A DNA stretch of 34,335 bases, from positions 1 through 34,335 of the IMG/VR virus record IMGVR_UViG_3300033147_000133; one strand, written 5' to 3'. Numbering within the stretch: position 1 is the stretch's first letter; each line of letters opens with the position of its first letter. Made by a program: the position numbers and the translations under genes. Shown in pieces: positions 1 through 34,335 of the stretch. The stretch is from a virus. The notes beneath the pieces were generated by a model. The model saw only the letters and a program-made list of their open reading frames with translations. It had not been told where the DNA came from and searched no databases.

Positions 1-137
1 AGGGGCGCTCTTTGCTCGTAACAACCTCAAACATGAAAAATCTCGAGAAAATGTTGGTTTTCTCATGGAAATGGGGCGCTGTCTCGACGGCTGGCCGTGC
101 CGGAGGTGTGCGTTTCATGGGAGAGGCAAGATAGCGG
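1..137. other. Leader region before the late operon; possible packaging-end sequence
   Basis: No gene is visible here. The region has a perfect 7-bp inverted repeat (GAGAAAA at 45-51, TTTTCTC at 58-64) and two copies of GGGGCGCT (2-9 and 73-80). It lies directly upstream of HNH and terminase genes, where cos sites and terminase-binding sites sit in many HK97-like phages. The packaging role is inferred from position only. No clear promoter was found. Confidence 0.35.
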
Positions 138-488
138 GTGATCGGAGCCGCACCAACCGTCCGACAAGTTGCAAATGCAATCAGTTTGAATGCAGAATGT
201 CGCGAAATGAGTGTTCACCACCGCGCTTTCAGGGGAAGCCCCGCATGGAGAGAGGTGCGGAAGCGCGTTCTCGCTCGGGACAACTATGAGTGCCAGATTC
301 GGATACCGGGGACGTGCGAAGGTCGAGCTACGACCGTCGATCACATTCATGCTCTGGCCGAGGGCGGCGCAGCGATGGACGAGTCAAACCTGCGAGGCGC
401 GTGCTACGCGTGCAATAGTCGGCTCGGTGCACAGTTGGGATCGAAAGCGATGAAACAGAAAATCCACAGATGGTCGCGCGCGTGGTGA
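138..488 (+). CDS. HNH endonuclease
   Basis: A 116-residue HNH-family nuclease. Cys pairs at 52/60 and 89/92 frame the motif: VDHIHAL with His69, then NL at Asn84, then CYACNSRLG at 89-97. This is the zinc-stabilised beta-beta-alpha metal fold. In HK97-like cos phages an HNH protein encoded beside terminase stimulates specific DNA cleavage by the large subunit, which is the likely role here. The GTG start at 138 has a purine-rich GGGAGAGG about 11 bases upstream. An in-frame ATG at 207 would still keep the whole catalytic domain, so the first 23 residues are uncertain. Confidence 0.88.
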   Translation: MIGAAPTVRQVANAISLNAECREMSVHHRAFRGSPAWREVRKRVLARDNYECQIRIPGTCEGRATTVDHIHALAEGGAAMDESNLRGACYACNSRLGAQLGSKAMKQKIHRWSRAW

Positions 489-504
489 CCAGGGAGATGA
501 CAAC

Positions 505-1314
505 ATGGTAATGACGATGCCGTTCGGTTACGGACGGACCCGAGTAACACCCGCACAGTTGGCAACGCATTCAACGTTCACCAACCTCCACCCCGAGGTC
601 CAGAGGCGTCTCATGGCGCTTCTAGTCGCCGCAGAGGGGCACGTTGGGGTGGGGACCGCCGAACGGTCGTCCGCGGTGCAGGAACACACATTTCGCGATC
701 GGTATGCGAGTGGTTGGGGTCCGACTTTCTGGCAGGGCAAGAGGTGGCATCGGGTGCACGGCGCACCGGCCGCACCTCCAGGGCACAGCTTCCACGAACC
801 GATCGACCACGGCGAAGCTATGGCGATCGACCTCGTGGGGGATTTGGCGTGGGTCGAGGCTCACGCTCACGGCTACGGGTTCGTGACGTTCACTCATGTC
901 AACAGGGAGCCGTGGCATATTCAGCCGATCGAGATTCCGCATTCGGTGACTCAGTGGCGTCGCGCCGGTTCGCCCGAGCCGCGTCATTGGTCCCTGCCAG
1001 CATCTCATCATCATTGGGTCCAGCCCGACAACCTCGATGACATTCCCGATCCGACGTTGAAGAAAGGCGACACCGGGCAAGAGGTTCGGAAGTTGCAGAA
1101 TCATTTGCACCAGTGGCACATCGCTGATTCGTCCGATGTGAGGGACCCGCACGGTGTCGACGGGACGTTCGGGGCGCGGACGGAAACGTCGCTCAAGTCG
1201 TTCCAGAAGAACATTCTGCACGTCACCGCTGACGGCATGTATGGGCCGAAAACCGATGAGGCGTTCACCGCTGTCAGGGAGTATCTGGCCGCTCAGGACC
1301 GTCACCCGCACTGA
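505..1314 (+). CDS. Endolysin: M15-type peptidase with peptidoglycan-binding domain
   Basis: A 269-residue lysis enzyme. The N-terminal part (about 25-145) matches the VanY/M15 D-Ala-D-Ala carboxypeptidase family: SFHEPIDHGEAMAID at 95-109 supplies His97 and Asp109 as likely zinc ligands, and EPWHIQ at 135-140 supplies the catalytic Glu135 and third ligand His138. Residues 185-258 form a PG_binding_1 domain (KKGDTGQEVRKLQ, then DGTFGARTETSLKSFQ, then DGMYGPKTDEAF). Such enzymes cut peptidoglycan peptides to release progeny. There is no signal peptide, so export would need a holin. GGGAG lies just upstream of the ATG. A lysis gene upstream of terminase rather than after the tail genes is a less common arrangement. 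Confidence 0.88.
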   Translation: MVMTMPFGYGRTRVTPAQLATHSTFTNLHPEVQRRLMALLVAAEGHVGVGTAERSSAVQEHTFRDRYASGWGPTFWQGKRWHRVHGAPAAPPGHSFHEPIDHGEAMAIDLVGDLAWVEAHAHGYGFVTFTHVNREPWHIQPIEIPHSVTQWRRAGSPEPRHWSLPASHHHWVQPDNLDDIPDPTLKKGDTGQEVRKLQNHLHQWHIADSSDVRDPHGVDGTFGARTETSLKSFQKNILHVTADGMYGPKTDEAFTAVREYLAAQDRHPH

Positions 1315-1619
1315 TGCCTATACCTCCCGAATCTGATCCACCAGGGCCGTGTCTGGGGGCGTTACAGACGACCCTGGATTCGTTGGAGTTCGATTTCGAG
1401 GCTGCGGCGATCGTGGCGTTGTGTCGGGCGACGGCCGAACTGTTGGATCGGGTGACTGACGCCGGGACGTTCGTGAAGTTGGCGAACACGTACATCGCAG
1501 AGTTGAAAGAATTGCGCGGCTGGATCGCGCAGCCGGAGATTCCGGCGTTGGACGGTTCCGAATCGGAAGATCCGTTTGATGCGTTGGCGAAAGCATTGTC
1601 GAAAGGGAGCAAGAAATGA
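1314..1619 (+). CDS. Unknown protein, candidate small terminase subunit
   Basis: A 101-residue, mostly helical protein with no motif I recognise. Its start overlaps the endolysin stop (TGATG) and its end overlaps the next start (ATGA), so it is translationally coupled. A small protein two genes upstream of the large terminase is where the DNA-recognising small subunit usually lies, but no helix-turn-helix is obvious by eye. The C-terminal stretch 75-101 is charged (DGSESEDPFDALAKALSKG) and could bind a partner. The terminase role is positional inference only; the reading frame itself is convincing. Confidence 0.7.
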   Translation: MPIPPESDPPGPCLGALQTTLDSLEFDFEAAAIVALCRATAELLDRVTDAGTFVKLANTYIAELKELRGWIAQPEIPALDGSESEDPFDALAKALSKGSKK

Positions 1620-1861
1620 CAGACGAGGCGCGGCCAGACGAAGGTGTGGCGATGGTGAACGGCCAGGTGGTCGGGCAGCGGTTGTGTGAGATTGCCGGGG
1701 TGGACCCTGGTCGGGCTGTCGCTGTCGCGTTGGAGTGCCGGTCGGACGGGATGACCGTTTTGCACATTTCGCTTCTAGCGCCCCCCGAGGTGTATGAGGC
1801 GGTAACGGACCTCGACGCTGAGTTCGTTGAACTGGTGGCAACTGAGAGGCCGCCTGAGTGA
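1616..1861 (+). CDS. Small unknown protein upstream of terminase
   Basis: An 81-residue acidic protein that I do not recognise. A short hydrophobic/alternating stretch (about 31-55, GRAVAVALECRSDGMTVLHI) suggests a beta-rich core. It overlaps the previous gene by ATGA and the terminase gene by GTGA, so it is cotranslated with both. Like its upstream neighbour it could belong to the packaging machinery, but nothing in the sequence proves that. Confidence 0.65.
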   Translation: MTDEARPDEGVAMVNGQVVGQRLCEIAGVDPGRAVAVALECRSDGMTVLHISLLAPPEVYEAVTDLDAEFVELVATERPPE

Positions 1862-3297
1862 CCGTGGCAACAAAACCGAAGCACGCGGCGAAACCGCGGT
1901 TCGCTACGGCACGCCAGGACTGCCAGACGGCAGGCGACGAGGCGGCGCGTATCGGGGCCGCCCTCGGCACCCCGTTGTTGCCGTGGCAGCGGCAGGTGCT
2001 CGACGTTGCACTGGAGTACGAAACCGACTCCGATTATCCGCTCGACCGGCGTTACCTGTATCGAGAAATCGCGTACGGCACTCCGCGTCAGTCAGGGAAG
2101 TCGGTAATCACTCTCGTCAAGTTGTTGCATCGGATGATCTTGATGGGGAGCCGCCAAAACGCCGTCTACTCGATGCAGACGGGCACAGACGCCGCGAGAA
2201 AGCTTCTTGACGACTGGCACCCCGTAATCGAGGATTCGCCGCTTGCAGCGGCAATCGCTACGAAGGGGTTGCGACGTTCGGCCGGTGCGGAACGGATCAA
2301 GTTCAAGACGGGTTCGACGCTCGAAATCATGCGTTCGACAAAGAGCGCCGGTCACGGCCGGACGATTGACGAAGCAATCATTGACGAAGCGATGCACGAC
2401 TTTGATGACCGGCGCGAGCAGGCTGTCATCCCGGCCATGATTACCCGGCCGAACGCTCAGCTTGTCGTGACCTCGACGGCGGGGACTGACGAGTCGATCT
2501 ACTGGAAGCGCAAAGTGGATCATGGGCGCGAACGCTCCAGCGACGGCAAGGTCGGAACGTCCTGCTATTTCGAGTGGTCGATACCTGACGAAGCGGACCC
2601 GTATGACGAGGACGCCTGGTGGGAGTTCATGCCCGCCCTCGGCCACACTCAGACGATCATGGCTATCCGGCACGCTGCCGAGACGATGAGCGAAGGCGAG
2701 TTTCGTCGGGCGTTCGGAAATCAGTGGACCGGGATTCAAGAGACGATCATTGACTGGGCGAAATGGATCGAGTGTCGTGACACTCACGGCGAGATTGGGC
2801 AGACGATGGTGCTCGCTGTCGACGTGACACCGGATAGGACGAGCGGGGTCATTTCGGCGGCGTCGGGCCGGTCGGACGGGAGCCTCGATTTGGAACAGAT
2901 CGACCGTGAAGAATCGACGGGCTGGATTGTCCCCCGGTTGGAGGCGTTGCGCGACCGGCACAACCCTATGGCGATCCTGGTGGATGGGATGGGTCCGGCT
3001 GGCAGCATGATCCCCGAGATGGAACGTTGCGGTTTGCCGGTGAAAGTCATTGGCGGTCAAGAGTTCGCGAAGGCGTGCGGGGCGTTCTTTGATCTGATCG
3101 AGAATCGAGGGATTCATGTTCGTCCGACCAACTCGCTCGATGAGGCTGTCGCGGGTGCGGCGAAGCGGATCAAAGGCGATTCGTTCACATGGGTCCGTTC
3201 AACGTTGGCGAACGACATTTCGCCGCTGGTGTGCGCGACTTTGGCGTGCTGGGGAGTGGTCGGGGACCGGGAAAACGGAAGCCTGTGGGTTTACTGA
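1858..3297 (+). CDS. terL: Terminase large subunit
   Basis: The 479-residue packaging motor. The N-terminal ATPase has a Walker A variant GTPRQSGKS at 74-82, a Walker B region EAIIDEA at 172-178, and a coupling motif TSTAG at 205-209. The C-terminal RNase H-like nuclease begins about residue 318, with the first acidic residue in LAVDVTPDRT (Asp322) and another in ILVDG. The family pumps DNA into the prohead through the portal and cuts concatemers. The GTG start overlaps the previous stop (GTGA). Length and motif order fit HK97-type terminases. Together with the nearby HNH gene this suggests cos-type packaging. Confidence 0.95.
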   Translation: MTVATKPKHAAKPRFATARQDCQTAGDEAARIGAALGTPLLPWQRQVLDVALEYETDSDYPLDRRYLYREIAYGTPRQSGKSVITLVKLLHRMILMGSRQNAVYSMQTGTDAARKLLDDWHPVIEDSPLAAAIATKGLRRSAGAERIKFKTGSTLEIMRSTKSAGHGRTIDEAIIDEAMHDFDDRREQAVIPAMITRPNAQLVVTSTAGTDESIYWKRKVDHGRERSSDGKVGTSCYFEWSIPDEADPYDEDAWWEFMPALGHTQTIMAIRHAAETMSEGEFRRAFGNQWTGIQETIIDWAKWIECRDTHGEIGQTMVLAVDVTPDRTSGVISAASGRSDGSLDLEQIDREESTGWIVPRLEALRDRHNPMAILVDGMGPAGSMIPEMERCGLPVKVIGGQEFAKACGAFFDLIENRGIHVRPTNSLDEAVAGAAKRIKGDSFTWVRSTLANDISPLVCATLACWGVVGDRENGSLWVY

Positions 3298-3302
3298 CTA
3301 CC

Positions 3303-3497
3303 ATGAGGCTCGCAATAACATTTCAGATCATCGGATTCATCGCCCTCGTCACCGGTTTCGGTTTGGCGTGGGGCGTTCCCGCGGCGCTCCTTTCCGGTGG
3401 TTTTGGCTTGTTGATATTCGGAACAGTCAGCGAGATGGGTGACGACGACATGGAGGCAGAGCGTGGGTCTAGGCCGAGCGATACAGAGGGCGAGTAG
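3303..3497 (+). CDS. Small two-segment membrane protein
   Basis: A 64-residue protein with two predicted transmembrane segments (about 4-22, AITFQIIGFIALVTGFGLA, and 24-42), followed by an acidic cytoplasmic-type tail (MGDDDMEAERGS). It sits between terminase and portal, starts 5 bases after the terminase stop and runs 35 bases into the portal gene. Its function is unknown. It has the size and topology of a small holin or antiholin, but several similar proteins occur in this window, so no assignment is safe. The internal ATG gives the membrane topology; longer in-frame upstream starts would overlap terminase. Confidence 0.72.
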   Translation: MRLAITFQIIGFIALVTGFGLAWGVPAALLSGGFGLLIFGTVSEMGDDDMEAERGSRPSDTEGE

Positions 3498-4749
3498 TCC
3501 CGCCCCGTATTTGGGGAGTGCGGCCAGTTTGGGGACCACCGGCTTGCAATGGGGCCAGGGCGCTCTGAGCACGCCGGTAACAGCCGCCCTAGCCTCCGCA
3601 GGCGTGCCTGGATCGGCGTTTCCGCCCCCTACGGTGCCTGGTGGCCCGATGGTGACCGAGGGCGGCGAATCGTCGCTTATGGCTCGATCTGCGGCATGGC
3701 GTTGCGAACACATCTTGTCGGATGGCATCGGCGCTCTGGAAGTATTCGCCTACGACGACCGGCAAGCCGACAAACGCATCGAGTCCCCGAGAGTCCTGGC
3801 CGACCCCTGGCCGATTATGACCCCGGTCGAGTGGCGCGCGATGGTCGTGTCGTCGCTCGTCATGCACGGCAACGCGTTCCTGGTCCCGTACGACCCCGAC
3901 CCTCGCACCGGCTACCCGAGGCAGCTTCCGATCGTTCATCCCGACGACGTTGAAATCGAGATAATCAGGGGTGTCCCCGCCTACTACATCGGCGGCAGTC
4001 GCGCCCCGATCGAAATGTTGCACATTCGCGGCTACACCCCGGTCGGTGGGGTGCGCGGTATCGGCGTTGTGACAGCCATGCGTCAAGGTATTCAGACGGC
4101 GGCAGACATCGACCGATATCAGGGGGCGAACTTCCAGCAGTCATCGGTGCCTCCGGCAATCATCAAAGTGAACCGGCCGGAAATCAGCGAGTCGCAGGCG
4201 ACCGACATTCAGCAAAGGTGGATGGCGCGTCACGGTTGGGGCAATCGTGCTCCCGCGGTGATCCCGTCCTCGATGGACGTGCAGCCGATGGCGTGGTCGC
4301 CGGAGGACACACAGTTTCTTGAGTCGAAACAGTTGCAGGCGGCCGAGATTTGCTGGTGGTTTGGGATCGACCCTCGCATCCTCACCTTGTCGGCATCGGG
4401 CCAGTCCCTCACATATTCCAACCTTGAATCCACCTACGTCGATCTGCAACGCATGTCGATGGTGCCGTGGACCTCACGAATCGAGGCGGCGCTCGGCCGG
4501 GTGCTGCCACGCCACCATCTCGCGAAGTTCGACTTCGCCCCGTTGCTCCGAACAACTCTCAAAGAACGGTACGCGGCATATGAGACGGCGCTCGACGGTG
4601 GATGGCTCACAATCGAAGAAGTCCGCGCCCTCGAAAACCTCGGCCCGATCGAAGAAGGTGTACCGCCGCACGGCGGGGACACCGACAGCATCGAATCAGT
4701 CAACGTGTCGCTACCGGCAGGCGCGGTCAGTGAAGTGGGAGCAGCATGA
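3463..4749 (+). CDS. Portal protein (HK97 family)
   Basis: A 428-residue portal, which forms the dodecameric DNA channel at one capsid vertex and docks the terminase. The C-terminal half carries the recognisable family pattern: NFQQSSVPPAIIKV, WMARHGWGNRAPAVI, ESKQLQAAEICWWFGIDPRIL and SNLESTYVDLQRMSMVPW. The GTG at 3463 was chosen because a strong GGAGG (3452-3456) lies 6 bases upstream; an earlier GTG at 3439 has no such site. The gene ends with an ATGA overlap into the protease gene, the usual portal-protease-capsid order. The N-terminal 40 residues are Gly/Ala/Pro rich and probably disordered. Confidence 0.93.
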   Translation: MGLGRAIQRASSPAPYLGSAASLGTTGLQWGQGALSTPVTAALASAGVPGSAFPPPTVPGGPMVTEGGESSLMARSAAWRCEHILSDGIGALEVFAYDDRQADKRIESPRVLADPWPIMTPVEWRAMVVSSLVMHGNAFLVPYDPDPRTGYPRQLPIVHPDDVEIEIIRGVPAYYIGGSRAPIEMLHIRGYTPVGGVRGIGVVTAMRQGIQTAADIDRYQGANFQQSSVPPAIIKVNRPEISESQATDIQQRWMARHGWGNRAPAVIPSSMDVQPMAWSPEDTQFLESKQLQAAEICWWFGIDPRILTLSASGQSLTYSNLESTYVDLQRMSMVPWTSRIEAALGRVLPRHHLAKFDFAPLLRTTLKERYAAYETALDGGWLTIEEVRALENLGPIEEGVPPHGGDTDSIESVNVSLPAGAVSEVGAA

Positions 4750-5339
4750 ACAACGAAAGAATCACCAGGCTGATTGACGACTGCGAAATCAAACGCGCAG
4801 ACGCATCCGGTGGACGCATCCTCGTCGGTCGGGCCATCCGATACGGGGTGCCATATGAGGTGTCCGACGACGGCGGGCGCAGCTTCTACCACGAGGTTTG
4901 GAGGGCCGGTGTGTTCTCCCGATCCATCTCTCATAAGTCGGGTGCGATCCCGTTGCATTTCCATCATCGCCGCGATGAACTGCCGTTTGGTGTGGCGCAG
5001 CTTTCCGACACGAAAGCCGACCTCATGTTCAACGCTCCGATCGTGCGCGGTGAACGCGGCGACGAGATGCTGGAGTTGATCGAGATGGGCGCGGTGCTCG
5101 GCGTGTCGCTTGGGGCCAGTCCGATCGTCAACGAGATATTTCGTGGCGAAGGCGTCGAGCGGGTCGAGGCGAAACTGAACGAGTTGAGTTTGACGGCTCA
5201 CGCCCAGATCGGTGACGGTGAGGTGCTTGCGATTCGGGCTATCACCGAGCCGGAGAACAACGAAAACGATCCAGACGAGGACGAAACACCTAACCTGGAT
5301 GAAGCGCGGCAAACCATCGACGCTCTTGAGCGTCCATAA
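4746..5339 (+). CDS. Prohead maturation protease (HK97 family)
   Basis: A 197-residue serine protease that trims capsid scaffold segments before DNA packaging. The fold is supported by AIRYGVPYEV near 30-39, a His cluster LHFHHRRDELPFG at 70-82 (His71 or His73 catalytic) and the nucleophile in VLGVSLGAS (Ser121). ELSLTAHAQIGDG marks the end of the core, after which an acidic tail follows (about 173-197). The ATG overlaps the portal stop. The protease is separated from the major capsid gene by about 3.2 kb of other genes; in most related phages these two are adjacent. Confidence 0.92.
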   Translation: MNNERITRLIDDCEIKRADASGGRILVGRAIRYGVPYEVSDDGGRSFYHEVWRAGVFSRSISHKSGAIPLHFHHRRDELPFGVAQLSDTKADLMFNAPIVRGERGDEMLELIEMGAVLGVSLGASPIVNEIFRGEGVERVEAKLNELSLTAHAQIGDGEVLAIRAITEPENNENDPDEDETPNLDEARQTIDALERP

Positions 5340-5352
5340 CTGACAGGAGCCG

Positions 5353-5520
5353 ATGATGGCCGCAGCACCAAAAACGAATGCCGAGGTTTGGGCCGAGGCT
5401 CAAACTCAGCAACGAGTGACCGTGACCGAGCGCGCAGCTTCGCGTGCGGCGACCATGAAGCTCTTTGTGGACGGCGACGCGCTTTACGGCGTCCCCAAAG
5501 CCGCCCCCGCCCACACCTGA
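5353..5520 (+). CDS. Small unknown protein after the protease
   Basis: A 55-residue protein starting with MMAAAPKTNAEVW, preceded by a good AGGAG (5345-5349). It is Ala rich and helical for its first 40 residues, then ends in a short LFVDGDALYGVPKAAPA segment. No family is recognised. It fits exactly in the gap between the protease and the fibre-associated genes, so it is probably real despite its size. A small scaffold or fibre-attachment role is possible but unsupported. Confidence 0.6.
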   Translation: MMAAAPKTNAEVWAEAQTQQRVTVTERAASRAATMKLFVDGDALYGVPKAAPAHT

Positions 5521-5526
5521 TCCGCG

Positions 5527-5889
5527 ATGAGTAGGACCCCAACCGAGGCGCTCGATAAGACCCCTGCGGGTCTGGACATCGACATTCGTGCCGGTGACGA
5601 CTTCGTGGACGAATGGTTGTTCGAGAACGATGACGGTTCGCCGTTTGACCTCACCGATCACCAGTTCGGCATGGAGGTTCGTCGGTCTGCCGGTGTCGAG
5701 CCGCCGATACCTGTTCACGTTGCCGTCGTGAACGATGTCGGCGGAATCGTCACGTTGCGTCTCGACGGGATCGTCACGGAGATGATGGAGCGCACCTACC
5801 GCTATGACCTCCAATCGACCCACGACGGGATCTTGCGGACGTGGGTGGCCGGGGTTCTCTATGTTGAACCGGAGATAACGAAGCCATGA
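5527..5889 (+). CDS. Beta-rich structural protein encoded beside a collagen-like fibre
   Basis: A 120-residue protein with a pattern often seen in phage virion genes next to fibres: GDDFVDEWLFENDDGSPFDLTDHQ, then MEVRR, then an alternating hydrophobic C-terminal half ending in GVLYVEPEIT. This resembles N-terminal attachment domains of receptor-binding proteins in general style, though I cannot assign a named family. It overlaps the downstream fibre gene by ATGA, which suggests that the two products work together. No clear ribosome site precedes the ATG at 5527. Confidence 0.75.
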   Translation: MSRTPTEALDKTPAGLDIDIRAGDDFVDEWLFENDDGSPFDLTDHQFGMEVRRSAGVEPPIPVHVAVVNDVGGIVTLRLDGIVTEMMERTYRYDLQSTHDGILRTWVAGVLYVEPEITKP

Positions 5890-6962
5890 CAAGGATCGTC
5901 ACCAGTAAAGGCGTTGTCATCAAGGTCGGTGGCGGGCACGGTGGGCCGGGCGGGGCCGGTCCTGCCGGTCCTGCGGGCGCTACAGGCCCACAGGGGCTAC
6001 CAGGCGGCGGCGGGATCGACATAGGCGCAATGACGCCGTGGACCGACAAGGCGTACGCCCCCGGCTCACAGGTGTCACACAACGGTAAGGCGTGGTGGGC
6101 AGTCGCCCCGGTGTCTCCCGGTGCTGTGCCGGGCGCTGCGCCAGGGATTTGGGACGAGTTGGTGCTCGACAAGTTCGCGGGGCAGGTCACTCAGGCGGTC
6201 ACGGTGCTGAGCGACACCATCAACGCTGTCGAGTTGCAGGCGACAGAACTGGAGTATCGGTGGAACGATTTTCTGGGCGATACGCCAGATGTGTATGAGC
6301 CGACAGGGACGTATTCGGCGGGTGAGGTGGTCCGTCACGCCGGGAAGCTTTGGACGGCCAGTGTCGATGCCCTGACAGGTGTGGAGCCTGGCACCGACGT
6401 AACCAAATGGGCCGATATCAGCTACCCCGCCAGCCTCACCGAGTTCGCCAAGATCATTGCCGAGATTGGTGACGTGCACCACATCACAGCGGGCAGCCTG
6501 GTCGATCACATTCGAGGATTGGAGGGTCGGCTACTCGCCCTCGAATCGGCCGGTGGCGCACCCCCCGTCAACCCGACGCAGGCGTTCCATCCGTTAGCCG
6601 ATCCGACGTACTCGGGTTCGTTCCTGACGCTCATGCTGTCCGACGATCAGGTCAGCAACGTGCTCGTGGACCCGTACGACGGGCAGCCGCATGTTTGGTT
6701 GGTCGACGGGTACATCGCAGGCAAGTCCGAGGCCGATATCACAGACCCCGACGTAGCTCCGGTTTGGGTCATCGGGTCCGACCCGAACGGGCAGCCCGGC
6801 GCTGACCTCGCCCATCTCGCCACGAGCGTTCGCGGCGTCACGGTCGGGGTGCTCAAAAAGTGGTTGGCGGAACCGCACGGCACCTACCTCACCGTCGCTC
6901 GCACGACGGTCGCAGGCCAGGAATGGCTGATATCCGATATCAAAACCGGGACCGCGCCGTGA
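5886..6962 (+). CDS. Collagen-like fibre with two carbohydrate-binding-like modules
   Basis: A 358-residue fibre protein. Residues 19-42 are Gly-X-Y collagen-like repeats (GGPGGAGPAGPAGATGPQG). Two modules follow with the CBM5/12 chitin-binding pattern: WTDKAYAPGSQVSHNGKAWWA (52-72) and a second from about 138 to 177 with YSAGEVVRHAGKLWTA and a closing TKWADI. A helical segment (about 182-223) may trimerise the fibre, and a unique C-terminal domain (about 230-358) follows. Such modules bind surface glycans and adsorb virions to hosts or mucus-like polymers. Because the gene lies between protease and capsid, the product may decorate the head rather than the tail; this is inference. Confidence 0.82.
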   Translation: MTRIVTSKGVVIKVGGGHGGPGGAGPAGPAGATGPQGLPGGGGIDIGAMTPWTDKAYAPGSQVSHNGKAWWAVAPVSPGAVPGAAPGIWDELVLDKFAGQVTQAVTVLSDTINAVELQATELEYRWNDFLGDTPDVYEPTGTYSAGEVVRHAGKLWTASVDALTGVEPGTDVTKWADISYPASLTEFAKIIAEIGDVHHITAGSLVDHIRGLEGRLLALESAGGAPPVNPTQAFHPLADPTYSGSFLTLMLSDDQVSNVLVDPYDGQPHVWLVDGYIAGKSEADITDPDVAPVWVIGSDPNGQPGADLAHLATSVRGVTVGVLKKWLAEPHGTYLTVARTTVAGQEWLISDIKTGTAP

Positions 6963-7030
6963 GGACCGCCGTCTACTGGTTTGCGCTCGCCGCGGGCGTC
7001 ATGGTCCTGTCGTGGATTCTGCGGCCGTGA
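6959..7030 (+). CDS. 23-residue membrane microprotein
   Basis: A tiny reading frame, MRTAVYWFALAAGVMVLSW and four more residues, that is almost entirely one transmembrane helix with basic residues at both ends. Its GTG start overlaps the fibre stop (GTGA) and its stop overlaps the next GTG (GTGA), the coupling used throughout this operon. That double overlap is the main reason for calling it real. Function unknown; it could be a membrane anchor, a lysis helper or noise. Confidence 0.45.
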   Translation: MRTAVYWFALAAGVMVLSWILRP

Positions 7031-7317
7031 GCGACCCGTCCGATTGTGGCGGGCCGTGGCCGCCGACCATCCCCGATCCGCAGCACACCCCGAACGGTGT
7101 CCAGCCGATCGACGCTTCCAACGCGACAGCGTGGGCGACCGCCCGGCACACCGACCGGAAAGCGCCCGAGTCTGATCCGATCGCGATTGCGTGCGTCCAC
7201 TCGATCTATGAGATTCCGATTCTTGACTGGCACCAGTTTCATCCGTGGGGCCGGAACACGACCGCATACGTTTCGGACGATGGTCTGCATGTCCGTAGAA
7301 GGGGCATAGATGCCTGA
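7027..7317 (+). CDS. Unknown protein in the fibre module
   Basis: A 96-residue protein with no recognised domain. It is Pro/Asp rich at the start and has an aromatic core (IYEIPILDWHQFHPWGRNTTAYV, about 65-87). The GTG at 7027 was chosen because it overlaps the microprotein stop; another in-frame GTG at 7012 is possible. Its last eight codons (VRRRGIDA) and the next start codon lie inside a 27-bp sequence repeated perfectly 861 bases downstream. It overlaps the next gene by 8 bases. Confidence 0.68.
   Translation: MSDPSDCGGPWPPTIPDPQHTPNGVQPIDASNATAWATARHTDRKAPESDPIAIACVHSIYEIPILDWHQFHPWGRNTTAYVSDDGLHVRRRGIDA
7291..7317 (+). repeat. 27-bp perfect direct repeat, copy 1 (copy 2 at 8152-8178)
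   Basis: The copy runs from GTCCGTAGAAGGGG to ATGCCTGA and contains a ribosome site (GAAGGGG), a start codon and a stop codon. Copy 2 is identical over all 27 bases, and the flanking bases differ. The copies bracket the 278-residue gene at 7310-8146. At copy 1 it encodes the end of the 96-residue protein and the start of the 278-residue protein. Confidence 0.95.
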
Positions 7318-8146
7318 TTATCCAGGGACCAATGATGAGGTTTGGGAGGACGCCCAAAACGAGGCCGCCCCGATGGTCGCGGAACGCGATGCGGCCCGCG
7401 ATCGCACCGAGGCGATCCAGGCGGCCGGTGACGCGTTGTACGGCCAGCCATCGGGGAATCCGCCAGTGCCGTCTCACGACCCTGCCGGGTCCGACAACGG
7501 CGATAACGGGTGGTACGTCGTTCAAACCGCAAGCGACAACGCGGGCGATCTGTCGATTTCGTTCGATGCGCTCTACGAATACGACTCCGATGACGATTAC
7601 GACCTCTCGGTCGCATCGTTGGGGCACGCCGGGTCGATCGTCACGTTCGCCGGTTTGCACGACGAGTGGCGGCATGTGGTGACGCTCACCCAACCCGCAA
7701 CGATGGACAGCAGTAGCGTGATCCACCTCGTCGGCACCCACGAGCATTTCGGCAGGCCCGCAGTCATCGGTGATAACTGCGTGGTCTGGAACCATCGAGC
7801 GCCGGACCCGATACCTGGCGACCGGATTGGCTCGGGCGGGTGGAAGGTCATCGCCTTTGATGCCCCGGCCACAACCCACGGTGATGTGACCCTGCATTTC
7901 GAGAGGGTCAACGATCACGACATCAGCGGGAACGATTCGATAGCGGCGATCGCTGGAGCCAACGCTTTCAAGACGGGCGCTATCTGGACGTTCGTTGAAG
8001 GTATCGGGTGGCGAACAACGCTGACGTTGACTGCTGACGTGACGGCCGTGAACGAGGTGTACGATCTGTCCGGCAAGCGGACCGAGGCGTCAACCGGGAG
8101 CCGCGTCGGTGACGTCATCTCGCTTTACGTCCAGGTCGCACCATGA
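7310..8146 (+). CDS. Unknown virion-type protein with two tandem beta domains
   Basis: A 278-residue protein. After a charged helical start (about 8-42) it contains two similar domains of about 95 residues: 66-160 (NGWYVVQT, GDLSISF, AGSIVTF, EWRHVVTLT, GRPAVIGDN) and 176-274 (GGWKVIAF, GDVTLHF, TGAIWTF, GWRTTLTLT, GSRVGDVIS). The spacing of the conserved Gly, Trp and Thr residues shows an internal duplication. The composition suggests an extracellular or virion beta-sandwich. Function is unknown; decoration or receptor binding are candidates from context. It has a good ribosome site inside the repeat and is flanked by 27-bp direct repeats, as if gained as a cassette. Confidence 0.78.
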   Translation: MPDYPGTNDEVWEDAQNEAAPMVAERDAARDRTEAIQAAGDALYGQPSGNPPVPSHDPAGSDNGDNGWYVVQTASDNAGDLSISFDALYEYDSDDDYDLSVASLGHAGSIVTFAGLHDEWRHVVTLTQPATMDSSSVIHLVGTHEHFGRPAVIGDNCVVWNHRAPDPIPGDRIGSGGWKVIAFDAPATTHGDVTLHFERVNDHDISGNDSIAAIAGANAFKTGAIWTFVEGIGWRTTLTLTADVTAVNEVYDLSGKRTEASTGSRVGDVISLYVQVAP

Positions 8147-8151
8147 TCGCC

Positions 8152-8178
8152 GTCCGTAGAAGGGGCATAGATGCCTGA
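8152..8178 (+). repeat. 27-bp perfect direct repeat, copy 2
   Basis: This copy is identical to 7291-7317. Here it forms a remnant: an ATG just upstream reads MIAVRRRGIDA then stop, repeating the last eight residues of the 96-residue protein. The repeat's own ATG (8171) reads only MPDRDTA before stopping at the start of the next gene. Recombination between the two copies would cleanly remove the 278-residue gene. Confidence 0.95.
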
Positions 8179-8190
8179 CAGGGATACCGC

Positions 8191-8400
8191 ATGACGTACG
8201 ACAAGTTGAAACTGGTCCTGGTCGCCGTGATCGCGCTCGCGGTGATCGTTGCTCTCGTGTTGGGCCTCGACCCGGTGCTCGGGGTGCCGGTGCTGACCTT
8301 GCTGGTCGGCTACATCGTCGGCAACGCCAGGGTCACGAATAACGCACCGATCGTCGAGCGCACGACGACCAATCGTGCGTCCCCGCCAAAACATGCGTAA
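8191..8400 (+). CDS. Small two-segment membrane protein
   Basis: A 69-residue protein with two hydrophobic helices (about 6-25, LKLVLVAVIALAVIVALVL, and 29-45, VLGVPVLTLLVGYIVG) and a short polar tail. It closes the unusual module between protease and capsid. Size and topology would suit a holin, but its position in a head-gene region does not particularly support that. The start ATG follows GACAGGGATACCGC. No function is claimed. Confidence 0.72.
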   Translation: MTYDKLKLVLVAVIALAVIVALVLGLDPVLGVPVLTLLVGYIVGNARVTNNAPIVERTTTNRASPPKHA

Positions 8401-8529
8401 GGTGGCGGCAACAACCAAGCGAATCAGAATGCCGTTCGCAGCACCGTCCCGCACCGGGTAGCACCCCGCTCGCACACGTCCGCAGCACCGTCAAGAAGCC
8501 TCGCACCTACCCTCGAAAGGACAGGTTCG
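8401..8529 (+). promoter_or_regulatory. Intergenic leader of the capsid gene
   Basis: A 129-base non-coding gap inside an otherwise overlapping operon. It contains CGCAGCACCGTC twice (about 8437 and 8481) and ends with GAAAGGAC, a ribosome site for the capsid gene. It is a plausible place for an extra promoter or RNA-processing site to boost capsid mRNA, but no clear -35/-10 pair was found. Confidence 0.3.
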
Positions 8530-9801
8530 ATGAGCACCTTGCTCGACAACTTGCGCGTCCAATGGGACGAAACCGCCAACTCAATGACCGCGATCACTGA
8601 TTCTGCTGCACAAGCGAATCGTGACATGAACGACGTAGAGCGTTCCAACTTCACCGCTTTGACAGCGCAGCTTGATGACCTCAAGCCTCGCATCGAGCAA
8701 CTGGTGGAAGTGGAACGTTCACTGGAAGCAACCGCTGGGCTGTTCGGCTCGGTGGAAGATGGCAACCGTCAAGAGCTTCAACGCTCCGAAGGCCCGGCGA
8801 TGCTCGCCGCGACCTACGGGTCGGCTGGCGACTACCTGTATGACGCTCTCCGCGCATACGGACCCGGTGCCGACCTCGATGCCCGCAGCCGGATCACTCG
8901 TGCGACCACGATCAACGGGGCCACCGTTCAGGACGTAACCCTGGCCGACCTCGTTGGTGTCGTCCCCGAGCCGATCATCGGCCCGATTTGGTCAGCGATC
9001 GACGCTCGACGCCGCGTAGTCGGCACGCTCGTCAACCGTGCGATCACGGCGGCGCTCATGTTCCGCCCGAAAGTCGTTCAGCACACGAACGTCGACAAGC
9101 AGGGCGTCGCTGGCAAGCTCGGGTCGATCAAGACCAACGCTGCGACCACCGACGAAAAGAAGGCGTTTGTCTCTCGCGAGATGAAGCTTGCTCGCGTCGA
9201 CATCGAGCCGATCGCGATGGGCGGCGTCGTTGACGTTTCCCTGTGGGCAGAAATGCTTTCACCCGGTCTGCTCGACATGATCGTCAGCGACCTCGCAGAC
9301 GAGTACGCGATCCAGTCGGAGGCCAACGCCTGCGCCGAGGTCGAGCGTGCCGCGATTGTGAGCAAGCTGACCACCGTGGCCCTCGGGCCGGACACGATCA
9401 ACGCTCAAATCTTTACGGCTGCCGCGAAGGTTTACGGGGCGACCGGCCGGATGCCTTCGGACATCGGCATGGCCGTCGACACCTGGGCGAAGATCGGTGG
9501 AATGGTTGACGGCAACAAGCGTCCGCTGTTCCCGGTAATCGGGCCGAACAACGCCAACGCTCAGATGCCAGCCGACTCGTTCTCGGGCGGCATGACCGGC
9601 CTCCGCATGACGGTTTCGCCGGGCTTCTCCAACGGGATGCTGAACGTGTACGCCGGGGACTCAATCGAGTTCTTCGAGCGTCGCCTTGGCGTCCTCCAGG
9701 TCATCGAGCCGGAGCGCGCAGGCCGCGTAGTCTCCTACTCGGGACTCGTCACAACCGTCGCGATGGATGACGGCGCAGCCGTCCAGATCGTCTACACCTG
9801 A
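8530..9801 (+). CDS. Major capsid protein (HK97 fold)
   Basis: A 423-residue capsid subunit. The first 75 residues are helical and highly charged with heptad-like spacing (SNFTALTAQLDDLKPRIEQL), typical of the delta/scaffold domain removed by the prohead protease. The mature part shows HK97-style signatures: LVGVVPEPIIGPIW, then VSREMKLARVDIEPIAMGGVVDVS, then LLDMIVSDLADEYAIQSEANA and the C-terminal DSIEFFERRLGVLQV. No separate scaffold gene is seen, which fits a fused delta domain. A ribosome site (GAAAGGAC) lies upstream. The predicted cleavage site cannot be placed exactly from sequence alone. Confidence 0.92.
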   Translation: MSTLLDNLRVQWDETANSMTAITDSAAQANRDMNDVERSNFTALTAQLDDLKPRIEQLVEVERSLEATAGLFGSVEDGNRQELQRSEGPAMLAATYGSAGDYLYDALRAYGPGADLDARSRITRATTINGATVQDVTLADLVGVVPEPIIGPIWSAIDARRRVVGTLVNRAITAALMFRPKVVQHTNVDKQGVAGKLGSIKTNAATTDEKKAFVSREMKLARVDIEPIAMGGVVDVSLWAEMLSPGLLDMIVSDLADEYAIQSEANACAEVERAAIVSKLTTVALGPDTINAQIFTAAAKVYGATGRMPSDIGMAVDTWAKIGGMVDGNKRPLFPVIGPNNANAQMPADSFSGGMTGLRMTVSPGFSNGMLNVYAGDSIEFFERRLGVLQVIEPERAGRVVSYSGLVTTVAMDDGAAVQIVYT

Positions 9802-9815
9802 GTTGGGATTGAGCC

Positions 9816-10151
9816 ATGAGCACCCCTGTAACCGCCACTGATCTACCCGACGCGGACGACCTCCGCGAATATCTCGGGGCGCAGATCAACGGGCTAGTGG
9901 ACAGCGGCCAACTCGATGACGCTCTCAAGGCGGCCATCGAACGGGTCTATGAGCGTTGCATCTTCGCGCCCGGTCCACTTCCCGACGTGGCGAGACAAGG
10001 GGTGCTCATGACCGCCGCACGGCTTTACCGCCGTCGCTACTCGGTGTCGGGGTATGAGGGATTTGGGGATATCGGCATTGCCAGGGTCCCCACCCTCGAC
10101 CCCGACGTTGAGGATCTGTTGATCCGCTATTTGAGGTACGACTTCGCGTGA
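9816..10151 (+). CDS. Head-tail connector (gp6-like adaptor)
   Basis: A 111-residue helical protein with the gp6/gp15-type adaptor layout: an N-terminal DLPDADDLREYLG start, a middle ALKAAIERVYERCIFAP, a repeat-like AARLYRRRYSVSGYEGFGDIGIARV and a final acidic PDVEDLLIRYLR helix. Adaptors of this family bind the portal as a ring and form the first layer of the neck. The position directly after the capsid gene agrees. The start is the ATG at 9816; the stop overlaps the next gene. Confidence 0.78.
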   Translation: MSTPVTATDLPDADDLREYLGAQINGLVDSGQLDDALKAAIERVYERCIFAPGPLPDVARQGVLMTAARLYRRRYSVSGYEGFGDIGIARVPTLDPDVEDLLIRYLRYDFA

Positions 10152-10537
10152 ATCTTCGTAAGGTGCAAAAACGGCTGGCGGTCCGCATGGGCCGGATAGT
10201 CGATGTCGCCTACGAACTTCCGGTCCCCGAACCCGTCTTTCCGTGTGCACTCGTTCACCTTCCAACCGTGGAGCTTTACCACCTCGACTACGCCCGCGAG
10301 ATAACTCGTTTGGCCGTCGAGGTGGACGTGCTGATCGGTCGGGGTGACGTGGTGGACGCGATCGACCAACTAGGGGAATACCTTTCGACCGACACGACGC
10401 GCAGCGTCCTGTTGGCGTTGGAAGATGATTTGCAGGACGAAGATCCGTGGTATCGGCTCGCGGTGCTCACCACCAGTCCATTGAACGACATTGGCGACTC
10501 CGTTGGGGTCACCTTCAACATCGAAATCGACGCCTAA
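10148..10537 (+). CDS. Tail terminator / head-tail joining protein
   Basis: A 129-residue protein that resembles actinophage tail terminator or tail completion proteins, with LAVEVDVLIGRGDVVDAIDQLGEYLS (56-81) followed by SVLLALEDDLQ and a C-terminal beta strand (VGVTFNIEIDA). Tail terminators cap the tail tube and join it to the head. It lies between the adaptor and the tail-tube gene, the standard position. The GTG start overlaps the previous stop. The exact neck role (stopper or terminator) is not settled by sequence alone. Confidence 0.68.
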   Translation: MNLRKVQKRLAVRMGRIVDVAYELPVPEPVFPCALVHLPTVELYHLDYAREITRLAVEVDVLIGRGDVVDAIDQLGEYLSTDTTRSVLLALEDDLQDEDPWYRLAVLTTSPLNDIGDSVGVTFNIEIDA

Positions 10538-10553
10538 AGGGAGGCGCATCACT

Positions 10554-11234
10554 ATGACTGCAACAGTAATCCAGGTCGAAAAAGCGGAGGTGAGGTTTGG
10601 CGACTGCCCCGCAGCGGGCACACCGTTGGACCCCACCACGCTCACCGACTTTTCATGCCAGGTGACCTCGGCGGCGATCACATCGTCATCGAACACGACA
10701 ACCACAACCGTCCCCGCCACGTATTGCCAACCGGCGTCCGAGGCGAGTGTTCCGGTGGCGTCGAGCTTCGCCCTCGATCTGTCTTTCCTGCAGGACTGGA
10801 CCGCAGCCGCAGGGCTGTCGGCTTGGTTGTTCAAGAATGACGCGCTGACCAAATGCTTCGCGCTCTACATGAAGGGCAATGACAATCCGGTCGCAACCGG
10901 TCAGATCATTGCTCAGGCTGGAGCGTTCGGCGGGGCACCCGGCGAGCCTTTGACGGCCGACGTGACGCTCAACATTCAGGGTTACCCCGATATCAAAGAC
11001 CCCTCGGGTGTCTCGATTCGGCCCGACGCTGATCCGTTGAACCTCACCGGTGCGACGTTCGGGGCGACGACGCCAGCGGCAGATTTGGCAACGCTGAAAG
11101 CTGACGCCGTTTACGGTGACGGAGGTTCGTCGGCTCCGGCAAGCGACTTCACGGCCGGGCAGTATGTCATCCTCGGTGACGCAAGCAAGGCGCATTACGC
11201 GTCGAGCGCTTGGGTCGTCGGCGCTGCCAGCTAA
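10554..11234 (+). CDS. Major tail tube protein
   Basis: A 226-residue protein in the tail-tube position. A strong GGGAGG (10539-10544) fixes the start at 10554. The core has the shape of siphovirus tube proteins: a small beta domain with LTDFSCQVTSAAITSSSNTTT, ALDLSFLQDWTAAAGLSAWL and ADVTLNIQGYPDIKD. After about residue 160 a Gly/Ala-rich segment leads to AGQYVILGDASKAHYAS, an add-on domain style seen on the surface of some phage tubes or capsids. It is followed by a strong terminator, fitting a highly expressed structural gene. Confidence 0.8.
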   Translation: MTATVIQVEKAEVRFGDCPAAGTPLDPTTLTDFSCQVTSAAITSSSNTTTTTVPATYCQPASEASVPVASSFALDLSFLQDWTAAAGLSAWLFKNDALTKCFALYMKGNDNPVATGQIIAQAGAFGGAPGEPLTADVTLNIQGYPDIKDPSGVSIRPDADPLNLTGATFGATTPAADLATLKADAVYGDGGSSAPASDFTAGQYVILGDASKAHYASSAWVVGAAS

Positions 11235-11240
11235 GTCGTT

Positions 11241-11277
11241 CGACCCCACCCCTCGCGCCGCGCTGGGGGTGGGGTCG
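11241..11277 (+). terminator. Hairpin terminator after the tail-tube gene
   Basis: A perfect 12-bp stem: CGACCCCACCCC at 11241-11252 pairs with GGGGTGGGGTCG at 11266-11277 around a 13-base loop, followed by TTCGTCC. The T-run is weak, so it may only attenuate transcription and set tail-tube mRNA above downstream genes. Confidence 0.75.
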
Positions 11278-11304
11278 TTCGTCCCGTTCTAGGGAGGTCG
11301 CGGT

Positions 11305-11853
11305 ATGCCTCATGTCGTTCGCAGTATGGGCGAGTTCGCTGCCGGGCTGAACGGTCTGAACAAGACGATTCGCCGCGAGCAGATTCGCGCTATGCGAAAG
11401 TCGGGCAACCGGATGGATAACGCTCTGGAGAACGCTAGGCGTCGGGTCCCTGGTGGCGGTCATCTGAGCCGGTTGGGTCGTGCCACAGGGCACGGCACCC
11501 GGCAGGGTGCCACGTTGGGTGTGAACAAGACGGTCGTGACTGACGCTGCGATCATTTGGCGGGCTAAGGGGCCGTGGCAGATTGTGGATAGCTCGATTTC
11601 GGGCGGTCCGACAGCACCTCACCCGATTGGGCCGCGACCGGACGTGAATGCTCGACCGTTGACTCCGGCGACCCGCTATTTCCCGTCGATGGAGTTTCGT
11701 GGCGGCGGGTTCCATCGCGAGACGTACATGCACCAGGGGTCGCCGCGTGTGGCGGCGTGGGCTGGAGCGATCCAGTCGACTCAGCCAACAATCACGAAGA
11801 TTCATCGCAAAGCTTTCTACGATGCGATGATAAAGACGCTTGGAAGGGGATGA
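11305..11853 (+). CDS. Minor tail / neck-associated protein (HK97 gp10-like)
   Basis: A 182-residue basic protein. The early part (FAAGLNGLNKTIRREQIRAMRKSGNRMDNALENARRRV, 11-48) is a long basic helix like the start of HK97 gp10-type tail completion proteins. The middle has a beta region with AIIWRAKGPWQIVDSS, and the end is a short basic helix (KIHRKAFYDAMIKTL). Gp10-like proteins usually precede the tail-tube gene; here it follows it, so the role is less certain. AGGGAGG sits 8 bases upstream of the ATG. Confidence 0.6.
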   Translation: MPHVVRSMGEFAAGLNGLNKTIRREQIRAMRKSGNRMDNALENARRRVPGGGHLSRLGRATGHGTRQGATLGVNKTVVTDAAIIWRAKGPWQIVDSSISGGPTAPHPIGPRPDVNARPLTPATRYFPSMEFRGGGFHRETYMHQGSPRVAAWAGAIQSTQPTITKIHRKAFYDAMIKTLGRG

Positions 11854-11856
11854 GAT

Positions 11857-12255
11857 ATGTGGAAGATCGAGTTTGAAAAGTGCACGCTGGCAGAGGATCA
11901 GGTGACGGCTGCCGAGGTGACGATCGTGAATATGTTGATCGAGGCCGAGGGGTGGGATGCGGTCAATCCGATGTCGTCTCCGTCTGCGCTGATCGCGTGG
12001 ACCGCGGTGGCCGTGGCGAAGGGCACGCGGAAGGACCTCGATGAAGTCCTGCCGTTCATTCAGATGCAGCCGATGGTGAAACTCATGCAGGGTTTCACGC
12101 TGATCGAGCAAGACGACGCACCGGCAGAGACGGAGACGGTCGTAGAGGCCGCTCAGGTCGCTCCAGAGGCGATTGTGGAAGCGCCGGGCCGTGTCACGTT
12201 AGGTGACGCAGCCACGGCCGCACAGAGGGCCGCGTGGATCGGCCAGATGGGGTAA
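11857..12255 (+). CDS. Tail assembly chaperone
   Basis: A 132-residue acidic protein directly upstream of the tape measure gene, the usual place of the tail assembly chaperone. The N-terminal domain (about 1-85) is helical (VTAAEVTIVNMLIEAEGWDA, then SALIAWTAVAVAKG) and the C-terminal part is Ala/Glu rich. These proteins coat the tape measure until the tail tube assembles. Most relatives make a longer form by ribosomal frameshift into an overlapping frame. None is seen here: this gene and the tape measure are in the same frame, separated by one stop, and no long overlapping frame exists. Confidence 0.7.
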   Translation: MWKIEFEKCTLAEDQVTAAEVTIVNMLIEAEGWDAVNPMSSPSALIAWTAVAVAKGTRKDLDEVLPFIQMQPMVKLMQGFTLIEQDDAPAETETVVEAAQVAPEAIVEAPGRVTLGDAATAAQRAAWIGQMG

Positions 12256-12261
12256 ACCGCT

Positions 12262-14802
12262 ATGGCGACTAACAGGTTCACTCAGCAGTTGATGCTGCAA
12301 CTGCTGGTCGATTCCAGCAAGCTCAACAGCGGCCTCAAAAAAGCTGGAGGCGACGCCAAAAAAGCCAGCAAGGAAATGGACAAGTTTAGGGACTCGGCGC
12401 GCACGGCGTTCCAGTTCGCCGGTTCGGTCGGCCTCGGCACCGGGGTCATCGTCGGGCTGAAAAAGACGGTCACCGCTTACGGCGAGTTCATCAACCAAAT
12501 GCAAACGGCGTCGGCCGTGTTCGGTGATTCGCTCGGGATCATCACGACGGCGATGGAGGATTCTGTCGAGGCGGTCGGCCTCGGTGAAACCGCCTACCTG
12601 AAAGCAACCTCCTACATCGCCGGGCTGGGCAAAGCCGCAGGGCTGTCAGGCACCGACGTAGCCGATTTCTCGCAGGACATCGTGGCGCTCGGTGCCGACC
12701 TCGCATCGGCGTTCAACACCGATGTCGAGCAAGCCATCGGAGCGATTCAGTCGGGTTTCTCGGGTTCGTCGGTCGAGCCGCTTCGTCGCTACAACGTCGT
12801 CATCAACGACACGGCGTTGAAGCAGGAATATCTTGCGATCACAGGCGAAAAGGTGACCGGGGTCCTGACGCAGCAACAGCGTGCTGCGGCGTTCATCTCG
12901 TTGCTCTACAAAAAGTCGGCTGACTTCCAGGGCCAGTGGAACCGCGAGTCGCAACAGTTCCAGGGGACCCTGATCCGTTTGAGGGGGACGATCGACAACG
13001 CTTCCAACTCGATCGGCAAAGGTTTCGAGCCTGCGATCACGTCGGCAATGAACTCGATGATTCCGCTGATAAAAGGGTTCACGACACTCAACGACGCGTC
13101 GGGTGGACTCATCGGGACGCTGGGCGGGATCGCAGCGTTGCTGTTCGCCGGTCGGTCCGCGATGGCCGTGTTCGGGGTGTCCACCGACAAGGCGGCAGCG
13201 TCGCTCAAACGTTTCAAGCTCGCCCGACTCGCATCGGAATCTGGGCTGTCAGCAATAGCGATGGGCGGTCTGGCGGCGGGGGTCGCTGCGTTCGCCGTCA
13301 ACTCTGCGATAGCTGCCAAGAAACAAAAGGATCTGAACGAGGCGATGGACCGCTTCGTTCAGGGCGGCGACGATTACACCGCGGCCGCCGATGACCTCGC
13401 AACGATCATGGGCGACCTCGTGTTCAACAATCAGGGGTTCATCGACTCCCTTTCGTTCTGGAACAACCCGCCCGCCGTCAACGGCATCGAAGATATTGGG
13501 GCGGCGTTCAAAGAGTTGGCGACCCAAGCTCCGGCTGTTGCCGGGTCGATGATCGAGGCCGCCGAAGCCGGTGGCGAGCTTGGAGGCATCTTCGGGTCTG
13601 TTGGGATCGGGGCGGTAGACCTCCGGCGTTGGTTGGCCGAACTCGCTGTCGAGCAGGAAGAAGTCGCTGACGGGACAGAGATTGTCAACAACATTCTGAA
13701 CGCTCAGGAAAAGGCGTTGGAGGATGCGGCCGACGCAGCGAAGGAAGCGGCAGATGCGTTCAAGGGGTACAGCGACGGCCTCGACACCATCGCTGAATCG
13801 GCCGACGACGCCAATGATGCTTTGAACGGGTTGGCCGACGGAGCGATCGACCGGCTTTCGTCAATCGGTGACGCCGACCTTGAACGGTTGAAGATCACTC
13901 AGGCGCAGGCAGAGGCGAACGCTTTGTGGGCCAGAGGGATCGAGGACGGTCAGACAGCGACCGAGTATTCGATCGAGCTTCTGGAAGCTCAGGCCGGACT
14001 TTACGATCAGATCGGTTCGGCGCTCGAAACTGCCATAGAAGAACAAGAGCTTGCAGCCGGGGCACCGCTGATCGGTGAGGATCGAATCGACTTCATGCTC
14101 GGCTGGATCGAGCAACTGAAACGGGAATCCCCCGAGTTGGCGACCGCCCTCGATCAGATGATTGCCGACATAACCGGCCAGGACGTTGATCTGCTGATAA
14201 CAGCGTCCGGCGAAGAAGCGGTCCGAGCGAAGATTGAGGCGATGATCGGGGAGGGTTCGGCCAGTGAAGTCATCATCGGTATGGCTCTTGATCGGACCGC
14301 GCTTGAACGGGGAGATATCGAAACCGTTTTGGCCGGTGTCGACGCCGAGAAACGTGTCGAGATTCTGCTGGACGCAGCCTCGATCGCAGCCGAAAAAGGA
14401 AAGCTGGAAGATGAGGACTTCGTTGCTGATCTGACGTTGCAGCTACTCACCGACGAAGCGAAAGATTCGGTCGATGCGTTCGTCGTTGACTCGATCACCG
14501 AAGCCGACTGGATCGGCCGTGTCCAGGCCAACACCGACGAACTGGAATCAGAGATTCAGTCGGTTCGCATCCGTGAGGGCAACAACCCGATCGTGATACC
14601 TGTCGTCATGGGCAAGGCACCGCCCCGAGGCGGCGGGTCTGGGGGTTCTGACGTGCCTATCAGCGCCACTAGCTCGCAGCCGATCATGCAAAATACGACG
14701 TTCAATATCACGCAGCCGGTCGGATCGGATTCGGACACGGTTGTCGCCGCTGTCCAACGCTGGCAGAGACGACACGGCACGATTGGGGCACCGGTCGCAT
14801 GA
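12262..14802 (+). CDS. Tape measure protein
   Basis: An 846-residue tape measure that sets tail length and later passes into the host membrane. The start is typical: LMLQLLVDSSKLNSGLKKAGGDAKKA followed by a long Ala-rich helical region. Two hydrophobic segments near 283-307 and 331-356 (GGLIGTLGGIAALLFAG; AIAMGGLAAGVAAFAVN) could insert into membranes. From about 470 there are Ala/Glu/Asp-rich coiled segments. At roughly 0.15 nm per residue, the usual rule for this family, the tail would be about 120-130 nm. No lysozyme or peptidase domain is visible. Confidence 0.9.
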   Translation: MATNRFTQQLMLQLLVDSSKLNSGLKKAGGDAKKASKEMDKFRDSARTAFQFAGSVGLGTGVIVGLKKTVTAYGEFINQMQTASAVFGDSLGIITTAMEDSVEAVGLGETAYLKATSYIAGLGKAAGLSGTDVADFSQDIVALGADLASAFNTDVEQAIGAIQSGFSGSSVEPLRRYNVVINDTALKQEYLAITGEKVTGVLTQQQRAAAFISLLYKKSADFQGQWNRESQQFQGTLIRLRGTIDNASNSIGKGFEPAITSAMNSMIPLIKGFTTLNDASGGLIGTLGGIAALLFAGRSAMAVFGVSTDKAAASLKRFKLARLASESGLSAIAMGGLAAGVAAFAVNSAIAAKKQKDLNEAMDRFVQGGDDYTAAADDLATIMGDLVFNNQGFIDSLSFWNNPPAVNGIEDIGAAFKELATQAPAVAGSMIEAAEAGGELGGIFGSVGIGAVDLRRWLAELAVEQEEVADGTEIVNNILNAQEKALEDAADAAKEAADAFKGYSDGLDTIAESADDANDALNGLADGAIDRLSSIGDADLERLKITQAQAEANALWARGIEDGQTATEYSIELLEAQAGLYDQIGSALETAIEEQELAAGAPLIGEDRIDFMLGWIEQLKRESPELATALDQMIADITGQDVDLLITASGEEAVRAKIEAMIGEGSASEVIIGMALDRTALERGDIETVLAGVDAEKRVEILLDAASIAAEKGKLEDEDFVADLTLQLLTDEAKDSVDAFVVDSITEADWIGRVQANTDELESEIQSVRIREGNNPIVIPVVMGKAPPRGGGSGGSDVPISATSSQPIMQNTTFNITQPVGSDSDTVVAAVQRWQRRHGTIGAPVA

Positions 14803-17513
14803 GCCGTTACAAATCGGTCGGCCCGATCGTCACGATCGAGGCTTTGAACGGGATCGGCGCGTCAGCCGAATGGTTTGATATGACGTGCGATATCCAGGCG
14901 GCGCGTGTCCGGCGCGGTCGAACGGCTGGCGGGCCGCAGGCGTGGATGAACCGGATCAACGCGGGCGAACTGGTGCTCACGTTGAACAACGAGTCAGGCC
15001 GGTATTCGCAGTTCGACCCCGATCTGAACTTGGCACTCATCAACGAAAACACGTATATCCGTGTGCGCGCCAACTGGAAAAACGTCGACTATTGCATCGG
15101 CGGTTTCTACGTCGAACAGTGGGAAGAAAACTGGACGGCTGTAACCGACGAAATCGTGATCGTTTGCGTCGACGCGTTGGCGTTCATGTCGGAACAGGGA
15201 AGTGAGTTTGAGTGGGTTCCCGGTGCTGCCGGACAGTCGATTCCGAAACGGTTGGAGCAACTGCTGACTCGGGCCGGGCAGCGCGGTGTCCCGTTCTACG
15301 CTGACGCTGACCGTGACGTGACGTGCATCTCGCCGTTGCTGGACCGGACTCGTGTGCTCGATGAAATCCACAAGACGGCCCTGTCGGGCAACGGTGTCTT
15401 GTTCCATGAACCCATCTCACCGATACCGGGGGTTGACGTGCTCGCGCCCGACGACAGCTACGTCTATCTCGGGCCGTCCAGATTTGAGTCGGTGCTCGCA
15501 GCGTTCGGTGAGGCGACCCCGATGACTGCCGATCCGACGACTGCCTCCGATTGGCGTTTGGTGAGTGGGCCGCTCGACCGGGCGCAGTCGGGTACGAGTC
15601 GACGCGCTCAGGGTGAGGTGCCGGTGTTCTCCGACAACTGCATTCTGGAGTCCGGCACTCACGAGTACGTCGATATCCAATGGCAATACATCGGCTATGA
15701 ACGGCCCTCGACGTTGGCAGTTGCCAACAGGCGGCCACCTACGGAACGGGACGCCGAGGGCAACGAGATACCGCCACCGTGGACCGAGGCGAAAGCTCAG
15801 GTCCATTCGTCGGAGGCGACCCGTCATAAGGTGATCGAGATAACCGACCTCCGGTTCTCGAACGACAACCAGGCGTCCTATGTCGCTCAGACGATGATGC
15901 AGCAGTTGGCCGAACCGAAACTGGAGGTGTCTCGTCTCAGACTGTTCCCGCATTTCGATGAGCGGCAGTTCGACGCGTTGATGGTGCTGCGAATGCAGGA
16001 CCACGTTTTGACGATTCGCAACCTGTTGCATTCGGGGCAGGGCACCGCGATCGGGCCGAACGGTCGACGTATCGAAATAGATTCGCTCGTAGAGGGTTTC
16101 GAGTATCGGCTGACGCCGGACGGCAGCGATGTCGACGGTCAGGTGCGTTGGGACACGACGATCATCTTGTCTCCGCTCGTGGCCGACGTGCTCGACATCG
16201 AGATTGCGCCACCGAAACCGACCGACCCATCGGTCCACGTCTATGTCGTTTCACCCGAGGGGAGTGCGGCCGGCGCAGGGCTGACAGCAACCTCGATTGA
16301 TGAGGCGGCCCGGCTCGTCTACCTGTCGTTCACGTCGAATGCTCAGCAGACGCCGACACCGGACAACCTGCGGGCGTTCGCGGTCCACTCTGACCTCGTG
16401 ACGAGGGAGGCTGTTTCGTTCACGTCGATCGACGTGTCGGGTTCGGCCGGGGCGTGGAAAGCGACCGGGGTGTTCAGCCTCGATCGGTTGCTGGAAGGCC
16501 GTCAGTACCGGCTCGGCGTGTATGAGCCGAAACCGCCGAACAGCGAGTCGAACACCGTCATCCTGCATACACCGCATCCTGTGCCCCCCAAACCGTCGAT
16601 CGGCCGTCAGTCGGCGTGGGAGGGCGGTCTACCGGCCGGGGCCACGTCAGCGCCGACAGGGATCAAATGGGCGCACACTCAGGGAGCGCGCTACGACGTG
16701 GGTCGGGCCGATTCTCTCACCGGGACGCTCGCCATAGTCCGATCCAACCAGTCAGCGACGATCCACAACGACGACCTCGACCTCGACCACGACTACTCGT
16801 ACGCGATCCGATATAGCGGAACAACCGATTGGGGTCCCCGCCTGAAAATCAGGACCGGACACCCCGCCAAAATCGAAATCAAAGAGAACGTGAACCTCGG
16901 CACGACACCTGACGTTCCATCGGGCACACGGCCGCCGAGCGACGTGCTCCAGATGACTGTTCCGCTCATCAAACCGCCAGGACCAAACTCGACAGGCGAC
17001 GCCTGGCCGACCACCCCGGCGATCACCTACGACGGCCGCTACTTGGTAGACGCCAACGGAGCGCCGGGAGGGTTCATCGGGACGAAGATCACGAACATGA
17101 AGATGCACGTCGTCAAACAGCCGCCGCCGTTAGGCGACCACACCCTTTCCGGCGAGAACGTCGATGACCCGTCGCGAGTCCAACTGATAACGCTGTACGT
17201 CAAGGGTGTGAAGCCGAACATCTTTGATCCGGCGTGGTCATGGACGAACGTGCAGCGCATCCCGAACCCGTCGTGGCAACCCGACCCGCCGCACGACTCG
17301 CGCAAGCAGGTTCCGATGACAGTTTGGGTGACGGACGGGGTGCCTCCAGGCAGTTCACAGACGGCCGCTCAGATGCGCGACGGTCGCATGGGTATCGTCA
17401 TCGCCGGTTTGGGGTTCTCGTTCCCGAACGGCGACCGGCTCGCCGGTAACGTCACCTTCTTCGGGACGACAGCGACCGGCACCAACTTTGAACGGAACAA
17501 GGTGATCCCATGA
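14799..17513 (+). CDS. Large minor tail protein (distal tail/baseplate hub type)
   Basis: A 904-residue protein directly after the tape measure, where distal-tail and baseplate-hub proteins are encoded. The N-terminal part (about 1-130) has DMTCDIQAARVRRGRTAGG and LNNESGRYSQFDPD, a pattern of actinophage minor tail proteins. A middle section (130-470) is hub-like. From about 475 to 690 two beta-sandwich segments resemble fibronectin type III domains (SVHVYVVSPEG, YLSFTSN, LGVYEPKPP, SYAIRYSGTTDWG). The last 200 residues form another beta-rich unit (TNMKMHVVKQPPP, VTFFGTTATG). One long gene seems to replace the usual two or three. It overlaps both neighbours by ATGA. Confidence 0.8.
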   Translation: MSRYKSVGPIVTIEALNGIGASAEWFDMTCDIQAARVRRGRTAGGPQAWMNRINAGELVLTLNNESGRYSQFDPDLNLALINENTYIRVRANWKNVDYCIGGFYVEQWEENWTAVTDEIVIVCVDALAFMSEQGSEFEWVPGAAGQSIPKRLEQLLTRAGQRGVPFYADADRDVTCISPLLDRTRVLDEIHKTALSGNGVLFHEPISPIPGVDVLAPDDSYVYLGPSRFESVLAAFGEATPMTADPTTASDWRLVSGPLDRAQSGTSRRAQGEVPVFSDNCILESGTHEYVDIQWQYIGYERPSTLAVANRRPPTERDAEGNEIPPPWTEAKAQVHSSEATRHKVIEITDLRFSNDNQASYVAQTMMQQLAEPKLEVSRLRLFPHFDERQFDALMVLRMQDHVLTIRNLLHSGQGTAIGPNGRRIEIDSLVEGFEYRLTPDGSDVDGQVRWDTTIILSPLVADVLDIEIAPPKPTDPSVHVYVVSPEGSAAGAGLTATSIDEAARLVYLSFTSNAQQTPTPDNLRAFAVHSDLVTREAVSFTSIDVSGSAGAWKATGVFSLDRLLEGRQYRLGVYEPKPPNSESNTVILHTPHPVPPKPSIGRQSAWEGGLPAGATSAPTGIKWAHTQGARYDVGRADSLTGTLAIVRSNQSATIHNDDLDLDHDYSYAIRYSGTTDWGPRLKIRTGHPAKIEIKENVNLGTTPDVPSGTRPPSDVLQMTVPLIKPPGPNSTGDAWPTTPAITYDGRYLVDANGAPGGFIGTKITNMKMHVVKQPPPLGDHTLSGENVDDPSRVQLITLYVKGVKPNIFDPAWSWTNVQRIPNPSWQPDPPHDSRKQVPMTVWVTDGVPPGSSQTAAQMRDGRMGIVIAGLGFSFPNGDRLAGNVTFFGTTATGTNFERNKVIP

Positions 17514-19864
17514 GGTACGAGGTTGAGGGAAACGCCGACGCCGAGGCGTTTCAGTTTGTGGCCGACGCCCCCGTTTTCAGCGACCGCGGGCCAGGCATCT
17601 TCACGACGTTGCCGCGGGTCGCCACACCCGGCGACCTCATGGTCACGTTCGGCCCGAACGGGGCTGTCGCTGAACTGTCGATCTTCACCGCCCCGCACGG
17701 CCTCGTTGATGAGCACGGCAGCGCGATCACAGAGTTCGCGCCCGGCACCGGGACATGGGTTTCGCTACTTGGCGGGACGACCGGCCAAGCCGCCCCCGAG
17801 CTACTCGAATGGTTCCCGAGCACCATGTATCCGGCCGGTCAGGTCGTCATGTTGAAAGACGGGGACGGCTACACGCTCTGGCGTGCCCACTCCGACATTC
17901 AGGGTTCGACGTTCAAGCCGGGCGAAACCGGTGCATCGCAAAAGTGGTATCCGATGGGCGGCCACGCCGGAGGGTTCCAGTTGCTCCCCGCAGTCGCCAA
18001 CCATGCTGCGCTTCCGACAGCGGGGAACAGCATCGGCAACGGCCGGATCACGCTCGACACCGGAATCCTGTGGACGTGGAACGGCCACATTTGGGTCGAT
18101 TCCGGCAAGATCATGGGGCCGCCCGGCCCTGCCGGAGCGAAAGGCGATCCTGGTGCTGCCGGAGCGCCAGGTCACGACGGGGCGAAAGGCGACCCCGGCG
18201 CAGATGGGCACATAGGTCCTGCTGGGGCGAAGGGCGACACCGGGGCGGCGGGCGCTGCCGGAGCGACCGGCACGGCCGGTGCGAAAGGCGACCCCGGTGC
18301 TGACGGTCATATAGGTCCTGCGGGGGCGAAGGGCGACACCGGCGCTGCCGGGGCGAAGGGCGACCCTGGCCTCATCGGTCATGACGGTCCTGCCGGAGCG
18401 AAGGGCGACACCGGGGCGGCGGGCGCTGCCGGGACAGTCGGCCACGCCGGGGCGAAGGGCGATCCTGGCGCGGCCGGGCATGACGGCACCGGTGGTGCTG
18501 TCGGGGGGGCTGGGCCGAAAGGCGATCAGGGGACCGGCATCAAGGTCGAGGGCGTGGTCGCCACGATTGGGGATTTGCCGATCCACGGCAACCATCCCGG
18601 CGACGCTCACATGGTCACCTCTACCGGCGACCTAATGATCTATGTCGGGGCGGGGCAAGGTACTGCCGGGCCGCCCGGCCACACAGACGAATGGACCGAC
18701 CTCGGTCACATTGAGGGGCCGCAGGGTCCGGCCGGTCCTGCCGGAACTGCCGGGACGAAGGGCGACCCTGGAGCGGTAGGTCATATCGGTCCTGACGGTC
18801 CTGCCGGTCATGTCGGTGCTGCCGGTGCGAAGGGCGACGACGGGGCAGCCGGGGCGAAAGGTGACCCTGGTGCCATCGGTCATGACGGTCCTGCCGGGGC
18901 GAAGGGCGATACTGGCGCGGCCGGACACATCGGCCCTCCAGGGTCGACCGGACACATCGGTCCTCACGGCACGAAGGGCGACACCGGGGCGGCGGGCGCT
19001 GCCGGGGCGAAGGGCGACGACGGTGCGAAGGGCGACCCCGGCGCGCAAGGTCATGCGGGGGCGGCTGGCCCTGCCGGTCACATCGGTCCTGACGGCGCTA
19101 AGGGTGACACCGGGGCGGCGGGCGCTGCCGGTGCTGACGCGTTTGCTCCTACGGGGGCGATCGTGGCGTTCGGTGGTACTGCGCCCCCTCACGGTTGGTC
19201 GTTGTGTAACGGGACCGTGGTGTCGAAGGCAGCGCCTTTCGACAAGTTGTTCGCTGTCATCGGTCACACTTACGGGCCGGACCCCGGTGGCGGGAAATAC
19301 CACCTGCCCGATTTCAGAGGGCGAAGCCTGGTCGGTCCCGGCACTGTCGCTGGGACCTCGACGGCTCACCCTCTTGGTAGCAGTTACGGCACCGCTGACA
19401 GCGTTGTCCCGTTGCACGATCATGTTGCCGGTGGACTCACGATGGCTAGCCATCATCATTCGATTGCTCACGACCATGTTGCAGAGAACACCGGCAACCA
19501 GTCGGCCTCGCATTACCACAACGTCAACCCGCCGAAAACGAACCTGGTGTTCGGTGGGGCGCGTGGGGCTACGTCGATTTTCCAGTCGAAAGCCGGTGAC
19601 GCCCACTATGGCGGTTTGACGGCTCACATAGGGGGCGGCTCCGGCTCTGATTGGGGCGCTCATCCGTACATCGACATCGGCAACTTCCATAGCGCCGCTC
19701 AGTCGGCCTCTCACCACCATGCTGTCAACCTGCGAGCGTTCGCCGGGAACAGCGGGGCACCAAGCAGTCGGGTGGTCGGGGGGACCACGGCCGGGACTGG
19801 CGGGTCGAAAGTGGAAGCCAACTATCATCCGGTTGTCGCCGTTCACTGGATCATCAAGCTGTGA
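17510..19864 (+). CDS. Collagen-like tail fibre with phage tail-collar domain
   Basis: A 784-residue receptor-binding fibre candidate. Residues 1-200 form an attachment domain, including a carbohydrate-binding-like stretch near 105-150 (AGQVVMLKDGDGYTLWRAH). Two collagen-like Gly-X-Y blocks follow (about 203-343 and 402-541, many GAKGD units), split by a 60-residue insert. From about 546 the Phage Tail Collar domain starts: PTGAIVAFGGTAPPHGWSLCNG, then KYHLPDFRGRSLVGPG. The end (about 640-784) is His rich (ASHHHSIAHDH, ASHHHAVNL), which in T4-like short fibres binds metal at the tip. Identical DNA blocks within the collagen region make length changes likely. Confidence 0.9.
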   Translation: MRYEVEGNADAEAFQFVADAPVFSDRGPGIFTTLPRVATPGDLMVTFGPNGAVAELSIFTAPHGLVDEHGSAITEFAPGTGTWVSLLGGTTGQAAPELLEWFPSTMYPAGQVVMLKDGDGYTLWRAHSDIQGSTFKPGETGASQKWYPMGGHAGGFQLLPAVANHAALPTAGNSIGNGRITLDTGILWTWNGHIWVDSGKIMGPPGPAGAKGDPGAAGAPGHDGAKGDPGADGHIGPAGAKGDTGAAGAAGATGTAGAKGDPGADGHIGPAGAKGDTGAAGAKGDPGLIGHDGPAGAKGDTGAAGAAGTVGHAGAKGDPGAAGHDGTGGAVGGAGPKGDQGTGIKVEGVVATIGDLPIHGNHPGDAHMVTSTGDLMIYVGAGQGTAGPPGHTDEWTDLGHIEGPQGPAGPAGTAGTKGDPGAVGHIGPDGPAGHVGAAGAKGDDGAAGAKGDPGAIGHDGPAGAKGDTGAAGHIGPPGSTGHIGPHGTKGDTGAAGAAGAKGDDGAKGDPGAQGHAGAAGPAGHIGPDGAKGDTGAAGAAGADAFAPTGAIVAFGGTAPPHGWSLCNGTVVSKAAPFDKLFAVIGHTYGPDPGGGKYHLPDFRGRSLVGPGTVAGTSTAHPLGSSYGTADSVVPLHDHVAGGLTMASHHHSIAHDHVAENTGNQSASHYHNVNPPKTNLVFGGARGATSIFQSKAGDAHYGGLTAHIGGGSGSDWGAHPYIDIGNFHSAAQSASHHHAVNLRAFAGNSGAPSSRVVGGTTAGTGGSKVEANYHPVVAVHWIIKL
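18224..19131 (+). repeat. Near-identical DNA repeats in the collagen-like region
   Basis: A 35-base unit beginning GCGAAGGGCGACACCGGGGC is perfect at 18227-18261 and 18398-18432, matches over 34 bases at 18972-19005, and over 26 bases at 19106-19131. Shorter variants fill the space between them. Since codon choice is preserved and not only the amino acids, the blocks probably arose by recent duplication. This is part of the fibre gene, not a CRISPR array. Confidence 0.9.
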
Positions 19865-20064
19865 GGGTGCCGTACAACAAGTTGGTGGCGTGGCCGATGT
19901 TGCTCGGCGCTGTCATGGCGTTCGTGTTCGGGATCGGCCTACTGGCCGGGGCCGAGGCTCGCAACGGTGCGGGGGAAGCGCTCATTGTCATCGGAGCGGT
20001 CCTGGTCGGTGCGTGGGTCGCGTTGCTCGCATCGCATGGGCACTCAGGACGGGACGCCGAATAA
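19861..20064 (+). CDS. Small two-segment membrane protein, holin candidate
   Basis: A 67-residue protein with two transmembrane helices (about 11-29, WPMLLGAVMAFVFGIGLLA, and 40-57, LIVIGAVLVGAWVALL) and a short polar tail with His, Arg and Asp. It is the last gene of the late operon, overlapping the fibre stop by GTGA, and is followed by a strong terminator. A small membrane protein at the end of the late operon is the most likely holin in this window, though five similar proteins exist elsewhere and the endolysin lies far away at 505. Confidence 0.72.
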   Translation: MRVPYNKLVAWPMLLGAVMAFVFGIGLLAGAEARNGAGEALIVIGAVLVGAWVALLASHGHSGRDAE

Positions 20065-20093
20065 CGTCGCTTAGAACGGCACACAGAACGCGA

Positions 20094-20128
20094 AAGGGTC
20101 CCCCGTTCGCCGTGCTCGGGGGACCCTC
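20094..20128. terminator. Bidirectional terminator between converging operons
   Basis: A perfect 11-bp stem (AGGGTCCCCCG at 20095-20105 pairing with CGGGGGACCCT at 20117-20127) sits between the end of the late operon (+) and the last gene of the ArdC operon (-). The arms are preceded by AAA on the left and followed by CTCTCAGCTTT on the right, so it could stop transcription from both sides. Confidence 0.8.
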
Positions 20129-20165
20129 TCAGCTTTCCCATGACCCACCAAAGGCGGGTTTCGGA

Positions 20166-20369
20166 TCAGCGTAGCTCAGGTGGCGACGTAGCAGACACGA
20201 CAACTCTCACTGTCTCCGCCTGCCAGTCGTCCGGCACCGGCTCGATCTGCCACTGATCGGCCCGCCATTTCGCCTGTTCGTGCAACTCGTTGACGTACTG
20301 CATGAGGGCGATCGAGACGGTATTGCATTGCTCGATGTGGGCGCGGTAGGTGGGCTTCATCATGTTCAT
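20166..20369 (-). CDS. Small unknown protein coupled to ArdC
   Basis: A 67-residue protein, helical in its first half (HIEQCNTVSIALMQYVNELHEQAKWRADQW) with a short C-terminal strand. The start at 20369 was chosen because its ATG overlaps the ardC-like stop (ATGA); a longer frame from 20480 lies inside the ArdC gene and is unlikely. It may assist the antirestriction protein, based only on coupling. No family recognised. Confidence 0.65.
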   Translation of the reverse strand: MNMMKPTYRAHIEQCNTVSIALMQYVNELHEQAKWRADQWQIEPVPDDWQAETVRVVVSATSPPELR

Positions 20370-21274
20370 GCCGACACCAGTGTCCGGTCGTGGGCGTCGA
20401 GCACGAACGCCGACGCTTTCTCGGCCAGGCTCGCAGCCTGAAACAACGCTTTCGGATTCGACTTCAAAACCTGAACCCACGAAGCGAGATAGTTGGCGTG
20501 GTCGGCGCGAGGCACCGACGACCGGCCGAGTTGCGCCATCGAAAAGGCGGCCGACATTTCGGCAACCAGTTCCTCGGCGGCGTAAGCCTCGTCACCGAAC
20601 CTGGTGGACAGGTCACGGTCGAGCCGGTCGGTGTGGCCGGTCCAGTGAGCAAGCTCATGGAGGGCTGTCGACCATGCGCCCTCGGCGTCGGTGAAGCGTT
20701 GACGTTCGGGGAGGCCGATGTGGTCGGTGGTCGGGCTGTAGAACGCCCGGTCGCCGGACTCTCTTAGCTCGGCTCCGACAGCGGCAACGAAGTCGAATGC
20801 GCCGTCGATCTGATCCATGTCGGCGGGGACTGGAAGGTCATCCTCGACGGGGGCGTCGTAGCCGTCGACTTGTCCGGCGTGGAACACCGGGTACATCGAC
20901 CATCCGACGATGCGAAAGCGATCTTCGCCTGTGTCGGGATCTTCGTATTTGATGGATTGGGGGCGGAACAGGTGGACGGCGTGCTGGCCTTTGCGGACTT
21001 GTGCGTCGATGGATGCCCATTGGCGGTAGGTCGCCCATTGGGGGGATGCGTTGAGAAGCATTCCGTGGATGGCGAGCACGAGGCGGTTGCCTGCGCTGTA
21101 GCGGTTCCCGGTGACGGGGTTGGTGGGTACTAGGAGGGCCGGGTCGATCCGGTTCCAGGGTGCGGTCCAGTTGGTCGGGTCGGCTATCCCGGCCTCGATT
21201 GACTGGATGATGATGGTGGCGGTCTTAGCCATTTCAGCTTTGACCTTTGCGGCCCGTTCGGTTGAGTTCGTCAT
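20366..21274 (-). CDS. ArdC-like antirestriction protein with zincin metallopeptidase domain
   Basis: A 302-residue protein of the ArdC family. The N-terminal part (1-135) matches the single-stranded DNA binding domain: WTAPWNRIDPALLVPTNPVTG (38-58) and WATYRQWASIDAQVRKGQHAV (80-100). The C-terminal zincin part carries FYSPTTDHIGLP (178-189), HELAH at 206-210 (zinc-binding His206, His210 and catalytic Glu207) and AAEELVAEM (232-240) with a third acidic ligand. ArdC proteins coat incoming single-stranded DNA and protect it from type I restriction; the peptidase is predicted but its target is unclear. A promoter with almost no leader precedes it, so it is probably expressed early. Confidence 0.9.
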   Translation of the reverse strand: MTNSTERAAKVKAEMAKTATIIIQSIEAGIADPTNWTAPWNRIDPALLVPTNPVTGNRYSAGNRLVLAIHGMLLNASPQWATYRQWASIDAQVRKGQHAVHLFRPQSIKYEDPDTGEDRFRIVGWSMYPVFHAGQVDGYDAPVEDDLPVPADMDQIDGAFDFVAAVGAELRESGDRAFYSPTTDHIGLPERQRFTDAEGAWSTALHELAHWTGHTDRLDRDLSTRFGDEAYAAEELVAEMSAAFSMAQLGRSSVPRADHANYLASWVQVLKSNPKALFQAASLAEKASAFVLDAHDRTLVSA

Positions 21275-21309
21275 ACCAATAACATACCAACGTCCCTATC
21301 AGATACCAA
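21275..21309 (-). promoter_or_regulatory. Leaderless promoter of the ArdC operon
   Basis: On the minus strand the region reads TTGGTA (-35, 21304-21309), a 17-base spacer, then TATGTT (-10, 21281-21286), with the ATG six bases later. The expected start of transcription is therefore the start codon itself. The block matches the promoter at 23857-23885 at nearly every position outside an 8-base stretch of the spacer. GTTGGTA occurs twice, 19 bases apart, and a third near-copy touches the ATG. Confidence 0.75.
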
Positions 21310-21324
21310 CGTGGACGCGAAAGA

Positions 21325-21346
21325 CCCCCACCGTTTCCGATGGGGG
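21325..21346 (-). terminator. Terminator of the ParB-like operon
   Basis: A short hairpin (CCCCCA at 21325-21330 pairing with TGGGGG at 21341-21346), read on the minus strand and followed by TCTTTCGCG. It lies 24 bases beyond the winged-helix gene and just upstream of the ArdC promoter. The stem has an inner mismatch. Confidence 0.6.
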
Positions 21347-21369
21347 CCGACCGCTCTGGGATGAACTGG

Positions 21370-22005
21370 TCAGGCGTCGGCAGCAATCCGACGTTCCATG
21401 TATTCGGCGTCTGTGGACTCCGCCCAATCAGCGAGCAACCGCTTGATATCCGGTGGCACCACCCTCGGACGGCGGAGTTCGTCATGACCGTAACGCCGGA
21501 CCGCCATCAACAGATGACGACGCAGCGTGTCGGAACGGGCTTCTTCAACGGTCACGGCAGCAATCTCGGCGCGGGAACCGAACAGACGTAACGGGCGTCC
21601 CACCGTGTATCTCCCGTCGTCGTCACGCACGCACCATCCCGCACCACGTCCCTCGTACAGACAATGGACAACCATGTGGCGGACGGCCTTGTGGGGGTCG
21701 ACGTTGGCCGGGGTAGCAGGCCCCAGCGTGTTCGGTCGGTTGTGGACTCGCTCCCCCCGCTCGCGAACCTTGTTCAGGTTCTTGGCGTATCTACGGTTGG
21801 CGGCACCCTGCGGTATCCACCCGCCGTCGATGACGGCGCTCACAATCTCAGCGACGCTACAACCGGGGTGGCCCTCGATGTATTGGTAGATGCGCGCCGT
21901 CGAGGGGTTGGTCCCCCTGGCGTGCGCCAGAGGGACCTCTGTCTCGTCGTGAAAAATCCAGGCGTCAGCCTCCACGTCTGGATTTTTCAGGTCGTCGTCA
22001 GCCAT
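21370..22005 (-). CDS. Winged-helix DNA-binding protein, partner of the ParB-like protein
   Basis: A 211-residue protein. The start at 22005 overlaps the ParB-like stop by eight bases and has GAGG just upstream. Residues about 38-90 form a winged-helix style unit (IYQYIEGHPGCSVAEIVSAV, then QGAANRRYAKNLNKVRERG). The second half is basic and helical with LRRHLLMAVRRYG and LLADWAEST. The protein is likely a regulator or DNA-binding partner of the ParB-like product. No specific family is named, and an alternative is a primase-loading or replication-initiation helper. Confidence 0.7.
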   Translation of the reverse strand: MADDDLKNPDVEADAWIFHDETEVPLAHARGTNPSTARIYQYIEGHPGCSVAEIVSAVIDGGWIPQGAANRRYAKNLNKVRERGERVHNRPNTLGPATPANVDPHKAVRHMVVHCLYEGRGAGWCVRDDDGRYTVGRPLRLFGSRAEIAAVTVEEARSDTLRRHLLMAVRRYGHDELRRPRVVPPDIKRLLADWAESTDAEYMERRIAADA

Positions 22006-22951
22006 GAGCCTCGACCACCTTCGCTGCCAGATCACGCACTGTGATCCACGACTGCACCCAAACGTCACGCTTTACGGGGTCGGTTTCGACCAGGGCGAGT
22101 TCGTGACCGGCCAGGTTCGCCACTTGAGGCAGCGAACGCTTCGCCGTCAACATCTCTGCCGACTGAGCGGAGCGATGCGGGGGCGGACCGGACGGGACGA
22201 TGGTCGTGCGAGCATCGGCCACCGCTTGCAAAGCATCGGCCTCCGATGCGGCGTTTGTCACGCCCTTGACGACCGCGGTCACGGTTTTCGCTGACGGGTT
22301 CGTGTCAGCGATCAGCTTCACGGCGGCGGCGAACGGGGCATCTTGCTTGATCCCCGACACCTTCCGCACATCGGCAGCCTTCAAGGTCCCGAGTTCCTTC
22401 GTCACTTTGGACCGCTTGGCGCGGTCCAGGGCAGCGTTCTCTCGTCGCCAGTTATTGACATGGGTGCGTCCGTAGCCGAGTTCACGGCTGATCGAATCGT
22501 CGGTGTGGCCGTTGCGGATCAAGACCTCGGCCTGTCCGCGTGCCTCGTCAGCGGACAGCCGCCGACCGCCCATCTGATTCATCGCCGCAGCGAAAGCGAC
22601 GGCGAGTTCGGCGTTCGGGAACCGGCACTTGAATGCCGGGAACACCTTGAGGTTGGACCGTTTGGCCGCAGTAATGCGGGTGTTCCCGTCAACGAGAATG
22701 TCGTCATTGAGCAGGATGACGGGGGGAAAGGTGGCTCCGTTACGCATGTGGGCAGCGAACTGCTCGACGGTTTCCTTGTCGTATTGGTGCTCGGCTGAAC
22801 GAACCTGCGTCGCCTCGACCTTATGGATCGCAGAGATGTCGACCTCGGGGTCGTACTCGTACTCGACGTTCCACTCGATCAGCTTGGCCTCTGTGAGCAA
22901 CCCGGCTTTGCGGGAGTCAACATCGGCGGGGGTAGTTACGGTGGTGTTCAT
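21998..22951 (-). CDS. ParB/Spo0J-like nuclease-domain protein
   Basis: A 317-residue protein. Residues about 50-125 match the ParB N-terminal fold: RSAEHQYDKETVEQFAAHMRNG, then FPPVILLNDDILVDGNTRITAAKRS, where GNTRITAA stands at the nucleotide-binding GERR box. A helix-turn-helix follows (GHTDDSISRELGYGRTHVNNW, about 147-167). The C-terminal half is Ala/Val rich and may dimerise. No ParA is encoded, so plasmid-type segregation is unlikely; a regulatory or DNA-clamp role is more plausible. The start at 22951 has GGAGGT seven bases upstream and keeps all domains. Confidence 0.85.
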   Translation of the reverse strand: MNTTVTTPADVDSRKAGLLTEAKLIEWNVEYEYDPEVDISAIHKVEATQVRSAEHQYDKETVEQFAAHMRNGATFPPVILLNDDILVDGNTRITAAKRSNLKVFPAFKCRFPNAELAVAFAAAMNQMGGRRLSADEARGQAEVLIRNGHTDDSISRELGYGRTHVNNWRRENAALDRAKRSKVTKELGTLKAADVRKVSGIKQDAPFAAAVKLIADTNPSAKTVTAVVKGVTNAASEADALQAVADARTTIVPSGPPPHRSAQSAEMLTAKRSLPQVANLAGHELALVETDPVKRDVWVQSWITVRDLAAKVVEAHG

Positions 22952-22979
22952 GGGGGTGACCTCCATTGGTCATTGTCTA

Positions 22980-23058
22980 GGTCCGGTCGGTGAGTATCAG
23001 TCATCGGCCGGACCGATTGGTGAGCGAGTGAATGTATCACAACATTTGGGAACACCAA
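22980..23058 (-). promoter_or_regulatory. Promoter and leader dyad of the ParB-like operon
   Basis: On the minus strand TTGGTG (-35, 23053-23058), a 16-base spacer and TACATT (-10, 23031-23036) form a promoter of the same style as the ArdC promoter. The leader, about 75 bases, contains an inverted repeat: GGTCCGGTCG at 22980-22989 facing CGGCCGGACC at 23005-23014, 10 pairs with one G-U type position. It may be an operator or RNA hairpin, for example for autoregulation by the ParB-like protein. Confidence 0.6.
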
Positions 23059-23074
23059 CCCCGAACGCGAAAAA

Positions 23075-23106
23075 CCCCCATCAACCCGGTGAGGGGTTGA
23101 TGGGGG
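23075..23106 (-). terminator. Strong rho-independent terminator of the zinc-finger operon
   Basis: A perfect 13-bp stem (CCCCCATCAACCC at 23075-23087 with GGGTTGATGGGGG at 23094-23106), six-base loop, followed on the minus strand by TTTTTCG. It lies 16 bases beyond the last gene of the operon. Confidence 0.88.
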
Positions 23107-23122
23107 CTGGTTCCCGCCAGGA

Positions 23123-23443
23123 TTAGCAGGCGTCGAACGACCAACGGCCGTCCCGACGCACCAGGGTCCAATGGGTCGCCACGTCTGTCGACACGGCGAA
23201 CTTCCGGCCCTCGACACCGACGAGAATGTCGCCGGTCGGTGGGGTGTCCCCGCCGAGTGCGCCGATTTCGTCAGCCGTGAGGCAGATCAGTCGGCCGTCA
23301 GCGATCATCGGGATGAGGCATTGGCCGTCTCCGATAGCGATGATGGGGGTGGGGTTGACCCGGCGAGCGGGCTTGTTGAGGTTGGACAGCGCCGATCGGG
23401 GGATCTTGACGTTGTGGAAATGGGTGGACATGGGGGTGTTCAT
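23123..23443 (-). CDS. Unknown small protein
   Basis: A 106-residue protein. The region before about residue 30 is basic (MSTHFHNVKIPRSALSNLNK); the rest is a small beta-rich domain (PIIAIGDGQCLIPMIADGRLICLTADEIG, DILVGVEGRKFAVS, HWTLVRRDGRWSF). No family recognised. Either of two adjacent ATG codons (23446 or 23443) could start it, both after GAAAGG; the second has better spacing. It is the last gene of its operon and is followed by a strong terminator. Confidence 0.68.
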   Translation of the reverse strand: MNTPMSTHFHNVKIPRSALSNLNKPARRVNPTPIIAIGDGQCLIPMIADGRLICLTADEIGALGGDTPPTGDILVGVEGRKFAVSTDVATHWTLVRRDGRWSFDAC

Positions 23444-23586
23444 CATTGGCCTTTCGTCCGGCGAGTAACGCCGGGGCATGTTTGGTTGTGACGCTCGGTG
23501 AGCGCCGGGATTGAGAGACGTTTGCCTGGTGCGTTGCGGACGATGCCGCCACACGCCGAGCAGACGCCGTTCGTGTTCAGCGACAT
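23443..23586 (-). CDS. 47-residue zinc-finger-like protein
   Basis: A reading frame shorter than most gene finders accept: MSLNTNGVCSACGGIVRNA and 28 more residues. Cys9, Cys12, His33 and Cys38 make a plausible zinc site (CSACGG and RHNQTC). It overlaps the upstream stop by eight bases, and its own TGA sits within the ATGATG that starts the next gene, so it fills the gap between two coupled genes exactly. Likely real; function unknown. A nucleic-acid or protein contact is inferred from the zinc-finger pattern only. Confidence 0.55.
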   Translation of the reverse strand: MSLNTNGVCSACGGIVRNAPGKRLSIPALTERHNQTCPGVTRRTKGQ

Positions 23587-23849
23587 TTCACGAACTCGGT
23601 GACGAGTGCCCAAAATGTTGCTGCGGGAACCTTCTGGCCGTCATCATCGACGGTCATTAGGCGATGGAATCCGATCTTGACCTGACCCTCGCCTGACGGC
23701 GTGTTAGCCATTGTCAGGAGTCGGGCGTGGTCGATGACCGATTGGGGTATCGGGCTGGTGGTTGGTAGTCCACCGGGACCCTCGATGATCGTGGAGCCGT
23801 AGTAGTCGTCGGCCACGATCTCGATTTCGTAGATTTGGGAGTTGCTCAT
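23577..23849 (-). CDS. Unknown small protein with leaderless promoter
   Basis: A 90-residue protein with no recognised family: IYEIEIVADDYYGSTIIEGPGG at the start, then SVIDHARLLTMAN and GQVKIGFHRLMTVDDDGQKVPAATFWAL. The alternation of strands and a central helix suggests a compact alpha/beta fold. The start at 23849 is favoured because a promoter almost identical to the ArdC promoter ends seven bases before it; a longer frame from 23885 would put the promoter inside the gene. Confidence 0.68.
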   Translation of the reverse strand: MSNSQIYEIEIVADDYYGSTIIEGPGGLPTTSPIPQSVIDHARLLTMANTPSGEGQVKIGFHRLMTVDDDGQKVPAATFWALVTEFVKCR

Positions 23850-23856
23850 GCCCAAT

Positions 23857-23885
23857 AACCTACCAACGCTCCGACGAGATACCAA
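23857..23885 (-). promoter_or_regulatory. Leaderless promoter, twin of the ArdC promoter
   Basis: On the minus strand TTGGTA (-35, 23880-23885), a 17-base spacer and TAGGTT (-10, 23857-23862), seven bases before the ATG at 23849. GTTGGTATCT and CGTTGGTA(G/T)GTTATTGG are shared with the ArdC promoter; only an 8-base stretch between them and one further base differ. Confidence 0.72.
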
Positions 23886-23909
23886 CCTCGTCTGTGAGAA
23901 ACCTGTCGA

Positions 23910-24407
23910 TCACGAACCGACCTCGACCATGAGTGCCTCGGTCTGACGGACCCATCGCATGACGGCGGGCAGATGTTTGAGGTCGATCTTGTCGGAGCCG
24001 GTCAGCCCGAGCAGTAGCCCGATGCAACCATCCTCGACAGTCATCTCCGGTTTCGGGGAGCGCTTCGTCTTAGCCCTCGACCTACTACCGGTGCCCCGCT
24101 TGCCCTCACCCTTCTTGGCTGGGGCAGCATATTTCGGAATGTCCCCGATCATTCGTTGATGCGCCTGGAGGTGGACCCGAGCGCCGGGCGGCAAAAACAT
24201 GGCGTCACACACCGGGCAACCACGATGGCCGTCCGGCACATCGTTGTCTGGCGACGGATGAATCACGCCGATCGCGGCGCGCTCACGGACCATCCCGGCC
24301 GTCAGCGATATGGGGCCGTGTGGTGTGTCGATCGAATAGACCTCCACATCTTCGCCCTTGATGTTGTAGACGCCCGCAGGCACCTGTTCGTCTCTGTCAA
24401 TACTCAT
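23910..24407 (-). CDS. Zinc-finger protein (C2H2-like)
   Basis: A 165-residue protein. A C2H2-like finger spans about 64-86 (CPVCDAMFLPPGARVHLQAHQ): two Cys and two His at usual spacing. Before it lies a beta-rich domain with DVEVYSIDTPHGPISLTAG. After it comes a basic, Gly/Lys/Arg-rich linker (KKGEGKRGTGSRSRAKTKRS), then a helical C-terminus. The layout fits a DNA- or RNA-binding regulator. AAGGAC precedes the ATG, which overlaps the stop of the upstream gene. Confidence 0.72.
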   Translation of the reverse strand: MSIDRDEQVPAGVYNIKGEDVEVYSIDTPHGPISLTAGMVRERAAIGVIHPSPDNDVPDGHRGCPVCDAMFLPPGARVHLQAHQRMIGDIPKYAAPAKKGEGKRGTGSRSRAKTKRSPKPEMTVEDGCIGLLLGLTGSDKIDLKHLPAVMRWVRQTEALMVEVGS

Positions 24408-24724
24408 TGTGCTGTCCTTCTGGCGCGCTTGTCGGCGCGGGTCTTAGCGATGTGGTCTTGCAGCCATGCCAGCCGGAAATCGACTCGGCGGGGACTGTCA
24501 TCATCGACGCCCTTGTCCCATGCGTAGGCGTAGGGTTGCCGGTAGGAGCGGGCCACGACTTCGCCGTCGTTGCGACCGACTTGATCGCGGCGTTCCATGT
24601 CGCAACGCTCGCAGCGCAGGGTCATGGGTACGCCGACTGTGGCGCTCCAGTGGTTGCTGTCGACCTCGTGCCACGAGTGGCCGATCAGTCGGCAGTCCCG
24701 GTATCGGTATCCGGTTACGTCCAT
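24404..24724 (-). CDS. Zinc-ribbon protein of actinophage type
   Basis: A 106-residue protein with RDCRLIGHSWHEV at 9-21 and TLRCERCDMERRDQV at 35-49: a Cys/His pair followed by CxxC, a pattern common in early genes of phages of actinobacteria, where function is unknown. The C-terminal part is basic (HIAKTRADKRARRTAQ). CGGAG lies just upstream of the ATG. It is the first gene of the leftward operon, driven by the promoter at about 24768-24797. Confidence 0.72.
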   Translation of the reverse strand: MDVTGYRYRDCRLIGHSWHEVDSNHWSATVGVPMTLRCERCDMERRDQVGRNDGEVVARSYRQPYAYAWDKGVDDDSPRRVDFRLAWLQDHIAKTRADKRARRTAQ

Positions 24725-24747
24725 TTCAAACTCCGTTCGGTTGACGT

Positions 24748-24797
24748 TTGCGTTTCATTGGCCGCTGACGATAGGGTGCCTTCCGACCGAATGCCAA
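24748..24797. promoter_or_regulatory. Overlapping face-to-face promoters
   Basis: Rightward: TTGCGT (24748-24753), an 18-base spacer, TAGGGT (24772-24777). Leftward: TTGGCA (24792-24797, minus strand), an 18-base spacer, TATCGT (24768-24773). The two -10 boxes share two bases, so polymerase could occupy only one at a time. They start the divergent early operons at 24816 (+) and 24724 (-). Boxes were assigned by eye. Confidence 0.6.
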
Positions 24798-24815
24798 CCC
24801 CAACGAAAGAGAAAC

Positions 24816-25226
24816 ATGAAAGAGATAACGATAAACCTCGACCCGATCGACGTGGGATGCGAAACCTGCGGAGCCGACATAGGCGTGCCATGTAGAGGCG
24901 TCAAAACCTTCCACCGCGACCGGCTCACCTACCGCAAAGAACTGATCGAGAAATGCACTGGAAACTCCGACTCCGCTCGATGGTGGCGCTGGCGCGTAGG
25001 CAAACGAGGCGTCCCACGCGTGAACCTCCCACACGGCACACACGCCGCGTACCAACGTCACAAGAGAGACGGCACCGAACCCTGCCAGCCGTGCATCGAA
25101 GCCGCCCGAGACACATGGCGTGAAGCCGACAAGAAACGACCGGGCCGCGCCCGCAAAGCCGACATCAACGACGACCTCGGTCTGAGCGAATCCGCAGCAC
25201 TGGCAGAAGAACTAGGACTGGTGTGA
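24816..25226 (+). CDS. Double zinc-ribbon protein
   Basis: A 136-residue protein, first gene of the rightward early operon. The N-terminal ribbon is GCETCGADIGVPCRGVKTFH (14-33). A second module near 73-95 reads HGTHAAYQRHKRDGTEPCQPC, a phage motif often found in actinobacterial genomes and repeated, in reduced form, at the start of the GIY-YIG protein at 33342-33752. The tail is basic (EADKKRPGRARKAD). The start is the ATG after GAAAGAGAAAC. Probable nucleic-acid binding; role unknown. Confidence 0.78.
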   Translation: MKEITINLDPIDVGCETCGADIGVPCRGVKTFHRDRLTYRKELIEKCTGNSDSARWWRWRVGKRGVPRVNLPHGTHAAYQRHKRDGTEPCQPCIEAARDTWREADKKRPGRARKADINDDLGLSESAALAEELGLV

Positions 25227-25711
25227 GCAACATTGTGGGAGTAGATCCCGGCATGACCGGGGCGCTCGCCCTCCTAGTCAACGGCAAGCTCATCGAGGCT
25301 GTCGACATGCCAGTGTTCACCATCAAGAAAGGCAAACGCATCACCCACGAAATCAACGCGGCCGGAGTACGCGACACGCTCAAAGAGTTCGCCGTCAACG
25401 CCCTCGATGAACACCCGTTCGTCGTGCTCGAAAAAGTCCACTCGATGCCGAAACAAGGTGTCGCATCGTCGTTCGCTTTCGGACGTTCGCTCGGGGTGAT
25501 CGAGGGTGTCGTCGCCGCACTCGGGATGCCCCTGGTATGGGCCGTCCCGAACGTGTGGAAACGAGAAATGAAACTGACCGGCAAAGGCAAAGGCGCGTCC
25601 CGACAGATGGCAACAAACCTGTGGCCCGACTGCGCCGACCTGTTCAAACTCGTCAAACACGACGGGCGTGCCGAAGCTGCGCTCATGGCCGAATGGGGGC
25701 GGCAAGGATGA
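25223..25711 (+). CDS. RuvC-like Holliday junction resolvase
   Basis: A 162-residue RNase H-fold resolvase. Motif VGVDPGMTGA (5-14) gives Asp8; FVVLEKVHSMPKQGV (66-80) gives Glu70; KHDGRAEAALMAEWG (145-159) gives His146, Asp147 and Glu151. These match the acidic RuvC set that holds two magnesium ions and cuts four-way junctions. In a phage it would resolve recombination and replication intermediates before packaging. The GTG start overlaps the previous stop. Confidence 0.9.
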   Translation: MSNIVGVDPGMTGALALLVNGKLIEAVDMPVFTIKKGKRITHEINAAGVRDTLKEFAVNALDEHPFVVLEKVHSMPKQGVASSFAFGRSLGVIEGVVAALGMPLVWAVPNVWKREMKLTGKGKGASRQMATNLWPDCADLFKLVKHDGRAEAALMAEWGRQG

Positions 25712-25884
25712 TCGAGGCGAACGGCAATCTCACAATCACCAACGTCCTCGATCGTGTCGTCATCATCTACAAGTCAGACGACGGACACGACGAGTGGGAG
25801 ATCCCGCTGTCACCCGACGAGGCAAGCAAGATGGGCAACGCCCTCCGAATGAAAGCCGCACAACTAGGAGCAATCAACCAATGA
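25708..25884 (+). CDS. Small unknown protein
   Basis: A 58-residue protein that I do not recognise. It starts with a beta-strand pattern (NLTITNVLDRVVIIYKSDDG) followed by DEWEIPLSPDEASKMGNALRMKAAQL. It starts in the stop of the resolvase gene and ends in an ATGA overlap with the next gene. Compact alpha/beta composition; nothing indicates its partner. Confidence 0.65.
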   Translation: MIEANGNLTITNVLDRVVIIYKSDDGHDEWEIPLSPDEASKMGNALRMKAAQLGAINQ

Positions 25885-25991
25885 GACGCAACATGCTGAC
25901 AGACGAATCAGTGAACGCGATCGCAGCCCTCGCCGCACTCGGGTTCGCCATCATCCTCATCGCCCTCTACGAATACGCGATGGTCCGATGA
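25881..25991 (+). CDS. 36-residue membrane microprotein
   Basis: A short protein with one transmembrane helix (about 13-32, AIAALAALGFAIILIALYEY) and a polar N-terminus. It overlaps both neighbours by ATGA, so it is likely translated. Single-helix phage proteins of this size can act on membrane proteins or in lysis control; no assignment can be made. Confidence 0.55.
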   Translation: MRRNMLTDESVNAIAALAALGFAIILIALYEYAMVR

Positions 25992-26197
25992 TGGAACTAA
26001 CGCCCGACGACCTCGAAAGAGCCTGCATCGTCATGCACGACGCCTACGAAAAAGCGGCAGTCACGGCCGGATGGGAGACGCAAGAGGCATCCCGCAAACC
26101 GTGGGTCACCGTGCCTGAAACGAACAAGGCGACCATGCGCGTAGCGGTCGCCGCCCTCATCCAACACTTGACCACCGACGAAGGGCCAACCCGATGA
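25988..26197 (+). CDS. Small actinophage-type protein of unknown function
   Basis: A 69-residue helical protein: LTPDDLERACIVMHDAYEKAAVTAGWETQ, a Trp-Val-Pro (WVTVPETNKATM) stretch, then VAVAALIQHLT. A similar pattern (a His-centred helix followed by GW and WxxVP) is common among small early genes of phages infecting actinobacteria. ATGA overlaps on both sides. Confidence 0.65.
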   Translation: MMELTPDDLERACIVMHDAYEKAAVTAGWETQEASRKPWVTVPETNKATMRVAVAALIQHLTTDEGPTR

Positions 26198-26349
26198 AAG
26201 TCATCGAGCGATGCCGATGCGGAGCAACAATACGACTCGACCACAGCGGGCGCGCCGCCGACCTCGAAATCGGCAAAGCGCTCACCAAATGGCGTACCGA
26301 ACACAACTGCACACTCCCACCAGGGACCGAACCAGGAGACACACAATGA
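26194..26349 (+). CDS. 51-residue zinc-finger-like protein
   Basis: MKVIERCRCGATIRLDHSG and 32 further residues. Cys7, Cys9, His37 and Cys39 make a CxC...HxC set of a kind seen in tiny phage zinc proteins. The stop overlaps the next start (CAATGA). The frame is short but fits the gap exactly with the same coupling as its neighbours. Function unknown. Confidence 0.6.
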   Translation: MKVIERCRCGATIRLDHSGRAADLEIGKALTKWRTEHNCTLPPGTEPGDTQ

Positions 26350-26672
26350 ACGACCAAACCATCCGACCGGCCCACCGGCTCGATGACAACGGACGGCCCG
26401 CAGGCGGGGTCACAGAGGCAACCGGCGTCGTCGTTGTCTGGCAAAACGGTCCGCTCGGGCGCGGCGACGAACGGCTCGACCCGAACGGCGCATTCGTAGA
26501 GACAGTGATTCGGGTCGCCCTCGACAGGCTCCGCTTCTACCAGTCCACCGACTTCGCCTGCGACGAAAACTCCGCGGCGATAGACGGTCTGTGGATCGCG
26601 CTCGCGGCGCTCAACAAACGGACCGAGCGACGCGAAACGGCAGGCACCGAAGGGACGCACGATGGGGACTGA
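26346..26672 (+). CDS. Acb2/Tad1-like helical hairpin protein, candidate defence antagonist
   Basis: A 108-residue protein. The C-terminal two thirds form a helical hairpin: NGAFVETVIRVALDRLRFYQ (47-66), FACDEN (70-75), then a second helix GLWIALAALNKRTERRE (81-97) and AGTEGTH. Tyr65, Asn75, Arg92 and Arg96 keep a spacing I recall for the nucleotide-binding residues of the Tad1/Acb2 hairpin family. Family members are sponges that bind cyclic-nucleotide defence signals (gcADPR for Thoeris, cyclic oligonucleotides for CBASS). The N-terminal NGRPAGGVTE and WQNGPLGRG motifs are typical of phage members. Binding is inference; the gene itself is solid. It lies in the early operon, fitting early counter-defence. 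Confidence 0.68.
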   Translation: MNDQTIRPAHRLDDNGRPAGGVTEATGVVVVWQNGPLGRGDERLDPNGAFVETVIRVALDRLRFYQSTDFACDENSAAIDGLWIALAALNKRTERRETAGTEGTHDGD

Positions 26673-26919
26673 CTCACCGTTCAGACCGGACCCGCAAGAG
26701 CTAGGTCGGATCGTCGCTAACGGTGTGGTCGAGCTACGCAAACTGACGGTCAACATCATGCAAGCCGCAGCCGCAGCCGCCGACCTCGCAGCGTCGATCG
26801 AAACAATGGTCGTCGCCGCCGACCTGTCAGCGATCAGCGAAGCTGCCAGCAACGGATCACGACGACGTCACCCGTCGAACTATGTGGCACCCCCCAACGA
26901 GGATGGAACAGATGACTGA
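26662..26919 (+). CDS. Small helical unknown protein
   Basis: An 85-residue protein with a long Ala-rich helix (about 18-62, GRIVANGVVELRKL then IMQAAAAAADLAASIETMVVAADLS) and a basic/Pro tail. It overlaps the previous gene by 11 bases and the nuclease gene by eight. No family recognised; the helix could form a coiled coil or bind its neighbour. Confidence 0.65.
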   Translation: MGTDSPFRPDPQELGRIVANGVVELRKLTVNIMQAAAAAADLAASIETMVVAADLSAISEAASNGSRRRHPSNYVAPPNEDGTDD

Positions 26920-28522
26920 CAACGCGGCAGACGTAGCAGACTTCCTAGACACCGACAACGCCGAACGAACCGACTTCGTTCGATGGAACGGCAACCCGGC
27001 AGTCCTACTACCGGACGGCTCCAAACGGGTCGCACACGGCAGACCGTCGAGCCAAGAAAAGAAGCTGTCAGACACGACAGCGCTCGACAAATGGAAGCAC
27101 CGGACGATCATCGAGGGGATCAGCAACGACCCGTCAATCGTCCCCGCCTACATCGCGGCGACCACCAAAAAGGAGAAAAACGAGTTGGCCGACCGCGCCC
27201 TCAACCGGGGCGGTTCAGACGACGCAGCCGATTGGGGCACCGCCCTTCACAAACTCACCGAACAGATCGACGCAGGCGAACGCTCTGTAGATGATCTGCC
27301 TGAGCGTGAAGCACAACGGATGCGCGAATATCTGGATGCGCTCGACGTGTTCGGGTTGGAGGTGTGCCCCGACTGGATCGAGGTGCAACTCGTCAACGAC
27401 AAGCTGCGGTTCGCCGGGACAGCCGACCGCATATTCAAAGCGACGAAACAGATCGTGACACCGTGGGGCGAGAACATTCGACCCGGCGACTACATCGGGG
27501 CCGACCTCAAAACCAACTCCGGTGATCTGAAATGGTCGCTGCTCACATACGAGGTCCAGTCAGCGATCTACTTCGGTCGAGACGCACTGTTCTACAACGT
27601 CGTCACCGACGAACGCACCCCGCTCCCCGAGGGGATGCGACACGACTGGTCGTTGATGGTGCACCTCCCCTCGGCCGGTGAAGGCTGCGACATGATCTTT
27701 ATGGATATGGAACGCGGCCAGCGTGGGGCAGACCTTGCGAGGGAGGTGTCGAACTGGCGCAAAGAAAAGGTGGTCATCAACGTCGCCGCCGCTCCGATCA
27801 TTGCAAACGAAACTACCGTCGAACCCGTCGAGGTCGAGGCAGAGACAGCTACGGTGACCGACCCCATGACCGACGCGGTGCCGACAGACGAGACTCTCCA
27901 ATGGATCAAGGATCGGGTCGCCGCTGTTCGGGCGAAGGACAAGCGTGCCGTCAACCTGTTGGTCGATAACTGGCCGCCAGGGGTGCCAGGGTTGAAGGCG
28001 ACCGGGCACACCGCCGCTCAGTTGGGTTTGATCGACAAGGCTGTCAGCTACGTCGAGAAAGAGCATTCGATGCCGTTCATCCCGGCACCGGAGAAACCTC
28101 GTGAACCGCGTGAGTCGTCTGTGATCCCGACACCGGAACGACGTGAGTACGTCCCCGAGTCCACACAGGACAACGACGCAGATCCGTTGGCTGTGCAGGT
28201 GCTACGGGACCGGGTTGCGGCGCTTACAGAGCCACAGAGAGCGTGGGTTACCGACGTAGTGCGACAAACCGGCAGCACATTCAAGCTGACAGCGCCATGC
28301 AGCGTCGTCACGTTTGAACGGGTCGTCGCCCTCGTCACATGGGCCGAAATCTCCCACGTCGCAGCACTCGACGCAGCCCTCAACATGCTCGCCCGAACAG
28401 ACATAACCGAACTCGCAACATTCGACTCTGGACTAGCGCGGACCCTGACCTCGCTCGGCCAAGACTTCGCTGAGGATCTGATCGTCCTCGACGGCACCGG
28501 CACCGATTTGGTGCGCCGGTAA
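26912..28522 (+). CDS. PD-(D/E)XK nuclease of the RecB/Cas4 type
   Basis: A 536-residue protein. The nuclease core lies at about 105-225: WGTALHKLTEQI (His113, Glu117), EVQLVNDKLRFAGTADRIF with GTADR (Asp172), GDYIGADLKTNS (Asp198, Lys200) and QSAIYF (Gln216, Tyr220). This order (His, Asp, Asp-x-Lys, Gln-x3-Tyr) is the RecB/Cas4 exonuclease pattern. The C-terminal half (about 300-536) is acidic and includes helix-rich segments perhaps for binding SSB or the helicase. GAGG lies nine bases before the chosen ATG. Likely role: DNA end processing for recombination-dependent replication. Confidence 0.85.
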   Translation: MTDNAADVADFLDTDNAERTDFVRWNGNPAVLLPDGSKRVAHGRPSSQEKKLSDTTALDKWKHRTIIEGISNDPSIVPAYIAATTKKEKNELADRALNRGGSDDAADWGTALHKLTEQIDAGERSVDDLPEREAQRMREYLDALDVFGLEVCPDWIEVQLVNDKLRFAGTADRIFKATKQIVTPWGENIRPGDYIGADLKTNSGDLKWSLLTYEVQSAIYFGRDALFYNVVTDERTPLPEGMRHDWSLMVHLPSAGEGCDMIFMDMERGQRGADLAREVSNWRKEKVVINVAAAPIIANETTVEPVEVEAETATVTDPMTDAVPTDETLQWIKDRVAAVRAKDKRAVNLLVDNWPPGVPGLKATGHTAAQLGLIDKAVSYVEKEHSMPFIPAPEKPREPRESSVIPTPERREYVPESTQDNDADPLAVQVLRDRVAALTEPQRAWVTDVVRQTGSTFKLTAPCSVVTFERVVALVTWAEISHVAALDAALNMLARTDITELATFDSGLARTLTSLGQDFAEDLIVLDGTGTDLVRR

Positions 28523-28556
28523 TCGACACATCAAACATCAACATAGGAGCATTCCC

Positions 28557-29033
28557 ATGACAGACGAAATCAACGACTTCCTGTTTGGAGGTGGCACACC
28601 CGCCGCCCCACTCAAAGAAGTAGGCGACCGAGTATCGGGCACCGTGATCCGCGCCGTCAAAGCGCAGTCCACCGACCTCGACGGCAACCTACGAACCTTC
28701 CCCGAATCCGGCGACCCGATGTTCGAGTTGCACGTCGATCTACAAACCGATCTTCGCGACCCCGAAATCGACAGCGACAAAGGTGAGCGTCGGCTGTACG
28801 TCCGCGGCGGCAACTATGAGGTGCAGTCCGGCTCGGGCGAATCCATGAAAGACGCCATCGCCGGAGCGCTCAAAAAGATCGAGGCGAAGAACTTTGAAGG
28901 CATCAAGCTGACCGTCGCCCACTCCGGTCTGTCGGTCCCGTCGAAAGGTCGCCAACCGGCACGCCTGTACGTCGCGAAAGCGGAACGGGTAGTCGAAACA
29001 TCGGCCGAAGCAATAGACGACCTGCTGGGCTGA
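28557..29033 (+). CDS. Single-stranded DNA binding protein (phage SSB-like)
   Basis: A 158-residue protein. The pattern LKEVGDRVSGTVIRAVKAQST, GDPMFELHVDLQTDLRDPEID, GERRLYVRGGNY and KLTVAHSGLSVPSKG follows the beta-barrel SSB-like proteins found in actinophage replication modules. The acidic end AEAIDDLLG could be a partner-binding tip. AGGAG lies upstream of the ATG and a strong terminator follows the gene. Role: protect and organise single-stranded phage DNA, probably together with the nuclease upstream. Confidence 0.78.
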   Translation: MTDEINDFLFGGGTPAAPLKEVGDRVSGTVIRAVKAQSTDLDGNLRTFPESGDPMFELHVDLQTDLRDPEIDSDKGERRLYVRGGNYEVQSGSGESMKDAIAGALKKIEAKNFEGIKLTVAHSGLSVPSKGRQPARLYVAKAERVVETSAEAIDDLLG

Positions 29034-29050
29034 CACCCGGCCCTGGACGC

Positions 29051-29087
29051 GACAAACCCCCGGCAGTTGAGGTGCCGGGGGTTTGTC
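29051..29087 (+). terminator. Strong terminator after the SSB gene
   Basis: A perfect 15-bp stem (29051-29065 with 29073-29087; arms start GACAAACCCCC and end GGGGGTTTGTC) and a seven-base loop. It separates the first replication operon from the genes beginning at 29114, where no clear new promoter was found. Confidence 0.85.
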
Positions 29088-29113
29088 ATCCAACCGAACA
29101 GATTGGAACGACG

Positions 29114-29335
29114 ATGGTAGCGAAACTATGCAAGAACACAACCTGCACACGACCGTCACGGACAGCGTACTGTGACCGTCTGTGCCAGACGACGGCGCGC
29201 AACGCTGACCAGTCCCGGCACGTCATGGACGTGCGGCTCGGGATGGATCAGTGGCGTGAAGTCTCGCGACTCGCGGCAAGCGACAACCTGAGCGTTGCGG
29301 AGTGGATCTTGAATCTGATCGACGCAGCGACATGA
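29114..29335 (+). CDS. Zinc-ribbon plus ribbon-helix-helix-like protein
   Basis: A 73-residue protein. The first half has four Cys (CKNTTC, then YCDRLC) suited to a zinc ribbon. The second half (MDVRLGMDQWREVSRLAASDN followed by LSVAEWILNLID) has the strand-helix-helix look of ribbon-helix-helix DNA-binding proteins. It may regulate the operon it starts. The end overlaps the next gene by ATGA. The ATG at 29114 follows GGAACGACG. Confidence 0.65.
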   Translation: MVAKLCKNTTCTRPSRTAYCDRLCQTTARNADQSRHVMDVRLGMDQWREVSRLAASDNLSVAEWILNLIDAAT

Positions 29336-29345
29336 GGCTCGACCA
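29326..29345 (+). repeat. 20-bp perfect direct repeat, copy 1 (copy 2 at 29883-29902)
   Basis: The repeat is AGCGAC-ATGAGGCTCGACCA and contains the start codon of the 186-residue protein. Copy 2 contains the start codon of the next gene, so both proteins begin with MRLD. The copies are 557 bases apart and bracket exactly one gene. Confidence 0.92.
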
Positions 29346-29892
29346 TCCCGACGTGATCGAACGGTTGAACGAGTCGGGCACCGCCTGGATCGTGGGGGAG
29401 GGTGAGGCCTGTGACGGCACCCAGCGGGTGATATCGGGCAACAAGTGTAGATGGCCCGCCCCACACGCCCCGCACACCCCGCCCGCTGACCTGGTTGCCG
29501 CCGCCGAGCCGTGTGTGACGTGTTGGGGTGACGGAAATGTGATCGGTAGACACCCCCAGGGCGGTCACATCACCAATCTGCCTTGTCCCGCCCGCTGCCA
29601 CGACGGGAAACCCCGCATAAGCCTGATGGTGAAATGCGATTGCTGTGACTGCTCATGCGGTCCACCGCATCACGCTGCGACGGTGACCGCTGTAGGCGAC
29701 GTGGTGCCGATCGTGGAGTGTTCCGGTTCCAACCAATACCCCGACCACCCGGCCATCTTGTTGATCCCTGCTCCGGTGTCAGCAGCCATGTTCTACGACC
29801 CGACGCCAGGCGTCCCACTACACGATGTCACCCTGCCCGCCAACGCCCGACCTGGCATGTTCGCCCTACAAGTCGAGAAGGTAGCGACATGA
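29332..29892 (+). CDS. Cysteine-rich multi-zinc protein
   Basis: A 186-residue protein with many Cys: CRWPAPHAPH (39-48, a motif shared by several actinophage small proteins), CVTCWGDG (61-68), LPCPARCHDGKP (83-94) and KCDCCDCSCG (100-109). The second and third motifs resemble the CxxCxGxG units of DnaJ-type zinc modules. The C-terminal 70 residues are beta rich and Pro rich (VVPIVECSG; MFALQVEKVAT). It may be an RNA- or protein-binding scaffold. The gene is bracketed by 20-bp direct repeats at its start and at the start of the next gene. Confidence 0.7.
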   Translation: MRLDHPDVIERLNESGTAWIVGEGEACDGTQRVISGNKCRWPAPHAPHTPPADLVAAAEPCVTCWGDGNVIGRHPQGGHITNLPCPARCHDGKPRISLMVKCDCCDCSCGPPHHAATVTAVGDVVPIVECSGSNQYPDHPAILLIPAPVSAAMFYDPTPGVPLHDVTLPANARPGMFALQVEKVAT

Positions 29893-29902
29893 GGCTCGAC
29901 CA
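29883..29902 (+). repeat. 20-bp perfect direct repeat, copy 2
   Basis: Identical to 29326-29345. It begins six bases before the ATG of the CoiA-like gene and covers its first codons. Recombination between the copies would delete the Cys-rich gene cleanly and leave the CoiA-like gene intact. Confidence 0.92.
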
Positions 29903-30530
29903 GTACGGCAAAACCGCTCAGCCCGGCGCACGAGGGTTCGGAGAATGTGGCTGTCCCATCATCGCGAAATGTGGTGATCTGAATATGTGGCATTGGTCGC
30001 ATGAGGCGCAGACGGCGTGCACCGGCATCGAACACGACGAAGGATTCTGGCAGGCGGCATGGCATGAATGGGCGCTCACCCGCGGCGCGGAGACAGATGT
30101 GCGGATCGGCAGGCAACGGGTCGATTTCGTCATGCCGAACGGCCGTCAAGTCCTGTTGCGTTCCGAATACCCCGATGTGAGAGACGTGGAACGCCTGGAG
30201 ACGGTGCTGGGCGACGCTGTATGGATCTATCGGTGGACTCAGGCCCGATGGGACCGTTTGTGGCAGGGCGGCGCACACAACCTGTTCAAGTGGCGTCAGG
30301 GGAGCCGTGTCTTGACGCGTCACACGAAACCGATCCGGTTGCACCACCACGACCGTCTGTTCGTGGTCGACAACGCGTTCATGGGGACCTCGTTGGACTG
30401 GTCCGGCGAGAACGAGGTGGACGCCGTGTTCATACAGTTCAACCGTGACCCTGATACTCCGGCAGCCCCGTTCGATGTGACCGAGGCCCGCACATATATG
30501 AACGAACGAGTGAACGAAAGACAACCATGA
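29889..30530 (+). CDS. CoiA-like nuclease-fold protein, possibly inactive
   Basis: A 213-residue protein. The N-terminal zinc part (GFGECGCPIIAKCGDLNMWHWSHE, 16-39, with CxC and C) and AWHEWALTRGAETDVRIGRQRVDFVM (57-82) match the competence protein CoiA layout: a zinc module followed by a PD-(D/E)XK-type core with Asp79. At the next strand the usual Glu-x-Gln motif is replaced by VLLRSEYPD (88-96), so the canonical acid may be missing. It may be an inactive, DNA-binding form or use a nearby Glu93. Its start shares a 20-bp repeat with the previous gene; the end overlaps the helicase gene by ATGA. Confidence 0.65.
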   Translation: MRLDQYGKTAQPGARGFGECGCPIIAKCGDLNMWHWSHEAQTACTGIEHDEGFWQAAWHEWALTRGAETDVRIGRQRVDFVMPNGRQVLLRSEYPDVRDVERLETVLGDAVWIYRWTQARWDRLWQGGAHNLFKWRQGSRVLTRHTKPIRLHHHDRLFVVDNAFMGTSLDWSGENEVDAVFIQFNRDPDTPAAPFDVTEARTYMNERVNERQP

Positions 30531-32665
30531 CCCCACTGGAACACGCCACGAAACTGCTCGACCTCGGCTATCGGATAGCACCGATCAGGCGCGGCTCGAA
30601 ATATCCGTATGTGAAGGGTTGGACCGATCTGTCGTCGGACGAGGTGACCGACAGGTTGGAAGAATGGTGGGGCGACGGGAAGAACGGGATCGGTTGGGTC
30701 CAGGGTTTGCAATATGACGGGTCGTTCATCTGGACGATCGACCTCGACCGGCACGACCCTCACGCCGATGGCGTCGAGGGGATGCGACGGCTGACCCACG
30801 ACCTCGGTGTGTCCCTGCCGAACACGACGGCGGCTGACACCGGGGGCAACGGTAGGCATCTGATCTTCCAGGGTCCGGCCGATTGTCGGATACGCAACTT
30901 CCAGTCGCAGCCGACGAGGTTGGCACCGGGGATCGACGTGCGAGGTGCTGGCGGGCAGATCGTGGTGGCACCAACGGTGCATCCTGACACCGGGGCGTTG
31001 TACGAATGGCGCAACGGGCGGGCACCGTGGGAGACGCCCCCGGCGATGGCACCGGACTGGTTGCTCGACCTCGTGCTCGACGCTCAAGCGGAGCATCTGC
31101 TGGGGGACGCAAAAGCCGCTGACGAGGTTATGACAACTCCAGGTGGAAGTTCCTCGTCAGCGGCAGACACAAACATACCCACACCCCACGCAGATACCAA
31201 CCTGCTCGACAAGATAACTCCAGCCGACCACCTCCGAAACACATGGAACTGGCACGACGAACTCATCAAAGACGGCTGGATACCCGCAGGCGGCGGCGGC
31301 ACAACCGACCTCCTATGGAAACGGCCAGGCAAACACACCAAAGGCCACTCAGCCGTACTCCACACAAACACCGACACCTTCGTCGTGTTCTCCAACCACG
31401 CCGACATGCAACAACTCCACACCCTCGGCCGACTCAACGCAGGCGGCAACGGCACCGCCGTCACCCCACTCCAATACGTCGCCGCAACCAAACACGGCGG
31501 AGACATTGCAGACGCAGCCCGAGCAATCAGGACCACCATGCCGAAACCCGAACCCGACGACTGGTTCGACCGCATGGAAATCGACCAGTCGGCCAGCGTC
31601 CTATCCGACACCGCCGACGAAGATGACTTCGTAGACCGACACATCGGAGTATTCCTGGCCCACAACGCAGTCGTCCCCGACCCCGACCCCCTCATCGCAG
31701 ACGTGCTCGACTACGGCACAGTCGGACTCCTATACGCCCGATGGGGGTGTTACAAAAGCTTCATGGCGCTCGATTGGGGGCTACACGTCGCCGCAGGAAT
31801 CGACTGGTACGGGCACACCGTCGACCAGCGACCCGTCCTCGTGCTCGGCTACGAAGCCCCCTACTCGCTCGTCAGACGGGCACAGGCATGGGGGAAACAC
31901 CACGAACGGGTCGCACTCGACAACTATTGGACCCACCCCAAACCGCCACGGCTCACCGACCCCGCACAAATGGCGATCATCGGCCAGGTGCTCGACCGGC
32001 TCGACATCGGCCTCGTCATCATCGACACCATCGCCCGAGGCGGCCCCGGCTCAGACATGAACAACCACGAAGCAGACCTCGTATATGCGGGCCTACACGC
32101 CCTCTCAGCGCCGTCGAGAGTGGTGCTGGGCGTCACACACGCCGGGAAGGACGCATCTCGCGGCGTGAGGGGCTACAGCGCACAAGAGGATCAAGTGGAC
32201 TACATCTACCGGCTCGACCGAGAACGGGACCAGGGCACACAGCAACCGATCGGACCGGCCACCCTGTCAGCCCCGAAAGCGAAAGACCGCGAACCGCTCG
32301 ACCGGATGCGGTTCGACCTCGTGCAAACCTCGGCCCTCAACGACAACGAACGGGTCATGCTCGCACTCACCGAAATGACAGGCACCTGGAACAACGATGG
32401 AGACGTAGCGCCCTCGGCTCGGGCCGAACGCAAGATCATGCACCGGCTACTAGAACAACCCGGCGACGGATGGTTCCCCACCAAGACGCTGATCGAGGTG
32501 TCGAAAGACGGCACCAACAAACCCGAGTCACGACGGATCAAGCGTGAGCACGTCAGGGGAGCCATCGAACTGCTGCTTGAGCGTGAATGGGCTGAACAAG
32601 ATGGCGAGAGAACGATGATACGGGCGACCAGGGAGGCCCGAATCGACGCCGGGCAGCAGGTGTGA
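30527..32665 (+). CDS. Primase-polymerase / RepA-type helicase fusion
   Basis: A 712-residue replication protein. N-terminal Prim-Pol: IDLDRHD (71-77, Asp72 and Asp74), GGNGRHLIF (106-114, His111) and PGIDVRGAGGQIVVAPTVHP (134-153, Asp137). A middle domain (about 225-330) has LLWKRPGKHTKGHSAVLH. The C-terminal helicase has GLLYARWGCYKSFMALDWG with a Walker A variant ARWGCYKS (404-411; Tyr before Lys), Walker B VIIDT ending near Asp500, and VTHAGKDASRGVRGYSAQEDQ. Such fusions prime DNA and unwind it at the phage origin. No separate polymerase is encoded, so the host replisome is likely used. Confidence 0.88.
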   Translation: MTPLEHATKLLDLGYRIAPIRRGSKYPYVKGWTDLSSDEVTDRLEEWWGDGKNGIGWVQGLQYDGSFIWTIDLDRHDPHADGVEGMRRLTHDLGVSLPNTTAADTGGNGRHLIFQGPADCRIRNFQSQPTRLAPGIDVRGAGGQIVVAPTVHPDTGALYEWRNGRAPWETPPAMAPDWLLDLVLDAQAEHLLGDAKAADEVMTTPGGSSSSAADTNIPTPHADTNLLDKITPADHLRNTWNWHDELIKDGWIPAGGGGTTDLLWKRPGKHTKGHSAVLHTNTDTFVVFSNHADMQQLHTLGRLNAGGNGTAVTPLQYVAATKHGGDIADAARAIRTTMPKPEPDDWFDRMEIDQSASVLSDTADEDDFVDRHIGVFLAHNAVVPDPDPLIADVLDYGTVGLLYARWGCYKSFMALDWGLHVAAGIDWYGHTVDQRPVLVLGYEAPYSLVRRAQAWGKHHERVALDNYWTHPKPPRLTDPAQMAIIGQVLDRLDIGLVIIDTIARGGPGSDMNNHEADLVYAGLHALSAPSRVVLGVTHAGKDASRGVRGYSAQEDQVDYIYRLDRERDQGTQQPIGPATLSAPKAKDREPLDRMRFDLVQTSALNDNERVMLALTEMTGTWNNDGDVAPSARAERKIMHRLLEQPGDGWFPTKTLIEVSKDGTNKPESRRIKREHVRGAIELLLEREWAEQDGERTMIRATREARIDAGQQV

Positions 32666-32943
32666 GGATGATCGGAGAAAAGCCACAGGCCGCCCAAAAT
32701 AAGGGGGCGGGACCCGTCTCCACAGCCGGGACCACCGGGACCAGGGGGCGGGACCAGCGACCGACTGATCGGGGCAAAATCGACATAACCCCTGCTCAGA
32801 GGGGCGGGACCAGGGATGGGATACCCCATCCCTCACCCCTACTCCCCCCTAATAGCCGGGACCCTAACCCGGTATTAGGGAAGGGCAAAAGTCCCGCCCC
32901 CCAAAACACCAACCAACTACCAACGGAGTGCGATACACAATGA
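32662..32943 (+). CDS. Possible low-complexity protein; region also rich in DNA repeats
   Basis: A 93-residue frame, Gly/Pro/Thr/Arg rich with no fold visible (GAGPVSTAGTTGTRGRDQ, PHPSPLLPPNSRDPNPVLG). In favour: a GTGA overlap with the helicase stop and an ATGA overlap with the next start, as elsewhere in this operon. Against: codon use is mixed, the composition mirrors the repeated GGGGCGGGACC sequence, and hairpins fill the region. It is either a disordered small protein or a non-coding repeat region that happens to be open. Confidence 0.3.
   Translation: MRMIGEKPQAAQNKGAGPVSTAGTTGTRGRDQRPTDRGKIDITPAQRGGTRDGIPHPSPLLPPNSRDPNPVLGKGKSPAPQNTNQLPTECDTQ
32703..32902. repeat. Iteron-like repeat and hairpin region
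   Basis: GGGGCGGGACC occurs at 32704-32714, 32745-32755 and 32801-32811, with an inverted form GTCCCGCCCC at 32891-32900. CCGGGACCA is duplicated in tandem (32726-32743). Two hairpins follow: AGGGATGGG/CCCATCCCT (32813-32834) and a 13-pair stem with one bulge (about 32848-32880). This is the densest repeat cluster in the window outside the collagen gene and lies directly after the helicase gene, so a replication origin or regulatory site is plausible; it is not proven. Confidence 0.6.
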
Positions 32944-33185
32944 ACACATCAAACGTCCCCGCCAGGACAGCACCATGCGACGCCTGCGGAACAACCATCG
33001 ACCTCAACAACCACGCCCACGGCCAACGAGCGACCGGATGGTCGAAACGGCTCGGCAAAACCAGCACGCTGATCGAATCCCCCCGATACGAACCGATCTA
33101 CGCCTGCACCACCTGCATCAACGCCATGAAACACAGCGGCAGCCAATGGAAACAGACACCCCTGTTCGAGATGGACGACCAGTGA
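32940..33185 (+). CDS. Zinc-ribbon small protein
   Basis: An 81-residue protein with CDACGTTIDLNNH (13-25) and ACTTCINAM (55-63), two CxxC pairs that make a zinc ribbon. A basic linker (RATGWSKRLGKTS) separates them. The start at 32940 overlaps the previous frame by ATGA and follows GGAGTGCGATACACA. The end overlaps the next gene by four bases. Function unknown. Confidence 0.68.
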   Translation: MNTSNVPARTAPCDACGTTIDLNNHAHGQRATGWSKRLGKTSTLIESPRYEPIYACTTCINAMKHSGSQWKQTPLFEMDDQ

Positions 33186-33340
33186 GTCCCCGTCAGAAAC
33201 TCGGGATCGTGCTCATGCTCGCCGTCGCAGCCATGCTCGTCACCGTGGATGCGACCGGCCCGATGAGTCCGGTACTGCTCATCGCCGCCAGCGTCACGGT
33301 CATCGTCCTCATCGTCGGGATCGTCACCGACCCTCGGTGA
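33182..33340 (+). CDS. 52-residue two-segment membrane protein
   Basis: MSPRQKLGIVLMLAVAAMLV begins a protein with two hydrophobic helices (about 6-22 and 29-48, VLLIAASVTVIVLIVGIV) joined by a short turn. The GTG start is inside the previous stop. It is the last gene of the rightward region and ends one base before the converging GIY-YIG gene. A small membrane hairpin of this kind can be a holin, but nothing links it to lysis. Confidence 0.62.
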   Translation: MSPRQKLGIVLMLAVAAMLVTVDATGPMSPVLLIAASVTVIVLIVGIVTDPR

Positions 33341-33341
33341 G

Positions 33342-33752
33342 CTAGTCATCTACGAAATGGGTATTGAACTCAGGCATCCATCGGCCAATCTCCCCGGCCT
33401 CAACCTTGTCAGCCTCACGCTTCGTCAGTGGGCCGACGTTGGTCATGTCAATCCGATGGATCAGGTTCCACCCCTCGAAGGTGGTCCGATGATGACCGAG
33501 GCGGTTGGCGGGCGAGCGAGTCATCCCGACGTAGATCGTGGCTCCAGCGGAGTCGATGAATCGGTAGAGCCAATATGGATACCGGGTCGGATCGGCGGGC
33601 TTGTCGCGTCCGTTCGCTATGGCAGCGCGCTCACGCAACCGCCGATGGTACTCGGTGTGGTACTCGCGGTGGGCTTGCTTGCATCGAGGACAGCGGCATC
33701 CGTATTGGTAGGCCGTCATTGGCTTGTGTGTGGGGTATTCGCATGGGGTCAT
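33342..33752 (-). CDS. GIY-YIG endonuclease with N-terminal zinc module
   Basis: A 136-residue protein. The C-terminal GIY-YIG core spans about 60-132: WLYRFIDSAG (GIY-like, Tyr63), TIYVGMTRSPANRLGHH (YIG-like Tyr74-Val-Gly76, Arg84, His87/His88), Glu118 and the final PEFN (Asn130). The N-terminal part (C4, YQYGCRCPRCKQAHREYHTEYH) resembles the zinc module of the protein at 24816-25226. Such stand-alone enzymes act as homing-type or repair nucleases. It has no intron beside it. It lies on the opposite strand at the end of the early region, which suits a mobile, independently expressed gene. Confidence 0.85.
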   Translation of the reverse strand: MTPCEYPTHKPMTAYQYGCRCPRCKQAHREYHTEYHRRLRERAAIANGRDKPADPTRYPYWLYRFIDSAGATIYVGMTRSPANRLGHHRTTFEGWNLIHRIDMTNVGPLTKREADKVEAGEIGRWMPEFNTHFVDD

Positions 33753-33862
33753 GGCGTAAATAGTACCAGGTCAGCGGGGTTATGCGTTTCTTTAGGCGCA
33801 TGTAGGCGACCTAATAGAATGTTTTTTTTCGGAGGGGTGCTGGCGGGCCAGCGCGAGATCCG
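33753..33862. promoter_or_regulatory. Divergent intergenic region with T-run
   Basis: A 110-base AT-richer gap between the GIY-YIG gene (-) and the unknown gene (+). It includes ATGCG...CGCAT repeats near 33783-33801, a run of eight T (about 33821-33829) and CGGAGGGG. On the minus strand TACTAT lies just upstream of the GIY-YIG start and could be its -10 box. No firm -35 was seen for either direction. Confidence 0.4.
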
Positions 33863-34159
33863 ATGATCCTGCTGGACTCTCACCCCCATCTCGATCAAAC
33901 TGTCGACATGATGAATCGAACAGCGGTCGCTACGACCAGGCTGTTGCTGTGCAACGAGAACGGGGAAGTCGAATACTGTCAGGAAATCCCTACGGCAATG
34001 GTGAAGCGGCATGTCGTTGTGCATCAAACCCCGAACGTCCCGATCGGTGGCACGTTGAAGCCTGACGCCCCGACGTTGGCTTACGGCTTGGTCATCGTCA
34101 TGCCGACCAACTATCAGAGCCGACCAGCGCCCTCTGAGACGGCCCTGTTCGTCCGCTGA
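33863..34159 (+). CDS. Unknown protein at the right end
   Basis: A 98-residue protein with no recognised family. After MILLDSHPHLDQTVD it has a beta-rich core (RLLLCNENGEVEYCQEIPTAMVKRHVVVHQTPNV) and a Pro-rich end. The ATG at 33863 is the first in frame; an ATG at residue 16 is an alternative. It is separated from other genes and points toward the right end of the window, hence toward the HNH gene if the molecule is circular. It may be a late regulator or packaging-end protein, by position only. Confidence 0.55.
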   Translation: MILLDSHPHLDQTVDMMNRTAVATTRLLLCNENGEVEYCQEIPTAMVKRHVVVHQTPNVPIGGTLKPDAPTLAYGLVIVMPTNYQSRPAPSETALFVR

Positions 34160-34335
34160 TCCCGATTCGGCATTGGATGACCGGATCGGGGTCAGCGGCG
34201 CTTAGATCGAAACTGAGAGCTTCTGATTGAAAAAAGTTGATCCGATCCACGGCTCGCCGCTCCCCCGCCCGCCCCGCTGGGGGTAGAACGCCGAAAAATC
34301 GAAAAGGTTGCGTTGCCCCTATCCATATGGAAATG
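34160..34335. other. Right-end non-coding region
   Basis: No convincing gene. It contains several GATC-containing stretches (ACCGGATCGGGGTC, GTTGATCCGATCC), a weak C/G hairpin (CCCCCGCCCGCCCCGCTGGGGG around 34261-34283) and a purine-rich end. Its last nine bases (ATGGAAATG) recur at 65-73. It may belong to the packaging-end region together with positions 1-137. Confidence 0.35.

Follow-up and report, generated by a model that had tools for sequence, protein, structure and literature searches.

The viral contig IMGVR_UViG_3300033147_000133, whose whole stretch of 34,335 nt (G+C 61.8%) was analysed here and is called the window, carries a 108-aa protein gene of the Tad1 (Thoeris anti-defence 1) type within its replication operon. 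The explanation that best fits our computational evidence is a Tad1-family sponge that is made from this operon and traps host second messengers as an oligomer, and we give this reading a probability of roughly 0.83. The gene itself, its family, its predicted fold and the conservation of its residues carry this reading.

The gene and its family

The frame at 26346-26672 is a real gene with a stop-free translation of 108 codons and a codon-position G+C of 0.71/0.50/0.77. The start codon shares the letters ATGA with the end of the preceding ORF, at 26349, and the N-termini of the homologues lie no more than a few residues from this ATG. An alternative in-frame ATG at 26211 is supported by no homologue. 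The gene and its putative ribosome-binding site are as follows.

26346-26672, + strand, putative gene of a Tad1-like sponge, 108 aa and a stop codon (sequence, profile and fold matches)
26334-26338, + strand, AGGAG resembling a Shine-Dalgarno site, 7 nt upstream of the start codon (sequence)

In total, 64 phage homologues were aligned with the protein, giving a family of 65 members. Searched by phmmer against solved structures, the protein matched gp184 of PDB entry 8y6v (1.2e-9), CmTad1 (8.5e-6) and cbTad1 (3.5e-3). A 13-member family profile, which has the Tad1 of Bacillus phage SBSphiJ7 among its members, reached CmTad1 at 7.1e-22 and cbTad1 at 2.9e-15, and the 65-member profile, built without any named Tad1, still reached them at 9.5e-17 and 1e-13. 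Profile-profile comparison (hhalign) of the family with an alignment led by SBSphiJ7 Tad1 gave 99.9% over 87 columns, and one family member shares 57% identity with SBSphiJ7 Tad1 over 75% of its length. To control for chance, we ran a Tad1 profile over 500 frames of the window and 2000 shuffles of the protein, and it found the 26346-26672 frame at 2e-23 and nothing else; this profile includes one Vibrio relative near the compact clade described below, and the PDB matches are independent of it. Because sequence, profile and fold all agree with the characterised Tad1 sponges, we regard membership of the Tad1 family as close to certain.

The curated models were silent on this protein, with no match in Pfam, NCBIfam or PADLOC. 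The first-pass annotation had suggested the Pfam hairpin model as a check, and this model, PF24729 (Acb2_Tad1_hairpin), did not match the protein even at E 10, nor did it match in a search of its record, but it did match 25 of the 65 relatives (E up to 1). PHROG families of unknown function also match the protein, phrog_2428 at 1.6e-15. Since the relatives are found by PF24729 and the protein itself by PHROG profiles, we read these misses as the limited reach of the models; PF24729 is an aid to annotation and not a defining feature of Tad1.

Predicted fold and putative pocket

AlphaFold2, run on a single chain with the 65 sequences, predicted a confident structure (pLDDT 92.4) in which an N-terminal antiparallel sheet of three strands is followed by two long C-terminal helices that pair as a hairpin (pLDDT about 97). 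This bears out the helical hairpin that had been proposed from the letters alone. The parts of the protein map to the window as follows.

26364-26441, + strand, beta region at the N-terminus, with strands predicted for residues 7-12, 18-25 and 28-32; P18, G20, G21 and W32 invariant (AlphaFold2 and conservation)
26442-26495, + strand, loop leading into helix 1, QxGPLGRGxxRxxPNGAF; Q, GP and NG common to Tad1, LGRG typical of the compact clade
26496-26543, + strand, predicted hairpin helix 1, residues 51-66, Tyr65 at 26538-26540 (AlphaFold2)
26562-26639, + strand, predicted hairpin helix 2, residues 73-98, Asn75 at 26568-26570, Arg92 at 26619-26621, Arg96 at 26631-26633 (AlphaFold2, aligned to cbTad1)
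26646-26660, + strand, C-terminal TEGTH motif, residues 101-105; the corresponding letters in SBSphiJ7 Tad1 are VEGTH

When the model was searched against the PDB, Tad1 chains, some of them with gcADPR or cA3 bound, filled all of the first 20 places (E 8e-6 to 7e-4, query TM 0.62-0.75), and from rank 21 the E-value jumps to 0.29. The comparison with Tad1 and Acb2 structures that the earlier annotation had called for thus returned the sheet and hairpin of Tad1. The solved cbTad1 and CmTad1 (PDB 7uav, 7uaw, 8smd, 8kbb-8kbh) share the fold and the hairpin residues with the 108-aa protein at 18-30% identity over the fold alignment, and for them ligand and hexamer are known. The closest structure in BFVD, itself a prediction, is A0A4V0NRU7, an Acb2/Tad1 hairpin domain-containing protein of Vibrio phage VP-1 (TM 0.89, 39% identity), which lacks the GRG-type insertion of the 108-aa protein.

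Tyr65, Asn75, Arg92 and Arg96, picked out in the first-pass annotation together with NGAFVE (residues 47-52) and EGTH (residues 102-105), all lie in the translation where they had been placed. Throughout the family the four residues are 92-100% conserved: residue 65 is Tyr in 60 of 65 members and Phe in four, Asn75 is kept in 64, and both arginines are kept in every member. Further invariant positions are P18, G20, G21, W32, Q33, G35, N47, G48, F50, V51, E52, R61 and G103. In sequence and profile alignments the four hairpin residues correspond to F83, N93, R110 and R114 of the cbTad1 chain, which we take to be the gcADPR-binding residues F82, N92, R109 and R113, the numbers differing by one because the chain is a residue longer at its N-terminus. 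The hairpin thus carries the equivalents of all four, with Tyr at position 65 where cbTad1 has Phe.

SBSphiJ7 Tad1, which blocks Thoeris (PMC12043709), resembles the protein in its strand-hairpin order, in the QxGP, NG, E, R, N, R and R positions and in the EGTH tail; the 108-aa protein differs from this 142-aa relative in a shorter N-terminal region, in WQ for FQ and in an extra GRGDER-type loop. Four strands have been described for the N-terminal domain of Tad1 (PMC12043709) against the three predicted here, and on account of this shorter domain the pocket of our protein may differ from that of Tad1.

Genomic setting and proposed function

The gene is embedded in replication genes, a long way from the structural module. 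A RuvC-like resolvase and a protein with a weak match to WhiB are encoded upstream of it; the genes downstream code for a Cas4-like exonuclease, a phrog_1911 protein and a primase-polymerase/helicase. It is this position that suggests early expression.

25223-25711, + strand, RuvC-like Holliday junction resolvase (phrog_1770, 3.5e-31), operon context
26194-26349, + strand, 51-aa ORF upstream, in ATGA overlap with the start of the Tad1-like gene, without family match
26662-26919, + strand, 85-aa ORF downstream, overlapping the end of the Tad1-like gene by 11 nt
26915-28522, + strand, Cas4-family-like exonuclease (phrog_466, 1e-52), operon context
30527-32665, + strand, primase-polymerase/helicase, operon context
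20366-21274, - strand, ArdC-like antirestriction protein (ArdC domain at the N-terminus, 5.8e-18, and zincin-like metallopeptidase domain, 6.6e-45)

The suggestion of the first-pass annotation that the tiny neighbouring genes could hold further antagonists found no support: neither the 51-aa nor the 85-aa ORF has a family match, and the latter, for which no relative was found either, was rejected as a second antagonist. The 51-aa ORF shows a CRCGA...H...C pattern and may bind zinc. Elsewhere in the window, away from the sponge operon, the ArdC-like protein is a second candidate counter-defence gene. We also observed a protein with a GIY-YIG nuclease domain (7.3e-5) and a cysteine-rich N-terminus near the right end (33342-33752, - strand), a tail-fibre-like protein with collagen-like Gly-rich repeats in which a repeat search found a 68-nt unit 16 times (17510-19864, + strand), and a protein that looks ParB-like by eye from its DGNTRITAAKR motif, without a confident Pfam match (21998-22966, - strand).

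The closest proteins to the terminase and the exonuclease of the window come from actinobacteriophages, and we infer a small, actinophage-like virus whose host is probably actinobacterial. Searches with the exonuclease, primase and terminase and at the nucleotide level, aimed at the presence or absence of the gene in close relatives of the virus, returned none.

For the protein we propose a cytoplasmic sponge made from the early replication operon, whose oligomer would trap second messengers produced once the host detects infection; a sponge function of some kind is very likely. Tad1 proteins form dimers or hexamers whose ligand pockets lie between subunits. The main signal, by a fair balance of the evidence, would be glycocyclic ADP-ribose (gcADPR) from the TIR enzymes of Thoeris, held between Tyr65, Asn75, Arg92 and Arg96 on one subunit and the conserved PxGG, WQxGP, NG and EGTH loops of its partner, and CBASS cyclic trinucleotides or dinucleotides may bind too, as in characterised Tad1. 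With the signal trapped, a suicide effector such as ThsA, CapV or NucC would stay inactive, so that the cell would survive to make virus.

The choice of ligand is where the most serious alternative lies. The gcADPR pocket of Tad1 also accepts dinucleotides, and cyclic trinucleotides bind elsewhere on the protein, at sites of their own (PMC12043709). In the compact clade some of the N-terminal domain is missing and the LGRG loop is peculiar to the clade, which could alter the shared pocket; our protein might thus have the Tad1 fold but sponge mainly a CBASS cyclic tri- or dinucleotide, or another TIR or cGAS-like signal, instead of gcADPR. We consider this unlikely, as the protein keeps all four positions of the hairpin and also the residues of the P-GG, QxGP and NG loops that it shares with Tad1.

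The best sequence match of solved structure raises a question of timing. gp184 (chain I of PDB 8y6v) is apparently the Tad1 of phage phiKZ, which a review of jumbo phages describes as an injected protein that stops both CBASS and Thoeris through sequestration (PMC13282480), and some relatives of our protein are annotated as 'structural protein'. An injected virion protein, structural or internal, in place of an early-expressed sponge is nevertheless improbable: although the hairpin and C-terminal tail align, gp184 (230 aa) has about 150 further N-terminal residues that the 108-aa protein lacks, and the gene stands far from the structural module. Injection would in any case be compatible with a sponge function.

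Equally improbable is a small hairpin-fold accessory protein of replication or recombination with no anti-defence role, an idea that draws on the position of the gene between the resolvase and the exonuclease and on the many relatives near helicase, primase or terminase genes, and against which the conserved pocket residues and the Tad1-only fold matches speak. Such a setting is normal for Tad1, since the SBSphiJ7/SPG24 Tad1 gene lies between those of a single-strand binding protein and a UvsX-like recombinase, in a replication/recombination module like that of the window.

Lastly, a true Acb2-type protein, a cyclic-dinucleotide sponge made of helices only, can be set aside: one Pfam model covers both hairpins, Acb2 is annotated in some actinobacteriophages, and Acb2 (T4 Vs.4; Pseudomonas phage p26) shares the helical hairpin and the sponge principle, but hhalign against an alignment of T4 Vs.4 and its relatives gave only 3.7%, an Acb2 model had no match to the protein, no Acb2 structure was among the 50 fold matches listed, and in place of an all-helical protomer with a short N-terminal helix and the conserved GY/N/K motif the protein lacks the motif and has predicted N-terminal strands, a sheet that is absent from Acb2. 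Of the combined Acb2/Tad1 candidacy put forward at first, it is therefore the Tad1 side that stands and the Acb2 side that falls.

The compact clade and its meaning

The 108-aa protein belongs to a compact clade of about 106 aa with a shorter N-terminal domain and a WQxGPLGRG loop. A tree of the hairpin region, which offers few columns, sets this clade apart from the named Tad1 rows with support 99/94, and places the Vibrio relatives next to it. Its members are almost only uncultured viral contigs, and we found no characterised member. Cultured relatives of the protein come from phages of Vibrio, Bacillus, Agrobacterium, Shewanella, Pseudomonas and Aeromonas, and no actinobacteriophage was among them. 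As a side observation, Vibrio phage BX-1 carries an intact Tad1-like ORF at 532-909 without annotation in its GenBank record.

Scans with exact peptide patterns, whose counts are for that reason lower bounds, found relatives on no fewer than 144 viral contigs in one scan (80 were kept) and at six or more loci among 84,980 bacterial and archaeal genomes; plasmids gave no match. This difference argues for a viral rather than a cellular gene. Two contigs of a Candidatus Omnitrophota MAG (L095 and L097) each hold one compact Tad1-like gene, possibly from a prophage or a co-binned virus.

The Tad1 family is already known, and our protein is a further member with an ordinary mechanism, from a compact branch. 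A more speculative view, which we hold only tentatively, is that the compact clade forms a Tad1 branch in its own right, whose trimmed N-terminus and WQxGPLGRG loop give it a different ligand range, possibly with a signal for which no sponge is known so far; in this case it would serve a virus of actinobacteria. What the finding adds is a Tad1-type counter-defence gene placed in a small actinophage-like virus, and a compact Tad1 clade spread over many uncultured phages. Because curated models miss many proteins of this kind, the capacity of phages to counter Thoeris and CBASS is probably under-counted. Small and conserved, the compact proteins are well suited to a direct binding screen, in which their ligand range would be of particular interest.
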